Positions 1-64,000 of a stretch of DNA of 64,000 bases are shown here, piece by piece. The stretch is from Leptolyngbya sp. BC1307 (lineage in GTDB: Bacteria; Cyanobacteriota; Cyanobacteriia; Phormidesmidales; Phormidesmidaceae): assembly GCF_002286735.1 (NCBI RefSeq), contig NZ_NRTA01000003.1, positions 124,001-188,000 of the forward strand, given 5' to 3'. Both the position numbers and the translations under genes were made by a program. Under the pieces are notes generated by a model. It did no database searches and was not told where the DNA came from. It saw only the letters and a program-made list of their open reading frames with translations. How positions within the stretch are numbered: the first letter of the stretch is position 1; every line of letters starts with the position of its first letter.

Positions 1-417
1 CAACCGCCGGCACTCATCGCCGCCTGCCTGCTTCACGATGTAGGTCATTTGCTCCATAACCTCGGTGAAGATGCTGCTGAACGCGGACTTGATGACCGCC
101 ACGAATATCGCGCCATTCCCTTCCTGAGCCAGCACTTTCCGCCTGCGGTCACCGAGCCCATTCGCCTGCATGTCAACGCCAAACGCTATCTCTGCGCTAC
201 CCAAGCAGATTACTGGGCCGACCTCTCACCTGCTTCCAGACTCAGCCTGGAGCTACAGGGCGGTATCTTCTCAGAAGCAGAAGCGATGGATTTTATTGCG
301 CAGCCTCACGCCAAAGACGCTGTCCAACTGCGCATTTGGGATGATCTGGCCAAAGCCCCGCACCACAAAACTCCGAATCTGGCCCATTTTTTACCCATAC
401 TCACTTCAGCCTTGTAA
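1..417 (+). CDS. HD-domain oxygenase/phosphohydrolase, PhnZ-like, 5' truncated by window edge
   Basis: The reading frame is open from base 1 and ends at TAA 415-417; the N-terminus lies outside the window. The visible part starts inside an HD metal-binding motif (LLHDVGH), followed by a histidine in IRLHVNAKRYLC and a tail with SPASRLSLELQGG and RIWDDLAK. This pattern matches the HD family found in phosphonate-degradation operons (PhnZ-type di-iron oxygenases) rather than generic HDc signalling domains. Members oxidatively cleave substrates such as 2-amino-1-hydroxyethylphosphonate, but no phosphonate gene is visible here, so the substrate is unknown. The 3' end overlaps the convergent methylase gene by 12 bp. 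Confidence 0.8.
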   Translation, partial: QPPALIAACLLHDVGHLLHNLGEDAAERGLDDRHEYRAIPFLSQHFPPAVTEPIRLHVNAKRYLCATQADYWADLSPASRLSLELQGGIFSEAEAMDFIAQPHAKDAVQLRIWDDLAKAPHHKTPNLAHFLPILTSAL

Positions 418-2802
418 AACTTGATTACCTGTCTGACGCTGTACCAAAGCAATCGTCATATCTACTGCTGCTGATGATGGGGCATCCACTTCGCCGTACT
501 GAGCATTGTCTTGTAAAAATAGGTGGAGTGACTGGGCTTTAGGCTCTGTAGATAGTTTGCCAGGTAGAACAACAGCAGCGATGCCGCCAGGCTGGAGCAA
601 ATTAAAGCACTGCTCTATGAAGAGGCGATCGCACGAAAACTGGTTGCGAACGGGTTTGCCATGAGCTAACGGGTTTTGATGCGTATACTGCTCGCTGCGG
701 TAGAAGTAGTCAGCCACATAAGCATACTGATTTTGATAAAACAGCCACGCCTGAGTGACTTCGGGATCGCCTTTAGCCAGCGCCTGCTTTGAGGTTTTAA
801 GTGAGTGGACACTCACACCTTTCGCCTCGGAAAGATCTTGAAACCGCTGAAAAAACTCTTCAGCCGTCGGCTTAAAAGTCCCCCACGGCGGCGCACAGAC
901 AATCGCATCAAACCCACCCTGCCGGATAATCTTGTTGAAATGGTAGCCCCAGTGAAAGGGCTGCAAAATATCGATATCTTCGGAGGTCAGGGGGCGGCGC
1001 TGAGGTTTGTCAGTGAGCTGCGCGGCCTTGTACTGAATGCCTAGCTGCTGGCTCATGTGGTTTAGCAGCAGCGCGTCTAGCTTATTTTGAGCTTTGATGT
1101 CTAGCCGTAAGATATCTTCTCTTAATAGGGCAGCTCTGGCGTAAGGCGGAATGTTTTTAGCGGCTGCTAGCAGCTGATTGCGAGACTTATAGTGCTCTAG
1201 AGCCAGGTTCTTCTCTGCCAGGGTAGTTTGGTAGCTGTCGGCAACGAGCGGCTGTAGCAGGTTGCCCTGTAAGACGCTATCCTTGCCAGCGCTGATCTGG
1301 TCAAATCGAGCTTCATCCACGGTGAGCAATCCGATTAGCGCATTACCCGACATGACGTTAAAGGTCAGATCGGTTAAAGGCTCTAGCTCTGATGGATGCT
1401 GAGCGATCGCGACAGTATGCAGCCATAGCTGAAAATGAGCAGTCTCAGTCGCACCGGCTCTCAGCTCAACGCCATAGAGATTGTTTTTAAGAATTCGCTT
1501 TTGAATCGTGTGCAACAGATTAGGACGGGCTGATTTTTGTTCTATCAGGCCAGTGCGCCAGAGCTTTAGCTGCGGATCTGGCGTCTGCTGAATATGACCG
1601 ATGAGAATACTAAAAATCTCCGTCAGCCGCTGATGGATCGCAACCAACAAATTGCCGCTGCCACAGGCCGGGTCGAGCAGTCGCAGGTCAGGCAAAATCT
1701 CTTGAATCAGAGGGCGGCACAGCTGAGAGTCAGCATTGAACAGGCGGTCGTTGAGGGTAGTATCAGCGGCGGTTGGGGTTGGCATAACCTGATCGAGCCG
1801 GTCTAGTAGCAGCCGGTCTAGCGTGCGATCGCTCAATTCTCTAGCCAGTGCTGGCGTCCCAACATATCCGACCGGCTGCGTTTGCTCGGCCCAATAGCGC
1901 TCTAGCCAGTAGCCCAGCTCGCCGCTCATCCAGGGGTTCAGCGCATCGACGCTAGCCTGTTCACTCAGCCAGCCCAAAACCGCTTCAAAGGGCGGGTTGC
2001 TAATGGCGATCGCCCCATACTGCCGCTCCAGCCGATGCGTATCGAACAAGTGACCCAAAAATGGCACTGTGCCAGTCTCAGTTTGCAAGGCTAAAGGCCG
2101 CTCCAGGTTAGGCAGAGCCAGGCTTTGATAGAGCCGCTGCAGCGTTTCAAAAAAGGACTTACCCTGCTGCAGGGCTACGCCAAAGCAAGTTTGCAAATAC
2201 CAGGTATCGCCGTTCAGCCAGCCCCGCTGCTGTACTGCCTGCGCCAAAATCAGTCGCTGCAAAGTCAGGGCCGCATATGCCTTGCGGTCAGCCGTGTTGC
2301 TAATGCCGCTAATGCCGTCAAACAGCCCCTGCACTAGCTTTGCAAACGTTTCATACCCGTCAGACGAGTCGGTAGCCTGGGGCAGCGCCGGGAAAAGGCC
2401 CCTGCTCGAAAGCCTCAGCCGACGTAGCCGATATTCCCATAGGGTGATTGGTTGCCCCGAGATATACAGGGCGCTTTCGTCAGGCGACTGACACCAGAGG
2501 CTGTGGGTATTAGCCGCATTGGTGAAAATCACCAGAGGCTGCTCGGTAATAGCGGCGATCACCTCATAAACCTGCACTCTGAGCGTAGCCGTCAATGCCG
2601 TATCAGCCGTTAGCGATACCTGCCAAACGGTAACACCCTGGCGGTGAGCAATCGGCTGGCACGGCTGCTCACAGGGCGCAATCGAATTGTATTGCCCTGC
2701 TTCAACGCTCTGCCAGCCTAAACTCTGCGTAAAAAGGGCCGATAGGCGATGCGATCGCAGCTGAACAACTGCTGTTGCCAGATCTAGCTGAGCATTCACC
2801 AT
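406..2802 (-). CDS. Type IIG-like (Eco57I family) N6-adenine DNA methylase, probably degenerate
   Basis: A 798-residue protein of the Eco57I/Type IIG restriction-modification family. The SAM-binding motif I (LLDPACGSGN) is at residues 375-384 and a NLYGVEL acidic-loop motif follows near 441. The catalytic motif IV, normally (N/D/S)PP(Y/F/W), reads APPW at residues 637-640 in the context FDAIVC-APPWGTFKP: the Asn/Asp that positions the target adenine is Ala. The N-terminal third (LFTQSLGW near 23, LVIFTNAANTHSLW near 90) resembles the nuclease-side region of Type IIG enzymes, but I cannot identify an intact PD-(D/E)XK centre. The protein stops soon after the methylase core, with no target-recognition domain, shorter than the usual 1000 or more residues. 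Probably an eroded or repurposed R-M enzyme. Confidence 0.85.
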   Translation of the reverse strand: MVNAQLDLATAVVQLRSHRLSALFTQSLGWQSVEAGQYNSIAPCEQPCQPIAHRQGVTVWQVSLTADTALTATLRVQVYEVIAAITEQPLVIFTNAANTHSLWCQSPDESALYISGQPITLWEYRLRRLRLSSRGLFPALPQATDSSDGYETFAKLVQGLFDGISGISNTADRKAYAALTLQRLILAQAVQQRGWLNGDTWYLQTCFGVALQQGKSFFETLQRLYQSLALPNLERPLALQTETGTVPFLGHLFDTHRLERQYGAIAISNPPFEAVLGWLSEQASVDALNPWMSGELGYWLERYWAEQTQPVGYVGTPALARELSDRTLDRLLLDRLDQVMPTPTAADTTLNDRLFNADSQLCRPLIQEILPDLRLLDPACGSGNLLVAIHQRLTEIFSILIGHIQQTPDPQLKLWRTGLIEQKSARPNLLHTIQKRILKNNLYGVELRAGATETAHFQLWLHTVAIAQHPSELEPLTDLTFNVMSGNALIGLLTVDEARFDQISAGKDSVLQGNLLQPLVADSYQTTLAEKNLALEHYKSRNQLLAAAKNIPPYARAALLREDILRLDIKAQNKLDALLLNHMSQQLGIQYKAAQLTDKPQRRPLTSEDIDILQPFHWGYHFNKIIRQGGFDAIVCAPPWGTFKPTAEEFFQRFQDLSEAKGVSVHSLKTSKQALAKGDPEVTQAWLFYQNQYAYVADYFYRSEQYTHQNPLAHGKPVRNQFSCDRLFIEQCFNLLQPGGIAAVVLPGKLSTEPKAQSLHLFLQDNAQYGEVDAPSSAAVDMTIALVQRQTGNQVLQG

Positions 2803-2843
2803 CTGTCCCTCACTGGGCGCTTATCCATAGGCTGATAGCAGAA

Positions 2844-3314
2844 CTATTCGCGACTCGCCACGCTTTTGGCCCCTTTTTGAGCGATCGCATAGTCTCGAAA
2901 CCGGTCTAAATCGGCCTGAAGCGTAGAGGTCACCACCCCATCTACAAACGAATTGCTCATCATTAACCGGGCTAAGATCCTTGGCAGCGCGTAAGAAATG
3001 CTCATCTTTACCGTGCTGCTGCCGTCTTTGCGACCATAGAAGCGAATCGCCCCCCGGTTCGGCAGGCCATCGACCGATTCCCAGGCAATTATCTGCTGAG
3101 GCACCATTTTCACAATTCGCGACAGCCACGAAAAAGAAAGCCCGGTAGTATTGAGCTTCCAGCGCGATAGCTCCGGGTCGTCGGCGAGTACCTCGACCGA
3201 ATCAATCCACTTCATCCACTTGGGCATCTGCTCTAGATCAGACCACATCTGCCAAACGTCTTCTACTGGCGTATCCACATCTATATGAACCGTATGTTCT
3301 AGCCAATCTGCCAT
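2844..3314 (-). CDS. SRPBCC (START-like) family protein, cyclase/dehydrase type
   Basis: 156 residues. It begins with a strand-helix pattern typical of the SRPBCC helix-grip fold (HTVHIDVDTPVEDVWQMWSDLEQMPKWMKWI), followed by antiparallel strands ending in VKMSISYALP and a long C-terminal helix (LQADLDRFRDYA). Such proteins bind hydrophobic ligands in a deep pocket; cyanobacterial homologues are often found near carotenoid genes, but none is present here. It lies 41 bp upstream of the methylase gene on the same strand and could be co-transcribed with it. The ligand cannot be deduced. Confidence 0.85.
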   Translation of the reverse strand: MADWLEHTVHIDVDTPVEDVWQMWSDLEQMPKWMKWIDSVEVLADDPELSRWKLNTTGLSFSWLSRIVKMVPQQIIAWESVDGLPNRGAIRFYGRKDGSSTVKMSISYALPRILARLMMSNSFVDGVVTSTLQADLDRFRDYAIAQKGAKSVASRE

Positions 3315-3471
3315 TGATTTGCCATCGATCTGCTGGTGGGAAAAAATGTGCTGTTGAGCGATCGCCCTGCTTGTTCTGAGAAAGCTTATTTTTGAGAAAG
3401 TCTATTCTGAGAACACTTTAGAGGGTTTACGCCTATTCTAACGGTACAGTGCAATACGTGATGTCTACTCT

Positions 3472-5610
3472 ATGTCTGTTTTATACGTTAGCCCTGCCGG
3501 TCAAGACAGCTATGACGGCACCGCCAAGTTTCCGTTTAGGACCCTAACTCAGGCGCTACGGCAGGCGTCCTCAGGCGGCGTAATTCAGCTAGGGCCGGGG
3601 GCGTATCAGGCCGGTGAGCAATTTCCACTAGAGGTACCTGCCGGGGTGACAGTAACAGGCGCTGCGGCTGAAACGGTGACGATTACCGGTGGGGGCGCAT
3701 CTGGCCGGTCAGAAGTGGCGAATGTGACGGTGGTGCTGAGCGATCGCGCCCAGCTTCGTGGAGTTACCGTCACCAATCCACAGGGGAGTGGTCTCCTAGT
3801 CGCCGCCGGGACAGCGCTGATTATCGGCAACCGGCTGGTCAGCTGCCAGCAGTACGGCGTCATCGTCAGCGGCAGCGCCCATCCCTTCATCTCAGAGAAC
3901 GCCTTTATTGAAAACGGGACAGGTCTGGCAATGGTGGCTTCGGCCAAGGGAGAAGTGCGGCAAAACCGCTTTGAGCGCACTGACTACGGCATCTCTCTCA
4001 GCGGTCAGTCGGCTCCCCTGGTGCTGGGCAATCAGCTGGCGGGTGGCCGCTACGCACTGGTCATCGCCGGCAGCGCCCGCCCGGTGCTCAGGCAAAACCG
4101 GGCAACCCGCAGCGAACAGACCAGCCTGTGGGTCAAAGACCGCGCTCAGCCAGATATCGGCCTGTCTCAAGACCTGGGCCAAAACTGGTTTGAAGGCAAA
4201 ACCTATGACATTCGCAATGACACGGCCAGGCCGCTGGCTACTGCGGGTAATCAGCTCAATCCGATTCGGGTAGAGGGCGAGCTGGTCTACTTACCGAGCG
4301 AAATTCCCGACCAGGCGGCCGTCCCCGATGTGCTGCTGGGCAATGTGGAACCCGTGCCCCTGCCGCCTGCGCCCCCCAATGGATCAGATGTAGAATCTGA
4401 CCGCTTAACAGGCATTAGCCTAGATAGTCGCTTTGATGATCTGGTGGGTCACTGGTCGGCTCCTTTTGTCGAAGCACTAGCGGCGAAGGGATTAGTTAAA
4501 GGCTTCTTAGACGGGTCTTTTCAGCCAGACCAGCAGGTGACCCGCGCCCAGTTTGCCGCCCTGATCGTTGCCGCCTTTCCCAATGCTGAAAGTATCCGCC
4601 CGGTTCGCCAGTTTCCTGACGTGCTGGCTAATTTTTGGGCGGCGCAGGCCATCCGGCAGGCCCAGACCCAGGGGTTTATCTCGGGCTTTCCTGACGGATC
4701 TTTTCGCCCGAATGCGCCGCTGATGCGAGTACAGGCAGTCGTAGCACTGGTGAATGGGTTGGATATCGGCAGCGGTCGCTCGCAGTCGCTGCTGGTCTAT
4801 AGCGATCGCGCCCAAGTTCCCAGCTATGCCGTAGAGCCAGTCGCTGCTGCCACTGAGCGCCAGATGGTCGTAGGCTATCCTGACCCCTACCGCTTCAGGC
4901 CGCTAGAGCCGATTACCCGCGCCGAGACCACTGCCCTGGTGCATCAGGCGCTGGCTGCCAATGGCCGCACCGCCCGCCTGCCTTCTCCTTTTATCACCAG
5001 AGCCAACGCGACTTCGCCCAACTTTGGCGATCTGTCTGCTCAGCATTGGGCTAATGACTTTATTGAGCCACTGGTGCAGCGCGGCTGGCTGAGTGGCTTT
5101 GGCGATGGCACCTTTCGGCCCGATGCCCCGATCACCCGCGCCCAGTTTGCCGCTTTACTGGTCGGCGCACTCCGCCCTGAGGCCAAACGCCCTGCTCTGC
5201 GCTTTCGCGATGTGCCTGATAACTTTTGGGCGGCGAAGGTAATTCAGCTGGCATATCGGGCCAAATTTCTCTCTGGCTTTCCCGACCTTACTTTCGACCC
5301 TAATTCACCGTTGACTAAGCTACAGGCGCTGCTGGCCCTGGTGAGTGGGCTGAACTTACAGTCGGTATCACCCCCTAATTTGCGATCGCTCAACTTTTTT
5401 ACCGACCGCGCCGCCATTCCAGACTATGCCGCAGGGGCGATCGCCTCAGCCACTCAGCTTGGTCTGGTCTTTAACCGCCCTTTTCTGGCAGAGCTACGGC
5501 CCGACCGCGCTGCCACTCGCGCTGAGGTTTCTGCCATGGTCTATCAGACGCTGGTGATCGATGGCAAGATGCCAGCCGTTCCCTCACCCGATCAAGTCGC
5601 TCTCGACTAA
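3472..5610 (+). CDS. DUF1565 beta-helix protein with six S-layer homology domains
   Basis: 712 residues. Residues 1-265 form a DUF1565/right-handed parallel beta-helix (start MSVLYVSPAGQD, then repeating short strands such as NAFIENGTGLAM and NRFERTDYGISL). A Pro-rich linker near 285-305 leads to six SLH repeats (about 315-700) in two triplets, recognisable by FxDL/V...W, GFxDGSFxP and TRAQ/E motifs. SLH triplets usually bind secondary cell-wall polymer or, in cyanobacteria, tether proteins to peptidoglycan and outer envelope. No signal peptide is visible at the N-terminus, and no better upstream start is evident, which is odd for a surface protein. The role is probably envelope-associated polysaccharide binding; enzymatic activity is not shown. 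Confidence 0.9.
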   Translation: MSVLYVSPAGQDSYDGTAKFPFRTLTQALRQASSGGVIQLGPGAYQAGEQFPLEVPAGVTVTGAAAETVTITGGGASGRSEVANVTVVLSDRAQLRGVTVTNPQGSGLLVAAGTALIIGNRLVSCQQYGVIVSGSAHPFISENAFIENGTGLAMVASAKGEVRQNRFERTDYGISLSGQSAPLVLGNQLAGGRYALVIAGSARPVLRQNRATRSEQTSLWVKDRAQPDIGLSQDLGQNWFEGKTYDIRNDTARPLATAGNQLNPIRVEGELVYLPSEIPDQAAVPDVLLGNVEPVPLPPAPPNGSDVESDRLTGISLDSRFDDLVGHWSAPFVEALAAKGLVKGFLDGSFQPDQQVTRAQFAALIVAAFPNAESIRPVRQFPDVLANFWAAQAIRQAQTQGFISGFPDGSFRPNAPLMRVQAVVALVNGLDIGSGRSQSLLVYSDRAQVPSYAVEPVAAATERQMVVGYPDPYRFRPLEPITRAETTALVHQALAANGRTARLPSPFITRANATSPNFGDLSAQHWANDFIEPLVQRGWLSGFGDGTFRPDAPITRAQFAALLVGALRPEAKRPALRFRDVPDNFWAAKVIQLAYRAKFLSGFPDLTFDPNSPLTKLQALLALVSGLNLQSVSPPNLRSLNFFTDRAAIPDYAAGAIASATQLGLVFNRPFLAELRPDRAATRAEVSAMVYQTLVIDGKMPAVPSPDQVALD

Positions 5611-5686
5611 TGGAGCCGTAAAATGAGAAACTAGCAGCATTAACGTCTGTTTAATTAAAGCAATTCACTGTTTAAAGCAATTCATC

Positions 5687-6019
5687 ATGGCTGAAATTCA
5701 ATTCTCGCGCGGCGTCAAGGAAGAGGTCGTCCCCGATATTCGCATCACCCGCGCCAAAGACCTCTCAGACGGCACCGCTACCTTTTACTTTGACCGCCCT
5801 AAAGCACTCACCGAAGAAGGCGGCGAAGTGACCGGCCTATACATGGTCGATGAAGAAGGTGAACTCAGCACGCGCGATGTGAACGGTAAGTTTGTCAACG
5901 GGGAACCAGCTGGCATTGAAGCGGTCTACGTAATGAAGGGCCAAGAAGAGTGGGAGCGTTTTATGCGTTTTATGGAGCGCTACTCTGAAGCGAATGGTTT
6001 GGGCCTTACTAAAAGCTAA
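5687..6019 (+). CDS. psb28: Photosystem II assembly factor Psb28
   Basis: 110 residues, the usual Psb28 length. Family motifs are clear: IQFSRGVKEEVVPDIR at the N-terminus, TFYFDRPKAL in the middle, YMVDEEGEL and the C-terminal FMRFMERYSEANGLG helix. Psb28 is a soluble factor that binds the cytoplasmic face of the CP47/D1-D2 assembly intermediate (RC47) and protects photosystem II during biogenesis and repair; it is absent from the mature complex. moaB follows after 18 bp on the same strand, so the two are probably co-transcribed. Confidence 0.97.
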   Translation: MAEIQFSRGVKEEVVPDIRITRAKDLSDGTATFYFDRPKALTEEGGEVTGLYMVDEEGELSTRDVNGKFVNGEPAGIEAVYVMKGQEEWERFMRFMERYSEANGLGLTKS

Positions 6020-6037
6020 TTACCGCTCCCTGCGCCT

Positions 6038-6538
6038 ATGGCCCGCCCTCATCCCGATAGCGCCGATCAACCAGCCGTTACCTGCGCAGTACTCACGGTG
6101 AGCGATACCCGCACGCCTGAAACTGACAAGAGCGGGCAGCTCATACAGGATCAGCTCGCCGCTGCAGGCCATCGGGTGAGCGACTATCAGGTAGTCAAAG
6201 ACGAGCCCGAGCAGATTGCAGCGCTGGTACAGAGCTTAGCAGCGCGTTCGGATATTCAGGCAATTCTTCTCAGCGGCGGCACGGGCATTGCACCGCGCGA
6301 TACCACTTACGATGCGCTAGCGCGGCTGCTCGACAAGGAGCTGCCCGGCTTTGGTGAGATTTTTCGTCAGCTCAGCTACGCAGAAATTGGGTCACGGGCG
6401 ATCGCCTCACGCGCCGTTGCCGGCGTCTGCAACGCTACCCTAATTTTCTCACTTCCCGGCTCTAGCAACGCCGTTGCGCTAGCGATGGAAGCGCTAATTT
6501 TGCCAGAGATCAGACATTTAACTTCCCTGCTTCGGTAA
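6038..6538 (+). CDS. moaB: Molybdenum cofactor biosynthesis protein MoaB
   Basis: 166 residues of the MoaB/Mog family. Motifs visible are AVLTVSDTRT (near residue 20), LLSGGTGIAPRD (near 80; the MPT-binding GGTG loop) and LPGSSNAV (near 145). The family adenylylates molybdopterin before metal insertion, although some MoaB proteins have little activity. It lies 18 bp downstream of psb28. A 13-bp direct repeat (ttcggtaaaccgt) starts at the end of the gene and recurs 23 bp later. Confidence 0.95.
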   Translation: MARPHPDSADQPAVTCAVLTVSDTRTPETDKSGQLIQDQLAAAGHRVSDYQVVKDEPEQIAALVQSLAARSDIQAILLSGGTGIAPRDTTYDALARLLDKELPGFGEIFRQLSYAEIGSRAIASRAVAGVCNATLIFSLPGSSNAVALAMEALILPEIRHLTSLLR

Positions 6539-6669
6539 ACCGTCTTCTATTCTTTCGGTAAACCGTATGGGGTGAACGCACCTACCGGCAGCGGGTGGGC
6601 GGGCTATCTACACCTGACGGCAACAAACTCATCTGCGATGATGAATATGTTGGCTAAGGACACCCCTGG

Positions 6670-6969
6670 ATGAAGAAACAACACTTTTCGAATACCTTAC
6701 ATAATCTCTATCGTAAAGCGCTCAGACATACTAAGTACCGCTGGATCGTGATTTTCGGGACGCTGTTGTATCTTGTCAGTCCGTTGGATATTTCTCCAGA
6801 TGTTTTTCCGGTTTTAGGCTGGATTGATGACGGGTTGGTAGTTAGCCTGCTAGTGACCGAGATGAGCCAGATTTTGGCTGAACAGATCAAGCAAAAGCGA
6901 CCCCTCGATAGAGAAGCAGAAACCGCTGACGCTCAGACCATCGCCGTCGAAGCCGTAACGATGAGCTGA
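6670..6969 (+). CDS. DUF1232 (YkvA-like) small membrane protein
   Basis: 99 residues. The signature YLVSPLDISPDVFPVLGWIDDGLVV (residues about 36-60) defines DUF1232, a short family with one or two membrane-embedded hydrophobic segments and unknown biochemistry. The N-terminus is basic (MKKQHF...YRKALRHTKYRW), consistent with cytoplasmic orientation. It is followed after 57 bp by a gene for a helical protein on the same strand, and the strong terminator at 7651-7688 closes the unit. Confidence 0.9.
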   Translation: MKKQHFSNTLHNLYRKALRHTKYRWIVIFGTLLYLVSPLDISPDVFPVLGWIDDGLVVSLLVTEMSQILAEQIKQKRPLDREAETADAQTIAVEAVTMS

Positions 6970-7026
6970 CAAGTCTCTCTTTCTCGCCTAGATTTACTCT
7001 CTAATCCCCTAAACACCAAAAACATC

Positions 7027-7605
7027 ATGACTTACACCACTCAAGACGACGCCAACAATCTTTCTACTGCAGCTGTTGAACCCACGCCTGCTGCTAATCC
7101 CTCCACTGTTAAAAAGCTAAAAACGCTTTACCAGGAGAGTAGCCAAAGGTCACAGCGCGTGGCTAAAATTCTCCGAGCTGCTTTTACCGAGACTGCCGCC
7201 GAATTTAAAGATGGCCGCGCCGTCATTAGCCCACTGGCTAAAGAAGTCACCGCTGAGACGGTCGCCACGGTCAAAGAAAAGAGCAAGCAGGCTGCTGATA
7301 CCGTTAACAATACCTGGCAGCAAGAAGCTGATAGCAAAGATATGACTGAGCGTCTGATCGCCTTTGTGCGGACGATGGGCAGATCTGCTGGTCAGACTGC
7401 TCGGGTAGAGCTACTGCCTCAGCTCAAAGTGCAGGCTATTAAGCTAGACAAGGTGCTGAGCAATCGCTACGGTAGCCGCTATGCCACGCTCAAAGACCGG
7501 GTTGCTGGGATTCGTCAGCGGTATGCTGCGACCGAGCCGACTCAGCCCGAAACCGCTACCGACAGCCCAATGGCTATCGAAATAGACAGTGAAGTGGTTC
7601 GCTAG
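7027..7605 (+). CDS. Conserved hypothetical helical protein
   Basis: 192 residues with no family I can name. After a low-complexity start (Thr, Ala, Asn, Pro rich) the sequence is almost entirely amphipathic helix with many Lys, Glu, Ala and Val (for example KEVTAETVATVKEKSKQAADTVNNTWQQEA), then RTMGRSAGQTARVELLPQLKVQAIKLDKVL. Composition recalls apolipoprotein- or LEA-like helical proteins that lie on membranes or coat other molecules, but that is a resemblance only. No signal peptide or transmembrane segment. Likely in an operon with the preceding DUF1232 gene. Confidence 0.75.
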   Translation: MTYTTQDDANNLSTAAVEPTPAANPSTVKKLKTLYQESSQRSQRVAKILRAAFTETAAEFKDGRAVISPLAKEVTAETVATVKEKSKQAADTVNNTWQQEADSKDMTERLIAFVRTMGRSAGQTARVELLPQLKVQAIKLDKVLSNRYGSRYATLKDRVAGIRQRYAATEPTQPETATDSPMAIEIDSEVVR

Positions 7606-7650
7606 AAGCTGTGAGCCCGGTTAATTAGCCTCGCTTAATATCTAAACATC

Positions 7651-7688
7651 AGACTCGCAGAGAATGCTATCTCTGCGAGTCTTTTTTT
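7651..7688 (+). terminator. Strong rho-independent terminator
   Basis: A perfect 13-bp stem (agactcgcagaga, 7651-7663, pairs with 7670-7682) has a 6-nt loop and is followed by a run of seven T. It lies 46 bp after the hypothetical helical gene and ends that transcription unit. Confidence 0.93.
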
Positions 7689-7747
7689 CTGCTTTTTTCT
7701 GCTTAAACAGTCGATTTTGGCGCAGCCCATCTTAGGCCCAGGTACTT

Positions 7748-7915
7748 TTAGCCAAACTGCTGCTTGGCCTGCTGATAGACAGTTTCGGTAATTTCAGAGA
7801 GACCTTTCTCGCGGGCAAATTTCTCTATCTTTTTACGGGCCGCTGGCCTGACAAAAAACGGAATTTCTTTGAGCATGGCCTCTGCCTCTGCTGTCCAACT
7901 TACTGACTCTGCCAT
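7748..7915 (-). CDS. Stand-alone PCP_red domain miniprotein (ChlB C-terminal-like)
   Basis: A 55-codon reading frame runs from ATG (7915-7913) to TAA (7750-7748). It carries the PCP_red signature: Trp then EAEAMLKEIPFFVRPAARKKIE and FAREKGLSEIT. In ChlB/BchB this domain is the C-terminal extension of the light-independent protochlorophyllide reductase; stand-alone copies occur in cyanobacteria and are often linked to chlorophyll or photosystem assembly, with function unproven. The HIP1-containing spacer (7916-8072) separates it from the divergent Hli gene, so the two may share a regulatory region. Confidence 0.85.
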   Translation of the reverse strand: MAESVSWTAEAEAMLKEIPFFVRPAARKKIEKFAREKGLSEITETVYQQAKQQFG

Positions 7916-8072
7916 AGCGATCGCTTTCCTCTGCTAAACCTTATGCGCTAAACCTTATGCCAAACCTAGTTTATAGGCTGACACATTTCTACTAACATAG
8001 ATAAGCGAGCGATGCCATCAACTGAAGATGCGATCGCGGGTAATCATAGGCAAGTATTCTTCAAGGACAGCT

Positions 8073-8243
8073 ATGGCCAGCATTCAGCCCACACACATAC
8101 CCAATCTGGAGCGTCCTAAAAAAGGCTTTAATCAACATGCAGAGCGGCTGAACGGCAGACTGGCCATGGTTGGCTTTGCCGCTCTGATTGTGATTGAGCT
8201 GCTGACGGGTAAAGGGCTGCTGTCTCTGCTGGGATGGGCTTGA
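8073..8243 (+). CDS. High-light-inducible protein (Hli/Scp), single-helix chlorophyll-binding
   Basis: 56 residues from the ATG at 8073; this start is preferred because an AAGGA element lies about 7 bp upstream and the extra 15 residues of the longer frame are not typical. The helix AERLNGRLAMVGFAALIVIELLTGKG carries the ExxNxRxAMxGF chlorophyll-binding motif of LHC-like proteins. Hli proteins bind chlorophyll a and carotenoid in the thylakoid, quench energy and help photosystem II and chlorophyll-synthase complexes under stress. It is divergent from the PCP_red miniprotein. Confidence 0.95.
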   Translation: MASIQPTHIPNLERPKKGFNQHAERLNGRLAMVGFAALIVIELLTGKGLLSLLGWA

Positions 8244-8262
8244 TAGGCGCAGGCATCAGCGA

Positions 8263-9126
8263 CTAGGGAGTAGGCAGATCACGTTTTAACCATTTTGACC
8301 GTAAAACGCCGCCCAGCATCAGCAACCCCGCTAGCGCGGCTGGCTCTGGGACTTCGGTAGGTTCAGGCGTTGGTTCTGGGAAAGGTTCAGGGGTTGGGAC
8401 GGGCATTGGTGCAGGAGCCGGGTTAGGCGTTGGGTCTGGGGTAGGCGTTGGGCTCGGTGATGGGACAGGCGGGTTGTCAGTAGCGGGCTCGGAAGATATC
8501 TGCTTAATTTGAGCATAGAGCTGACTGCTGATAGTCATATCTTCCGGCACCTGAAAGCTGCGCGTAAACGTCGCCCCGCCATCTGCGCTGAAGCCCAGTA
8601 GCGATAGGCTGTATATTGCCTGGTCAAAGGCAAAGGTTTGAGCCGCAGGATTGTCAGAAACCAGGAGCCTATCAGCACTACCGTCGAGGTTGGTATTAGG
8701 CGTCAGATCGAAGCCGAAAGTATATTTAAACTGTCGCTGCGCTTGAGCAGGTTGCGCCAGGTTGAGCTGAATGCTCAAAGGCACACTAGACACGTGAGTG
8801 CCGCTAAACGTTTGTCCGTTGAAGTAGGTAAGATTGCCTACCGCAAATGCCTGCTCGGAGGCTGCTGCAAAAGAGTTGCTCCAGAAGGTAAGCTTGTTGG
8901 GCATCGAGCGATCGCCGGGTCTCCCTAAGACAAAGGTTTCGCTCTGAGGGTTAGGCTTTTCAGTACTAAACGTCGCCTCAGGATCGACGGCCTGGTTGAC
9001 CGAGGGTGAATTAAAGGTGCCGCTGCTGTCGCCAAGAAAGAGCGTGGCAGCCATAGCTGGCGAACTCTGTAGCAGCAGCGGAGCAGCTACGAGAGCAAAG
9101 GAGGCAAGGTAAGTAGAACGAAACAT
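8263..9126 (-). CDS. Secreted choice-of-anchor-K/PEP-CTERM-type protein
   Basis: 287 residues. A signal peptide (MFRSTYLASFALVAAPLLL..., cleavage about AMA-A at 27) is followed by a beta-rich domain with PNKLTFWSNSF and LTYFNGQTFSGT, a pattern typical of the cyanobacterial choice-of-anchor K family. Residues about 214-255 are a Pro-Thr linker with repeated PTP and PEP units. The C-terminus has VPEPAALAGLLMLGGVL then basic RSKWLKR, a PEP-CTERM-like sorting tail recognised by exosortase. Expected outside the inner membrane, probably in extracellular matrix. No exosortase gene is in this window. Confidence 0.85.
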   Translation of the reverse strand: MFRSTYLASFALVAAPLLLQSSPAMAATLFLGDSSGTFNSPSVNQAVDPEATFSTEKPNPQSETFVLGRPGDRSMPNKLTFWSNSFAAASEQAFAVGNLTYFNGQTFSGTHVSSVPLSIQLNLAQPAQAQRQFKYTFGFDLTPNTNLDGSADRLLVSDNPAAQTFAFDQAIYSLSLLGFSADGGATFTRSFQVPEDMTISSQLYAQIKQISSEPATDNPPVPSPSPTPTPDPTPNPAPAPMPVPTPEPFPEPTPEPTEVPEPAALAGLLMLGGVLRSKWLKRDLPTP

Positions 9127-9289
9127 GTCGGCGGTTTCTGCATAGCGGCAAATATATCAAGAAAAACTGATGCACCTCAGCCCACAACCTAGTCACCCCA
9201 ATCGGCCTGAGCCTATGGTGGACACACAAATTGTTGAATTCTTTACTGGAGTTTGAAGTAGAGACTCTTCTAATAAGAGAGAACTATAA

Positions 9290-9435
9290 AGGTAGGTAGA
9301 GACCAGCTGAACCGGTGAAAAACGCCGGTCTTGAAAACGGTTCTTCAAGATGGGAATAGGCTAGCTGTCAAAGCCTACGCTGATTGCTTCTAAGAGAGAA
9401 TCTTCAAGGCCAGTCTTTAAGTCTTGAGTGCTCAG
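9290..9435. other. Run of three adjacent hairpins, candidate structured RNA or regulatory DNA
   Basis: Within the long spacer between the PEP-CTERM gene and dnaK, three inverted repeats lie nose to tail: accggtg/cgccggt (9311-9317 with 9323-9329, loop of five A), tcttgaa/ttcaaga (9329-9335 with 9344-9350) and taggct/agccta (9357-9362 with 9372-9377). No open reading frame of quality covers them. No T-run follows, so they are not simple terminators. Whether they are transcribed is unknown. Confidence 0.35.
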
Positions 9436-9436
9436 A

Positions 9437-9488
9437 CTGTTTCTGGGCGCTGTTTCTGAGCGCTGTTTCTGGGCACTGTTTCTGGGCT
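9437..9488. repeat. Tandem repeat, four copies of a 13-bp unit
   Basis: Four head-to-tail copies of ctgtttctgggcg with one or two changes per copy (9437-9449, 9450-9462, 9463-9475, 9476-9488). It lies in non-coding DNA 180 bp before a second, unrelated tandem array. Confidence 0.9.
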
Positions 9489-9667
9489 TAAACGGGCGAG
9501 ATGGCAGGAACTAATATAGTTAACAAGCTAATCTCCCTCGTATCCCTGTGTTTTAAGTGAATTTACGGTGAACAAGCCAGTCGCAGAGATGAAGAGATGC
9601 TTACCGGAAGTTTATGATAAGTATCCGGCTCCAACCAGCATCGGGGCAGGGCGGGGAACCTGGCCAT

Positions 9668-9779
9668 TCTCAGATTGGCAGTCTCAGATTGGCATTCTCA
9701 GATTGGCAGTCTCAGATTGGCAGTCTCAGATTGGCAGTCTCAGATTGGCAGTCTCAGATTGGCAGTCTCAGATTGGCAG
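9668..9779. repeat. Tandem repeat, eight copies of a 14-bp unit
   Basis: Eight exact or nearly exact copies of tctcagattggcag; only the second copy differs (final g to t). The unit length is not a multiple of three, and all copies are nearly identical, which indicates recent slippage expansion. There are no spacers, so this is not a CRISPR array. A reading frame through it exists only because the repeat has no stop in any of the three frames. Confidence 0.95.
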
Positions 9780-9807
9780 TACAGTATCAGTATCCAGGCG
9801 CAGATCC

Positions 9808-9851
9808 AAAAAAACAAAAAAAGGTGCAAATGGTTAATTCCCATCTGCACC
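9808..9851 (-). terminator. Rho-independent terminator of dnaK
   Basis: On the minus strand an 11-bp stem (plus-strand 9841-9851 with 9823-9833, one mismatch) is followed by a T-rich tract, TTTTTTTGTTTTTTT (plus 9808-9822). It lies about 105 bp downstream of the dnaK stop codon. Confidence 0.85.
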
Positions 9852-9956
9852 CTTTAGCCGAAGCATTCAATTGTCTTACTCGTTGCTCAATCATGAATAG
9901 CTTTGCCCGCTATGCCTGAGTTGGCTAAATGGCGAGCTTTAGCTTTCTACCGCTGA

Positions 9957-11870
9957 CTACTGATTGTCTGTCTCAGAGAACTCAGCATCGATGACATCGT
10001 CTTCACCGCTAGTAGAGGCACTGTCAGTGGGCTCACTGGCTGTATCGGCGGCGGCATCAGGCGCTGCCTCACTGCCCTGCTGATAGAGGTTGCTGCTAAG
10101 TGTGTAGAGCGCCTGCTGCAGGTCAGTCATCGTAGACTTGATCTTGTCGTAATCTTCGGCAGCGATCGCGTCCTTCAGCTCCTTCACCTGCGCTTCGATT
10201 TTCTCTTTGTCCTCAGCAGGTACCTTGTCGCCCAGCTCTTCTACCTGCTTTTCAGCCTGGTAAGCCAGCGAGTCGGCCTGGTTTTTGGTGTCAATCCGCT
10301 CACGGCGCTCTTTGTCAGCGTCAGAGTTGCTCTCAGCGTCGCGCACCATCTGCTCCACTTCATTTTCGGAGAGCGTAGACGCACCCGTGATGCTGATCGA
10401 CTGCTCTTTGCCCGATCCTTTGTCCTTAGCCGTGACGTTGAGGATGCCGTTAGCATCAATATCAAAGATCACTTCAATTTGAGGAACGCCGCGCTGAGCC
10501 GGGGGAATGCCGTCTAGCCGGAAGATGCCCAAGTCCTTGTTGTCGTTGGCCATTTCCCGCTCACCCTGGAGCACGTGGATCTCCACATTGGTCTGCCCAT
10601 CGACAGCGGTCGAGAAGACCTCTGACTTTTTGGTAGGAATGGTGGTGTTGCGAGTGATCAGCTTCGTCATCACACCGCCTAGGGTCTCGACACCCAACGA
10701 TAGCGGGGTCACATCCAAGAGCAGAATGTCTTTGACTTCGCCTGCAAGCACACCGCCCTGAATAGCAGCGCCAATGGCGACCACTTCATCAGGGTTCACC
10801 GTTTGGTTAGGCTCTTTATCCAAAATTCGCTGAACCAGGCTTTGTACTGCCGGAATCCGAGTAGAACCGCCTACTAGGACGACTTCGTCAATATCCGACT
10901 TGCTGAGCTTGGCGTCTTTGAGCGCGTTTTGTACGGGCACACCGCAGCGATCAATCAGATCAGAGCACAGCTCTTCAAACTTAGCGCGGGTCAAGGTGGT
11001 ATCTAAGTGCTTAGGCCCGTCTTGAGTAGCCGTGATAAACGGCAGGTTAACTTCTGCCTGAGTCACGCTAGATAGCTCAATCTTGGCTTTTTCAGCCGCT
11101 TCGGTCAGACGCTGGAGCGCCTGCTTATCTTTGCGCAGGTCGATGCCTTCTTTTTTGGCGAAGTCCTCAGCGAGATAGTCAACCAGCTTTTTGTCAAAGT
11201 CGTCACCGCCTAAGTGCGTATCGCCTGAAGTAGAGAGCACTTCGAAAACGCCGTCGCCAACTTCTAGAATAGAAACGTCAAAAGTACCGCCGCCCAAGTC
11301 AAAGACGAGGATAGTTTCGTTGCTCTTTTTATCTAAGCCATAGGCCAGCGCAGCGGCGGTCGGCTCGTTGATGATTCGCAGTACTTCTACGCCTGCAACT
11401 TTACCGGCGTCTTTGGTAGCCTGACGCTGGGAGTCATTAAAGTAGGCAGGAACCGTGATCACGGCCTGCGTGACCTTTTCGCCCAGGTACTTACTAGCGT
11501 CGTCTACGAGCTTACGTAGCACCTGCGATGAAATTTCTTCGGGGGCGTACTGCTTCCCGTCAGATGTTTCAATTTTGACATTGCCGCCAACTTTGGCGAT
11601 TTTATAAGGCACTTCGCTAGCTTCGTTATTGACTTCGTCATACTGACGGCCAATGAAGCGCTTGACTGAATACAGCGTATTCTCGGGGTTCATCACCGCT
11701 TGCCGCTTGGCGATTTGGCCGACGAGGCGATCGCCATTTTTGGCATAGGCCACGACCGAAGGCGTGGTGCGAAAACCTTCAGCGTTGGCGATAACAGTAG
11801 GCTTACCGCCTTCCATCACAGCCACAACCGAGTTAGTGGTCCCCAGGTCAATTCCGACTACTTTTCCCAT
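9957..11870 (-). CDS. dnaK: Chaperone protein DnaK (Hsp70)
   Basis: 637 residues, full Hsp70 length. The ATPase domain shows [13 protein letters not shown] (residues 6-18), the phosphate-2 motif [12 protein letters not shown] near 192 and [10 protein letters not shown] near 333. The substrate-binding domain begins near 385 ([14 protein letters not shown]) and the helical lid runs to a Ser/Ala/Asp-rich tail ending [10 protein letters not shown]. DnaK binds exposed hydrophobic peptides in an ATP cycle driven by DnaJ and GrpE; neither partner gene is adjacent. Cyanobacteria carry several dnaK genes; the length and simple acidic tail fit the main heat-inducible DnaK2 type, though paralogue assignment needs a tree. 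No CIRCE element was recognised upstream. Confidence 0.97.
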
Positions 11871-12112
11871 ATCTTGCTCCGACTGAATAACTAACGACGA
11901 TTTGTTCGTAAGGGTTATTCATATAGTGCTCAATCAGAGGCGGTTTACTGAAGGGGGGGTTACCGAACCCGAGGCTTCGGCTACGCTCAGCTCTCAGCGG
12001 GTCTTGACTTTGGCTTGTGGCTTCTTAAGGAAAAAGCACAGAATGGCTCAAACGGGAAAATAAGACGCAGGATAGAGGTCAGTTTAATATTTGCCAATAA
12101 TTTCTTAATGGA

Positions 12113-12150
12113 AGAAAAACACCTGACCGTAGCGTTTATGTACGGTCAGG
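12113..12150 (-). terminator. Terminator of the TerB-dynamin operon
   Basis: A perfect 10-bp inverted repeat (cctgaccgta 12122-12131 with tacggtcagg 12141-12150, 9-nt loop) is followed on the minus strand by TGTTTTTCTTCC. It lies 20 bp past the stop codon of the membrane-anchored partner gene. Confidence 0.8.
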
Positions 12151-12169
12151 GCGATCTGGGTCGCTCAGT

Positions 12170-13456
12170 CTATGCCACTGCTGCGATCTTCAAATCTTCT
12201 TCTTCGGCTGCCAAGGATTCGTCTCGGATAGCAAAATACAGCTCTAGATTTGCCACCGTGAGCGGAGAGGCTTGCTTCAAATTTCGAGGGCTAAGTGCTG
12301 TCAGAGACTCTAAAGCTGCTCTTTCGGCAATATATTCTTCGCCCTGCCGCCGCAGCTCCGGACTAAATGAATAGACAAGGCTCTCGTGTAGAGCCTCGGG
12401 CACAAAGTTAGATTTGAGATCTTCATAAACTGAGTACTCGATTGGTCTGTCGTCAGCGGGATCTTCTATGATCACGTCACTTTCAGCCTTTTCAGCTTCA
12501 TCATCTACAGATGCATTCAGCTGCTTCATTTCCTCGGCAGAGAGCGTTTCAACCCATTCAATACGCTCATTCCACGCATTGATAGCCACTAGATCGTGGT
12601 TGTGGATTCTAGTAAGCTCTGGAAATAGGAAGTCTAGCTCATCAGTAGTTTCAACTTTATCTAAGGTGGCTACAGCATCCTGACGGATAGTGGCATTCAG
12701 AGCGGTTAGGCGATCGCTCACCGTTTGCCATTCCCCCTGCATCTGATAGGTCATTGCGATCGCCTGCTCAATTGCCCATACACATTCGCACCGACGAATA
12801 TACGCAGCCGAACCAACCCCGATCATCAACTGGCCATTGTCATAGTCTGATAGCGCTCGGAACATCATGTCCCTAGCGGCTTTGATCTCATCGCTGCGCG
12901 ATCTCAAATCCTGCATAGTCATTGCAGAGCATAGCCGATTCATTGCCTTTTCAAACAGGCCGTAAGCCCTCGCTAGAATTGTACGGTGAGCCCTAAACTC
13001 CACATCGTCTGACACCTGCTGAATATGCTTAATCAGCTCAACGCCTTGATCCGCAAATACCTGCTTAAGGTCAATGAATCCTTCCCTCACTTCAACGCGC
13101 ATTTGCCGCACGTCTTTTCTAAGCTTGAGCGTTTGCCATAGATTTACGGCAGAGAGGGCAGCTACGGCTACTGTACCGACACCAATTACAGCCGTAGTCG
13201 CTTGCAAGGTTGCTACCGATGCAGAAAGCGCCTTGATTCCTTGTAGTGCTTTATGACCTTGGTATAGTTGCCCTGCTCCCATGAGCATTTGTGGCGCAGC
13301 TGTCAGTGGATTCAGACTCATGCCAATGGCGTGTGCAGCAAATTGACCTGTTGCAGCATCTCGAACCATTCCAATCGGAACGCCCGCAGCCGTTTCAACT
13401 GGAATATATTTTCCGGCTGCAATTCCTATCTGTACTAAAGGCGAAAAATCGTACAT
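12170..13456 (-). CDS. Membrane-anchored helical protein, partner of TerB-dynamin GTPase
   Basis: 428 residues with no family I can name. Residues 12-45 hold a distinctive motif (IAAGKYIPVETAAGVPIG, then RDAATGQFAAHAIG). A long hydrophobic helix at about 82-105 (ATTAVIGVGTVAVAALSAV) looks like a single membrane anchor or hairpin. It is followed at once by the charged coiled segment LRKDVRQMRVEVREGFIDLKQ, then mainly helical sequence with DELDFLFPELTRIHNHDL near 273 and an acidic region near 320. It starts 31 bp after the GTPase stop codon on the same strand and ends at its own terminator, so the two form an operon. The context suggests the pair works at a membrane; the biochemical role is unknown. 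Confidence 0.85.
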   Translation of the reverse strand: MYDFSPLVQIGIAAGKYIPVETAAGVPIGMVRDAATGQFAAHAIGMSLNPLTAAPQMLMGAGQLYQGHKALQGIKALSASVATLQATTAVIGVGTVAVAALSAVNLWQTLKLRKDVRQMRVEVREGFIDLKQVFADQGVELIKHIQQVSDDVEFRAHRTILARAYGLFEKAMNRLCSAMTMQDLRSRSDEIKAARDMMFRALSDYDNGQLMIGVGSAAYIRRCECVWAIEQAIAMTYQMQGEWQTVSDRLTALNATIRQDAVATLDKVETTDELDFLFPELTRIHNHDLVAINAWNERIEWVETLSAEEMKQLNASVDDEAEKAESDVIIEDPADDRPIEYSVYEDLKSNFVPEALHESLVYSFSPELRRQGEEYIAERAALESLTALSPRNLKQASPLTVANLELYFAIRDESLAAEEEDLKIAAVA

Positions 13457-13487
13457 GGCTATAACTCCTTTGATAAATGAATCTGCT

Positions 13488-16085
13488 TTAACTCAGGGCT
13501 GTTCTAGTTAAGCTCTCAAGCGCTGTTTCAATCGTTTGTAGCTGAAGCTTCTTTTGCTGAATAATTACTGACTCCACTTCCTTTTGTGCCAAGGTTTCTT
13601 TCAAAACGCCTTCTTGCTGCTCTAGCAGATTGCACAGAATAGAAATAGAAGCGCTTGCTGATTCATGAAAGTCTTGGGCCTTTTTATCAAAGGCGCTTTC
13701 GATGTTTTCGGTAATCCTGGTCAAAATCTCGTCAGAGGCTTCTACAAATTTATCTATGCCTTTATTGAAAGCTTCTACTTTCAGTTCCTCTTTCATCTCT
13801 TCTACATCCTTTCCGAAAAGCCAACTGGCAGCGGCCCCAGCTATGCCACCTGTAAGTAAAATAGGCCATAGCCCAAATCCGGCAAAAGCCAAAGCTCCCG
13901 CAGCAGCCATACCGCCTCCCTTCAGACCTAAATCGCCCCAGAAGCCTGTAGCATCTCCTACGGCGTCAGGATTAAGCTTGGAATGAAATTTGAGGTTGAC
14001 TCCCAAACTCGATAGCTCGAACTGCTTCTGTAGGCCAGCACCAGTCTTGTCATCAATAGATTTAAGGTCTTGCTGTATGGTCGCTAGCTTCTTGATAATT
14101 TCACTCTCTAGCTCGTCTACCTTAGGCTTTAGAATAGTCTGCATAACAGCGTTTTTCAGCCAATTATCTAATTCTTCAGAGATATCCTGTACGAATTTTT
14201 CTGCATAGTCCTTGACAATAGCTGCCTTTTGCTCGTGTTGCGTTGCCCACTTCTCTTTTCTGCTGGCGAGGCAATCATCAACATCGTCTAGCCATTGATC
14301 CCATGAGTCGCTGACCTCTGATAGCGCTTCCTCAATTAGTGACTCTTTGAGCACCTGAATTTTGATGTCGAACCCACTTATCGCGCCCGTTTTCTCCAAT
14401 ATCTTGTGCTGCTCTGCTGCTGAAAGGCTGAGCTTGCCTTCCAAGAAATTCGTCATTTTCTCGAATCCATCTTGAATTCCCGAAACAAACCGTTGAACGT
14501 TCACAATTCCTTTCATAAGGCTCAGTTCGCCTCTTTCCTCTACCAAGAATGTTTCAAGTGCGCTCACAAATGCTTCAAATGACTCAGAGTGCTCGTTTAC
14601 GGTCTGTGTCAAAGTTGCTTCTAACGCAAATCGCGCAGACACAAAATGAACCCGATTATCGCTACTTAATAAAGGATTTTCTGGATTGCACACGACGTTT
14701 TTGACTAGTGTTTTGACTTGCGTTTCGTCATTGGGCGATCGCAGCAAATCCATAAAGTTAATCAGCACAAATAGATTATTAGCCGGAGCTTCAGGGTCTT
14801 CTGTTTGCAACCGATGCTTCAGGCTCTCTAACAGATCTCGCTCGCCCTTGGTCATCGGGCGCTGCGCATTTGCTAAGAAAATAGCCGCGTCGATATCTCG
14901 TAATAGTCTCTCTGTTACAGCCGTCCGATCAGGATGTTCGTTCAGACCAGGAGAGTCCACAATCTCTACATGATGGCGGCACAGCTCTAGCCCCGGATGC
15001 TCCAGCACAATTTCAGCAATATTCGATTCGGCTAGCTCAAGCTCTCGGTTGCCTAAAGCCGCTTCCTCTGGAATAGACGCCTGCTGCTGATACTGCTCGA
15101 AAGGAATGACGGCCTGGGTGCCATCTTTGTAATGGCAGACCACTCGCTTTTCAGCCCCGTACTTCAGCACTGTCAGCGTTCCACTACAGGGAATCGCCCG
15201 CACGGGCTGTAGCTCCTCACCTAGCAGCGCATTCAGGAACGTCGATTTCCCTTGGCTAAATTCGCCGACAATCGCCAATCGAAACTTCTGTGATTGAACT
15301 TTTTGAGCAAGTGATCGCACTGCATCTTCGAGTACCGCAAGAAAAATATTACAGTCGCCTTCCTCCTGTAGCACTTCTATAAGATCAGTACAGATTTGGC
15401 TCAACTGCGCCTGATAGCCTTGAAACTTTTCGAGTTTTGCATACGATGGCTTACGGCTGGCTGGGCGCGATGCGCTTTTCGGTTGAGCTAAAAACTTAGA
15501 GGACAAAAAGCTGGCAGCATTGACAATTGCTGCATCAATATTTTGAAAGCGCTGAGGATCTAGCAACCACCGTAGTTCCTCTACAGCCTCTTGTTTGACT
15601 TCTGCTCGCTTACCATCAAGGCAGGAGAGCAGCGCTTTTACTTGATGAGCTGGCACGTCTATTACGCTGGCTACTGTGTTGAGATACTTGCGTTCTTGCA
15701 CTTCTGCGCAGCCATCTGCGATCGCTAATCTATGGCCAAACCCCAAAATGATCAGCTTTTCAGAAACCGATAGTGAGTCCGTCAAACAACTGATTGCGTC
15801 TAGGCGATTATAAATTTCATGCTTCCGTATACCCTTGAGCATCAAGGAAATCATTTTTCCAAGGCTGCTCTCAGGTGATGCGAACTGACTCAGGACTTTC
15901 TGGAGATACAGCTTTTCACGGTCTGCTAGCTGGCCATCTGCGTAGGCGACACCCACTAGCACCGTCGTCATTGCCGACAAAAACATCACCCGAGGTGTCA
16001 GATGGCGATCCAGCACCTTTTGACCTGTGATCTGCGTCAGAATATCTGCGCCGTTCAGCTTTTTTGCAGCAAGGGTTGAGGACAT
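13488..16085 (-). CDS. Dynamin-family GTPase with N-terminal TerB-like domain
   Basis: 865 residues. Residues about 30-155 resemble TerB: two acidic helical repeats, AYADGQLADREK near 47 and AIADGCAEVQERKY near 121. A GTPase domain follows with P-loop GEFSQGKS (274-281), G2 threonine in SGTLT (301-305), G3 DSPGLN (377-382) and G4 NFMD (443-446, in place of NKxD, as in several bacterial dynamins). Long helices (about 505-700) form the stalk. A glycine-rich hydrophobic stretch at about 723-757 (GMAAAGALAFAGFGLW...) is a likely membrane-inserting paddle, followed by a return helix. Bacterial dynamin-like proteins oligomerise on and remodel membranes; some act in membrane repair or phage defence. 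First gene of a two-gene operon. Confidence 0.92.
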   Translation of the reverse strand: MSSTLAAKKLNGADILTQITGQKVLDRHLTPRVMFLSAMTTVLVGVAYADGQLADREKLYLQKVLSQFASPESSLGKMISLMLKGIRKHEIYNRLDAISCLTDSLSVSEKLIILGFGHRLAIADGCAEVQERKYLNTVASVIDVPAHQVKALLSCLDGKRAEVKQEAVEELRWLLDPQRFQNIDAAIVNAASFLSSKFLAQPKSASRPASRKPSYAKLEKFQGYQAQLSQICTDLIEVLQEEGDCNIFLAVLEDAVRSLAQKVQSQKFRLAIVGEFSQGKSTFLNALLGEELQPVRAIPCSGTLTVLKYGAEKRVVCHYKDGTQAVIPFEQYQQQASIPEEAALGNRELELAESNIAEIVLEHPGLELCRHHVEIVDSPGLNEHPDRTAVTERLLRDIDAAIFLANAQRPMTKGERDLLESLKHRLQTEDPEAPANNLFVLINFMDLLRSPNDETQVKTLVKNVVCNPENPLLSSDNRVHFVSARFALEATLTQTVNEHSESFEAFVSALETFLVEERGELSLMKGIVNVQRFVSGIQDGFEKMTNFLEGKLSLSAAEQHKILEKTGAISGFDIKIQVLKESLIEEALSEVSDSWDQWLDDVDDCLASRKEKWATQHEQKAAIVKDYAEKFVQDISEELDNWLKNAVMQTILKPKVDELESEIIKKLATIQQDLKSIDDKTGAGLQKQFELSSLGVNLKFHSKLNPDAVGDATGFWGDLGLKGGGMAAAGALAFAGFGLWPILLTGGIAGAAASWLFGKDVEEMKEELKVEAFNKGIDKFVEASDEILTRITENIESAFDKKAQDFHESASASISILCNLLEQQEGVLKETLAQKEVESVIIQQKKLQLQTIETALESLTRTALS

Positions 16086-16214
16086 TTTCTATCGTTTTGG
16101 GAAGAACTAGGTAGAGGCTTATCGAAAAAAGGCGCAACAGCAAGGACTTCGCTGTCATGCTTGATTGATAAAAGCAACTCTTGATATACTTCCCAATTTG
16201 CCGCAGTCCCCAAT

Positions 16215-16246
16215 CCTTCGTTAACCCCTGAACGGTTAGACGAAGG
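16215..16246. promoter_or_regulatory. Imperfect 12-bp inverted repeat between divergent operons
   Basis: Arms ccttcgt-taacc (16215-16226) and ggtta-g-acgaagg (16234-16246) pair with one bulged base around a 7-nt loop. It sits between the divergently transcribed TerB-dynamin operon and the toxin-antitoxin pair, with no T-run on either strand. It could be an operator for the antitoxin or simply a hairpin. Confidence 0.35.
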
Positions 16247-16325
16247 GAGAAGGCGATCGCACCTGTGACGTGAAGGGACGAGCTGGCACAGTAAAATGGG
16301 AAGGGCGATCGCCTCGTATCCAGAG

Positions 16326-16643
16326 ATGAGTATGATTTACGACGTTATTCTCAGTAGAAAGGACGATCAGTATATTGCCCGTGCTAAACAGTGGCCTGAA
16401 ATTATAGCTGTTGACAACAGCCGTGAGGCTGCGATTGAGCAGCTTAAATCCCAACTCCTTGACTATTTAACGAATGAGGTCGAGGTGGTTCAAATCGAAA
16501 TTCCAATTTCAACACAGACTGGAAATCCCTGGCTCGATAAATTTGGTTGGTTTAGGGACGACTCAACTTTCGACGACTTACAAGCTGAGATCGCGGCCTA
16601 TCGGCAAGAAATAGAGCAAGAGATGGAGTCCCTTGCGGATTGA
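16326..16643 (+). CDS. Antitoxin, HicB-like small protein paired with PIN toxin
   Basis: 105 residues from the ATG at 16326; the frame opens 30 bp earlier, but this start fits the family beginning (MSMIYDVILSRKDDQYIARAKQWPEI). The N-terminal half has the short strand-helix pattern of HicB-like antitoxins (substrate-like RNase H fold, NSREAAIEQLKSQL). The C-terminal half (WLDKFGWFRDDSTFDDLQAEIAAYRQEIEQE) is the acidic helical tail expected to wrap the toxin. The PIN-domain gene starts 13 bp downstream. It would neutralise the toxin and probably autoregulate the pair. Confidence 0.85.
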   Translation: MSMIYDVILSRKDDQYIARAKQWPEIIAVDNSREAAIEQLKSQLLDYLTNEVEVVQIEIPISTQTGNPWLDKFGWFRDDSTFDDLQAEIAAYRQEIEQEMESLAD

Positions 16644-16656
16644 AATCGCGTCTTAG

Positions 16657-17079
16657 ATGGCTTTATATATTTTGGATAGCGATCATTTGAGCCTTCATCA
16701 ACGCGGTTATGAACCGCTCGGTCAGCGATTGCTCACGATTTCTCCTAACCAGGTCGTCATCACTACGATTAGCGTTGAAGAGTTAATTCGAGGACGTTTG
16801 TCACAAATTCGGAAAGCAGCTAACTCTCCAGAACGAGTTCGTGCTTATTACTGGTTCACAAGAACTCTCGAATTTCTGCGTGATTTTACGGTACTGGGCT
16901 ACGATGCCGAAGCAGAAGCCTACTATCAGACCCTGCTTGCCCGAAAAGTTCGGATTGGCACACAAGATTTGAGAATTGCAGCGATCGCGCTAAGCCAGGG
17001 CACAACCTTAGTCACCCGTAATCGACAAGATTTCGAGCGTGTTGTGAGCCTAAATTTTGAGGACTGGTCAGTATTGTAG
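16657..17079 (+). CDS. PIN-domain ribonuclease toxin, VapC type
   Basis: 140 residues. Conserved PIN acidic residues are visible: Asp in LDSDHLSL (residue 7), Glu in TISVEELIRG (near 41), and Asp in IGTQDLRIAAIAL (near 109), followed by LVTRNRQDFERV near the C-terminus. VapC toxins are Mg-dependent endoribonucleases that cut tRNA or rRNA and arrest growth when the antitoxin is lost. It is downstream of and closely linked to the HicB-like antitoxin gene (13 bp). The active-site residues appear intact, so it is probably functional. Confidence 0.92.
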   Translation: MALYILDSDHLSLHQRGYEPLGQRLLTISPNQVVITTISVEELIRGRLSQIRKAANSPERVRAYYWFTRTLEFLRDFTVLGYDAEAEAYYQTLLARKVRIGTQDLRIAAIALSQGTTLVTRNRQDFERVVSLNFEDWSVL

Positions 17080-17094
17080 ACCGGGTTCCTATCC

Positions 17095-18033
17095 CTACGA
17101 AAGGCTGGCTATGATTTGCTGATCTAAGGAAAAATCGACTTCTGCGTTGCCTTTGCCAGTAGCAAGGTAGTCGTTTTCGTATGAGTCCTTCAAGCCTTCG
17201 ATGAGATCAAATTTGGTTTGCCAATTTAGCTCCGCCTTGGCTTTGCTGATGTCGGTGAAGAAGTGCTGAACGCGCATGGGGAAGGCTTTTTTCTTGCCGA
17301 AGTCGAATTTGGCGGGGTCGTAGTGGACGATGTTGATGGCATTGGGGTCTTTGCCGATGGCGATCGCGCAGGCTCTGGCAAGGCCGTCGAAGGTAACGGC
17401 TTTGTCGCCGGAAATATTGTAGATCTGGCCGATGGCTTGGTCGTTGCCGAGGACGGCAACCATTGCGGCGGCTAAGTCCTGACAGTGGCCTAGTTGGGTG
17501 AGGGCCATGCCATTACCGGGAATCGGAATGGGCTGATCGCGCACAATGCGGTCAAAGAACCACTCCTCCAGCGGATTGTAGTTCTGCGGGCCATAGATAT
17601 AGACGGGGCGAACAGCGGTGAAGGGGACGCCTTGCGCTTTGAGATGGTCTTCGGTGTGAAATTTGCCTTTGTGACGGCTGTTAGGATCGACCGGATCGCC
17701 TTCTTTGTGGGGCATTTGGTCGCTTTTGGCATAGACCCCAGCAGAACTGACGTAGATGAAGTGCTGTAGCTTGCCCTTAAACAGTTCTACCAGGGGCTGG
17801 GTATGGGCGAGTTCGCGGCCATTATTGTCGAAGATGGCGTCGAAGGATTGATCGGACAGGGCGGATTTGAGGGCTGCGGGGTCGGTGCGATCGCACACCA
17901 CAGTCTCCAGCCCCGCCACCGGTGCCGGATGATTACCCCGGTTCAGCAAAACCACCTCATGCCCCTGGCTGACTAACTGCTTGGTGAGATACACCCCCAC
18001 AAACCGCGTCCCGCCAATCACTAATACCTTCAT
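17095..18033 (-). CDS. NAD-dependent epimerase/dehydratase family protein, CSP41-like
   Basis: 312 residues of the atypical SDR family. The N-terminal nucleotide-binding loop is GGTRFVG (residues 7-13), followed by HEVVLLNRGNHP. HFIYVSSAGVYAKSD and the region VRPVYIYGPQNYNPLEEWFFDRI match cyanobacterial and plastid CSP41 proteins, which bind and cleave stem-loop RNA and associate with ribosomes. The YxxxK catalytic pair of classical SDRs is not clearly present, consistent with a non-epimerase role. It converges on the PIN-toxin gene with a 15-bp gap. Confidence 0.85.
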   Translation of the reverse strand: MKVLVIGGTRFVGVYLTKQLVSQGHEVVLLNRGNHPAPVAGLETVVCDRTDPAALKSALSDQSFDAIFDNNGRELAHTQPLVELFKGKLQHFIYVSSAGVYAKSDQMPHKEGDPVDPNSRHKGKFHTEDHLKAQGVPFTAVRPVYIYGPQNYNPLEEWFFDRIVRDQPIPIPGNGMALTQLGHCQDLAAAMVAVLGNDQAIGQIYNISGDKAVTFDGLARACAIAIGKDPNAINIVHYDPAKFDFGKKKAFPMRVQHFFTDISKAKAELNWQTKFDLIEGLKDSYENDYLATGKGNAEVDFSLDQQIIASLS

Positions 18034-18509
18034 ACCCGTATGCCCAAAACGCTGCGCTGAGTATTCAGTTTATCGGGTTGCCCGACCCCCGACTAATGGA
18101 TGTAGGGATAGCTTTTCGCGCTCAAGCTTGCGCCAAGCGATTGGCTATTAAAATCGGCATTTTGTCAATTACGTAATCTTAATTTATGCAAACCATAGTT
18201 AAGAATAACCACTCAGAAGTTTTGTAACATTTGTTTAAGAAAGAGCCAGAGAAAGTATGTATTTTTGTTTCACGCGGGCCCTTTAAGCCTTGTCCTATCA
18301 AGGTTTTCTGGTAAAACTTTAAGGGTAGGTTTAAAAACTGAGCGCAGTCCGTCATCAGAGGTCATCGCTTTAATTCAATAGTTTTGTAAATATTTCTTTG
18401 TTCAGAAAATAATCCGTCTCATCGGCCTTTTGTCAAGCTGTGTTTCTAGCTTTTTAGGTGTGGCAAAGGTCTGAGAGAAGTGTAGATACCCTTTAGGAGT
18501 TCATTGCGC
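18034..18509 (+). promoter_or_regulatory. Long spacer and probable promoter/5' leader of chlH
   Basis: 476 bp without a gene. The second half is AT-rich with recurrent ttttgtaa-type stretches (near 18220 and 18383) and ends with a Shine-Dalgarno-like AGGAG at 18495-18499, 10 bp before the chosen ATG. A long leader would suit the light- and oxygen-regulated chlH gene. No riboswitch family was recognised. Confidence 0.4.
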
Positions 18510-21500
18510 ATGTTCACTCAAGTTCGGCCCACTGTCAGACACGTTGTCCCTAAAGAATTAGGCGATCGCACTCTGGTTAAAGTGGTCTATGTCGTACTCG
18601 AGCCCCAGTACCAAAGCTCTTTGTCAGCGGCGGTGCGCTCTATTAATGAAAGCAACGCTCAAATCGCTGTAGAAATTAGCGGCTACCTGATCGAGGAGCT
18701 GCGTAGTGCGGACAATTTTGAAGACTTTAAGCGCGATATTGCCGAGGCGAATGTCTTCATCGGTTCGCTGATCTTCGTCGAAGAACTCGCAGAGAAAGTA
18801 GAGGCAGCAGTGAAGCCTCATCGCGATCGCCTCGACGCCGCAGTCGTCTTCCCTTCTATGCCTCAGGTCATGCGCCTGAACAAGCTGGGCAGCTTTAACA
18901 TGGCTCAGCTTGGCCAGTCCAAGAGCGTCATCGGCGACTTTATGAAAAAGCGCCGCCAAAAGCAGGGCAGCGGCTTTGAAGATGCCATGCTGAAGCTGCT
19001 GCGGACGCTGCCTAAAGTGCTGAAGTACCTGCCGATCGAAAAAGCGCAGGACGCGCGCAACTTCATGCTGAGCTTTCAGTACTGGCTGGGTGGCTCTGCC
19101 GAAAACTTGGAGAACTTCCTGCTGATGCTGGCCGATCGCTACGTGCTGCCAGCGCGTCAGCTAGAAGGTACGCCCAAGGCAGACAGTATTACCTACGAGC
19201 AGCCGGTGACCTTCCTTGATATTGGGATCTGGCACCCGCTTGCGCCCACCATGTTTGAAGATCTGCGCGAGTATCTCAACTGGTACGACTCTCGCAGCGA
19301 CGTACCTGAGATTTCCCGCAATCCAAACGCGCCCTGTGTGGGCATTGTGTTGCAGCGCACTCACCTGGTGACGGGCGATGACGCTCACTACGTGTCTATC
19401 GTGCAGGAACTGGAGTATGCAGGCGCTCGGGTAATCCCCGTATTCGCAGGCGGTCTAGACTTTTCTAAGCCGGTAGATACTTACTTTTTCGATCCGCTAA
19501 ATCCAGAAGAAGCGATCGTTGATTCGGTGGTGTCGCTCACGGGATTTGCCCTGGTCGGTGGCCCTGCTCGCCAGGATCACCCTAAGGCGATTGAGTCGCT
19601 GCAAAAGCTCAACCGGCCCTATATGGTGTCTTTGCCGCTGGTGTTCCAAACCACGGAAGAATGGGAGGCCAGTGACCTGGGCCTGCACCCGATTCAGGTG
19701 GCACTGCAAATGGCGATCCCTGAGCTAGATGGGGCCATTGAGCCAATTATTATGTCGGGCCGCGATGGTATGACAGGCCGCGCCATTACCCTGCAAGACC
19801 GGGTAGAAGCGATTTCCACGCGGGCGCTGAAGTGGGCCCGGCTGCGCCGTCTGCCGCGTGTAGACAAAAAGCTAGCGATCACGGTCTTCAGCTTTCCGCC
19901 CGATAAAGGAAACGTCGGGACAGCCGCCTACCTCAACGTATTTGGCTCCATTTACCGGGTGATGGAGGAGATGAAGGCGCAGGGATACACCATCGAAGAT
20001 ATGCCTGAGACATCAGAAGAACTGATGCAGATGGTGATTCACGATGCGCGGGCGCAGTACAACAGCCCGAACCTGAACATCGCGCACAAAATGTCGGTCG
20101 CTGAATACGAGGCGCTGACGCCCTACTCAGAGCGGCTAGAAGAAAACTGGGGGCCACCGCCCGGACAGCTCAATACCGACGGTCAAAATCTGCTGGTGTA
20201 CGGCAAAACCTTTGGCAATGTGTTCATCGGCGTGCAGCCCACCTTTGGCTACGAAGGCGACCCGATGCGGCTGCTGTTCTCCCGGTCGGCCAGTCCTCAC
20301 CACGGCTTCGCAGCGTACTATACCTATCTGGAGAAAATCTGGAAGGCGGACGCGGTGCTGCACTTTGGCACCCATGGCTCGCTCGAATTTATGCCTGGCA
20401 AGCAAATGGGTATGTCGGCCAAGTGCTACCCAGACAACCTGATTGGCAATACGCCAAACCTGTATTACTACGCAGCAAACAACCCTTCGGAAGCGACGAT
20501 CGCCAAGCGTCGGGGCTACGCAGAAATTATCAGCTACCTGACGCCGCCTGCCGAAAATGCGGGGCTGTACAAGGGGCTAAAAGAACTCAGCGAGCTGATT
20601 GGCTCTTACCAGACGCTTAAAGAGGGCAGTCGGGGGACGCCGATTGTGAATGCGGCGATTGAAAAGGCGCGTCAGGTAAACCTGGATAAGGATATTACGC
20701 TGCCTGAAGATGCGAGCGGACTGAGTAAGGAAGAGCGCGATACGCTGATTGGAAAGCTCTATATCAAGCTGATGGAAATAGAGTCGCGGCTGCTGCCTTG
20801 CGGGCTGCATGTGGTAGGTGAGCCCCCGACGGCAGAAGAAGCGATCGCCACCCTGGTCAACATCGCCAGCCTCGACCGCCCAGAAGAGGAGAAAAAGAGC
20901 CTGCAGCGGATTGTCGCTGAGAGCATTGGCCGGGATATTGACCAGATTTATGCGAGCAGCGATCGCGGCAACCTCGAAGACGTACAAACGCTCTACGACA
21001 TCAACAGCGCCGTCCGAGCGGCAGTCGCAGCCATGGTGCGCGAGCAAATCAACGATGATGGCCGCGTGTCGGTGAAGTCAGTGCTCTCTGCCCTCAACTT
21101 TGGTGGTACCAAAGCAGTCTGGACGAAAGCGCTGCATGAATTGGGCTACAAGAACATTGAGAACGATTCGCTCACGACTTTGTTTGAGTACCTCCAGTTC
21201 TGCTTAAAGCAAGTAGTTGCTGACAATGAGCTAGCCTCCCTACTGCGCGCCCTAGACGGAGAATATGTCCTTCCTGGCCCCGGCGGCGACCCGATTCGCA
21301 ACCCGGATGTGCTGCCCACCGGCAAGAACATTCACGCGCTCGATCCGCAGTCGATTCCGACTTCGGCAGCAGTGCAGTCGGCTAAGATTGTTGTGGATCG
21401 CCTGCTGGATCGACAGCGAGCTGAGAATGACGGTGCTTATCCCGAAACCATTGCCACTGTGCTGTGGGGTACCGACAACATCAAAACCTACGGCGAATCG

Positions 21501-22508
21501 CTGGCTCAAATGATGTGGTTTGTCGGCGTCAAGCCCGTGCCGGATGCTCTGGGGCGGATGAACAAGCTGGAGCTGATTTCTCTCGAAGAATTAGGACGGC
21601 CCCGAATCGACGTAGTAATCAACTGCTCAGGCGTCTTCCGCGATTTGTTTGTGAACCAAATGGCGCTGCTCGACCGGGCGGTGAAAATGGCGGCAGAAGC
21701 AGATGAACCGGTAGAGATGAACTTTGTGCGCAAGCACGCCATGGCTCAGGCCGAAGAATTTGGCCTGACGCTGCGGAATGCGGCGACGCGAATTTTCTCG
21801 AATGCGTCAGGATCTTATGCGGCGAATGTGAACCTGGCCGTAGAAAACAGCAGTTGGGAAGAAGAACAGGAGCTGCGCGATATGTACTTAGCGCGAAAGT
21901 CTTTCTCTTTTAACTGCGACAATCCGGGTGTGATGGATGAGTCTCGTGGGTTGCTAGAAGCGTCGCTCAAAACAGCGGATGTAACCTTCCAAAACCTCGA
22001 TTCTTCTGAGATCTCTCTTACTGATGTCTCTCACTACTTCGACTCCGACCCGACCAAGGTTGTAGCGAGTCTGAGAGATGACGGCAAGAAGCCGACTTCG
22101 TTTATCGCCGATACAACGACGGCAAATGCGCAGGTGCGATCGCTCTCTGAAACCGTCCGCCTCGACGCCCGCACCAAGCTACTGAACCCCAAGTGGTACG
22201 AGGGCATGCTCTCCAACGGCTACGAAGGCGTCCGCGAACTCTCCAACCGCCTGGTAAACACCATGGGTTGGTCAGCCACCGCAGATGCAGTAGACAACTG
22301 GGTATACGAAGACACGAACGAGACTTTCATCAACGACCCGGAAATGTGCAAGCGGCTGATGGACTTAAACCCCAACTCCTTCCGTCGAATGGTGACCACC
22401 TTGCTAGAAGTGAACGGTCGCGGCTACTGGGAAACCAGCGATGAAAACATTGAGCGGCTACAAGAACTCTACGAAGAGGTCGAAAATCGGATTGAAGGCG
22501 TTGAATAA
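18510..22508 (+). CDS. chlH: Magnesium chelatase subunit H
   Basis: 1332 residues from the ATG at 18510 ([14 protein letters not shown], the usual ChlH start; a TTG six bases upstream is in frame). Length and sequence match cyanobacterial ChlH throughout, for example [18 protein letters not shown] near residue 620 and [18 protein letters not shown] near 468. ChlH binds protoporphyrin IX and, with the AAA+ complex ChlI-ChlD, inserts Mg2+, the first committed step to chlorophyll. It also takes part in Gun4-dependent regulation. It stands alone with a terminator 30 bp downstream; chlI, chlD and gun4 are not in the window. Confidence 0.98.
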
Positions 22509-22537
22509 GCGCTACCTCAGATCTAACAGTTAATGAG

Positions 22538-22566
22538 AAGGGGCAGGCGAAAGTCTGTCCCTTTTT
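22538..22566 (+). terminator. Rho-independent terminator of chlH
   Basis: The stem aaggggcag (22538-22546) pairs with ctgtcccttt (22555-22563) with one G-U pair and is followed by TTTTTG. It lies 30 bp after the chlH stop codon. Confidence 0.85.
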
Positions 22567-22604
22567 GTTCGCTATGATAGGGTTATGCTGTAATTGGCAA
22601 GTCT

Positions 22605-22703
22605 ATGCTAAAGGAGACGCTTGTACAGCTAGAGACAATGACTAACATGGAAGCGGCCAACTGGTTTCAACAGCAGATCGCGCACTCAGACGAAAATGCT
22701 TAG
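22605..22703 (+). CDS. Possible 32-codon micro-ORF overlapping DUF3465 start
   Basis: ATG at 22605 to TAG at 22701-22703 encodes a small acidic helical peptide (MLKETLVQLETMTNMEAANWF...). It overlaps the start of the next gene by 8 bp, which suggests translational coupling or a chance frame. No clear ribosome-binding site precedes it and no family is recognised. Confidence 0.2.
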   Translation: MLKETLVQLETMTNMEAANWFQQQIAHSDENA

Positions 22704-23112
22704 GCGATCGCTCGTGGGCATGTTACCTGTGCTAGTGATGCCAACCGTTTTCTGGCAGAGTAAAGCCAACGTTAGCGGAGCACAACCAGTGCTGAATGCG
22801 TATCAAAGTCGGCTATCCAATGTGATCGTCGAAAATGTGGTGGGAACTGTGGGTAGCCTCCTGCCAGATGACCTTGAAGGGTCACGGCATCAGCGCTTCA
22901 TTATGCGAATGGAGAGCGGGCATACGCTACTGGTCGTGCATAATATCGACCTGGCTCCCAGAGTTAACGGGTTGAAGGTGGGCGATCGCATCACGGTCAA
23001 AGGCGAATACGAGTGGAACGAACGCGGCGGCTTAATTCACTGGACGCATCGTGACCCGCACAGCGCTCATGAAGACGGCTGGATTGAACAGGCTAGCGTG
23101 CGGTACCAGTAG
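22696..23112 (+). CDS. DUF3465 secreted protein
   Basis: 138 residues. A signal peptide or anchor (MLRRSLVGMLPVLVMPTVFW) is followed by an OB-like beta domain with VVGTVGSLLPDDLEGSRHQRF, VGDRITVKGEYEWNERGG and the signature HWTHRDPHSAHEDGWIE near the C-terminus, which define DUF3465. The family is found in periplasmic or secreted proteins of unknown role. The two histidines and Trp of the signature are intact. Confidence 0.88.
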   Translation: MLRRSLVGMLPVLVMPTVFWQSKANVSGAQPVLNAYQSRLSNVIVENVVGTVGSLLPDDLEGSRHQRFIMRMESGHTLLVVHNIDLAPRVNGLKVGDRITVKGEYEWNERGGLIHWTHRDPHSAHEDGWIEQASVRYQ

Positions 23113-23171
23113 CGAGTCTCGATAGCGTTGAGCCCAGTAGCCGCACAGCGATTACGTCTCTATGGCCTTGT

Positions 23172-23321
23172 ATGCACTCAGTCAAACGTCTCAAAATCAT
23201 TGTCTCCTCTAGAGAGACACACAAGACCCTCGAACAGCCAGATAAAGCAGGCGTTCGAGGCTATTCGGTGATTCGGGATGTCGTCAGCAAAGGCGGCGGC
23301 GGTCAACCACCGACTGAATGA
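23172..23321 (+). pseudogene. Truncated PII-like signalling protein remnant
   Basis: A 49-codon frame (MHSVKRLKIIVSSRETHKT, then DKAGVRGYSVIRDVVSKGG) matches the first beta-alpha-beta unit of PII-like proteins of the SbtB/carboxysome-associated kind: a basic Lys-Arg start, the helix and the GxxGYSVI turn. It stops after the Gly-rich start of the T-loop, about half the family length of about 100 residues. The following bases do not continue the fold in any frame that I could recognise. Most likely a decayed gene or a very short derivative; expression is unknown. Confidence 0.45.
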
Positions 23322-23373
23322 TCGGCAGTTGACCGCTCCATCACCCTGATGGAACCTTGCTATTGCACCCTGA

Positions 23374-24093
23374 CTAGCTGTTGACCAGGCTGCGCTGGCG
23401 ACGTAGCATCAAAACGCCCACTGCGCCCATGCCAATCAGCGCTGCCGCCGTACCGGGCTCAGGGACTGAGGCAGCATCGTCGTTAACCGCAACAATCTCG
23501 CCAGCGGCTACCGGCAATACAGCAAGATATCCGCCCGTGCCATCAACTTCACCAGGGGTACCCGCACCGATGCCAGGCGCAACGGTTAAGCCGTGAAAAA
23601 CAATCTCGCGGAAGGTGAGCGGCATCAGGTCAGCAGCGGTAAACGGTTCGTCAGTGGTGCGATTGATGCCAAAGATGCTCGGATCGGTCAAATCGAAGAC
23701 TGTGGTGATGCTAGCGTTGCCGTCTGGGGTGTTGATGGTCTCTAAATGTAAGATGATTGGGCCGTAGACCGGAAGGCCTTCTGCTAGCTCAATAAAGCCA
23801 TCACCGTCGGTATCTTGGGCAAGTGTAGGCGTCATCGAGTCAGCAACTTCGCCTGCACTGCTGAATAGCCCGTGGATGTGCTGGACGTGACTTTGATTGG
23901 GCTCGAGGCCGGTGGCGTTAGTGGTGACAGTGAGCGTTTTCTCATCATCAGACAGGTCAATGAAGACTGTGCCTGAAGCGCCTGAATTGTTGAGCGTATT
24001 CACATCGGCTCTAAAGCTAGCAGCTTGAGCGGCAGCAGCTGAAAAGCCGAGCAGTGAAGCGCTGAGTAAGAGAATTCTTGAAAGATATTTCAT
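23374..24093 (-). CDS. CHRD-domain secreted protein with PEP-CTERM sorting tail
   Basis: 239 residues from the ATG at 24093; an in-frame TTG nine bases upstream is less likely. The signal peptide MKYLSRILLLSASLLGFSAAAAQA precedes a CHRD-type beta domain (GTVFIDLSDDEKTLTVTTNATGLEPNQSHVQHIHG near 45), a fold shared with chordin. Residues about 210-232 (VPEPGTAAALIGMGAVGVLMLRRQR) are a PEP-CTERM sorting signal: Pro-Glu-Pro, hydrophobic helix, basic end. Expected in the extracellular or outer-envelope layer after exosortase processing. Confidence 0.9.
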   Translation of the reverse strand: MKYLSRILLLSASLLGFSAAAAQAASFRADVNTLNNSGASGTVFIDLSDDEKTLTVTTNATGLEPNQSHVQHIHGLFSSAGEVADSMTPTLAQDTDGDGFIELAEGLPVYGPIILHLETINTPDGNASITTVFDLTDPSIFGINRTTDEPFTAADLMPLTFREIVFHGLTVAPGIGAGTPGEVDGTGGYLAVLPVAAGEIVAVNDDAASVPEPGTAAALIGMGAVGVLMLRRQRSLVNS

Positions 24094-24541
24094 GGGAAGC
24101 AATTTTAGATTTTCAATAGGGGCTAGATGAAAAGATACACCGCCTCTTGATGGCAGAGAGAGGCACTACGACAGATGCGCTCCGTTCGCCAGGTCGTGCC
24201 AGTCCTCAGGCGAAGGTAGCCGGAGAAGCTGATGACTTGTCCGGCTAGCGCAGCGATCGCACAGCTGAAAAACTTTGGCAGAGGGTACAACTACCAAGCA
24301 CGTCTGTATTGTAGTCAGCAATCTCATCTTTAACGGTTCAAAAACTGCTCATTGTTTGCTCATTTGTAAAAGCTCTATCAAAGGTTAGAGGCATCTATCA
24401 AAGGTTTGTATGCTGCTTGTAAAGCCGAGACAAACGTCTGTGTTGTTTTCGTGAATTATATAAAATTACCTTGAAATAATTGTCTTGAGGTACCTTCCAG
24501 AGACCAGACGCATTGACTTGTCCGCTCCACTTCAGAGGACT
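24094..24541. other. Intergenic region with 13-bp direct repeat
   Basis: 448 bp between divergent genes, AT-rich in its last 200 bp. It holds two copies of tctatcaaaggtt (24374-24386 and 24394-24406), exactly 20 bp start to start, about two helical turns, as expected for a dimeric regulator site. A 6-bp hairpin (gcctct/agaggc) lies near 24142-24162. No gene is seen. Confidence 0.5.
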
Positions 24542-24844
24542 ATGAATGACACAGCGCATCTGAGGGAGCAATATTTAGACTTGATCGACCATCAGCTGCC
24601 CGCTAAAGCCCGGCAGACGGCGATGCCGGTGCGCTTTAACCACTGCTTCGCCAGAATTGTGCTGGATAATTTGTTTGGGGGCTGCTGGTATGGCTATCTC
24701 TCGCGTCAGCAGCCTGCCTATAAACAGCTAGATGAAACACAGCTCAAGCAGGCGATCGCCCTGGCTCAGTCTATGCTGCGATCGCCCAAAACGGCTGAGT
24801 TACTCAATCAAAACAGCCTGCGCTGGCGAGGCAAGCAGCGTTAA
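24542..24844 (+). CDS. Conserved hypothetical protein, about 100 residues
   Basis: 100 residues from the ATG at 24542 (MNDTAHLREQYLDLIDHQLPAKAR); the longer frame of 119 residues has an atypical N-terminus. Recognisable core: VRFNHCFARIVLDNLFGGCWYGYL (residues 31-54) and PAYKQLDETQLKQAIALAQSML. Similar small proteins in bacteria have been annotated as GCN5-related acetyltransferase-linked, but no acetyltransferase motif is visible here. Two conserved Cys flank the central helix. Function unknown. Confidence 0.7.
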   Translation: MNDTAHLREQYLDLIDHQLPAKARQTAMPVRFNHCFARIVLDNLFGGCWYGYLSRQQPAYKQLDETQLKQAIALAQSMLRSPKTAELLNQNSLRWRGKQR

Positions 24845-25140
24845 CGCAGCGCCATAAGTGCGGATTGGGCGATCGCCATTTCTAAAAGCTTTTCCCTTAG
24901 ATAGATAATTATTTCCGCTCAGATGCCTTATCTTCTGTATATGATTGCGCTGCCGATAGTGCGTCAGCACCTACAGAGATCCAAAGTTAGCAAGATGCTT
25001 AGTAGAGCAACCCAACAGCGGACTTATGCCGCTAAGGTAATGCTGCCCGCTAGATGATGATTGCACCGCAGCCTAGATAAATTAAAGAACAACTTAAAAA
25101 ACAGCTTTAGTGAGTCAGTTCAAACCTGGGAATCGCGTTC

Positions 25141-26280
25141 ATGAAAATCGCTATTGTTGGATTGCTGCACCACCCGATTGCAGAGCCTTTTGCGGGCGGT
25201 ATGGAGTCTCATACCTGGTGGCTAGCTAAAAAGCTGATAGAGCGAGGGCACGAAGTCACTTTGTTTGCCAGCGGTGATTCTGATCCTGAGCTAGGGCTAG
25301 TGCCCTGCATTGAGCGTGCGTTTGCAACCTATCCTCAGGCCCAAACAGTATCAGGCCGCCAAGCTTGCAATATGTCGGCCTATGCCAGCGCGATCCGACA
25401 AATTTGCCAGGGTCAGTTTGACATTATTCATAACAATGCGCTGCATCCCTTCTTACTACTCAGTGCAGCCGATCTGCCGATACCGATGCTGACGGTGTTG
25501 CATACGCCCATATATGCAGAGTTAGCTGCCGCCGTTCGCTATGCCGCCGCTCGCAATACGCAGGGTAAGCTAGCTGCTGTTGCCGTTTCTAAGAGTTTGG
25601 CGACTGAGTGGCAGTCGCTGATTGCCGCAGACGTTGTTTACAACGGAATTGCAATTGAGAATTGGCCATTTGTCGCTGAGACATCACCGGGTATGGCGCT
25701 GTGGTATGGCCGGATTGTGCCGGAGAAAGCTCCCCATCTGGCTCTTCAGGCAGCGCTGAGGGCGGGCTATGCTATTGAGTTTGCAGGGCCAATAGGCGAC
25801 CAGGTCTATTTTGACTCACAGGTTGCGCCGCTGCTAGAAAGCAGTCAGGTGAGCTATTTAGGCCACCTTTCGCACCCTGAGATTAAACAAGCTCTAGCCA
25901 GGGCTAGCGTCTTAGTGAATACGCCGCTCTGGGAAGAGCCCTATGGGTTTGTCTATGCAGAGGCGCTGGCCACTGGAACGCCGGTCGCTGCGTTTGACAG
26001 CGGCGCGGCTGGGGAAATTTTAGATTCGCACTGCGGGGTGGTGGTGAGAGAAAAAACGGTTGCAGTGCTGGCTGAGGCGATCGCGGCTGCCGCCCAGCTC
26101 TCACGTCAGGACTGCCGGCAGCGAGCAGAAGCTTTTTGTCATATTGACGTGATGATTGCAGGCTACGAACGCCTCTATCGTCAGTTGTTGCAGCGACAGC
26201 GACGGCAAGCTAGGCAAGGGTCAAGGCAGAGCGCCAGCACCCTCAGCTCAATGCAGTTGCTAGCGGGCATTGCGACATAG
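25141..26280 (+). CDS. Glycosyltransferase family 4 (GT-B)
   Basis: 379 residues. The N-terminal Rossmann half starts MKIAIVGLLHHPIAEPFAGGMESHTWWLAKKL with the glycine-rich acceptor loop. The C-terminal donor half carries WYGRIVPEKAPHLALQA and the EPYGFVYAEALATGTPVAAF motif (near 263-282) with the two nucleotide-sugar-binding glutamates of GT4 retaining enzymes. The next gene starts 12 bp downstream on the same strand, so the two are likely co-transcribed. Probably adds a hexose during polysaccharide or glycolipid synthesis; the sugar is unknown. Confidence 0.92.
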   Translation: MKIAIVGLLHHPIAEPFAGGMESHTWWLAKKLIERGHEVTLFASGDSDPELGLVPCIERAFATYPQAQTVSGRQACNMSAYASAIRQICQGQFDIIHNNALHPFLLLSAADLPIPMLTVLHTPIYAELAAAVRYAAARNTQGKLAAVAVSKSLATEWQSLIAADVVYNGIAIENWPFVAETSPGMALWYGRIVPEKAPHLALQAALRAGYAIEFAGPIGDQVYFDSQVAPLLESSQVSYLGHLSHPEIKQALARASVLVNTPLWEEPYGFVYAEALATGTPVAAFDSGAAGEILDSHCGVVVREKTVAVLAEAIAAAAQLSRQDCRQRAEAFCHIDVMIAGYERLYRQLLQRQRRQARQGSRQSASTLSSMQLLAGIAT

Positions 26281-26292
26281 TTGGATTAGCAG

Positions 26293-27390
26293 ATGAAAAT
26301 TGCGTTCTATCTAAATTTGCAAGGGGCAGGCCACTGTCGGCGGTTTGAGGCGATCGCCCCCCATTTTCCGGCTGACTGTCAGCTCGCGGTGGTGGGAATG
26401 GACGGCCCGCCTGCGATCGGCGATGTCGGTCGCCCGGTGGAGCGAGTCAGCGTACCTGGCTATGGGCCGCGATCGCCCAGCCTATTTATGCAGCAGCAGA
26501 CCCTGCACGACTATCACGACTTTTTGGTCAACCACGGGGACAACGCCGCCTTTACACTGGCGATGGTCTCTTTTTTAAGTCGCTGGCAGCCTGATTTGCT
26601 AGTAGCTGACGTGGGCTTAGAAGCATCTATTTTAGGGCGAATGTGCGGTATTCCGGTGGTCTACGGCAGACAGCACGGCAAACGGTGGGACAAAGGCCAC
26701 ATCCTGGCTTATGAGTGGGCCTATTCGCTATGGGCACCATATACAGTGGCGATGGAACAGGCTGACTGCCCGCCGTGGGTGAGAGAAAAGACTTTTTATA
26801 GCGGTGGGTTTTGTCGGTTTACCGGTCAGCAAAGAGCTGCGACGGCACCGCCTGGCTACGCTAAAGACAAGCCCAACATTTTGGTAATGACAGGCTTTGG
26901 CGGAACGCAGATAACGCCGCAAAAGATGGCGATCGCCGCTGCAGCTACCCCTCACTGGCAGTGGCATGTGCTGGGTTCACACAGGCCGATTGCGGGCGTA
27001 AACTGCTACGGGGTAGTTGAGAACGTTTGGCCGTATCTCTGTCATGCGGATCTGGTAGTTGCTAACGCCGGTCACAATTCTACGATGGAGATTGCGGCAG
27101 CAGGCGTGCCCACCATTTGCATACCGGCAGCGCGGCCCTTCGCAGAGCAGCAGTGCAAAGCAGAGACGCTCAGCGCGCTGGGGCTGAGTGTAGTTACGCA
27201 GACATGGCCAGAGCCGTCACAGTGGCCGGCGCTATGGCAGCGATCGCATCAGCAAGATCACTGCCGCTGGGCACAGTTGCAAGACATAGAAGCGCCGCTG
27301 CGAGCCGCTCGCTATATTGCTCAGGTAGCTCAGCGGTGTATGCGGCCAGTCGCACAAAAGGATGCTGTAAAAGCTGCCGGCGCGGCTTAG
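26293..27390 (+). CDS. Glycosyltransferase, GT28/MurG-like
   Basis: 365 residues. It starts MKIAFYLNLQGAGHCRRFEAI, with the GxGHxxR loop of MurG-like GT-B enzymes. The C-terminal half has ILVMTGFGGTQ (near 198) and DLVVANAGHNSTMEIAAAGVPTICIPAARPFAEQ (near 254-287), the nucleotide-sugar site of GT28. The intact loop and motif suggest an active enzyme. It lies 12 bp after a GT4 gene and converges on a GT2 gene, forming a small glycosylation cluster. The C-terminus (AQKDAVKAAGAA) is low complexity. Confidence 0.88.
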   Translation: MKIAFYLNLQGAGHCRRFEAIAPHFPADCQLAVVGMDGPPAIGDVGRPVERVSVPGYGPRSPSLFMQQQTLHDYHDFLVNHGDNAAFTLAMVSFLSRWQPDLLVADVGLEASILGRMCGIPVVYGRQHGKRWDKGHILAYEWAYSLWAPYTVAMEQADCPPWVREKTFYSGGFCRFTGQQRAATAPPGYAKDKPNILVMTGFGGTQITPQKMAIAAAATPHWQWHVLGSHRPIAGVNCYGVVENVWPYLCHADLVVANAGHNSTMEIAAAGVPTICIPAARPFAEQQCKAETLSALGLSVVTQTWPEPSQWPALWQRSHQQDHCRWAQLQDIEAPLRAARYIAQVAQRCMRPVAQKDAVKAAGAA

Positions 27391-27404
27391 CTCGGCCAGA
27401 TCGT

Positions 27405-28235
27405 CTATGAGGCAGTCGCCTGCTCGGGCAGTCTCATCACTTTGATCTGATTACCGGCTGCGGTCCACTCAATGTAGCCAGCCCTATCAAAAGCAGTCAG
27501 CCAGCTAGTCATAGGCCATTCGCCCCAACGCTGGTGAAAGGTGCGAGCGTTGCTGACGATGCTCTCAAAATGCTGCCAGGGGGGGACAGTGCTCCCGTGA
27601 TACTGGTGAAAGGCGAAGGCATCGGGCACCCAGTAAAGCGGCACTCGCCTCACTCTCGCTTTCCAGGCAAAGTCTGTATCTTCTGCGCCATAGCCCTGAT
27701 AGCAGTCGCTAAACCCATCCATCCGCTCAAAGAGCGATCGCCGCAGGGCAAAAGAGAGTGACCAAAACAGGCCATAGTTGGGCTCTCGAACCACTGGCGT
27801 AATCGGCGAGACCTGGCGCTGCGGATGGAATCGACTCTGCGACATCAGGGCGGGCTCCGTCCAGTAGGTGGCCAGCGGCTTTTGCAGATAGCGGACGTTC
27901 GCCATGGTGATGCCCTGCACCTGCTGGGTGCCGCTCTCGTAGGCGGCAATCATTGACTTTGCCGGAATGCAGTCTACATCTAAAAAGATCAGCAGGTCGC
28001 CTTTGGCTTTTTTGGCGGCCAGGTTGCGCGCCTGGGCCAGCGGCAAGCCAATGTCCGGGTGCTGATAGCTGTAGTGATGACAGGCAAACGGCCAGTCGGC
28101 GAGGGGTGAAGCCGGTTCATTCATGTGAATGACCACGCATTCGTCTGGCAGGCGAGTAGAGCGGGCCAATCCCTGAAGGAGATTACGCAGGTGCGTAGTG
28201 CGACCCCGTGTCAGCGTTAAGACCGATATATTCAT
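27405..28235 (-). CDS. Glycosyltransferase family 2 (GT-A)
   Basis: 276 residues from the ATG at 28235 (MNISVLTLTRGRTTHLRNLL); five more in-frame codons exist upstream. GT-A features: the nucleotide-binding first strand, the DVDC metal-binding motif in LLIFLDVDCIPAKS (near 90), and the C-terminal galactosyltransferase-type segment FSDCYQGYGAEDTDFAWKARV (near 186-205) with the catalytic ED pair. It converges on the GT28-like gene with a 14-bp gap. Probably a hexosyltransferase of the same glycan pathway. Confidence 0.9.
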   Translation of the reverse strand: MNISVLTLTRGRTTHLRNLLQGLARSTRLPDECVVIHMNEPASPLADWPFACHHYSYQHPDIGLPLAQARNLAAKKAKGDLLIFLDVDCIPAKSMIAAYESGTQQVQGITMANVRYLQKPLATYWTEPALMSQSRFHPQRQVSPITPVVREPNYGLFWSLSFALRRSLFERMDGFSDCYQGYGAEDTDFAWKARVRRVPLYWVPDAFAFHQYHGSTVPPWQHFESIVSNARTFHQRWGEWPMTSWLTAFDRAGYIEWTAAGNQIKVMRLPEQATAS

Positions 28236-28400
28236 AAGAACGCTAGCCAAAAGCTATTTGCTGATTGTGCCAGAAGACGCTGCCATTTACATCCACCACA
28301 GGCTAGGTTTTTAAAGGAAGGCATGTGGACTGTATCGTCAATGTTGTAGGCAATAGCCAGGGCTTCGCAAAGCTGCTGCGTGGTCTGTTCTCTTTACCGG

Positions 28401-29834
28401 CTACTCCGCCGTAAAGCTAAGGAACACGCTACCGGTAGCTTCACCCGTCGTCACCGGCACCGTGCCGCTCTCTACATTGCTTAGCGCCGCACTATACCCA
28501 TAGCCCGCGTCTACCCCCTGCACGACACCTTTACCGCCCTCATCTGCCAGCACCGTCCAAAAGTTGCGGGCCTCAAAGTCAGGCGCAACTGACATCCAGA
28601 TGCGATCGCTCCCCCCATACCCGCCCACAGTCTCATTGTTAATCGTCAGCTCATCCCGATTGGCAATAGATGCACTCGCCGCGCCGCCAAAGTAAAGGTT
28701 GCCACTGGCCCCACCGGCAATGTCACCCAGGCGCATCGCGTTAGCTTTCGTATCGGAGAGGCGCGGAAAGCTCATTTGCGCAGTGACGATCTGCCCCTCG
28801 GTGGGCTGCACTCGCGCATAGTAGGGCAGGTGCGCCGAGCCGCTGTTGTGAAGCTGGCTGTACTGATCTATCCGCGACAAGAAGGGGTCTGTTCTTCCAT
28901 ATTGTTCATCTTCGCTCATCGGCTGACCGCGCCAGCGAAAGATAGTCGCTGTGCCCGCACTTTCTCCGCCGATATACAGGTAGCCATCACGCCCCAACGT
29001 CACCCGGTACAGCCGCGTATCGGCCACGTTTTGCTTAATTGTTTCGGCGCTGTCACCAAAGAGAGACCACTGCACCGCGCCGGTAAAGTCCAACGCCTCT
29101 AATCGGGCGATTTGCACCGGGTTGCGCTTGCCCTTGAGATCGACAAACGACGTGTTGCGAAAACTGGTGACATAGACGAGATTGCGGTCTTCGCCGCAGC
29201 CTAATACTTCTACATCGGTCACTTCTGTATAGTCTCTAAATTTTGAGAAAACTTCAGCATTCTCGCTGTTATAGAGGTAAACGGTTTTATCAGCGATCGC
29301 CCCCACATTTCCACTCGGCGAAATCGCCACCCGGCTCACCCCATCTAGCGCGATCTCGCTGAGCACTTCACCACTGGCCGCATCTAGCCGCAGCACTTTG
29401 TTCTTGGTGGCGATCGCCAGCTCACCTTCCCCATCAAACGCCAGATCGCTAATTTCATCCGGCAGGTCTACCTGTTGCCCTCGATCACCCGTTGCCGGGT
29501 TTACCCAGTAGAGCGTTGATCCGCTGTCAGTATTGACAGCTGCGATCGCCCCCTTTCTCGTCATCACCACATCGACACCGCGCTCTCCCGGTAACGCTAC
29601 GCTCGCAGTCAGATCCACATTGGTGCTATAGCTGCTCGATTGCGAAGTCACCGCCGGATCGAGCAGACAGACAGATGCGCCGTCATCGGCCAGGGTCGGT
29701 AGGGCTTTAGCGGTCACTTGAGAAGTTGCCCCCTGAGAATCTGCCCCGCAGGCTGAGATCGAGAGCACCGCACCGCCTGCCATCAGCAGACACACAGATC
29801 GCCAAGTCATAGATCGGCAGGATAGTAAAGCCAT
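28401..29834 (-). CDS. Lipoprotein with beta-propeller-like repeats
   Basis: 477 residues (or 469 from the internal ATG at 29810, which gives a more typical signal). A lipobox, LSISAC-G near residue 29, predicts lipid anchoring. The body has repeated four-strand blade-like segments: GAIAAVNTDSGSTLYWVNPATG, GELAIATKNKVLRLDAASG and GNVGAIADKTVYLYNSENAE, followed by RDGYLYIGGESAGTATIFRW. This resembles PQQ/WD-like propellers. No catalytic motif is evident. Envelope location with a binding or scaffold role is inferred. Confidence 0.8.
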   Translation of the reverse strand: MALLSCRSMTWRSVCLLMAGGAVLSISACGADSQGATSQVTAKALPTLADDGASVCLLDPAVTSQSSSYSTNVDLTASVALPGERGVDVVMTRKGAIAAVNTDSGSTLYWVNPATGDRGQQVDLPDEISDLAFDGEGELAIATKNKVLRLDAASGEVLSEIALDGVSRVAISPSGNVGAIADKTVYLYNSENAEVFSKFRDYTEVTDVEVLGCGEDRNLVYVTSFRNTSFVDLKGKRNPVQIARLEALDFTGAVQWSLFGDSAETIKQNVADTRLYRVTLGRDGYLYIGGESAGTATIFRWRGQPMSEDEQYGRTDPFLSRIDQYSQLHNSGSAHLPYYARVQPTEGQIVTAQMSFPRLSDTKANAMRLGDIAGGASGNLYFGGAASASIANRDELTINNETVGGYGGSDRIWMSVAPDFEARNFWTVLADEGGKGVVQGVDAGYGYSAALSNVESGTVPVTTGEATGSVFLSFTAE

Positions 29835-29929
29835 GGTTGCGACAGCACTTGCGGCTGAGAGGTCAGGTCTACCCCTAGCCTATAATGTTGTGAGAGCACC
29901 CACTGTTTAGTCTATGTAAGGAGATTGGT

Positions 29930-30445
29930 ATGGGACTTTTTGATCAGGTAATGGGCGCGATCGCTGACCCCCGACGTCAGGCCAGCGCTGGCCAAATGAC
30001 CCAGATTTTGGGCGATGCCAAGCAAGCCGCTCAGCAAAACAACGCTGACTCAAGCAGTATGCAGCAGGCGATGTCTGTCATTGGCGGGTTCGTGCGCTCC
30101 TCACTGCAAGAAAAGCGCCAAACGCGAGGGGATGAAGCCGCCCAGTCTCTGATTGATGAAGGCGCAGCCAATGGCGCAGCCGTGATTCCGCACCTGTTTA
30201 ACAGCGCCCAGCTGACTGAAATGATCGCAGCGGTCACCCAAAAGACCAACCTCAACGCCAATCAGGTGCAGGGCATCTTGCCGATGGTGATCCCGCTGGT
30301 GATGCGTTTTCTCAGCGCAGGCAATACCAAGCAAGGCGCACCCAGCCCCGGTAACAATCCGATTCTGACCGCCTTTCTAGACGGTGATGGCGATGGCGAT
30401 GTAGACATGGGCGACGTGATGGGCATGGCCGGTAAGTTCATGTAA
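29930..30445 (+). CDS. DUF937 protein with C-terminal calcium-loop-like motif
   Basis: 171 residues. The body, starting MGLFDQVMGAIADPRRQASAGQM, is the helical DUF937 type common in cyanobacteria (PMVIPLVMRFLSAG). The C-terminus is DGDGDGDVDMGDVMGMAGKF (about 151-170), with alternating Asp/Gly like an EF-hand or dockerin loop, so calcium binding is plausible but not shown. A good ribosome-binding site (AAGGAG) precedes the ATG. It has no signal peptide. Confidence 0.85.
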   Translation: MGLFDQVMGAIADPRRQASAGQMTQILGDAKQAAQQNNADSSSMQQAMSVIGGFVRSSLQEKRQTRGDEAAQSLIDEGAANGAAVIPHLFNSAQLTEMIAAVTQKTNLNANQVQGILPMVIPLVMRFLSAGNTKQGAPSPGNNPILTAFLDGDGDGDVDMGDVMGMAGKFM

Positions 30446-30487
30446 TACCGGCTCTCTGTAACATCGGATGTGACACCCAACAAATCA

Positions 30488-30508
30488 AATCCCCTCCGAG
30501 GAGGGGCA
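30488..30508 (-). terminator. Putative terminator of the amino-acid ABC operon
   Basis: Perfect hairpin cccctc-cgag-gagggg (30491-30496 with 30501-30506). On the minus strand it is followed by ATTTGATTTG, a weak T-rich tail, 20 bp past the aapP stop. It could also serve the convergent DUF937 gene. Confidence 0.45.
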
Positions 30509-30526
30509 TCCGACCGGCAAAACTCT

Positions 30527-31312
30527 CTACAAAATCTGCGATAAGAACGCTTTGCTTCTCTCTTCTGTCGGATTGTTGAAAAAGGCGTCGGGCGTATTCT
30601 CCTCAACCAGCACGCCGCCATCCATCAGCACCACGCGGTCGGCAACTTCTCGGGCAAAGCCGACTTCGTGGGTAACGCAGACCATCGTCATGCCGTCTTT
30701 GGCCAGGTTTCGCATTACATCGAGCACTTCGCGCACCATCTCAGGGTCGAGCGCTGAAGTGGGTTCGTCAAACAACATCACTTTGGGCTGCATAGCCAGA
30801 GATCGGGCGATCGCCACCCGCTGCTGCTGCCCCCCCGATAGTTGACCAGGAAACTTATTCGCCTGCTCCGCAATTCCGACCCGGTCTAATAAACGCAGAG
30901 CAATTTCTTCGGCTTTGGCCTTAGGCCAGCGGCGCACCCAGATTGGGGCCAACGTCACATTCTGCTGCACCGTCAAATGCGGGAACAGATTAAACTGCTG
31001 AAACACCATACCCACCTCACGCCGCACCGCCTCAATATCTTTGAGATCGTTGGCAATGCGCACGCCGTCAATTTCAATACTGCCTTCCTGATAGGGCTCT
31101 AGCGCGTTAAAGGTGCGGATAAAGGTTGATTTGCCCGAACCTGATGGCCCCATTACCACCACCACTTCGCCTTTGTACACATTCATGCTCACCCCTTTGA
31201 GCACGTGAAAGCCATTGTCATACCACTTTTGTACGTCTTTCGCGACAATCACCGCCTCAGAACCCACAGAGTTATCGGACGTTACAGGCACTCGCATTTC
31301 GGACTGAGTCAT
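30527..31312 (-). CDS. aapP: Amino-acid ABC transporter ATP-binding protein (AapP/BgtA type)
   Basis: 261 residues. Walker [10 protein letters not shown] (near 55), Q-loop [12 protein letters not shown], signature LSGGQQQR (near 158), Walker [15 protein letters not shown] and the H-loop [14 protein letters not shown] are all intact, as in the polar amino-acid uptake subfamily. It powers the import complex with the two permeases encoded upstream. It is the last gene of the aapJQMP-like cluster. In cyanobacterial naming this would be BgtA of the N-II Nat system; the symbol here follows the proteobacterial family. Confidence 0.92.
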
Positions 31313-31394
31313 GGGTGAGGTTCCTCTTAAAGGATAAAAAATAATAAAGACGTAGGCCGAGCGTAGCCGTAGGCTTGCCTTTTCGCAGAGTAGC

Positions 31395-32825
31395 CTACCG
31401 CAGGTCAGTATTCAGCGCCGACTCAATCTGGCGACTGCCGTAGCTCATGGCATAGCAAAATACCCAGTAAATAGCCGCAATGAAGATATAAGCTTCCTTG
31501 TAGTCGCCCAGATATCTGGGACTAGCCAGCAGGTTTTGGGTAATGCCCAACAGCTCTACTAGTCCGACAATGCCCAGCAGCGTCGTGTCCTGAAACAAAC
31601 TAATAAACTGCCCGACAATCGCCGGAATCGCTGTCTTGAGTGCCTGTGGCAAAACAATTAAAGCGGTGGTTAGCGGCTTATTCAACCCCAAAGACTGCGC
31701 TGCTTCAGCCTGCCCTCGGGGGACCGCCTGCAAACCGGCCCGCACGTTTTCAGCTAAGTAGGCCGCACTAAAAATGGTCAGGCCGATAATCGCTCGCACG
31801 ATCCGATCAGGCCGCACCCCTACCGGCAAAAACAGGGGAATCAGCACCTGACCCATAAACAAAATAGAAATCAGCGGCACACCCCGAATCAGCTCAATAT
31901 AGGCGACCGAAAGAGCCTTGACAACAGGCAGCTTGCTCTGCCGCCCTAAAGCCAACAGCACGCCCGCCGGAAAGCATAGCGCGATCCCACTCACTGCCAA
32001 TAGCAGCGTCAGGGTCAAACCGCCCCAGCTGTTGGTCGAAATATTTTTCAGGCCAAAATCTAGTCCTAGCAAGTAGGGCAATCGCCACAGCACCTGATAG
32101 ACCACAACAAAGCCCACCAGGGATAAGACAACTTTGCTGATCCATTCAGGGATCTTAGGCACAGAGACCCGCTGCGCTAGCTGCCACCCGGCTACAATGC
32201 TGCCCCCGAGCATAATCACAATGCTGTAGAACAAACTCGGGCTAATCGTACCTCTGCCAAAGAAGGGGCCACCGCCGAGCAGATAGAGCGCCACAAAATA
32301 AGAGACAAACCAGGCAGCTGAAATCCACTTAGCAGCGCCCGAAACCTGCCGCCCAATTCTCTGGCCGCCTGCTGCCCCGGCGACGAGCAGCAGCAGCGCG
32401 CCAAGGATGTAGAGCGCGTAAGATCGGGTCATCGGGACGAGGATAAAGAAAAGCGCGATCGCCCCCAGCCCAATCAGCACATTGCGGCTAAACAGCTGCT
32501 TTTGGTTGCGGGCCAGCACGCCCCAACTCAGCCCCGCTAACGCCATGATGATGCCCAACACTGACCAGATTCGCCAGTAAGATTCAGGCGGGTACAGCCC
32601 GGTCATAAAGTTGCCGAAGTTATCAGCCACCACCGACCAGTTAGCCTGAGTAAAGGCCCAGGTCAGCATATTGAAAAGGGCCGCGCCCAGCACGACGGCC
32701 AGCACAGCCGTCAGAATGCTGTTGGCCCAGCTATTGAATAAATGCTTGCGAGTCCAGGCAATGGGCCCTGGCTGATGGGCTCTCGGTGCGCCGCGTTCTA
32801 TCGGCCTCGAACTTGTAGTCGCCAC
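31395..32825 (-). CDS. aapM: Amino-acid ABC transporter permease (AapM/NatH type)
   Basis: 476 residues with about eight to ten hydrophobic segments; the second half contains the ABC permease EAA-like loop ([25 protein letters not shown], near 382-400). The gene starts only three bases after the aapQ stop codon, so the two subunits are translated from the same message. The first half has extra membrane segments, normal for AapQ/AapM-type permeases. With AapQ it forms the channel that receives amino acids from AapJ. Confidence 0.92.
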
Positions 32826-32828
32826 GGT

Positions 32829-34259
32829 TTAGCGCTCCTTAAATTGGACGGCATTGTTGAGCTGATTCATATTAAGAGAAATCAGCAGGTTGAGCGTGAG
32901 ATAGGTCGCCATCATCACCAAGAAGACTTCAATCGGTCTGCCTGTTTGGTTAAAAGTGGTGTTCGCAACCGAGTACAAATCTGGGTAGCCCACCGCAAAG
33001 GCCAGACTGGAGTTTTTCGCCAGGTTGGCAAATTCACTGTTCAAAGGCGGAATAATAACCCGCAGCGACTGCGGAAACACCACTAGCTGCATCGCTTGGC
33101 CATTGCTCAGGCCCACCGAACGAGCAGCCTCCCACTGCCCCCGCGAGACCGACTGAATGCCCGCTCGCACAATTTCTGCAATAAATGCCCCGGTATAAAA
33201 GGTTAAGCCGGTCAGGGCAGCAGCATATCGGGTCGAAATTTCCATGCCGCCCGTGACGCCGCCACCTTCTGTTACGGTTGGCGGCGTCCAGTTAAAGGCA
33301 AATATCACAATGGCAACAGCTGCGATCGCCAGCACTATCATTCCAATCAAAAATGGCTTGCCGTCTTGTCCGGCATCCATCATGGCTTTCAGCCGCAGTC
33401 GCCAGAGCACAAAGAAGGCGATCGCCATCACCACCAACGCCACTATCCACAGCCCTGCCGGATTGGTAAACAGCGCCAGCACACCCCCTTTAAAGAACAG
33501 CCTATCTTCTGCCGAATTACTAAACAGCAGATAATAATTCACTACCAGCACGCCCGCAATCAGCGCAGCATTGCCAATCCGCGAGATCCAACCTGATAGC
33601 CCCGCTGCAAAGCGCCCCTCCCGAAACGTACTCATAGCACGCCACAGCAGACCAAACAACAGCATCGACAGAGCCACCAGCATCAGACCTACCCAGACCT
33701 CATTCGGCAGCCCAGGCCCGATCAAATTCACATTGTTGTTATTGATTACCATCCAGGCATTTTCTGAGCTAGGAAACACAATCTGGTTTTCTCGCCTAGG
33801 CGCTGCTAGAAAAACCGCAAAGTACCAAAAGAACAGCTGCAGCAGCAGCGGCACATTCCGCACCAGCCCGACATATACCCGGCTGATTTTATGCACCAGC
33901 CAGTTGTCAGAAAAGCTCGCCACCCCAGCCGCGATGCCGACGATTGTCGCTGTTATCACCCCAGCCGCGACTAACCGTAAGGAGTTGACAATACCGGTCT
34001 GAATGACTTTTGTGTAAGAATCTTGAGCGGTGTAGCCTATCAAGTCTTCGCCCACGGCAAAGCTCGCTGGGTTTTTAAGGAACCCAAAGCCAAACGCAAT
34101 CCCGCTGCGGGCCATATTGCTGGTGAGATTGCCAAACAGATAAGAGAAGACGGCCCCGACGACCACCACTAAAATCACCTGAAGGGCTATCTGCCAAAAT
34201 CTTTCGTCCCGCAGCAGAGCTCGCAGGCCAGAGGCAGATCTAGAAGGGGTTCTTGCCAT
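32829..34259 (-). CDS. aapQ: Amino-acid ABC transporter permease (AapQ/NatG type)
   Basis: 476 residues. It starts MARTPSRSASGLRALLRDERFWQIALQVILVVVVG with the first membrane helix, and carries VGLVRNVPLLLQLFFWYFAVF near 135, a family hallmark. The C-terminal permease core has the EAA-like loop SRGQWEAARSVGLSNGQAMQLVVFPQ (near 387-412). About eight or more membrane segments. First permease of the pair; aapJ lies 371 bp upstream across a terminator-like hairpin. Confidence 0.93.
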   Translation of the reverse strand: MARTPSRSASGLRALLRDERFWQIALQVILVVVVGAVFSYLFGNLTSNMARSGIAFGFGFLKNPASFAVGEDLIGYTAQDSYTKVIQTGIVNSLRLVAAGVITATIVGIAAGVASFSDNWLVHKISRVYVGLVRNVPLLLQLFFWYFAVFLAAPRRENQIVFPSSENAWMVINNNNVNLIGPGLPNEVWVGLMLVALSMLLFGLLWRAMSTFREGRFAAGLSGWISRIGNAALIAGVLVVNYYLLFSNSAEDRLFFKGGVLALFTNPAGLWIVALVVMAIAFFVLWRLRLKAMMDAGQDGKPFLIGMIVLAIAAVAIVIFAFNWTPPTVTEGGGVTGGMEISTRYAAALTGLTFYTGAFIAEIVRAGIQSVSRGQWEAARSVGLSNGQAMQLVVFPQSLRVIIPPLNSEFANLAKNSSLAFAVGYPDLYSVANTTFNQTGRPIEVFLVMMATYLTLNLLISLNMNQLNNAVQFKER

Positions 34260-34466
34260 AATTTTTTGTTTTGATCGGTACGCCTCGCAGTTGAGACAGC
34301 TTTTGCCTGTAGGCCCGGTATTTCACCACTATGCCAGGATACCCAGACGGATTCGGTCGGCATTTTTACAATCCGCCTACCTATTCCCGCGTGAGGGCGA
34401 TTGATGTTTACTTATCATAAGCCTTTAGCCGCAATCACTTGAGCCGACATAAAACACAGCGCCCAG

Positions 34467-34494
34467 GTTGTTATCTAATTTAATAGATAACAAC
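34467..34494. repeat. Perfect 11-bp inverted repeat between aapJ and aapQ
   Basis: gttgttatcta (34467-34477) and tagataacaac (34484-34494) pair with a 6-nt AT loop. It has no T-run on the minus strand and may be an mRNA-stabilising or operator element in the spacer between the binding-protein gene and the permease genes. Confidence 0.55.
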
Positions 34495-34504
34495 TAATAG
34501 ATAC

Positions 34505-34547
34505 AAAAAGAGCGCGGGCAGCTGAACTGGTCAGCAACCTGCGCTCT
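34505..34547 (-). terminator. Attenuating terminator downstream of aapJ
   Basis: On the minus strand the stem agagcgc (plus 34541-34547 with 34509-34515) has an inner gctga/tcagc pair and is followed by TTTTTG. It would allow high expression of the binding protein with partial read-through to aapQMP, a common ABC-operon arrangement. The rest of the 34260-34629 spacer holds the 11-bp hairpin and no gene. Confidence 0.7.
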
Positions 34548-34629
34548 CATAGGCTCTCAAGTTTTGAGCGAGTAGCTCTCGTAGCAGCCAATCACTAAGC
34601 GATATTAGTAAATGACCTGCCGGTGCCTC

Positions 34630-35697
34630 TTAGCGGAACGGCGGAGAGTACATCAAGCCTCCATCGCTCCACAGCGCATTCTGGTCGCGAGGCAGCTCAA
34701 ACGGCGAATCTGCACCCAGGTTGCGCTCAAAGATCTCGCTGTAGTTACCGACAGCTGCAACCGCCCGCGCCGCGAAGTCATTGGGTAGGCCCATATCTTC
34801 GCCCAGAGTTCCCTCAGCGCCTACAAAGCGCAGAACGTTAGGATCTTCACTGGAAGCAGCTTCACCAATGTTTTCGGAGGTCAGCCCCAGTTCTTCCGCT
34901 TCAATGAGCGCAAAGGTCACCCACTTAACGGTGTCAAACCAGGCGGAGTCATTGTTGACCGTTACCGGTCCTAAGGGTTCTTTAGACATGGTGACATCCA
35001 GCAACTCATGCTCATCAGGATTACTCAACGTGCTGCGACGAGCCACCAGCTGAGATCTATCGGAGGTCATGCCCTCGCAGCTACCGGCCTCGTAGGCAGC
35101 GTAGGCAGCATCAGCATCCTGGAAGGTCTGCGGCGAAAAGGTCACGCCCAGTTCACGCATCTGGTCAGTCAGGTTAAGCTCGGTGGTCGTGCCGGTCTCT
35201 ACACAGACCGATCTGCCTTCAAAGCCTTCTAGATCGGTAATACCTGAGTCGGCGCGCACCAGCATCCCCTGACCGTCGTAGAAAGTTGTCGGAGCAAACT
35301 CCATGCCAACTGAGGTATCGCGGCTGATTGTCCAGGTAGTGTTGCGAGCAAGCATGTCCACTTCGCCACCCTTGAGCGCTTCAAATCGCTCGGTGGAGTC
35401 TAAGTCGCGATATTCTACGGCCTCTGGGTCGTCAAATAGGGCAGCAGCAACAGCCTTACAGGTGTCTACATCTAACCCGGAGTACGCGCCGTCTTCAACA
35501 AAGCTAAATCCAGGAATACCACCGTCTACTCCGCAGACGAGCGTGCCGCGATCTAGCACGGTCTGTAAGCGGCTACCGCTAGCGGCTACGCTTTCCGTCC
35601 CATCTCCTTGAGTTACTTCATTGCCGCCCGGTGCGCCACAGGCTGCTAGCGGCAAAACGCCCATACCTAACGCAACTATCAAAGCCCACTTTTTCAT
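34630..35697 (-). CDS. aapJ: Amino-acid ABC transporter substrate-binding lipoprotein (AapJ/NatF type)
   Basis: 355 residues from the ATG at 35697, which has an AGG-type ribosome-binding element; a GTG four codons upstream is also in frame. The lipobox LPLAAC-GAPG is near residue 20. The mature protein is a family-3 solute-binding protein (GTLVCGVDGGIPGFSFV, SGLDVDTCKAVAAALF, CVETGTTTELNLTDQMRELG). It captures amino acids in the periplasm for the AapQMP transporter. Cyanobacterial equivalents (NatF) take acidic and neutral amino acids. Its gene is separated from aapQ by a hairpin and terminator. Confidence 0.93.
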   Translation of the reverse strand: MKKWALIVALGMGVLPLAACGAPGGNEVTQGDGTESVAASGSRLQTVLDRGTLVCGVDGGIPGFSFVEDGAYSGLDVDTCKAVAAALFDDPEAVEYRDLDSTERFEALKGGEVDMLARNTTWTISRDTSVGMEFAPTTFYDGQGMLVRADSGITDLEGFEGRSVCVETGTTTELNLTDQMRELGVTFSPQTFQDADAAYAAYEAGSCEGMTSDRSQLVARRSTLSNPDEHELLDVTMSKEPLGPVTVNNDSAWFDTVKWVTFALIEAEELGLTSENIGEAASSEDPNVLRFVGAEGTLGEDMGLPNDFAARAVAAVGNYSEIFERNLGADSPFELPRDQNALWSDGGLMYSPPFR

Positions 35698-36076
35698 ACC
35701 AAACCTCACGCAATCCTAAAGAAGAGAAATATGCTCAATGGGATCAGCTGAACATCCCTAAGAAATCAATTTCAAGAGATCAATCTGCGGCTATCTGAAA
35801 ATCAATAGCCAATTAGTTCAGGTTGAACAAACTATCGAGAGCCCTTATGCATAGGGCTCTCTGGCAGATTGCCGACCACACTGAGCAACAATTGCGCTCA
35901 ACCTTATCACTTTTTTTACAGAGAAAATCAGTGCTTCCTGAAAGTTGTCTAGGGACAGGAGCGAGTTCGGACGGCTGAGGCGATTTGTTCGGCCTGTGAA
36001 AGATCGCAAGCAGCGGAGCAGCCTGCCGCTGCAACAAGTGCTGAAGCGATCGCCAAAGAACAGTCACACAATCGGC
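35698..36076. other. Intergenic region upstream of aapJ
   Basis: 379 bp, probably the aapJ promoter region, with no recognised site. A minus-strand frame at 35813-36067 encodes a low-complexity sequence without family features and is not called a gene. Confidence 0.4.
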
Positions 36077-36286
36077 CTATGATTGCTGAGATATCTCCCG
36101 AATTAGCGGAATTCGGGTATTGATGTAGTTACTGACGGTCGGTAGATTGCAAGGATCAAACGTAGGGTCAGATTGCAGGGAGTCTACGAGCGATCGCATC
36201 AAACTGCGGTCGTCTAAGCTTGAAATTCTATGGGTGGGGAAAGACTCAACAATTGACCAGAGCTGGCGGAGGAGACTGACATCCAT
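36077..36286 (-). CDS. Small conserved cyanobacterial hypothetical protein
   Basis: 69 residues. The sequence MDVSLLRQLWSIVESFPTHRISSLDDRSLMRSLVDSL... SNYINTRIPLIREI resembles a short helical protein found widely in cyanobacteria: an N-terminal RQLWS helix, a central SLDD turn and a C-terminal YIxxRIPLIR helix. No function is known. The spacing to neighbours gives no operon. The call rests on this pattern and on coding-like composition. Confidence 0.6.
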   Translation of the reverse strand: MDVSLLRQLWSIVESFPTHRISSLDDRSLMRSLVDSLQSDPTFDPCNLPTVSNYINTRIPLIREISQQS

Positions 36287-36436
36287 ATAAAACCTTTATA
36301 TTTTTTTTAGGTTTAACCCGAATCGATAGGGCTTCGCTATGAAGCTGACTTTAAAACACCCTTCTTAATAGCAGTGTGATCAAATCTTCACAACACTTTA
36401 TCTGCAAAAACTATTAAATTATTCTAAAGATACGGC

Positions 36437-36472
36437 AAACCTGTAAAAGCGACAATCCGGTTCTACAGGTTT
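36437..36472 (-). terminator. Perfect 9-bp hairpin after the acyl-CoA dehydrogenase gene
   Basis: aaacctgta (36437-36445) pairs with tacaggttt (36464-36472) across an 18-nt loop, and flanking ggca/tgcc can extend it. There is no T-run, so it may stabilise the 3' end rather than terminate. Confidence 0.35.
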
Positions 36473-36492
36473 CTGCCTAAAGGAGTAAGCCG

Positions 36493-37560
36493 TTACGACA
36501 GTAGACAGTCGAGTGAGGCGATCGCCCCGCCAGTCGTCTGCCCGCTAACGCTAAACACTAGCGATTCTCCATATACTCGCTGAGCCGGATGGCCAAGGGC
36601 ATTGGCAGCGCCGCTGGTAGCAATCACGGCGGCTTGGGCGCAGCGATTCATCAAGGCAATGGCCTGGCCTCGCAGCGCTATTTTTTGGCTGTAGGCAGCT
36701 TCGCCCAGTGTCAAGGCGGCAGCGGCGGCTGTCTTCAACTGGTCGAGCTGGGCGGTGAGCTGGCAGGTGATGTCGTGGTCGATCTGTCGGCGTGAGAGCG
36801 ATCGCACCAGCACATCAATCCCGGCTTGAGTGCAGCCAAAGATCAGCCCCAGTGGACTGAGGGGATAGTGGCGATCGCGCTGGGCTATCCACCCGGCGGG
36901 GCGATGGGCTACCATCTGGTCGTCTGCCAAAAACCAGTCTTCTATCCGTATCTTTACCGTGTTGGTGCTGGCCATGGCAGCGATCGCCATCGGCTCATGC
37001 ACAGTCATCTGGCCGCGATCATCCGCGCTGCTCACGAGCGGCAGCAGCCCAAATACTGCCTCCCCGCTCTCTAATACTGCCGCGCCAATAAATTCTTCAA
37101 ACAGCCCCGCTCCGGTCACCCAGGGCACCTCGCCACGCAGTTGATAGCCCCCAGGCACGGGTTGCGCCGTCAGCGGTGCGGGCTGACGGCGCAACTGTGA
37201 GAACCCCACGCCTACCCGCCTTTTTCCAGTTGCCATCGCTGGCAAATAGGCCTGTCGCAGCGCTTCATTCTCACTAGACAGCAATAAGCTCGCCGCGCTC
37301 TGATGCTGAGTTTGCAAAAAAGCGAGCGCTCCAGAATGGCGGGCTACTGCGCTCTGAAACTGCCAAAATGCCTGAGTATCTAGCCCAAGTCCGCCCAGCG
37401 CTGTAGGGATCTTAGGTATTAGTAGCCCCTGCCGCCCCAACGCCCAAAATGTCTCAAATAGCAGCGCCGACTCTTGATCCAACTGATGGGCTATGGGCAC
37501 CACCTTCTCAGCGAGATAATCTTTTAAGGTTGGGTAGGCAGCTGTAACCGGATGCACCAT
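36493..37560 (-). CDS. Acyl-CoA dehydrogenase-family flavoprotein
   Basis: 355 residues with the ACAD fold: N-terminal helical domain (FWALGRQGLLIPKIPTALGGLGL near 43), middle domain (GGYQLRGEVPWVTGAG near 141-156) and C-terminal helices. The C-terminal region ends ESLVFSVSGQTTGGAIASL, where classical dehydrogenases have the catalytic Glu in an IYEGTNE-like motif; that Glu is absent. Cyanobacteria generally lack beta-oxidation, so this is more likely a flavin-dependent hydroxylase/monooxygenase-like or divergent member. Substrate unknown. Confidence 0.82.
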   Translation of the reverse strand: MVHPVTAAYPTLKDYLAEKVVPIAHQLDQESALLFETFWALGRQGLLIPKIPTALGGLGLDTQAFWQFQSAVARHSGALAFLQTQHQSAASLLLSSENEALRQAYLPAMATGKRRVGVGFSQLRRQPAPLTAQPVPGGYQLRGEVPWVTGAGLFEEFIGAAVLESGEAVFGLLPLVSSADDRGQMTVHEPMAIAAMASTNTVKIRIEDWFLADDQMVAHRPAGWIAQRDRHYPLSPLGLIFGCTQAGIDVLVRSLSRRQIDHDITCQLTAQLDQLKTAAAAALTLGEAAYSQKIALRGQAIALMNRCAQAAVIATSGAANALGHPAQRVYGESLVFSVSGQTTGGAIASLDCLLS

Positions 37561-37617
37561 GGGCTAGTTAGTCAGGGAGTGGGTTAATCAGTAATCATTA
37601 TCCCAAACTGTTTCAGA

Positions 37618-38268
37618 CTATGTTGACACGTCGTCTGTTTGAGCGCTGTCTGTTTGAGCACTGTCTGTTTGAGCGCTGTCTGAGCTAGGGGCGATCGCCC
37701 ACTGCACAACCGGCCATCCCGCCCCCGTCAGCCCTCGAATAATCCGCGCTTCTGGGGCAAAAATCTCACCCACCTCTGGCGTAAAGACAACAAATAAAGG
37801 GTGAGGAGTTTCTGTGCCTTCTGCGAGTAGATGCTTATGCCGTCTGGGCATGAGCCACTCTACACCCTGACCCAGCTCTACCTGCGTTTGCCGCCAGCGG
37901 CTAAGAACGTCAGAGAGGTCTTCTCCTGGCCGCTGAATAAACAGCACAATTTCGATGCCAGTTTTAATCTTCCACTCCGGGTCGCACATCATCAGCGCGA
38001 CATCACAGGGCAAAGGGCGAATCCGGTAGCTCGTATCGATGACACCGCCCATCTCAGCAACCTCGCGGCTGCGGATATTGGGCAGCGGTAGGGTCACCAT
38101 GCTCTCTTGAGGGCGGCGCACGCTGGGCAGCGCTTCAAAATAAGGCCGATGCAGCTTCAGCACAGAGAGCATGCCCTCATAGTGGCAGCAGTCTGCCAGC
38201 AGCTCTTCGTAAGCAATGCGTCTACTCTGCTGCTCTGCTTCAAACTCGCCCATAATGATAGCTACCAA
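37618..38268 (-). CDS. Conserved hypothetical protein with C-terminal SAQTD repeats
   Basis: 216 residues (or 211 from the internal ATG at 38253, MGEFEAEQQSRR, a plausible start). Helical N-terminus (YEELLADCCHYEGMLSVLKLHRP), then mixed strands with VTLPLPNIRSREVAEMGG and a GEIFAPEARIIRGLTGAGWPVVQW segment. The tail is three SAQTD units encoded by a 15-bp tandem repeat (37634-37683). No family is recognised. It lies 17 bp upstream of fmt's stop side, on the same strand, and may follow fmt in one message. Confidence 0.75.
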   Translation of the reverse strand: MVAIIMGEFEAEQQSRRIAYEELLADCCHYEGMLSVLKLHRPYFEALPSVRRPQESMVTLPLPNIRSREVAEMGGVIDTSYRIRPLPCDVALMMCDPEWKIKTGIEIVLFIQRPGEDLSDVLSRWRQTQVELGQGVEWLMPRRHKHLLAEGTETPHPLFVVFTPEVGEIFAPEARIIRGLTGAGWPVVQWAIAPSSDSAQTDSAQTDSAQTDDVST

Positions 38269-38285
38269 CCACTCAGCTCAGTGGA

Positions 38286-39308
38286 TTAGTTCAACGGCGT
38301 TAGTTTGCCCAGAGACTCGCTCACCTCGACCCGGCTGCCGTTGGCAAAGTCCCAGCCAGAGAGCGCCTTTTTGCCGGCGGGCTTTACCTCAGACAGCAGC
38401 AGGTGACCGCTACCCGTCTGGATGACGGGGCCGTAGTTTTTGATTATGGCAACCACCGTGCCGGGGGGGAGGCTGTCTGTAGATTCGTCAAGCGATCGCG
38501 CATAGAGTGCAGGCAGGTCCACAAATTCTGCCGGTAGCTGCGACCAGTAAGCTTCGCCCAAAGGCACAGTCGCCATCACTTTGAGCGCCTGCTCTCGAAA
38601 CTGCGTCACGCTATGGGGATAAAAGCCTCGCACCTGATTGTGCAGCGCTTCAGCGCTTCTGTCCCACTTCAGTAAATAGTCATCTTTTTTGATCAGCGGT
38701 GCGTAGGTGGCTCGCTCATCTGCCTGCGGTACCGGGCGAATCATCTGCTGCTGGAGCTTTTGCAAGGTGGCTGGCAGCAGGGCCGCGCTGAGCTGAGAGA
38801 GCTTTTCGGCGACCTGCCAGGCGTTGTCTAGTAAACCCATCGAGATCGTTTCTTTCATCAGCATCGGGCCAGTATCCATGCCCGCATCCATTTGCATAGT
38901 GGTCACGCCGGTTTCGGCCTCACCGTGGTAAAGACACCATTGAATCGGCGCCGCGCCGCGATAGGCGGGCAAAATTGAGCCGTGGGCGTTAACGCAGCCT
39001 AAGCGCGGCATGGCTAGGATCTCCTGCGAGAGAATTTGGCCATAGGCAATCACGACAAAGGCATCGGCTCTGAGGGCCTTGAGCTGTGCCAGGGTCTCGG
39101 CATCTTTTTTGATGCGTTCGGGTTGCCAGACCGGGCATGCCTTGTCTTTGACGGCGGCTTTGACCCCTGAGGCCGTGACTTTGCCGCCCCGTCCCCGGCG
39201 TTTATCTGGCTGGGTAACAACTGCTAGCACCTCAAAATCTGAATGAGCTAGCAGCCGCTGTAGGCTAGGCACCGCGAACTGAGGCGTGCCAAAAAAAACT
39301 ATTTTCAT
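38286..39308 (-). CDS. fmt: Methionyl-tRNA formyltransferase
   Basis: 340 residues. The N-terminal formyl-THF domain starts MKIVFFGTPQFAVPSL, and the catalytic region shows NAHGSILPAYRGAAPIQW (Asn107, His109) and DAGMDTGPML (141-150). The C-terminal OB-like domain runs from about 215. The enzyme formylates Met-tRNAfMet for initiation. The 5' end faces a spacer with nested inverted repeats. No def gene is adjacent. Confidence 0.96.
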   Translation of the reverse strand: MKIVFFGTPQFAVPSLQRLLAHSDFEVLAVVTQPDKRRGRGGKVTASGVKAAVKDKACPVWQPERIKKDAETLAQLKALRADAFVVIAYGQILSQEILAMPRLGCVNAHGSILPAYRGAAPIQWCLYHGEAETGVTTMQMDAGMDTGPMLMKETISMGLLDNAWQVAEKLSQLSAALLPATLQKLQQQMIRPVPQADERATYAPLIKKDDYLLKWDRSAEALHNQVRGFYPHSVTQFREQALKVMATVPLGEAYWSQLPAEFVDLPALYARSLDESTDSLPPGTVVAIIKNYGPVIQTGSGHLLLSEVKPAGKKALSGWDFANGSRVEVSESLGKLTPLN

Positions 39309-39331
39309 CCGAGCTACGGTGTCCTTAATCT

Positions 39332-39434
39332 ATAGCGTTGGTCACTTGGCTTCAATACAGCAACGCAGGCAAAACCTTTGCATAACAACAGGCCAAGTGA
39401 CTCGCGTTACCCGAATGCATCCGGGTAACGCTAT
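39332..39434. repeat. Nested inverted-repeat element between fmt and the OmpA-like gene
   Basis: Three pairs of arms in about 100 bp: atagcgtt (39332-39339) with aacgctat (39427-39434); gtcacttggc (39341-39350) with gccaagtgac (39392-39401); and gcgttacccg (39404-39413) with cgggtaacgc (39422-39431). The outermost and last pairs compete, so alternative folds are possible. It resembles a small MITE/REP-like element or a structured leader of fmt (minus strand). Confidence 0.6.
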
Positions 39435-39442
39435 GTCTTTCG

Positions 39443-40576
39443 CTAGCGGGTGTCTACAAAAATTTCGATGCGGCGGTTGCGCTGCCTGCCAACGGCATCG
39501 TCGTTGCTTGCGACAGGCTGAGACTGACCGCCGCCTAGTGCCACCCAGCGGTACTCTCCGGGTAAGGCTGTTTCTAAGAAGTCGCTGAGGGCACTGGCTT
39601 GGGCGAGGGTGTAGTCGCGGCTGGCGATCGCCCCTGCCTGATTGTCGCTGTAGCTGCGAATCAGAATACTGGCTTCAGGATAGTTCACCAGCTGATCGAG
39701 CACCTGCTCAAGCGGGGCCGCGTCTTTGATAGCGCTTTGACCCGGCGCAAAGAGAGCGTCGCTAGGCAAGATAATTTTGAGCTTGGCAACCTCTAGCAGG
39801 TCTTCACCGGGGTCTTGAGGGACGGGATCGTAGCTGGGCTCAACCTGAGGGCGGGGCGGTGGATCGATGGCTGCTCGCAGAGAGTTAATGCGGCTTTCAA
39901 TCTCTGTGCCCCGGTAGGGGGGCCTGCCCAACCGTTCTTCTAGGGCCTGAAGGCGACGGTCAAGCGTGATGACTTCCGTTTCGATGCTGTTGAGTTCGTC
40001 GACCAGCGGCTGCTTTTCTAGAGGCGGCAGGTCAATCGGCGTGAGTACGGGCCCGGTCTCAGGTAGCGGGATCGCTTCAATGCGAATTTCGGCAGTAGGG
40101 GACTGCCACAGCTGAGGGAAGTGCCACAGCCGCGAAGTCAGGCGGCTAGATTTGCGCAGTAGGGCTTCTTGTAGAGGCGGTTTGGCAAAGTTGCCGGGAG
40201 CTATCTGCGCAACCATCAGCCCCAATAGCCAGGCGGCGGTGATGGCCCCGCAGAGGGCAGCGACGTGAGCGATCGCGCTGTAAGGCTGCTTCTCCCAAAA
40301 TCGCGGTGGCGGCGGGGCGAGGGGCGGAACGGCGACATCTGCGGGGGAATAGACACCGGGCGTTTCTTTAGGACTTGCGGGCGGACTGCCAGGGTATTGG
40401 GGAGCACTGGCAGCGGGCTGAGAAAAAGGTGAATCAAAGGGCGAATCGGCGCTCTGATAGTCATCAAAGCCTCGGCTCAAGCTAGGCCGCGCTGTGTGAA
40501 AGGCTGACGGGCGCGCCGCTGATCCGGGCACGTCTGCGTTAATTTCAGACCCATCTGATGCCAGCTCGTCTACCAC
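39443..40576 (-). CDS. OmpA-family peptidoglycan-associated protein
   Basis: 377 residues. A Pro-Ser-rich N-terminus (about 1-90) is followed by one membrane helix (IAHVAALCGAITAAWLLGLMVAQI, near 103-126), a linker with an EEE-rich coiled segment (LNSIETEVITLDRRLQALEERL near 195-216), and a C-terminal OmpA domain: LPSDALFAPGQSAIKDAA, LIRSYSDNQAGAIASRDYTLAQAS and the final VGRQRNRRIEIFV motif (about 360-373). OmpA domains bind diaminopimelate peptidoglycan. The topology suits a tether between membrane and cell wall. It lies 23 bp after a DUF4335 gene. Confidence 0.9.
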   Translation of the reverse strand: MVDELASDGSEINADVPGSAARPSAFHTARPSLSRGFDDYQSADSPFDSPFSQPAASAPQYPGSPPASPKETPGVYSPADVAVPPLAPPPPRFWEKQPYSAIAHVAALCGAITAAWLLGLMVAQIAPGNFAKPPLQEALLRKSSRLTSRLWHFPQLWQSPTAEIRIEAIPLPETGPVLTPIDLPPLEKQPLVDELNSIETEVITLDRRLQALEERLGRPPYRGTEIESRINSLRAAIDPPPRPQVEPSYDPVPQDPGEDLLEVAKLKIILPSDALFAPGQSAIKDAAPLEQVLDQLVNYPEASILIRSYSDNQAGAIASRDYTLAQASALSDFLETALPGEYRWVALGGGQSQPVASNDDAVGRQRNRRIEIFVDTR

Positions 40577-40599
40577 AAACCAGTCTCCTATTAGTCACC

Positions 40600-41766
40600 T
40601 TACTCATAATAGCTCCAGCCCTCCCAAGGGCTGACTTCAATGACGCCGCGCTCTGTGAAAACTACCCGATAGTCAACCGATGGCGCTGCTGCTGGCGCGG
40701 ATTCTACCAGGCTTGCCAGCGGCGTCTCATCAATGGCGGCAACCGCATCCTGGCCCAGCGGTTCGTAGCCAGTGATAGTGCCATCTTCGGTAATGCGCAC
40801 CCGGTAAGCCGCTGAGTCGCTGCCAACCCTGGGCTGCTCACGGTTTTCTACCAAGGTACGCCTGAGCTGGTCATTCAGCGTTGCGACTTCTGCCGAACTA
40901 GGCGGGGTAGCAGGCGATGGGGCTGGGGCTAAGGGCTGGGCCGCTACCGGTTCTCGCGCTGGCTCAGCAGTTGCTCTGTCAGTTGCGCTATCGGTCGGCG
41001 CTGGGGTAGCAGGTTCAATTTCTGACGTATCTTCTGGCTCATCTACGGCTTCTGAGGCTTCTGGCTCAGTCGGCAGTGCAGCAACATCGGGCGTAGCTGG
41101 TTCGTCAGTTGGTGGCGCGTCGGCACTGGCACCATCGACAGGGCGAACTTCGGCAGCACTGTCGGGGCGGCTATCTAAAGCAGGGTCGCGCATTTTTGGC
41201 AGGGGCAGCAAGCCGATAGCCAGGGTGGCAGCGATTAACCCACCAATACCTAAAATGGCAGGCTTAACGCGATCGCTCAGCGGCACTTCAGGATGGACAA
41301 ATCGGCGAGATAAGGGGGTCAGGGCTGGCAATAGCTCCGGCAGCGTCTGGCTGTCGCTAAAAAATTGATTGACCGCCTCAGTCAGGTCAAATAGCTGCAC
41401 GGTCGAGAGCTGAATATCCAGGGCGCGGCCATCGCTGGGCATTCCCATGTCAATAATCTCAGGCTGCACAACCAGGTGATGATAGGGGCCATCGCCCGGA
41501 TTGATATGCACTAGCAGGGGGTCGCCTTCCATCACCTGCGGATGGGCAAAACCGCCCAGCACTTCTTGAGCGTACTGGCTGACCGCCCGCACCAGCGCAG
41601 CAAAAAAACTGTAGCCACCGTTGAGCGACTTCTCCTGACCACTGATCTGACATTCTGCGTTCACTAGCAGTGACATCACAGCTTCGCTGCCTGGCCCCGC
41701 ATCCGTACTCAACCCATCTAAGACCAAGCTGCAGTTGGGCAGTTGGTACTGTCGCCGAATCGTCAT
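40600..41766 (-). CDS. DUF4335 cyanobacterial protein with membrane anchor
   Basis: 388 residues. The N-terminal domain (MTIRRQYQLPNCSLVLDGLS..., to about 160) is DUF4335, specific to cyanobacteria. A membrane segment lies near 171-190 (AILGIGGLIAATLAIGLLPL). The middle, about 195-285, is a Pro-Ala-Thr-Glu-rich linker, and the C-terminus has two short strand segments (YRVRITEDGTITGYEPLG; YRVVFTERGVIEVSPWEG) that are repeats of each other. It overlaps the DUF3038 gene by four bases (ATGA), indicating translational coupling. Function unknown; the coupling with an OmpA-like gene suggests an envelope process. Confidence 0.9.
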   Translation of the reverse strand: MTIRRQYQLPNCSLVLDGLSTDAGPGSEAVMSLLVNAECQISGQEKSLNGGYSFFAALVRAVSQYAQEVLGGFAHPQVMEGDPLLVHINPGDGPYHHLVVQPEIIDMGMPSDGRALDIQLSTVQLFDLTEAVNQFFSDSQTLPELLPALTPLSRRFVHPEVPLSDRVKPAILGIGGLIAATLAIGLLPLPKMRDPALDSRPDSAAEVRPVDGASADAPPTDEPATPDVAALPTEPEASEAVDEPEDTSEIEPATPAPTDSATDRATAEPAREPVAAQPLAPAPSPATPPSSAEVATLNDQLRRTLVENREQPRVGSDSAAYRVRITEDGTITGYEPLGQDAVAAIDETPLASLVESAPAAAPSVDYRVVFTERGVIEVSPWEGWSYYE

Positions 41767-42392
41767 GACACTTCTCCGTCAAAAAGACTGACCCAAAGCC
41801 GATCTGCCCCATCTGTACCCGTACAGAACAGCAGCTTGGTCAACATTTCAATCGCTAGCTCATCCAGCTTTTCGTCCGTGCTGTAGGCCATTACCCCAGA
41901 TCGCTTTGCATTCATCCGCGCCCGAAAGTGAGAGCGAAAGCGAGACAGGTACTCCGACAGCCGAAAGTGATGCTCGTAGGAAAGGCCCTGATCGCTCAGT
42001 TGCTGATAGCCCAGCAGCAGCTGACGAATTAGCACCGTCAGCCGTCGGGCCAAAAAGCAGGTGATCAGCACCAGTGCTTTACCCTCTGCCAAAGCCATTG
42101 GCTGCCGCTGACTAAAACGACGCAGCGGATTACGGCTGCGCAACAGCCACAGATTGACGCGGCCGCGAATCACCTCGTCTAGCCCCAGCTCCTTAGCCGA
42201 AGTCAGCATGGCCTCCGCGCCACCGAGATCGAGCGCCTCAATCGCGAGCAAAAGCAGGTCAATCTGCGTTTTTGCTCGCCTGGAGCATTCGTTGGCAACC
42301 CCTGCAGGCGTGATCAGCCGCTCAATCGGCTGCGGATCAGAGGGTTGGGCGGTAGGGAGACTCTGTACTTGCATACGTTGGCGACTATTCAC
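41763..42392 (-). CDS. DUF3038 cyanobacterial protein
   Basis: 209 residues. Helical, with AKTQIDLLLLAIEALDLGGAEAML (near 39-63), RVNLWLLRSRNPLRR and the C-terminal LAIEMLTKLLFCTGTDGADRLWVSLFDGEV that define DUF3038. No membrane segment or enzymatic motif. It is the first gene of the DUF3038-DUF4335-OmpA-like set and overlaps the next by four bases. This conserved pairing in cyanobacteria argues that the proteins act together; the job is unknown. Confidence 0.92.
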   Translation of the reverse strand: MNSRQRMQVQSLPTAQPSDPQPIERLITPAGVANECSRRAKTQIDLLLLAIEALDLGGAEAMLTSAKELGLDEVIRGRVNLWLLRSRNPLRRFSQRQPMALAEGKALVLITCFLARRLTVLIRQLLLGYQQLSDQGLSYEHHFRLSEYLSRFRSHFRARMNAKRSGVMAYSTDEKLDELAIEMLTKLLFCTGTDGADRLWVSLFDGEVS

Positions 42393-42697
42393 TCAGAGGT
42401 CTTATCAAAACATATTTCATGGACATTGAGGGATCGCCCGCCAAAATAGATAAATATTGACTTTGGCATTGACTTTGGCCCTGGTTCGGGTCTCAGCTAA
42501 AGATGCCCCTCAGTGCTATGTTCCTCTAAAAGTTGCCCGAAACGCTACCGTTATACAACAATCTCTCTTGATTTGAGCGCTGAAGCGGTGCCAGTCATCT
42601 AGCCGACTGAGATGCTATGAGCGACTTTTAAACTATCTAAAGCAGGTCCTACTAAAGCAGATCCAAATCAGACTCTTCAGACCAGACTGTCCAAATC
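42393..42697. other. Intergenic region upstream of DUF3038 gene
   Basis: 305 bp between two minus-strand genes: the 3' side of ftn2 and the 5' side of DUF3038. Likely contains the DUF3038 operon promoter. No repeat, RNA or strong hairpin was seen. Confidence 0.4.
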
Positions 42698-44956
42698 CTA
42701 TCTGAATTGTTCAATCAGCCATTGGCCATCCTGGCGAACCAGATCGTAGCCAATAGTGACGACATCATCGGTGTAAGAGTACTGATCAACGCGCTGGCCT
42801 GCCTCGTAAAACGTCGCTGATTCTGTGACTTCTGCCTCTACCGAGAGCTGGTCGGCATCCGTCGCATCTTCTGGCTCTACCGATAGCACCTTCACGTCGC
42901 CATGCGTATAGTCTACATACCAGTCATCTGCTTGTGCTGTCTGTACTTTGCCTTGCGAGCGACTCAGCGCCGACCCTGTTAAAACATCTTCTAGTCCACT
43001 GCTATCGTAGTCGCTAGCGTAGGCTGCCTGCTTAGTCTCAAGCCACTGGGTAATGGTCGTCTCGGCAATGCCAGCGGCATCCGCCGGAGAGGGGGCAGCA
43101 GCGGCATCTGGCGATTCCGTTTCGATGGGCGGCTGATTGATCTCAATATCCAGCGGTTCGCCCTCTATTTCAGGACTGCTGCTGCTGCCCAATAGACCAA
43201 TCACGCGCATGGCCAAAATGCCCGCTAGCCCTAAACAAAGCAAACCCGCCAAGATCACAGCAGCGAGCCGACCCCATTTAGGAGAAGGCCGGCGACTGCG
43301 GCGCGCTCTCAGGGCAGTCCCGCCAACCGAATCAGTGTTTTCTCGGCTGCGGGCCGGTGGCTCTGACTGGTCAACCGAATTCCCTACCAACTGACCGGAC
43401 GGCGATAGCTGCGAAATCTTCTCGGCAACGCTGGACAGATTAGCGGTCTGGCCTAGCCCGGTAACATTGCTAGTCACATTGCCGGTGCCGCTGGATGAGA
43501 AGGGGCGATCGCCCGATCCCATCTCTCTCCCTGGCTTACCTAAAGTGAAAGGACCTTCATAGGTAGGATCGGACTCCGCAGGCGCGCTAGATTGGCCGAA
43601 GCTAGCAGCCGTGAGGGCAGGGCTGGCAGCGCTCCGCTCTGAAAATGTCTCCCGCTCAGTTTCTTGGCTGGACTGTGCCCAGGACGACTGCCGGTTACTG
43701 CGCTCATTGGCCAGCGGCAGATTTTCTAAAAACGTCTGTACCGAGCTGTCGGCAAAGTAGTCCTTCAGGGTTGCGGGTGCTTGATCCAGGTCGCGAAAAA
43801 ACGGAAAGACCTCTTGCTGCAGCCAGTTTTCGGCATACAGGCAGAGCCCCGGCAGCAGATCGGGCGATCCCTGAGAGTGCTCACGGATAAAAGCTAACGG
43901 TTCATACTCCTGGGAAAGCTCCAGCGCCCGGCTGGCTTCTTCCGTTTGGCCCAGCAGCACAGCGCAAACGGCCTGCTCCAAATGCACATCCTGACGGCCA
44001 CTCAGCCGCAGCAGCATTTGTTTAGCCCGGCGAATCAGCGCCGGTTGATGCTGGGCAAAGCCCCGTGCGAGCAGCGCATAAACCGCCAGATAGGTGCCTA
44101 CCGCTGAAGGGCGCTGGGCCTCAGCCTCAAAAACTTCTTGTTGTTCAGCGGCGGTCAGGTAGCCCCGCAATTGCTGCACAAATCTAAGAAAATCATCGAC
44201 CCCCAAGCCAGAGAGGTCGTCATCTGCGCCATCAATGCCGCCGCGATCCTGCAGCATTCCTCGCAGCAGATTGACTCCTTCTTGTCTGGGCTGCTTTTGC
44301 TCTAGCGGGCGGGCAATCAGCTCCAAACAGCGATAGGGCCTCAGCTTATAGAGGTCAGACTGAATTTCAGCCCGCAGCACAGGAAAAAGGTCTTCTCGCA
44401 GCAGCAGCTCTCGGCCCGTTTCTAAAGATTCGGCGGCGTGCTCGTAGTGATTTTGCTGCCATTCTTCACGGCCTAGCTCCAGGCAGGCAACGGCCAGGCT
44501 CAAAATAATGTCAGGCAGCGCTGGCTGCGCTTTGAGCTGCTGCCCCTCGGGAGTGCTGTCGTCGCGCTTTAGATGGGCCCGGCCCAACCGCAGAACGAGT
44601 TCGTATTCGCCCAGCTCTAGCAAAATCAGCAGTCCGCCGACGAGCTGATGATCTTCAATCTCAATACTTGGGACATGAGCATCCAGGTCTTCGGTCTGGC
44701 CAGCGCCTTGAGCCAAGCTTTGACTCAGGCTTTTAGAGGCGGCTAAAAACTCCTGGTCATACTCGGCTCGGCGCATGCTGTCGCCCAAGACGCTGTAAGC
44801 CAGATCAATGAGCTGACGGCGCGACTCAATGGCCAGCTCTGAGTACTCCCGTCGGGGAACCTGGAGGGTGCGATCGCGGTGCGACTGCTTGAGCTGCTCA
44901 GCGGTCGCCTGAATCGGCAGTCCTAGAATTCGATAATAGTCCAGCGGAATTCGCAC
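42698..44956 (-). CDS. ftn2: Cell division protein Ftn2/ZipN (ARC6 homologue)
   Basis: About 752 residues from the GTG at 44956 (VRIPLDYYRILGLP, the usual ARC6 start); an ATG nine codons upstream extends the frame. A J-like N-terminal domain (YYRILGLPIQATAEQLKQSHRDR) is followed by helical repeats that bind FtsZ, a membrane helix near 560-580 (LAAVILAGLLCLGLAGILAM) and a C-terminal IMS domain (ITQWLETKQAAYASDYD ... VDYTHGDVKVLSV). It anchors and organises the FtsZ ring at the membrane in cyanobacteria and plastids. A Ser-rich linker precedes the helix. Confidence 0.93.
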   Translation of the reverse strand: MRIPLDYYRILGLPIQATAEQLKQSHRDRTLQVPRREYSELAIESRRQLIDLAYSVLGDSMRRAEYDQEFLAASKSLSQSLAQGAGQTEDLDAHVPSIEIEDHQLVGGLLILLELGEYELVLRLGRAHLKRDDSTPEGQQLKAQPALPDIILSLAVACLELGREEWQQNHYEHAAESLETGRELLLREDLFPVLRAEIQSDLYKLRPYRCLELIARPLEQKQPRQEGVNLLRGMLQDRGGIDGADDDLSGLGVDDFLRFVQQLRGYLTAAEQQEVFEAEAQRPSAVGTYLAVYALLARGFAQHQPALIRRAKQMLLRLSGRQDVHLEQAVCAVLLGQTEEASRALELSQEYEPLAFIREHSQGSPDLLPGLCLYAENWLQQEVFPFFRDLDQAPATLKDYFADSSVQTFLENLPLANERSNRQSSWAQSSQETERETFSERSAASPALTAASFGQSSAPAESDPTYEGPFTLGKPGREMGSGDRPFSSSGTGNVTSNVTGLGQTANLSSVAEKISQLSPSGQLVGNSVDQSEPPARSRENTDSVGGTALRARRSRRPSPKWGRLAAVILAGLLCLGLAGILAMRVIGLLGSSSSPEIEGEPLDIEINQPPIETESPDAAAAPSPADAAGIAETTITQWLETKQAAYASDYDSSGLEDVLTGSALSRSQGKVQTAQADDWYVDYTHGDVKVLSVEPEDATDADQLSVEAEVTESATFYEAGQRVDQYSYTDDVVTIGYDLVRQDGQWLIEQFR

Positions 44957-45783
44957 TCTTTGTATCCCCAGCCATTGAACCAATCTTTTACTTAACTCAT
45001 GGAGACCGCCATCCCCAATGGTGACCGCTTTCGCGGCAATGCTGCGCTACGGCTGATTTTGCGTCTGCTGTGCTGCTGCTGTTTGCGCTGAGCCAAATCG
45101 CTTTTGCTTATCGGCTCACGCTCAGCTGTATCCATAATCGCTATCAAACGTAGCGTATTTCAAGGCTGAAGCTCAATAAATAAACGCTCTATAAAACAGC
45201 GCATCTACTTATTATTATCTGTGATCATCTACTAATAGTTAGATGGAGGCGGGTATATCGTCAAATAAGCAGTGAAATCTGGGCGTTGGCATAGCTTCAA
45301 ACGTACCGTCTGATTTGTCAAGCCGCCGCCGACAAGGTTTCCCATAGACTCCTTATCCATAGGCCCCTGTAGACCGACGGACGCAAACCCCAGACGGGCT
45401 ACTGACGGCCTACCAAAGTTTACAGCAACAGTCTTGATCTAGCTGCCAGTAAGTGTTCGGACTGATCAGTATTAGGGCGAAGAAACTACTATGATTGAGC
45501 TAGCTTGGTTAAGCAAATATTAAGCGCTGAACTCGGCATCGTAAATTACTTGCGAACTCCGTTTCAAATGAGGCAACTGTCACGCTCGACGAGTCACTCT
45601 TGTAGAGACTAACGGCGTAGAGACCAACGGCAGCCGATCAGCTCAAGTCAGCTTTGATGTCATCAGCAAATGGGTCATGAAAATGGGTCGTGAGAAATGG
45701 CATGATAGTTTGCTTGTTTGGCAGTTTGAGCGAATAATCAATATTTGGCACAGCAGATTTAAGGACAAAAGGGACACAAACCT
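44957..45783. other. Long intergenic region between ftn2 and pdhA
   Basis: About 800 bp of non-coding DNA between divergent genes. It holds a tandem 15-bp duplication gtagagactaacggc (45602-45616 and 45617-45631, one change) and a hairpin catcta/tagatg near 45225-45245. The minus-strand frame at 45643-46392 is mostly antisense to pdhA. No RNA gene recognised. Confidence 0.45.
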
Positions 45784-46812
45784 ATGGTTCAGGAAAGACC
45801 ACTGCCGACCTTTCAGTCGGCCTCTCCCCAGGTGACGACTGGCGAGGGCCTGACGATCTATGAAGACATGGTGCTGGGGCGCTACTTCGAAGACAAGTGC
45901 GCTGAACTGTATCAGCGAGGCAAGGTCAAAGGGTTTGTGCACCTGTACAACGGGCAAGAGGCAGTTTGCTCGGGTGTAGTCAAGGCGATGCGCGCCGATG
46001 ACTACGTCTGCAGCACCTACCGTGACCACGTTCATGCGCTCAGCGCTGGGGTGAGTGCGCGGGCAGTGATGGCCGAGCTGTTTGGCAAGGAGACTGGCTG
46101 CAGTAAGGGGCGGGGTGGCTCTATGCACATATTCTCCAAAGAGCACAATATGCTGGGCGGCTACGCTTTTATTGGGGAAGGCATTCCGGTCAGCTTGGGC
46201 GCGGCTTTTCAAACTCGCTATCGCCGCGAGGCGATGGGCGATGCTAGTGCTGACCAGGTGACGGCGTCTTTCTTTGGTGACGGGACGACTAATAACGGTC
46301 AATTTTTTGAATGCTTGAACATGGCGGCACTGTGGAAGCTGCCGATTATCTTTGTCGTAGAAAATAACAAGTGGGCGATTGGCATGGCCCACGAGCGGGC
46401 GGCCTCGCAGCCCGAAATCTATAAGAAGGCCAGCGTTTTTGGCATGCCTGGCTATGAGGTCGATGGGATGGATGTGCTGGCCGTGCGGGCAGCGGCTAAA
46501 ACGGCTGTCGAGCGGGCCCGCGCTGGCGAAGGGCCAACGCTGCTAGAGTGCCTGACCTATCGCTACCGGGGACACTCGGTGGCTGACCCGGATGAGCTGC
46601 GATCGCCCGATGAGAAAAAGCTGTGGCGCGATCGCGATCCGATCAAACGATTTGAAGCCTACCTGCTAGAGCAAGACCTCGCCAGCGAAGCCGACCTCAA
46701 ATCCATCCGCAGCAAGATCACCGAGGTTGTAGAAGACGCCCTCACCTTTGCCGAAGAGAGCCCAGATCCGAATCCTGCCGATCTCTACAAATATATCTTC
46801 GCCGAAGACTAA
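45784..46812 (+). CDS. pdhA: Pyruvate dehydrogenase E1 alpha subunit
   Basis: 342 residues. The thiamine-diphosphate motif [20 protein letters not shown] (165-184) ends with [10 protein letters not shown] (192-200). The conserved loop [15 protein letters not shown] near 268 is the E1-alpha YRGHS region. With PdhB it forms the alpha2beta2 heterotetramer that decarboxylates pyruvate and acetylates the E2 lipoyl domain. pdhB follows after 65 bp on the same strand. The complete length and intact cofactor motif indicate a functional enzyme. Confidence 0.97.
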
Positions 46813-46877
46813 GCTGCCCGCGTCTTTAATTTCGTAAATTTTCAACCCTCTACTCTCAATTTCCCCATCCTCTCCTC

Positions 46878-47861
46878 ATGGCACAAACCTTTTTATTTGA
46901 CGCCCTTCGCGAAGCGATCGACGAAGAAATGGCCCGCGACCAAACTGTGATGGTCATGGGTGAAGATGTCGGTCAGTACGGCGGCTCTTACAAAGTCACC
47001 AAAGACCTGTATAACAAGTACGGCGAGCTGCGCGTGCTCGATACCCCGATTGCAGAAAACAGCTTTACCGGCATGGGCATCGGCGCGGCTATGACCGGGC
47101 TGCGGCCAATCATCGAAGGCATGAACATGGGGTTCTTGCTACTGGCTTTTAACCAAATTTCTAATAACGCCGGCATGCTGCGCTACACCTCCGGCGGCAA
47201 CTTCAAAATTCCAGTGGTGATTCGTGGCCCAGGCGGGGTGGGATCGCAGCTCGGGGCAGAGCACTCTCAGCGGCTAGAAGCTTATTTCCAGGCGGTGCCC
47301 GGCCTCAAAATTGTCGCCTGCTCAACGCCGCGCAATGCCAAGGGGTTGCTCAAGGCCGCGATTCGCGACGACAATCCGGTGCTGTTTTTTGAGCATGTGC
47401 TGCTCTATTTCAATAAGGAAGATCTGCCCGATGATGAGTACATTTTGCCCCTAGACAAGGCCGAAACGGTACGCTCCGGTAAAGACGTAACGATTTTGAC
47501 CTACTCGCGGATGCGCTACCACGTCATGAAGGCAGTAGAGTCGCTAGAGCAAAAGGGCTATGACCCTGAGGTAATCGATCTGATCTCGCTGAAGCCGATT
47601 GACTATGACACCATTGGGGCATCAATTCGTAAAACCCACCGGGTGATCATTGTCGAAGAGTGCATGCGAACGGGCGGAATTGCCGCAGAGATTATTGCGT
47701 CTATTAACGATCGCTTTTTTGATGAGCTAGACGGGCCGGTGATTCGCCTATCGTCTCAAGATATCCCTACACCCTATAACAAAGGGCTAGAAGATCTGAC
47801 CATTGTGCAGCCCGCGCAGATTGAAGAAGCCGTCGAAAAAATTATGCAGGGCCGACTGTAG
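46878..47861 (+). CDS. pdhB: Pyruvate dehydrogenase E1 beta subunit
   Basis: 327 residues. Begins [41 protein letters not shown], with the conserved Glu of MGEDVG that activates thiamine diphosphate. [25 protein letters not shown] and the C-terminal transketolase region (VDLISLKP-type segment, [17 protein letters not shown]) are complete. It forms the E1 heterotetramer with PdhA; contiguous pdhA-pdhB is less usual in cyanobacteria, where the genes are often apart. secD follows after 171 bp. Confidence 0.97.
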
Positions 47862-47905
47862 GCTAGGGGCATAGGCTAGCGCCATAGGCTGGCGTCACAA
47901 TTCGT

Positions 47906-47940
47906 CAATCTTTCTGCCTCGGTCGCTAAGATTGAGGCAG
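47906..47940 (+). promoter_or_regulatory. Interleaved 7-bp inverted repeats upstream of secD
   Basis: caatctt (47906-47912) pairs with aagattg (47928-47934), and ctgcctc (47914-47920) pairs with gaggcag (47934-47940). The order A-B-A'-B' gives either two mutually exclusive hairpins or a pseudoknot. It lies between the pdhB stop and the secD start, so it may be a pdhB 3' end or a secD leader element. Confidence 0.45.
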
Positions 47941-48032
47941 TTAGGTATTAGGATATTTAACTGCGTCGGGCTGCGTCGGTCGGATTAGACGGCTGCGATC
48001 GCACCTTGTATTGATTTGGGTAGGTAAGCAAC

Positions 48033-49478
48033 TTGGGTAAGCAACGCTCGATACTGGCCGCTTTGCTAGCGCTGACGATTGCGGCGATAGTCATTATTGT
48101 GCAGATCCCCACCCAGTTAGGGTTAGACCTGCGGGGCGGCACCCAGCTAACGATGCAGATACAGCCCAGTGAGCAAATCCCCAATGTGGGTGAGCGCGAG
48201 CTAGCCGCCGTTCAGCGAGTGATTGAAAACCGGGTGAATGGCTTGGGCGTCTCCGAAGCGGTGGTGCAAAGCGTCGGGCAAAATCAGCTCTCGATTCAGC
48301 TACCGGGCGTGAGCGACCCGGAAAAGGCTGAACGGGTATTAGGCGGCACAGCGCAGCTAGAATTTCGCAACCAAAAGCCGGGTACTGAAGGACAACTTCG
48401 GGCGCTGCAAACGATTGCTCAGCAGCAGCAAAATCAGCAGCAGGCATTAGTAGACAACGGGGATGAAGCAGCAATCGCAGCGAATCAGGCGGCGATTGAA
48501 GCCAACCAAGAAGACATTCTGGCCCTGTTTGCCGAATCCGATCTGGGCGGTGACAAGTTGAAAGATGCGATCGCCAGCCCCGTGGGTGGCCCTGGCGGTG
48601 CGTGGCAGGTCAATATCGAATTTGACAGCGAAGGCGCAGACCTGTTTGCTCAGCTCACTCGCGACATCGCGGGCACCGGACGCGGCCTCGGCATTTTTCT
48701 AGACAATCAGCTGATCAGCGCCCCGGGGGTTGATGTGTCGAACGCTAAAACCGGCATTATCGGTGGCCGCGCCCAGATTACCGGCAGCTTCGATGCAGAA
48801 GCCGCTCGCAATTTAGAAATTCAGCTGCGCGGCGGCTCGCTTCCCCTACCGGTAGAAATCGTTGAGAACCGCACAGTAGGTGCAACTTTAGGCAGAGACA
48901 GCGTCGAGCGCAGCTTATATGCGGCCATATCTGGTTTGGTGCTGGTACTAATTTTCATGGCAGTCTACTACCGGTTGCCGGGGCTGCTAGCAGATATTGC
49001 CTTAGTGGTCTATGCCATACTCACTTGGGCCGCTTATAACCTGCTAGGGGTCACGCTGACGCTGCCTGGCATTGCCGGATTCATTCTCAGCGTCGGCATG
49101 GCGGTAGATGCCAACGTGCTGATTTTTGAGCGCACCCGTGAGGAACTGCGAGCAGGCAAGAGTCTTTACCGTTCGGTGGAATCTGGATTTTACCGAGCTT
49201 TTTCCAGCATTCTCGATAGTAATGTGACCACACTGATTGCCTGCGGCGCCCTGTTCTTTTTGGGAACGGGACTGGTACGAGGCTTTGCCCTGACTCTGGC
49301 AATTGGGGTAATCATCAGTATGTTTACGGCGGTTACCTGTAGCCGCACGCTGCTGTTTTTCACCATTGGCTTTCCGCAGTTTCGCAAGCCCAATCTGTTC
49401 TGTCCGGGCGTTGATGCTCTGCCCACAGGCGCAGCTTCTAGACCCGATTCATCCCCTTCTCCTAGCGCTTCAAAATGA
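48033..49478 (+). CDS. secD: Protein translocase subunit SecD
   Basis: 481 residues from TTG 48033, since an in-frame stop lies just upstream (48012-48014) and no ATG or GTG fits. The first membrane helix ([17 protein letters not shown]) precedes the SecD motif [13 protein letters not shown] near 29. A Gln-Asn-Ala-rich insertion (about 125-165) is typical of cyanobacteria. The C-terminal region carries the remaining membrane helices, with [22 protein letters not shown] near 352. SecDF uses the proton-motive force to assist Sec-dependent translocation. It overlaps secF by four bases (ATGA). Confidence 0.95.
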
Positions 49479-50452
49479 AACTCAACGTCATCAAGCAACG
49501 CACCCTCTGGTGGTGCATTTCTGGAGCGATTATCCTGGTCGGGATGGCGTCGATGGCGTTTTCATGGCAGCAGTATGGCGCGCCGATTAAGCCCAGCCTC
49601 GACTTTGTCGGCGGTACGCGGTTGCAGCTTGCCCGCGATTGCAGCGTTGCTGACAACTGCGCCGAGCTGATTGACATTGCCGATGTTCGGCAGGTGCTAG
49701 ATGAACAAGGCTTGACCGGCAGTAGCATTCAGCTGCTAGGTGAGCAGCAGCAGTCGGTGGTGGTTCGCACCCGCAACTTAGATGTCGATCAGCGCGATCA
49801 GCTGCAATCGCGCTTAGCAGAGGCGATTGGCACCATTGATCCGCAGGCTACCAAAAACGACACGGTTGGCCCAACCCTCGGCAAGCAGTTGCTGACCTCG
49901 GGCCTGCTGTCTCTGCTGGTGTCGTTTGCACTGATTGCCGCCTACCTCAGCTTGCGATTCCGCCTGGACTATGCCGTACTTGCCATCGTTGCGCTACTGC
50001 ACGATGTACTGGTGACGCTAGGAATATTCTCCATCTTGAGCCTGGTCACTGGGTACGAAGCCGATAGTCTGTTTATTGTGGCGCTGCTGACTATCGTGGG
50101 CTTTTCGGTGAACGATACGGTGGTCATCTACGACCGCATTCGTGAAACCCTGAAGCGCACGCCCAACCGCTCAATCAACAACATCGTCGAAGAATCGGTA
50201 AACGATACGCTAGGCCGCTCCATTAACACCACGTTAACGACGGTGCTGCCCCTACTGAGCATTGTGCTGTTTGGAGGCGAAACGCTGAAGTTTTTTGCGC
50301 TGAGCCTGATTACCGGCTTCATTGCCGGAGCCTATTCCAGCATTTTTATTGCCAGTACGCTGCTAGCCTGGTGGCGCAGCCGCTCAGAAGACGATGATTT
50401 TGACGAGCCCGGTTTTGATGAACCAGCAGATTCTGCGCCAAGTGCGCTCTAA
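49475..50452 (+). CDS. secF: Protein translocase subunit SecF
   Basis: 325 residues. The N-terminal membrane helix ([20 protein letters not shown]) is followed by the SecF motif [14 protein letters not shown] near 39, and the C-terminal block has [21 protein letters not shown] (near 208). The acidic tail ([17 protein letters not shown]) is species-specific. The start overlaps the secD stop by four bases, so the partner subunits are translationally coupled. Confidence 0.96.
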
Positions 50453-50511
50453 AAAGGGCTTTGCCGGGATTACTGTGACATCAAGAAATCTATATTTCAT
50501 ATTTACAGTAG

Positions 50512-50910
50512 ATGATAGATCGCGATCACGCTGAAGAAGTTCAAGAAATCGAGGCGCTGCGACGGGCCATGATGCGTAGCTGGTGGTGGGTTTGTCTGGC
50601 GCTTTGGCTGAGCGTAGGCATTCTCAGCTTGTGGTGGCTGCGTTCAGGGTTGCAAGAACTCGGGGAGTATTTCACCTGGGCAGCGGTGCGCTACATGCTT
50701 TATTACGAGCGCCGGGCAGCGATCGGGTTAGGGCTGTGTTACGGCATGACGCTAGCCCTATTAGTTAGCGAAAGCCGCCACATCTTATGGGGTCTCTCGG
50801 ACGGCGAAAGATCGCGCCTGCTCACCCATCTCAACAAAATTCGCAATCAAGGCCCCTCTCATCCTCAGTGGAAAATTATCCGCCCTGCAGAATCTCATTC
50901 AGGAAAATAG
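50512..50910 (+). CDS. Conserved hypothetical membrane protein
   Basis: 132 residues with two membrane segments: WWWVCLALWLSVGILSLWWL (near 24-43) and AAIGLGLCYGMTLALLV (near 69-85), separated by an aromatic stretch (YFTWAAVRYMLYYERR). Acidic N-terminus, basic C-terminus. No family recognised, but the well-formed topology and coding-like composition support a real gene. It lies 59 bp after secF on the same strand. Confidence 0.7.
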   Translation: MIDRDHAEEVQEIEALRRAMMRSWWWVCLALWLSVGILSLWWLRSGLQELGEYFTWAAVRYMLYYERRAAIGLGLCYGMTLALLVSESRHILWGLSDGERSRLLTHLNKIRNQGPSHPQWKIIRPAESHSGK

Positions 50911-51047
50911 AGAATTTACGGGCAAGCCACTCCTTTTGCCGGGCATCAATCGAGTTAAGTCAGATTGAGTATTGGGAGCGGTTTTGGTCTTTTAGCAGTT
51001 GAAGGCTTCATGATCGTGACATCGACCGCCCTCTTCACTTCATCTCT

Positions 51048-53867
51048 GTGACTTCACCCCACATCAATCGCTCCGCTGGCAATGGCCGCGCTACTTTACT
51101 TGCCTACATCAGCAAATGGTGGTGGCTGCTGGGCATCGTCCTGCTGTTACTGGCTTCCGCAGGTACGATAGTGCACTGGCTCACTGAATACTGGTGGTTT
51201 AGCACAGTCGGCTTTGATAGCGTATTCCGGTTGCGCTTAGGATGGAGCGTTCTCTGCACGGTTTTGGCCTTTGTCGTTTACGGCGCTGTCTTGTTTGCCA
51301 ACTATTGGCTGGCGCTGTGGCTGACGCGCGATCGCCCCTTCTATGTCCCCCCAAAAAATAGCGAATGGGCATCGATTATTCCAGGGTTAGTCACCTATGG
51401 CGGCGCGAGTTTGATTGTGCTGCTAGCAGTCGGTGCAGCGCAGCGCGGCAGTCAGGCGTGGGAACCTTTACTCAAATTTTTCAACGCGACTGCCTTTAAT
51501 ATTACCGACCCAATCTATCAGCAAGACGTTGGATTCTACGTTTTCCGGATGCCGGTTTACCAGGGCTTGCAGCGTCAGGGGCTAGAGCTGCTGGTGTGGG
51601 CCTTGCTGATCTCGGTTGTGATCTACGCCGTGAAGGGAGAAATTCGCCTGGAGCGAGGCTGGAAGTATTTTTTGACGGGCCCAGTAAAGACGCATCTGTG
51701 CGTGCTGTTGAGTGCGATCGCTCTAGTCGCAGCTCTCGGCTACTGGCTAGCCCGTTACGACCTGCTCTACTCAGCTAGCGGCGTCGTATTTGGCGCTGGC
51801 TATACCGATGCCAATGCCCGGCTACATGCCTACAGTATTCTCGGCATCATTACCCTCGTCATTGCCGCTCTGTTCATAGTATCCCTGTGGCGACAGGGGT
51901 TCTCTTTACCCATTGCCAGCATCGCCCTATACTTTGCCGTCTTTTTGGTAGTGGGTGGCCTCTATCCTTGGGTTCAGCAGAGCCTTGTGGTAGAACCTAA
52001 CGAACTTGATAAAGAAGCCCCCTTCATTGCCCACAACCTCGACTTTACCCGCCAGGCATACGGACTAACCAACGTGCAGCGTGAGGATTTCACTGTCCAA
52101 GACAGCCTGGATAATGCCGCGCTTGAGCAAAACGCAGCTACCCTCGATAACATCCGGCTCTGGGGTTACCAAACGCTGCTGAGCACCTATCAAGAGCTGC
52201 AGAGCCTGCGGCTGTACTATCGCTTTCACGATGTCGATATTGACCGCTACACCTTAGATGGCGACTACCGGCAAGTCATGCTGGCCGCCCGCGAACTCGA
52301 CTATGACGCAGTGCCCGAAAAGGCCAGAAACTGGGTCAATCAACGCCTCAAATATACGCACGGCTATGGCCTGGCGATGAGCCCGGTCAATCAGGTCACG
52401 GTAGAGGGTCTGCCCGACTTTTTTATCAAAAATATTCCACCTGTGACCTCCACTGACATTGAGATCGATCAGCCGCGCATTTACTACGGCGAAGAGACCA
52501 ACCATTACGTCTATACCGGCACCAGCACCGAAGAATTTGACTATCCCTCAGGGAATGACAACGCTGGCAACATCTACGATGGCGCGGGCGGCGTGCCGAT
52601 GGGCTCATTCTTCCGGCAGCTGGCCTATGCTTTTGACTTTGGCACTTTTAAGCCGCTCATTTCTAACTACTTTACCGGCAGCTCAAAGATTCACTATCAT
52701 CGCAATATCGTCGAGCGATCGCAGCAGATTGTGCCTTTTCTGCAGCTCGATAGTGACCCCTATCTAGCGCTGATTGACGGGCGGTTTCAGTGGATATTAG
52801 ATGGCTATACAACGAGCGATCGCTATCCCTATTCCGAACCCTTAGCAATCTCCCCCGACGCCGACGTCCTGCTGTCTACTCAGAGCCAGCTAGAAGACAT
52901 CGCCGCCAGCGGGACGAACTACATTCGCGATGCCGCTAAAGTCGTCATTGATGCCTACGACGGCTCACTCACGGTCTATGCCATTGACAGCACTGACCCC
53001 ATCTTAGCCACCTATCAAAAAATCTTTCCCGACCTGTTCACGCCCCTTGAAGCCGCTTCGGAGCAGCTGCGCGCCCACTTTCGCTACCCGCTAAATCTGT
53101 TCCAAATTCAGTCGCAGATTTACCGGGCTTACCACATGGAAGATACAGAGGTGTTCTACAACCAGGAAGATCTCTGGCAGGTACCGCAGCAGCTCACAGA
53201 CAGCAGCACAACCGAACCCATGCCGCCCTACTACGTGATTATGCGGCTACCCAACGAATCCGGTGAAGAGTTTTTGCAAATTCTCCCCTTCACCCCCTCC
53301 CGCAAAGACAACATGGTTGCCTGGATGGCCGCTCGCTGCGACGGGGATCAATATGGCCAGCTAGTACTGTACGAGTTTCCCAAGCAGGTGCTGGTATACG
53401 GCCCCCAGCAGGTAGAAGCTCGCATCGACCAGAATCCTGACATTTCTGAGCAGCTCACCCTTTGGAACCAGCAGGGATCTAGCGTCATTCGCGGCAATCT
53501 GCTGGTGATCCCCGTTGATCAGTCTCTGCTCTATTTTGAGCCGGTTTATTTGCAGGCAGACCAGAGCGCGCTGCCCGAGCTCAAGCGAGTCATTGTCGCC
53601 TTCAAAAACACCATCGTCATGCGCCAGACGCTGCCCGAAGCACTAGAGGCCATCTTTGGCAGCGCACCAGCCGAAGATAGCTCAGCAGCATCAGCCGCCC
53701 CTGGAAATCCCTCTGGAAACCCGACTGGCGCGCCCAGCGCTCTGGTACAGGCTGCCATTGAAGCCTATGAGGACGGCCAAGCGGCTCTACAAGCTGGCGA
53801 TTGGTCTGCTTATGGTCAGTCTCAGCAGCGATTGGGCGAGCTGCTGCTGCAGCTCAATGGCGAATAA
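51048..53867 (+). CDS. UPF0182 family integral membrane protein
   Basis: 939 residues from GTG 51048. About seven membrane helices lie in the first 320 residues (WWWLLGIVLLLLASAGTIVHWL onwards), followed by a large soluble region: DNIRLWGYQTLLSTYQELQSLRLYYRFHDVDIDRY (near 366-400), YTHGYGLAMSPVNQV (near 444) and YYGEETNHYVYTGT (near 485). These are the UPF0182/COG1615 hallmarks. The family is widespread but functionally undefined. A short helical tail follows a Pro-Ser-Gly linker near 880. Confidence 0.92.
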   Translation: MTSPHINRSAGNGRATLLAYISKWWWLLGIVLLLLASAGTIVHWLTEYWWFSTVGFDSVFRLRLGWSVLCTVLAFVVYGAVLFANYWLALWLTRDRPFYVPPKNSEWASIIPGLVTYGGASLIVLLAVGAAQRGSQAWEPLLKFFNATAFNITDPIYQQDVGFYVFRMPVYQGLQRQGLELLVWALLISVVIYAVKGEIRLERGWKYFLTGPVKTHLCVLLSAIALVAALGYWLARYDLLYSASGVVFGAGYTDANARLHAYSILGIITLVIAALFIVSLWRQGFSLPIASIALYFAVFLVVGGLYPWVQQSLVVEPNELDKEAPFIAHNLDFTRQAYGLTNVQREDFTVQDSLDNAALEQNAATLDNIRLWGYQTLLSTYQELQSLRLYYRFHDVDIDRYTLDGDYRQVMLAARELDYDAVPEKARNWVNQRLKYTHGYGLAMSPVNQVTVEGLPDFFIKNIPPVTSTDIEIDQPRIYYGEETNHYVYTGTSTEEFDYPSGNDNAGNIYDGAGGVPMGSFFRQLAYAFDFGTFKPLISNYFTGSSKIHYHRNIVERSQQIVPFLQLDSDPYLALIDGRFQWILDGYTTSDRYPYSEPLAISPDADVLLSTQSQLEDIAASGTNYIRDAAKVVIDAYDGSLTVYAIDSTDPILATYQKIFPDLFTPLEAASEQLRAHFRYPLNLFQIQSQIYRAYHMEDTEVFYNQEDLWQVPQQLTDSSTTEPMPPYYVIMRLPNESGEEFLQILPFTPSRKDNMVAWMAARCDGDQYGQLVLYEFPKQVLVYGPQQVEARIDQNPDISEQLTLWNQQGSSVIRGNLLVIPVDQSLLYFEPVYLQADQSALPELKRVIVAFKNTIVMRQTLPEALEAIFGSAPAEDSSAASAAPGNPSGNPTGAPSALVQAAIEAYEDGQAALQAGDWSAYGQSQQRLGELLLQLNGE

Positions 53868-53901
53868 GTGTTTGGCGAACCTCTTATAGCTATGAGCTTA
53901 G

Positions 53902-55197
53902 CTATGAGCTATGTAGCTCTTGAGATAAAGGTACCGCTGACTTTTTCTGAACGGGCTCGAAGACACTTTGCGGCTCGACAGCGTTTCTCAATAGAGACTC
54001 GTAAGCCGCTAGCGCTTGGTTAAACGAGTAGTGGTCAATGGCATACTGCCGCCCTCGCTTGCCAAACTCTTCGACCTTGCTGGGATTGTCATACAGGTAC
54101 TGAACGGCTTTGGTCAATTCAGTTGGGCTTTCTGGCTCTACCACTAGACCCGCCTGACTGTGCTGCACCGCTTCAGCCGCAGCGCCATGAGAAGGCACCG
54201 AAGCAATCACCGGTCGGCCGCTGGCCATGATTACTTGAGTTTTAGAAGGCATATTAAAGCCCACTACATTCTGCTTTTGCATAATCAGCGAGACATCGGC
54301 TGCTGCGAGCATTTCTGGCAGCTCTTCGCGGCCCACAAACGGCAGCAGGTGAAGGTTTTGGACGTTCAGCTCTAAGCGCAGTCTCTCTAATTCTGCGAGC
54401 TGGCTTTCTTCGCCGACGATGACAAAGCGAATGTCGGGGTTATCCTGCATTTGCGCCGCCGCCCGAATAATGGTGCGCACACCCTGCGTCCGAGCGATGT
54501 TGCCAGAGTAGAGGACAACAAACTTTCCGGTTAAGCCGTGGGCGCGGCGGAAGGCGTTATTTTCCTTTGACAAGGGCTGAATAAAGCTGACATCCACCCA
54601 GTTAGAAATGCACTCTATCTTGCGCTTGGGTACGTCTTTGCCGATCAGGTTTTCGGCAAAACAGGGCGTAATCACCGCAATCTTGTTGGCGTGGGCGTAG
54701 GCAAATTTTTCAAGCTGCTCAAAAACTTTGATAGCCAGCTTGTTGGTAATTAGCCCGGTCTGAACGGCGGCCTCCGGCAGAATGTCTTGCAGGCTAAGAA
54801 CGGTAGGGCAGCGGTGAAAGGCTTGAGCTGCTGCGACAGGAAGGCAAGCGGGTAAAGACGGGCTAGTAGACAAAATGACATCGGGTCGCCAGCCGCTGAT
54901 AGCTTTGAAAAGGCTCAATAGCGCAAAGCTACCGTCTAATAGCGCTCGGCCAATCAGCCCGGGCTTGGGGCGAATGGCTACAAAGCAGCGCTCAATTTCT
55001 ACGCCGTTGCGGACTTCACGCTTGTAGAGCTGGCCCCGGTAGCCGGGGTAGATCTTACGCTGCGGATAGTTCGGCATGGCCGTGACTACCCTGACTTTGT
55101 GACCTCTCTCCACCAATCCCTCTGCAAGTTCTGTCATGAGGGGAGCGATGCCGATGGGTTCTGGATAGTAGTTGTAAGAATAGAGAAGGACACGCAT
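53902..55197 (-). CDS. Glycosyltransferase family 4, WcaI-like
   Basis: 431 residues. N-terminal MRVLLYSYNYYPEPIGIAPLMTELAEGLVERGHKVRVVTA matches the WcaI group of exopolysaccharide glycosyltransferases. The donor domain shows VVLYSGNIARTQGVRTIIRAA (near 234-254) and NMPSKTQVIMASGRPVIASVP (near 325-345). WcaI-type enzymes add hexose or fucose to lipid-linked intermediates. It is separated from neighbours, with 540 bp upstream. Confidence 0.9.
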   Translation of the reverse strand: MRVLLYSYNYYPEPIGIAPLMTELAEGLVERGHKVRVVTAMPNYPQRKIYPGYRGQLYKREVRNGVEIERCFVAIRPKPGLIGRALLDGSFALLSLFKAISGWRPDVILSTSPSLPACLPVAAAQAFHRCPTVLSLQDILPEAAVQTGLITNKLAIKVFEQLEKFAYAHANKIAVITPCFAENLIGKDVPKRKIECISNWVDVSFIQPLSKENNAFRRAHGLTGKFVVLYSGNIARTQGVRTIIRAAAQMQDNPDIRFVIVGEESQLAELERLRLELNVQNLHLLPFVGREELPEMLAAADVSLIMQKQNVVGFNMPSKTQVIMASGRPVIASVPSHGAAAEAVQHSQAGLVVEPESPTELTKAVQYLYDNPSKVEEFGKRGRQYAIDHYSFNQALAAYESLLRNAVEPQSVFEPVQKKSAVPLSQELHSS

Positions 55198-55740
55198 GGG
55201 TGGTAGCTCTTGGACTAATCGTTCAGGGACTGGGCGTTTCGGGATGCAGTGAAGCGTAGAGGCAATGGCTAAATGAGACCGGCGGACTGAAACTATGCAA
55301 GCTAGACGACATAGAGAAGCACCTGGTGTGCTGTGTCACTTGCGGTACCCCAAGACTAACGACACTAGACAAAGAGGCCGACTGATCTCTCTCTAGCTTC
55401 AGCTAATCTTTAGAGAGGGGGGGCGGTTTCTGTGAAGTTTATAAAAAGCCACGTAGGCGGAGAACCGGCTGCACGAAGATTGGAAGCAATTCATACGGAC
55501 AGGAAAAGGCAGCTCAAGCAGCCTGCTCAGAGATGGAAGATCTTCTGTATCAAGGACAGCCATGATCAGGCGCGAAAATGCTGCGGGCGAACTGACGGCT
55601 ATAAATAGGTGATAATAGTTACTTCAGGACTGACTCTACTTATTCCCAATCAGCCAGGGAGAAAGCTCAGTTCATTTACGCATTTCGTTGATAGCCCGCA
55701 GCGGTTGTTTCACTCAACACTTGTAGACAAGGAGAGCTAG
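55198..55740. other. Intergenic region upstream of the CIA30 gene
   Basis: 543 bp between divergent genes. It contains a hairpin ctctcta/tagagag (55389-55395 with 55411-55417) followed by seven G, and ends with AAGGAGA as the ribosome-binding site of the CIA30 gene. No gene or RNA recognised. Confidence 0.4.
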
Positions 55741-56808
55741 ATGTCTTCTCAGGAAAAAGCTCAGTGGGATCTGGCAAAATTTTTGACGACGCTGGATTAC
55801 TTTGGCGAGATTCCGTTTGTCGGCAGCTTTCGTTGGGTGCAGCAGCTGTTAGGAAAAAACCCAACTGTCCCTGGTGTGACTATGAGCGCAGTTAAAAAGG
55901 CCGTTGTGATCGGCGATCGCACTTCTGATCTGTTCAATTCGCTGCAGTCGCAGAACCTGTCGTCAGCAGATCTTATCTTCTATCCTTTGGCCTCAGTGCC
56001 TGCTACCGTCGCAACCGGCGAACTCAGCCAGCTGATTAGAGCAGCCGATACGGTAATTGTTTTAGCTGCGCCTGCCGCTTCAACACTGGCTGCTGACTTA
56101 GCTGTCTACCTAGGTGAAACCGCAAGCGTTGAGCAAACGATCTTTGACTTTTCGAAGGGTGACTTGTCAGCTTGGGGCGAGCTGGATGATGTGGTGATGG
56201 GGGGCGTCAGCCAGGGAAGCTTTTTTCTCAGAGATCAGAGCGCAGTGTTTGCTGGCAGTGTATCCACTGAGAATTCGGGTGGCTTTTCATCGGTGAGAAC
56301 CAAAAACTTCGACCCGCCGTTTAGCTTTTCAGGATGGAGAGGGCTGCGGCTCAAGGTCAAAGGAGACGGGCAGCGCTACAAGCTAATCTTGCGCAATAAC
56401 GATGGCTGGGACAGCCCTGGATACATCCACTCTTTTGAGACGACAGCGGACGCTTGGACGGTAGTTGACATCCCATTTGACGAGCTGGTGCCTACTTTTC
56501 GAGCGCGATCGCTGCCAGATGCTGCCCCGTTTGACCCAGCGCGAATCGTCTCTTTGCAGCTGATGCTGAGCAAATTTGAATATGACCAGCGGCTCAACCC
56601 TCAGTTTACAGCTGGGCCTTTTCAGCTGGTGGTGAGCGATATTGGCGCGTACCGTCCGCGCTGGGGGGTACCGCTAGTGGCGATCGCTCAAGACAAAGCC
56701 GAGTACGAACGTTTACAGGCAGCGCTCGCGAACGCGCCGGTAGACTACCGGCTCATCGAACCGGGCCGCGAAGATCTGCTGGGTGCAATTACGCAAGCGC
56801 TGGCTTAG
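55741..56808 (+). CDS. CIA30 domain protein on a degenerate SDR-like scaffold
   Basis: 355 residues. The CIA30 domain occupies about 136-300 (FDFSKGDLSAWGELDDVVMGGVSQGSF; GWRGLRLKVKGDGQRYKLILRNNDGWDSPGYIHSF). Before it, about 45-125, a Rossmann-like segment (KKAVVIGDRTSDLFNSLQ ... ADTVIVLAAPA) lacks the GxxGxxG loop, and after it a short segment (VAIAQDKAEYERLQAAL) resumes the alpha/beta pattern. Plant and cyanobacterial HCF173-type proteins carry CIA30 inserted in an atypical SDR and aid psbA translation or photosystem assembly; this is a reduced relative. Confidence 0.85.
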   Translation: MSSQEKAQWDLAKFLTTLDYFGEIPFVGSFRWVQQLLGKNPTVPGVTMSAVKKAVVIGDRTSDLFNSLQSQNLSSADLIFYPLASVPATVATGELSQLIRAADTVIVLAAPAASTLAADLAVYLGETASVEQTIFDFSKGDLSAWGELDDVVMGGVSQGSFFLRDQSAVFAGSVSTENSGGFSSVRTKNFDPPFSFSGWRGLRLKVKGDGQRYKLILRNNDGWDSPGYIHSFETTADAWTVVDIPFDELVPTFRARSLPDAAPFDPARIVSLQLMLSKFEYDQRLNPQFTAGPFQLVVSDIGAYRPRWGVPLVAIAQDKAEYERLQAALANAPVDYRLIEPGREDLLGAITQALA

Positions 56809-56848
56809 GGTTTGTCAGCTGATGGCTAATCTAATAGATAGTTGAAAG

Positions 56849-57502
56849 CTAGTAAGAAGGACGAGGGGTGCGATCACCTTTTACTTCCTGCTTGGCGCGA
56901 TTGGCACTTTTCTTCAGTGCTTCCAGGCGGCGAATGTAGCGATCGCGCTGCTTTTTCTTAGGCGTTTGCTCAATCAGAGTCTTGAGAGCGCTGCCGAGGC
57001 TCTTGTAGGCGTTAGGCAGCGTATAGCCAAAGCGAGTGGCGATAGAAATTGCCTTTTCATCGGCTGTAATCGATTCTTGCAGCGTCTTCTGACCGTTGTT
57101 GCGCTTGTAAAGCCGCCAGCCAGAAACCCCACATAGGCCCATTGCTAATAGCAGCAATAACCCATCTTGCACCCACAGCTCACCGACTGCGCCGCCCAGA
57201 CCAATCGCCAGCGCCGCCATCTCCCAGCCATCACGAGGGATAGTATCGCTTTGAACGCGGGCCACCTCATGCCAGAACAGCAGATTGCGCTGGTCAATAG
57301 CGAGCTGCTCCCACTTGATCAAGTCAATTTGTACTTCGACCTGGTCGCGGCCTAGCTCTTCGCAGGTAATCAGCGGCGGCGCTACATCGGTAGCAGGCTC
57401 TACGGTAACCCAGCTCTGTAGCTCGGGCGGCAGCAGGCTCCTCAGACGACGCAGTTCACCAATGTCGGCGCGGGGTGAAGTGTAGCTAGCGTAGGAGGTC
57501 AT
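56849..57502 (-). CDS. DUF3318 cyanobacterial membrane protein
   Basis: 217 residues. DUF3318 motifs: IGELRRLRSLLPPELQSWV (near 14-32), QVEVQIDLIKWEQLAIDQRNLLFWHEVAR (near 55-83) and a hydrophobic pair near 98-130 (MAALAIGLGGAVGELWVQDGLLLLLAMGLCGVSGW). The C-terminus is basic. Conserved in cyanobacteria; role unknown. A 40-bp gap separates it from the convergent CIA30 gene. Confidence 0.9.
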   Translation of the reverse strand: MTSYASYTSPRADIGELRRLRSLLPPELQSWVTVEPATDVAPPLITCEELGRDQVEVQIDLIKWEQLAIDQRNLLFWHEVARVQSDTIPRDGWEMAALAIGLGGAVGELWVQDGLLLLLAMGLCGVSGWRLYKRNNGQKTLQESITADEKAISIATRFGYTLPNAYKSLGSALKTLIEQTPKKKQRDRYIRRLEALKKSANRAKQEVKGDRTPRPSY

Positions 57503-57752
57503 AGGTCTAAAAGCGATCTAACGGCAGGTAGAAGATAGAGGTGCAATGGCTGCTCAAAAGCGGTCAAATCAGGCGGAATCAGGGTTTAGATCAGGTAACC
57601 CGCCGTACCCACAAGTGATCTGCGCTACTGCACGCTTAGGTATTGGTTATAGCACGCTTGCAGCATGGGCGGCGTTGGTGTATTACCGTCCTCCTCATAT
57701 CTTCGCAGATTTTTATGCTTTGCGAATTTTTGAGGATGAGCCGCGTTCATTA

Positions 57753-58841
57753 TTACAAAGAATCTTGAAGCTGAGCGATCGCCTCATCTAGCAAATAACA
57801 TCCCTGCGCTACCGAGTCTACCCGGCAAAGCTGATCGCGCAGTTCGGCGGCACCCAAAAAGTCTTTGGCGTACCAGGCCATATGTTTGCGGGCCTGACGA
57901 ATACCTCGCACACCCTTGTATTCCCATAGCATAATCAGATGCTCTCGGGCGCACTGCAATCGTTCGACCGGGCCAGGCGCAGGCAGTCGCTGACCGGTCT
58001 TCAGGAAATGATCGATTTCGCCCACTAAAAAGGGATAACCTAGCGTTCCTCTTGAGCACATGATGCCATCTGCCTGAGTCTGCAATAAGCACCGCAGGGC
58101 AGAGTCTACAGAGACAATATCGCCATTGGCAATCACTGGAATATCTAGCGCCGCTTTGACCTTAGCAATCCATTCCCAGCGAGCGCTACCGGTATAGCCC
58201 TGGGCGCGGGTACGGCCATGCAGCGTCAGCATCTGCGCCCCTGCTGCCGCCATCTGCTGAGCAAATTCAACAGCGTTAATCGCTTCATCTGACCAGCCAA
58301 TCCGGGTTTTGACGGTAACCGGCACGCTGACGGCTTGGCAGACCGCTTCGACGATTTGGATGGCGGTAGCCGGGTCGCGCAGGAGAGAAGATCCGCCGCC
58401 ATTTTTTGTGATTTTGTTGACAGGGCAGCCCATGTTGATGTCGATAGTGTCTGCGCCCTGATCAACGGCTTTACGAGCGGCTTCTGCCAAAAAGTCGGGG
58501 CGGCAGTCGAATAGCTGAATGCTGATCGGTCGCTCGTCGGGGTCGATATCCATCACCTCGGGCAGGCGGCGCAAATGATGCATCTCAGCAGCGCTGACCA
58601 TCTCGGTATACATCATTGAAACTGGGGCATAGCGACGAACCAGCCGCCGAAAGACCTTGTCGGTGACGCCAGATAGCGGAGATTGCAGCACTCGGCTATT
58701 GATGGTGACACTGCCAATTTGCAGGGGAGATTGGAGGCGCGATCGCATCAGTTCTAACTGATCCATGTCCCATTCATCAGACAGCCCTGATCGTTCAGGT
58801 GTCTTGGATACGGCTGTAGAGGTCAGAGTCGTCACGGACAT
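57753..58841 (-). CDS. dusB: tRNA-dihydrouridine synthase (Dus)
   Basis: 362 residues. The TIM-barrel flavin enzyme motifs are clear: SPLSGVTDKVFRRLVRR near 54, TIDINMGCPVNKITKNGGGSSLL with catalytic Cys139, and VKTRIGWSDE (near 177). It reduces uridine to dihydrouridine in the D-loop of tRNA. The N-terminal 25-30 residues are poorly conserved, so the true start may be an internal Met (MDQLEL or MRSRLQ). The dusB symbol is a best guess among Dus subfamilies. Confidence 0.9.
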   Translation of the reverse strand: MSVTTLTSTAVSKTPERSGLSDEWDMDQLELMRSRLQSPLQIGSVTINSRVLQSPLSGVTDKVFRRLVRRYAPVSMMYTEMVSAAEMHHLRRLPEVMDIDPDERPISIQLFDCRPDFLAEAARKAVDQGADTIDINMGCPVNKITKNGGGSSLLRDPATAIQIVEAVCQAVSVPVTVKTRIGWSDEAINAVEFAQQMAAAGAQMLTLHGRTRAQGYTGSARWEWIAKVKAALDIPVIANGDIVSVDSALRCLLQTQADGIMCSRGTLGYPFLVGEIDHFLKTGQRLPAPGPVERLQCAREHLIMLWEYKGVRGIRQARKHMAWYAKDFLGAAELRDQLCRVDSVAQGCYLLDEAIAQLQDSL

Positions 58842-58919
58842 ATCCTGTGCGCAATAGCGCTTAGCTTAAAACACTATTCTATGGTGATGAGGGATGAGGG
58901 ATGTGCAAGGAGATAAACA

Positions 58920-59930
58920 ATGCCGTTATATGGACTGATCGCCATCAGTAGTACTGGCCAGCCGCTCATCGGTGAAGCAGCAGCGCTAACAGCGGCGATC
59001 TTATGGGCAGCAGCAACGCTGATGTTTGGCAGAATGGGGCGGCAGCTTGCGCCCGTTGTCCTGAATCTGGCGAAAGGACTATTCGCGATCGCCTTCATCT
59101 TAATCACGCTGGCCATTCGACCCGCACTACCAGCGGCAGCCGCCTCAGCTTCAGACACATCCGCCTTTCCAGTCACTGCCACGCTCTATCTGCTGCTCAG
59201 TGGCGGCATCGGCATCGGGCTAGGCGATACGGCTTACTTTTCTGCAATCAATACTTTGGGAGCGCGGCGGGCACTGCTGTTAGAGACCCTGGCACCGCCA
59301 ATGGCAGCCGTACTCGCCTGGATATTTTTAGCCGAGCAACTGTCGCCAATGGCTGTCGTGGGTATTGGGCTGACCTTGCTAGGGGTTGCCTGGGTGATCA
59401 GTGAGCGGGTGCCCGGCACCGATCAGAAAAAATGGGGCGCAGGCATTCAGGTGGCGCTGCTAGCGACCTTTTGTCAGGCATCGGGCGCGGTACTCTCGCG
59501 AGCAGCCCTGGCTAATACGACGGTCGATCCGCTGTGGAGTTCGCTGCTCAGGCTGCTGGCAGGGCTGGTGTTTATGGGCATTTTGGTCGCCGTGCAGCCC
59601 CAGCGTCTGGGCGAATATCAGCGCAGCGCAGTCGCTGAGGCGCAAGGCACCTGGCAGATTCGCTGGCGCAGCAGTCTGGCAGCGCTAAAGACCCCTCGCC
59701 TGATAGCGGCGGTCGGAATCGCTGCTTTTTTTGCCACTTATCTGGGCATTTGGCTACAGCAAATCGCCTTAAAATATACGGCTGCGGGCATTGCCCAGTC
59801 ACTGCTAGCAACCAGTCCGCTGTTTGTGCTGCCGATGGCGGCACTGCTGGGCGATCACATTAGCTGGCGAGCAACTGTAGGGGCAGCGATCGCCCTCAGT
59901 GGGGTGTGGCTGCTGTTTTTTATCAGTTGA
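58920..59930 (+). CDS. EamA-family drug/metabolite transporter (DMT)
   Basis: 336 residues with about ten hydrophobic helices in two EamA repeats. The first repeat ends with GARRALLLETLAPPMAAVLAWIFLAEQL (near 115-142) and the second with KYTAAGIAQSLLATSPLFVLPMAALLGDHISW (near 285-316), which share the typical EamA end pattern. A good ribosome-binding site (AAGGAG) precedes the ATG. It exports or imports small metabolites; substrate unknown. Confidence 0.9.
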   Translation: MPLYGLIAISSTGQPLIGEAAALTAAILWAAATLMFGRMGRQLAPVVLNLAKGLFAIAFILITLAIRPALPAAAASASDTSAFPVTATLYLLLSGGIGIGLGDTAYFSAINTLGARRALLLETLAPPMAAVLAWIFLAEQLSPMAVVGIGLTLLGVAWVISERVPGTDQKKWGAGIQVALLATFCQASGAVLSRAALANTTVDPLWSSLLRLLAGLVFMGILVAVQPQRLGEYQRSAVAEAQGTWQIRWRSSLAALKTPRLIAAVGIAAFFATYLGIWLQQIALKYTAAGIAQSLLATSPLFVLPMAALLGDHISWRATVGAAIALSGVWLLFFIS

Positions 59931-60023
59931 GTTATGAAGTGGGAGACAGGGGTCAGAATGCAGGAGACAGGAGACAGAATGCAGGCAGAATCTTAGGTGC
60001 TTTGATCGATTTATCGCTCAAGC

Positions 60024-60266
60024 TCAGGCTACTTTCGTTCGGGATGCGCTGTCCCAATGCAGCCGCTGCGGTGCGGGCATGGCTTCTCCTAGAGAAAAGC
60101 GCTTGCGCTCCCCTCCAACTTGGGTCTCCGCAATCTGAGTCACCGAAGCAGACACATCAGCCGGCTGAGATTTGGCTGGGTACGCTACCTGCCATCGGCC
60201 TGTCAGCGGGTCTCGGTACGTTTCAAAGGGGTTAGGCGTGAGCGGTTGGCGGCAAGGCTTGGGCAC
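60024..60266 (-). CDS. Small conserved cyanobacterial protein with NPFETYRDPxTGRW motif
   Basis: 80 residues starting with GTG at 60266. The N-terminal third, TPNPFETYRDPLTGRWQVAYP (with PxTGRW), is a short motif that recurs near the ends of small cyanobacterial proteins. The rest is low complexity and Gln/Ala/Ser-rich. No function known. The direct repeats gagacag and agaatgcag lie just past its stop codon (59942-59995). Moderately confident because the motif is distinctive. Confidence 0.55.
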   Translation of the reverse strand: MPKPCRQPLTPNPFETYRDPLTGRWQVAYPAKSQPADVSASVTQIAETQVGGERKRFSLGEAMPAPQRLHWDSASRTKVA

Positions 60267-60548
60267 AGCTATTCCTCAGAAGGGTCATGAATTCTCTCAT
60301 ACCTGAACTCTGCCAAGAAGCAGAGTGGGGCTTAGCACCGGGCCGAACGCTTAACTGTTAAAAGCACAATCGATCAAAGTTCAGTCAAAAAGGGGGGGTA
60401 GACCGGCCCCCGATGAGCCCTGACTCAACGCAGCTCAACAGACTTGAGAGCGCCCATATACGACTTGATACAATTATTACATGAAGTTTCTCTATTGCTT
60501 GTGTGAAGATACGGACTTGTCGGCAAAAGGTACCGATAGGCCGGCAGT

Positions 60549-61760
60549 TTATTCCTTCAGCAGAAGATAATAAAGCGCTCCGGTGTCATTGATTAGCCCG
60601 GCGACTTCTCCAGCTTCAGCGCCTGTTCCGACAAAGAGATCTACCCGCCCGGCTCCCTTAATTGCCCCGCCGGTGTCTTGGTCTAAGACAAATCGGCTGG
60701 TGGCGGTTGTCGTCAGGGTACCGTCATCGATGCGCTGAGGTAGCGGTAAGTGAATGAGTGCCAGTGCGCCTGGTGGCATCAGTGACTTATCGGTGGCAAT
60801 AGAGCGGCCTGCTGTTACCGGAAACCCTAAGCTGCCAGTCGCAGGTGCACCTTGGGTCTCTCGGAAGAAGACAAAGCGATTGTTGCGCGGCAGGTATTGG
60901 TCTAGCGCCTCAGGGTTTTGCTCAAAGTATTCGATCAAGACCGGTAGCGATAGCGCTTCTTCGGCGATGATGCCGTCGTCAATCAGGGCGCGGCCAATGC
61001 TGCTGTAGGGATAGTTAGTGCGGCCATCGTAGCCCACCGATAGGGTGCGGCCATCGGTAAGCGCTAATCGGGCGGAGCCCTGCACCTGGGTTAAAAAAGC
61101 TTCTAGACGATTGGGCAACCATGCCAGCGCTAGACCTCTGAGCGGCCCTTGATCGCTCTGTAGGCCGTCGGCCCCCTCTAGTTCGAGACGGGTAGGGTGC
61201 GGTTCAGGCCACTGATCGAGCGCAGACGGACGCTGATAGATCGGGTAGCGGTACTCAGCGGTCGGCGTCAGGCTCGCAGCGTAGGTCGGCTCAAAGTAGC
61301 CAGTAAAAGCAACGCTGCCCGCTTCGTCTTGCCCGGTCGCCTGATAGAAATCAAACTCGGCGGTAATGGCCTGCTGCAAATCGGCAGCAGACTCGCTCTG
61401 TAGCAGTAGGGTGCGAAATCTGAGCAGGCTACGCTGTACGCGGCTATAGGTGATGCCTGGAACGGCGTAATTGCTGTAGGCGGTGACTGAGCCGGGCGTC
61501 CGGAGATAGGCCAGGCTGTTGTCAATGGCGGTGAGCAGGGCCGAGCGATCGCCCGCTAAAGCCGTACCCTCAGCGCCAGCGATCGCCGGCTGGTCAAACA
61601 GGCGAGTATCTTGCGCAATCAGGCGGGCGGCTTGCTGCTCATCGGGGCAGGTCAGCCGGGTGAGAGGCAGATCAGCCGCGCGGCCAACGCTAGCTGAAGT
61701 AAGCGCGATCGCAACACCGAGCACAAAGGCACTGAGCAAAACTTGAGGAGAGGTTCGCAA
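60549..61760 (-). CDS. mltA: Lytic murein transglycosylase MltA
   Basis: 403 residues. The signal peptide (MRTSPQVLLSAFVLGVAIALTSASVGRA) precedes the MltA domain, with FTGYFEPTYAASL (near 153-165) and YPIYQRPSAL, and the 3D barrel domain with DQDTGGAIKGAGRVDLFVG near 358, which contains the catalytic Asp. MltA cleaves the MurNAc-GlcNAc bond to leave 1,6-anhydro-MurNAc during wall remodelling. Soluble periplasmic rather than lipid-anchored, as no lipobox is seen. Confidence 0.94.
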   Translation of the reverse strand: MRTSPQVLLSAFVLGVAIALTSASVGRAADLPLTRLTCPDEQQAARLIAQDTRLFDQPAIAGAEGTALAGDRSALLTAIDNSLAYLRTPGSVTAYSNYAVPGITYSRVQRSLLRFRTLLLQSESAADLQQAITAEFDFYQATGQDEAGSVAFTGYFEPTYAASLTPTAEYRYPIYQRPSALDQWPEPHPTRLELEGADGLQSDQGPLRGLALAWLPNRLEAFLTQVQGSARLALTDGRTLSVGYDGRTNYPYSSIGRALIDDGIIAEEALSLPVLIEYFEQNPEALDQYLPRNNRFVFFRETQGAPATGSLGFPVTAGRSIATDKSLMPPGALALIHLPLPQRIDDGTLTTTATSRFVLDQDTGGAIKGAGRVDLFVGTGAEAGEVAGLINDTGALYYLLLKE

Positions 61761-61823
61761 GGGAAGTATCTAAAGCTACCCTACGAATTCTAGTCCCTTT
61801 CGATTGCGAACCTCATGGCGGCG

Positions 61824-62078
61824 TTAATACCGTTCGACGCTGGAATTGAAGATGGGCTCTACGCGAATAGCCGCAACGCGAGAGGGGCGAATCACCATAT
61901 ATTCGCCTGGGTTGACCTTCGGAATAGGAACGTTGATAAATTCTTCAGCAGTGGCCTTAGGCATAAGCTTATCGCTATACCACTTTTGAAAGTCTTGAAT
62001 GGTGGTGAACCGCACTTCTTCTTTATGCCCACCGTCAAAAGCGATATGGACGATATATTCGCTGGGAGTTCTCGGCAT
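61824..62078 (-). CDS. Conserved hypothetical protein, 84 residues
   Basis: 84 residues. The sequence MPRTPSEYIVHIAFDGGHKEEVRFTTIQDFQKWY...NVPIPKVNPGEYMVIRPSRVAAIRVEPIF resembles a short alpha-beta protein common in cyanobacteria, with an N-terminal strand-turn and a C-terminal VIRPSRVAAIRVEP strand. No function or membrane segment. It lies between the MltA and epimerase genes on the same strand. Confidence 0.75.
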   Translation of the reverse strand: MPRTPSEYIVHIAFDGGHKEEVRFTTIQDFQKWYSDKLMPKATAEEFINVPIPKVNPGEYMVIRPSRVAAIRVEPIFNSSVERY

Positions 62079-62209
62079 CTTACAAGGTGGTTTCTAGAAG
62101 GACGAAATTAGTATTGGTTGATAAATGCCAAAACTCCCATCTCACCTTCAGATTTCCATAGATTTCGGCGGGCAGAGCTGAGCCCACAAGACTTAACAGC
62201 GCTAGGGCG

Positions 62210-63220
62210 TTAAGCGTCGCCGTAATAGCTCTGGTACCAATCGACAAATTTTTGGATGCCCACCGAGAGAGACGTTTCGGGCTTAAATCCGACATCGTTC
62301 ATCAGATCTTCCACGTCAGCGTAGGTAGCAGGCACATCTCCTGGCTGCATTGGCATCATCACCTTTTCGGCGGTTTTGCCCATCGCCTGCTCGATGGTGG
62401 TGATGAAGTCCATCAGGGTGACGGGGCTATGATTGCCAATGTTGTAGATTTTGTAGGGGGCGGCAGTGGGGGCGTTCTGCGCTAGAGCTTCGTCTTTGCT
62501 GAGCCTGGCAGGTAGCCGTTTCATCACCCGCATAATGCCTTCGACAATGTCGTCTATGTAAGTGAAGTCGCGCTTCATCTGGCCGTGATTGTAGACTTCG
62601 ATAGCGCGGCCATGAGCGATCGCATCGACAAACTTAAAGTAAGCCATATCGGGCCGGCCCCAGGGGCCATAGACCGTAAAAAATCTGAGGCCCGTTACCG
62701 GCAGATCGTACAGGTGGCTATAGGCATGGGCCATCAGCTCATTAGACTTTTTGGTGGCGGCATATAGCGAGACCGGATGGTCTACCCGGTCTTCGGTGGC
62801 GAAGGGGACCTTGCGGTTTTGGCCATAGACCGAGCTAGAGGAGGCAAACACCAGATGCGCGACATGGTGGGCATGACGACAGCCCTCTAAAATGTTCACA
62901 AAGCCCAGCAGGTTGCTATCGGCGTAGGCCAGCGGGTTTTGCAAGGAGTAGCGCACGCCCGCCTGAGCGGCTAAATGGACGACGCAGCTAAACGGCTGGT
63001 CTGCAAATAGGCGAGCAGTGGCGGTGCGATCGCCCACATCCATCTGCTCAAAGGTGAAATTGTCAAAAGCCTGTAGCTGAGCGAGCCGATCTTTCTTCAG
63101 CCCCACCTCGTAGTAATCATTCAGATTATCAATGCCGTAAACCTGCTCCCCAGATTCTAGTAACCGCAGAGATAAAAAATAGCCAACGAACCCAGCAGCA
63201 CCGGTTACGAGTATTGACAT
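62210..63220 (-). CDS. UDP-glucuronate/galacturonate-type NAD-dependent epimerase
   Basis: 336 residues from the ATG at 63220 (MSILVTGAAGFVGYFLSLRLLESG); the longer frame adds 19 unlikely residues. The GAAGFVG nucleotide loop, YGIDNLNDYYEVGLKKDRL, SSSSVYGQNRKVPF and YAATKKSNELMAHAYS (YxxxK) are complete, as in CapI-type UDP-glucuronate 4-epimerases. It supplies a nucleotide sugar, probably for the exopolysaccharide or capsule made by the glycosyltransferases in this region. Confidence 0.93.
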   Translation of the reverse strand: MSILVTGAAGFVGYFLSLRLLESGEQVYGIDNLNDYYEVGLKKDRLAQLQAFDNFTFEQMDVGDRTATARLFADQPFSCVVHLAAQAGVRYSLQNPLAYADSNLLGFVNILEGCRHAHHVAHLVFASSSSVYGQNRKVPFATEDRVDHPVSLYAATKKSNELMAHAYSHLYDLPVTGLRFFTVYGPWGRPDMAYFKFVDAIAHGRAIEVYNHGQMKRDFTYIDDIVEGIMRVMKRLPARLSKDEALAQNAPTAAPYKIYNIGNHSPVTLMDFITTIEQAMGKTAEKVMMPMQPGDVPATYADVEDLMNDVGFKPETSLSVGIQKFVDWYQSYYGDA

Positions 63221-63655
63221 GGTGATTAGGTAGAGTGATAGGGCAGCCAGTTCTGCAATGCAGAGGTGGCGAGTCAAAAGGGTAGCTATCGGGCCTAGCT
63301 TTGATACTCAGCGAGCACCCAGCGATAACATCATAGGGGGGAGCATAGCGCCCTGAAATGCGGCAATGATGTTGATTTTACAAAGTCAGATGAGGCATGG
63401 GCAAAACATTTGCGTTGAGTCAGCGTCGGCCCTGCTTAAAGACGCCCAATGTCTGTCATTCGGCCATTAGAGGCTGATCATTAAGACCACTTATCCTTCA
63501 GCCTACCCCTCACTGACGCCTGCCCCTCACTGCCTCACTCAGCGGCTAAAACCCTGTAAAACCGACTTTTCTAACCGATTACACAAGGCTTCGTCATCAG
63601 TGATACGATTGCCAAAGCACAAAATGAGAAAACTAAAAAGAGTAAGGACTCCTCA
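63221..63655. other. Intergenic region upstream of pnp
   Basis: 435 bp between divergent genes. It ends with GTAAGGACT near 63642-63650 as the ribosome-binding site of pnp and likely contains its promoter. In bacteria pnp often has a leader stem-loop, but no clear long hairpin was recognised here. Confidence 0.35.
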
Positions 63656-64000
63656 ATGCAAGAAATTGATAAGTCGATTTCCATCGACGGCCGGGACATT
63701 CAGCTTAAGGTGGGCCTGTTAGCGCCCCAAGCTGGTGGCTCGGTACTTGTAAGTTCTGGCGATACGGCTGTGTTGGTGACAGCTACGCGATCTTCTGGCA
63801 GAGAAGGCATCGACTTTTTGCCTTTGCTGGTTGACTACGAAGAGCGTCTCTACGCGGCAGGTCGCATTCCCGGTGGCTTTTTACGGCGAGAAGGCCGTCC
63901 GCCTGAGCGGGCAACGCTCACCAGCCGTCTGATTGACCGGCCCATGCGCCCCCTGTTTCCCCAATGGATTCGCGATGACATCCAGATTGTAGCGACCACG
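63656..64000 (+). CDS. pnp: Polyribonucleotide nucleotidyltransferase, 3' truncated by window edge
   Basis: 115 residues visible from the ATG at 63656. The N-terminal RNase PH-like domain is clear: [33 protein letters not shown], followed by [29 protein letters not shown] and [14 protein letters not shown]. PNPase is a phosphorolytic 3'-5' exoribonuclease that in cyanobacteria also makes poly-A-like tails. The KH and S1 domains lie beyond the window. Confidence 0.95.

Follow-up and report, generated by a model that had tools for sequence, protein, structure and literature searches.

What does a dynamin fused to a TerB domain do beside a gene that belongs to no known family? The question is raised by two adjacent genes in the window, the whole 64,000-nt stretch of DNA from Leptolyngbya sp. 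BC1307 that was analysed (NZ_NRTA01000003.1, positions 124,001 to 188,000). Both lie on the minus strand. DYN (13488..16085), defined by its ORF, Pfam matches and a profile comparison with BDLP, encodes 865 residues that combine TerB with a BDLP-type dynamin, and its partner PART (12170..13456), defined by its ORF, null family searches and a 27-member alignment, encodes 428 residues. The ORF coordinates confirm the positions given in a preliminary description of the locus, including the intergenic gap of 31 bp (13457..13487). Between the window and two relatives the dN/dS of PART is 0.10-0.11, at dS values of ~1.0 and 1.4 that are near saturation, which argues that the two are real genes and not chance ORFs. 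The terminator proposed after PART (12122..12150, minus strand) is also real: folding of 12110-12165(-) yields a stem-loop at ~12122-12150(-) of -20.7 kcal/mol (z -4.35) that is followed by a T run. It is absent from the list of a consensus terminator scan, in our reading because its loop is too long for the scan pattern.

DYN proved to be the fusion of a TerB domain and a complete dynamin GTPase that had been proposed. Residues 38-151 (15633..15974, minus strand) match the Pfam TerB family PF05099 with 34.2 bits against a cut-off of 24.4, and residues 270-424 (14814..15278, minus strand) match the Dynamin_N core PF00350 with 90.7 bits against a cut-off of 27. From the sequence and an alignment of 13 DYNs, the GTPase motifs are found where they were first placed: the P-loop GEFSQGKST at residues 274-282 (15240..15266, minus strand), the G3 motif DSPGLN at 377-382 (14940..14957, minus strand) and the G4 motif NFMD at 443-446 (14748..14759, minus strand). 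G274 and G279-T282 of the P-loop, D377 and P379-N382 of G3, and N443 and D446 of G4 are invariant in 13 of 13 aligned proteins. The DYN profile (n=13) aligns with BDLP 2j68 over residues 213-855 (E 1.1e-51), and therefore the trunk and paddle are also present. Alignment to stalk-only proteins with hhalign delimits the stalk/trunk at residues 497-863 (13497..14597, minus strand), the segment common to DYN and the stand-alone stalk proteins of other loci, and the Gly-rich hydrophobic paddle of the first account is recovered from the sequence at residues ~718-757 (13815..13934, minus strand; hydropathy peak 726-744). The GTPase, trunk and paddle of the Nostoc punctiforme BDLP/NosDLP (2j68, 2j69, 2w6d) thus align with DYN lengthwise, but DYN adds the N-terminal TerB domain and is hypervariable. 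The literature searched, which omits most subscription papers and preprints, yielded no account of a TerB-dynamin fusion.

PART, described at the outset as a protein of no known family, has no match in Pfam, NCBIfam or PADLOC, and against the PDB it finds nothing below E 1.5 by sequence and nothing below E 0.054 by profile. Its single weak PHROGs match (E 0.03) pointed to kinship with phage tape-measure proteins, which we rejected after finding nothing in a viral structure library at E 0.001. Homology to DYN was likewise rejected (profile-to-profile hhalign probability 0.2%, E 0.24, 19 columns), as was a Zn-ribbon ending one PART (18.6, under the Pfam cut-off of 22.9). A RHIM-like reading of the VQIG tetrad of PART was set aside, as the family does not conserve the tetrad (IQAG, IQEG, LQAG and TQAR in other members).

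In the AlphaFold2 model and the alignment consensus, PART begins with a motif of one helix (residues 6-13) and three strands (17-44; 13325..13441, minus strand) that is missing in three of the 27 aligned members (L059, L060 and L061). The predicted membrane segment stands as one hydrophobic segment, with its best 19-residue hydropathy window at residues 86-104 (13145..13201, minus strand); a window of 1.5-2.2 occurs in 27 of 27 members, the peak sitting elsewhere in L060. Residues 139-427 (12176..13042, minus strand) are modelled by AlphaFold2 as a helical region, in blocks mostly of pLDDT 72-96 except at ~310-340. No Foldseek match of the model is better than E 0.13, and in one of the Foldseek searches the best stands at E 0.28. 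With VIA-align it appears to resemble helical pore-formers, only weakly: domain I of the three-domain Cry toxins fills 16 of the best 18 rows (at most Z 11.1, with rmsd 3.0 across 180 residues; 3-9% identity among the rows) and JukB (PDB 9jht) superposes over 163 residues (Z 8.8, rmsd 3.7, 11% identity). Both scores are below the Z of ~13 that the tool treats as safe for helical bundles, and that of JukB is one that such bundles can reach by chance. Since the model is helical except for the three-strand N-terminal element, PART would have no counterpart of Cry domains II and III. JukB forms tetrameric pores, according to part of the text of PMC13282480.

PART and a dynamin stalk, whether or not GTPase and TerB accompany the latter, are encoded side by side almost without exception. 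In the cyanobacteria examined, a DYN homologue lies within 1 kb of PART at 68 of 69 near-intact PART loci, which supports the two-gene unit first suggested as real and conserved, and the sole locus without one ends at a contig edge. Of 292 genomes, 17 have a DYN orthologue scoring more than 250 bits, and PART is present in each of these 17. The operon that had been assumed is not the usual arrangement, 59 of the 68 pairs being divergent. Truncated copies make up 20 of the 89 PART copies examined, and the partner is present at only 6 of these 20 loci. A scan of genome contigs with one sequence returned two close relatives only.

A dynamin stalk without a GTPase is the partner of PART at 34 loci, most of which occupy the same site in a single genus; at L178 the partner is a divergent gene of this kind 961 bp away. 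These partners are dynamin-derived, but they are no dynamin GTPases. Nine aligned examples of 338-352 residues align with DYN 497-863 only, and hhalign matches them to the DYN stalk (A2 vs A3) with a probability of 99.4 and E 2.6e-21. The top Foldseek match of a stalk-only model is BDLP 2j69 (E 1.8e-3), with many dynamin-family stalks in VIA-align. Their hydrophobic window never exceeds 1.4 (9 of 9 aligned), below the range found in PART. TerB, first proposed as a sensor, is not supported as an essential one, as it is missing from all 34 of these partners and from three that bear a GTPase. In 292 genomes, nine of the ten strong places found with the stalk-only profile are its own members, chosen for adjoining PART, so this profile alone cannot prove pairing; it found no further full-length stalk-only gene away from PART, and its weaker matches without PART nearby are remnants in genomes G195 and G197 and a marginal one in G096 (E 1e-4). 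The literature searched, mostly without subscription papers and preprints, yielded no description of a GTPase-less bacterial dynamin stalk. The dynamins of this cassette are a subfamily whose nearly obligate membrane partner is not itself a dynamin. The natural stalk-only versions uncouple the scaffold from the motor and lead to the prediction that PART binds the stalk.

In one genus, the DYNs have diverged strongly and are mosaics of segment alleles. Median identity among ten cassettes is 76% for DYN and 87% for PART, and 91% for the ordinary BDLP of five of these genomes; in the same five genomes the comparison is 0.91 for the ordinary BDLP vs 0.75 for DYN. A flanking gene is conserved at 0.965 (10 same-genus pairs). 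DYN identity falls below that of PART in 43 of 45 same-genus pairs, an exception being L122/L058 (DYN 93%, PART 90%). The DYN segments fall into allele classes, and across the ten cassettes GTPase and stalk are uncorrelated (r -0.13), as are TerB and GTPase (r -0.04), vs r 0.93 for GTPase and stalk of the ordinary BDLP in five genomes. In its variability within the genus DYN thus behaves like a recognition gene, unlike the ordinary dynamin found in these cells, and this gives fresh grounds for suspecting a role in recognition or conflict. Co-variation of PART and DYN distances was discarded as a signal: across families (r 0.83, 13 pairs; r 0.92, 9 stalk-only pairs) it is explicable by shared descent, and within the genus it is weak (r 0.22). 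Between PART and the DYN stalk it is r -0.06 within the genus, and hence no allele-specific interface is seen.

Our preferred explanation, with a probability of roughly 0.4, is that DYN and PART form a membrane-acting conflict or recognition module, a two-protein device of the sensor-effector type. The hydrophobic element of PART would enter a cell membrane, and the stalk/tail of DYN, which alone is retained in all types of intact pair, would hold PART or act as its scaffold. Where DYN is complete, its TerB domain and GTPase may gate DYN assembly on the membrane; a cue recognised by variable DYN surfaces would release or cluster PART, which might then seal, remodel or permeabilise the membrane. 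Conflict, with phage or rival cells, seems to us the most likely role, given that alleles are shuffled, that copies are multiple and often decayed, and that the C-terminal additions of PART are exchangeable. The linkage of the pair, the dynamin-derived stalk-only partner, the variability and mosaicism of DYN, and the fold hint to Cry and JukB all count for conflict, which if true would give cyanobacteria a polymorphic defence or self-recognition device based on dynamin. A more elaborate proposal, which we consider rather unlikely, makes DYN a combinatorial receptor with TerB, GTPase, stalk and paddle alleles that are exchanged between strains, and PART a conserved membrane-permeabilising or -sealing effector with exchangeable C-termini, on which a host-like acyl carrier protein would possibly act as bait. 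If so, a naked stalk suffices elsewhere, and a GTPase-free dynamin fold would be at work in immunity or self-recognition.

Several results count against conflict. The enrichment beside defence genes that had been anticipated was not seen in a small test. It compared 140 proteins neighbouring 24 loci, left of 143 after three fell to size limits, with 133 control proteins, left of 140 after seven were removed; the controls came from 20 arbitrarily chosen positions in genomes that carry PART, and 19 of these positions remained represented. The sets excluded ORFs below 90 residues and thus small toxin-antitoxin genes. PADLOC at E 1e-10 gave 116 families for neighbours and 87 for the control, and among the 25 families listed the same kinase-type families lead both sets; PD-T4-6 matches 4/140 vs 3/133, and mad3 matches 5/140 and is not among the families listed for the control. 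Among the 25 Pfam families listed, neighbours and control have 5 vs 2 ABC_tran, 4 vs 2 Uma2 and 4 vs 3 kinases, and AAA_21 has 5 among neighbours and none among those listed for the control. Searches of 72,556 plasmid records, 50,697 phage records and the viral contigs did not find PART. The structural scores below the safe level, the lack of a better Foldseek match, the near-zero correlation between PART and the DYN stalk, stalk-only pairs without excess stalk divergence, and the L122/L058 exception weigh on the same side.

The main rival, which we regard as possible but less probable than a conflict module, is ordinary membrane remodelling or repair. Adaptor proteins recruit eukaryotic dynamins, and PART would be a membrane receptor that recruits dynamin through the stalk, the pair shaping or repairing plasma or thylakoid membranes and the stalk-only versions serving as static scaffolds. 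The full BDLP architecture of DYN and neighbours without defence enrichment agree with this. In one genus PART is near fixation (28 of 29 genomes), as would also be expected of a housekeeping role specific to that lineage. Cyanobacteria commonly have BDLPs, which act on membranes, as part of PMC5827413 describes, and Bacillus subtilis DynA supports membrane integrity, as set out in part of PMC8844932. Remodelling does not readily account for the patchy occurrence, in 40 of 386 genomes of which some have fragments alone, the frequent truncation of PART, several copies in some genomes, or a DYN far more variable and mosaic than the ordinary BDLP in the genomes concerned.

That DYN variability has no recognition role, with neutral recombination simply swapping alleles among related strains at a locus that tolerates it, seems improbable to us. 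Synonymous divergence of DYN is raised too, in one pair to a dS of 0.96 vs 0.17-0.71 for PART and five neighbours and in a second to 0.60 vs 0.32-0.33 for PART and a single neighbour, and no DYN segment reaches a dN/dS of 0.6, as such exchange would have it; yet the adjacent PART, the flanking gene and the ordinary BDLP are not equally diverged, that BDLP is not mosaic, and in a second genus two DYN classes at one locus are 55-56% identical vs 85-86% for PART. Least probable, by a small step, is a toxin-antidote or polymorphic-effector pair with PART as a membrane toxin bearing exchangeable C-terminal payloads and the stalk as its neutraliser or carrier: the scarcity of partners beside truncated PARTs is suggestive, at L075 the stalk gene is intact and PART broken, some PARTs have variable C-terminal additions including an acyl carrier protein, a CdiA_C-domain gene lies directly downstream at one locus and the modelled fold hints at Cry domain I and JukB, but one deletion in a divergent pair removes DYN and the 5' end of PART and so explains the decay asymmetry mechanically, at L069 PART is intact although DYN has badly decayed, and many PARTs carry no added domain.

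Among known systems, Eleos (LeoA/LeoBC) is a two-gene unit around a dynamin-like protein. DYN matches the PADLOC models for LeoA (E 4e-18) and LeoBC (E 1.4e-11), but PART matches no Leo model and no LeoA plus LeoBC pair was found. Bacillus subtilis DynA is encoded by one dynamin gene and is not known to have TerB or PART. As a phage-delaying bacterial dynamin with a protective membrane role, described in part of PMC8844932, it nevertheless bears comparison with DYN. In the NosDLP Tandem A/B clades, as portrayed in part of PMC5827413, the partner is a second dynamin, where DYN instead has PART. The same distinction separates the cassette from the Campylobacter DLP pair, PART being no dynamin. 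Stand-alone TerB proteins share the TerB match with DYN 38-151, and the DYN profile gives 198-residue relatives 198-208 bits; they differ in being single-domain genes in another neighbourhood.

DYN, the TerB-dynamin protein (13488-16085, minus strand, 865 residues), and its partner PART (12170-13456, minus strand, 428 residues) lie 31 bp apart in the window, the two ORFs being as the preliminary description gave them. The TerB domain and dynamin GTPase that it read in DYN both exceed Pfam cut-offs (TerB, 38-151; Dynamin_N, 270-424), with the GTPase motifs where it placed them, and a profile of 13 DYN proteins matches the bacterial dynamin-like protein (BDLP) 2j68 over 213-855 (E 1.1e-51); by motifs and architecture, DYN is thus a complete BDLP fused to TerB. 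PART has no match in Pfam, NCBIfam or PADLOC and none convincing in the PDB, in agreement with its earlier placement outside known families, and the terminator noted 3′ of it folds with a z of −4.35. PART is under purifying selection: comparing the window with two relatives gives a dN/dS of 0.10-0.11, at a dS that is close to saturated.

We examined 89 copies of PART, obtained by single-sequence and profile searches with scripted gene calls, counting only once each of the two contigs that came up twice and leaving out about a dozen small fragments and places in genomes G466 and G446. Sixty-nine are near-intact (model start ≤50, end ≥417, single frame) and 68 of these lie within 1 kb of a DYN homologue, so the proposed adjacency of the two genes holds in relatives. 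The one exception, L036 (L numbers denote loci in other genomes), borders a contig end; elsewhere in that genome, a second contig end carries a piece of DYN. Among the 20 truncated copies, at least one of which (L180) runs into a contig end itself, six have a partner within 800 bp. Most pairs (59/68) are divergent; the nine co-directional pairs, with the partner upstream, comprise L070 and eight from the window's family.

The 68 partners fall into several types. TerB, GTPase and, where uncut, stalk (DYN residues 497-863) are present in 27 (L038 contains a frameshift, and a contig end interrupts L114), GTPase and stalk without TerB in three (L035, L039, L119), and the stalk alone in 34 (broken into separate frames in L046 and L123); for two (L031, L032) contig ends leave nothing but pieces, and two have decayed (L047, L069). 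The 34 stalk-only loci do not count as independent cases, because 21 of the 33 checked share the same kinase neighbour in one genus. At L069 (10449-11207), DYN has lost TerB and GTPase in frame, together with its last residues, and PART is intact, which can be read either as a natural step towards a stalk-only cassette or as a decaying gene. A similar-looking small protein (126-200 residues) without a Pfam match adjoins the cassette at L035:6185-6670, L043:12800-13402 and L069:8570-8950. In one genus, a small hydrophobic Gly/Ala-rich ORF (112-119 residues; no Pfam match in the one copy scanned) recurs downstream of PART even at differing cassette sites (L107:675-1013, L109:10015-10356, L111:5071-5430, L112:9163-9501, L124:6026-6364). 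Two ORFs that by eye are cas1- and cas2-like stand beside the stalk-only cassette of L048 (5772-7042).

Stalk-only proteins (~340 residues) align to DYN 497-863 in hhalign with a probability of 99.4 (E 2.6e-21). For one of them, an AlphaFold2 model (pLDDT 84.5) finds BDLP 2j69 as its top Foldseek match (E 1.8e-3, probability 0.99, low TM-score), with no match below E 0.001, and its VIA-align rows include MxB, MxA, IniA, SynDLP, LeoA and OPA1 (Z up to 12.2, a value not decisive alone for helical models); the dynamin family dominates this list, consistent with the sequence profile. The hydrophobic window is at most 1.4 in all nine aligned stalk-only proteins versus 1.5-2.2 in all 27 PARTs, so that PART holds the membrane element which the aligned versions share; the partner at L057, which lacks the GTPase, is intermediate, with a window of 2.4. 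The PART tree holds at least four partner-type changes with decayed L069 counted as its own type, its forks being weak and its well-supported branches alone forcing fewer than four. The irreducible core of the cassette is the stalk plus PART, and the GTPase and TerB look like dispensable regulators. A stand-alone TerB gene occurs elsewhere in three genomes with stalk-only cassettes, so TerB may be supplied to these in trans. A 198-residue stand-alone TerB protein in three genomes (L082:9187-9783, L083:8769-9365, L085:8885-9481) is a close relative of DYN's TerB (198-208 bits), with shared menB-, tadA- and plsC-like neighbours (by eye).

The variability of DYN was analyzed in two genera. One genus yielded twelve full-type cassettes, of which ten were compared; the other two, L114 and L180, run into contig ends. 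DYN is less identical than PART (first 430 residues) in 43 of the 45 pairs, with medians of 0.76 and 0.87, and a flanking gene that by eye resembles aroF reaches 0.965 in the ten pairs sharing it. In five of these genomes, the median identity of an ordinary BDLP is 0.91 versus 0.75 for DYN. None of the three DYN segments (TerB, GTPase, stalk) tracks another in pairwise distance (r −0.04 to −0.13), against r 0.93 for the ordinary BDLP between its GTPase and its stalk (five genomes only). L113 and L037 have a GTPase class in common (95%) but not TerB (77%), L107 and L115 the stalk (91%) but not the GTPase (83%), and L109 and L037 TerB (94%) but not the GTPase (79%); DYN segments thus form recombining classes. 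PART distances correlate with those of TerB alone among the segments (r 0.54), and TerB is the segment adjoining PART in divergent pairs. In the second genus, two DYN classes 55-56% identical occupy one locus, where PART is 85-86% identical and neighbours mostly 87-98%, some 66-80%; two members of one class share 93% in DYN and 90% in PART. Because DYN shows elevated dS as well as elevated dN, rapid point change accounts for the pattern less well than recombinational exchange of long-lived alleles. No such excess divergence is seen in stalk-only pairs.

The C-terminus of PART is variable among the same ten cassettes: four PARTs are bare (429-430 residues; L107, L108, L111, L112), an acyl carrier domain (ACP) is fused to three (L109, L115, L040), in L113 a degenerate ACP is accompanied by about 290 further residues, and L110 (823 residues) and L037 (700 residues) are long without an ACP match. 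By eye, the phosphopantetheine serine is present in L109, L115 and L039 (of another genus) and gone in L040 and L113; the fused ACP of L109 is 64-72% identical to apparent genomic ACPs of six genomes. In the AlphaFold2 model of PART (pLDDT 78.3, pTM 0.78), a short helix and a three-stranded element (17-44) precede a helical remainder, and Foldseek gives this model no match at E 0.001. VIA-align of Foldseek candidates gives Cry toxin domain I (Z up to 11.1) and JukB (Z 8.8), described as a phage-defence effector with pore activity (PMC13282480); this likeness to pore-formers is a hint only, because helical bundles reach such Z by chance, as the tool warns. At L038, PART is immediately followed by a 154-residue gene with a CdiA_C toxin-type domain (8633-9097, minus strand; E 7e-9), and the two small genes after that one could, by position, be immunity genes.

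PART matches 27 of 292 cyanobacterial genomes by single sequence and, with a 27-member profile, 40 of 386 genomes and 26 of 143 genera, some through fragments only; 10 of 63 genomes of the window's family and six of seven of its genus match. DYN orthologues above 250 bits occur in 17 of the 292 genomes, all with PART, the next scores being 129 (the second half of a gene in one of those 17) and 117; at most three candidates were scored per genome, so copies may be missed. This patchiness, together with copy number, decay and the variability of DYN and the PART C-terminus, resembles conflict genes. Against that likeness we count the surroundings of 24 cassette loci, which show no clear enrichment in defence genes, the absence of PART relatives from the plasmids, phages and viral contigs searched, and the near-fixation of PART in one genus (28/29 genomes). 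A membrane-acting sensor-effector pair is our tentative reading of DYN-PART (probability about 0.42); its main rival, ordinary membrane remodelling, we rate as somewhat less probable. DynA of B. subtilis is described as delaying phage lysis (PMC8844932), a case showing that a dynamin can serve phage defence, not proof for DYN.

Identity with Eleos is ruled out because PART matches neither LeoA nor LeoBC, and a tandem dynamin pair because profile comparison shows no relation between PART and DYN. A 2018 survey sorts cyanobacterial BDLPs into KGK, HSR1, chaperone and Tandem clades with an unclassified rest (PMC5827413), its clade section naming neither TerB nor a PART-like partner. Beside its chaperone clade may be set the dnaK-like gene that comes after PART on the minus strand (9957-11870), also seen in two Phormidesmis relatives (L031, L032), Phormidesmis being close to the window's cyanobacterium. 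Short tandem repeats at 9568-9919, encoding DWQSQIGSLRLAV, lie within overlapping ORFs that adjoin the dnaK 3′ end. Just upstream of DYN lies a HicB-like/PIN-like gene pair (by eye; 16296-17079, plus strand), and a pair resembling it is near the cassette of L061 (6169-6965).
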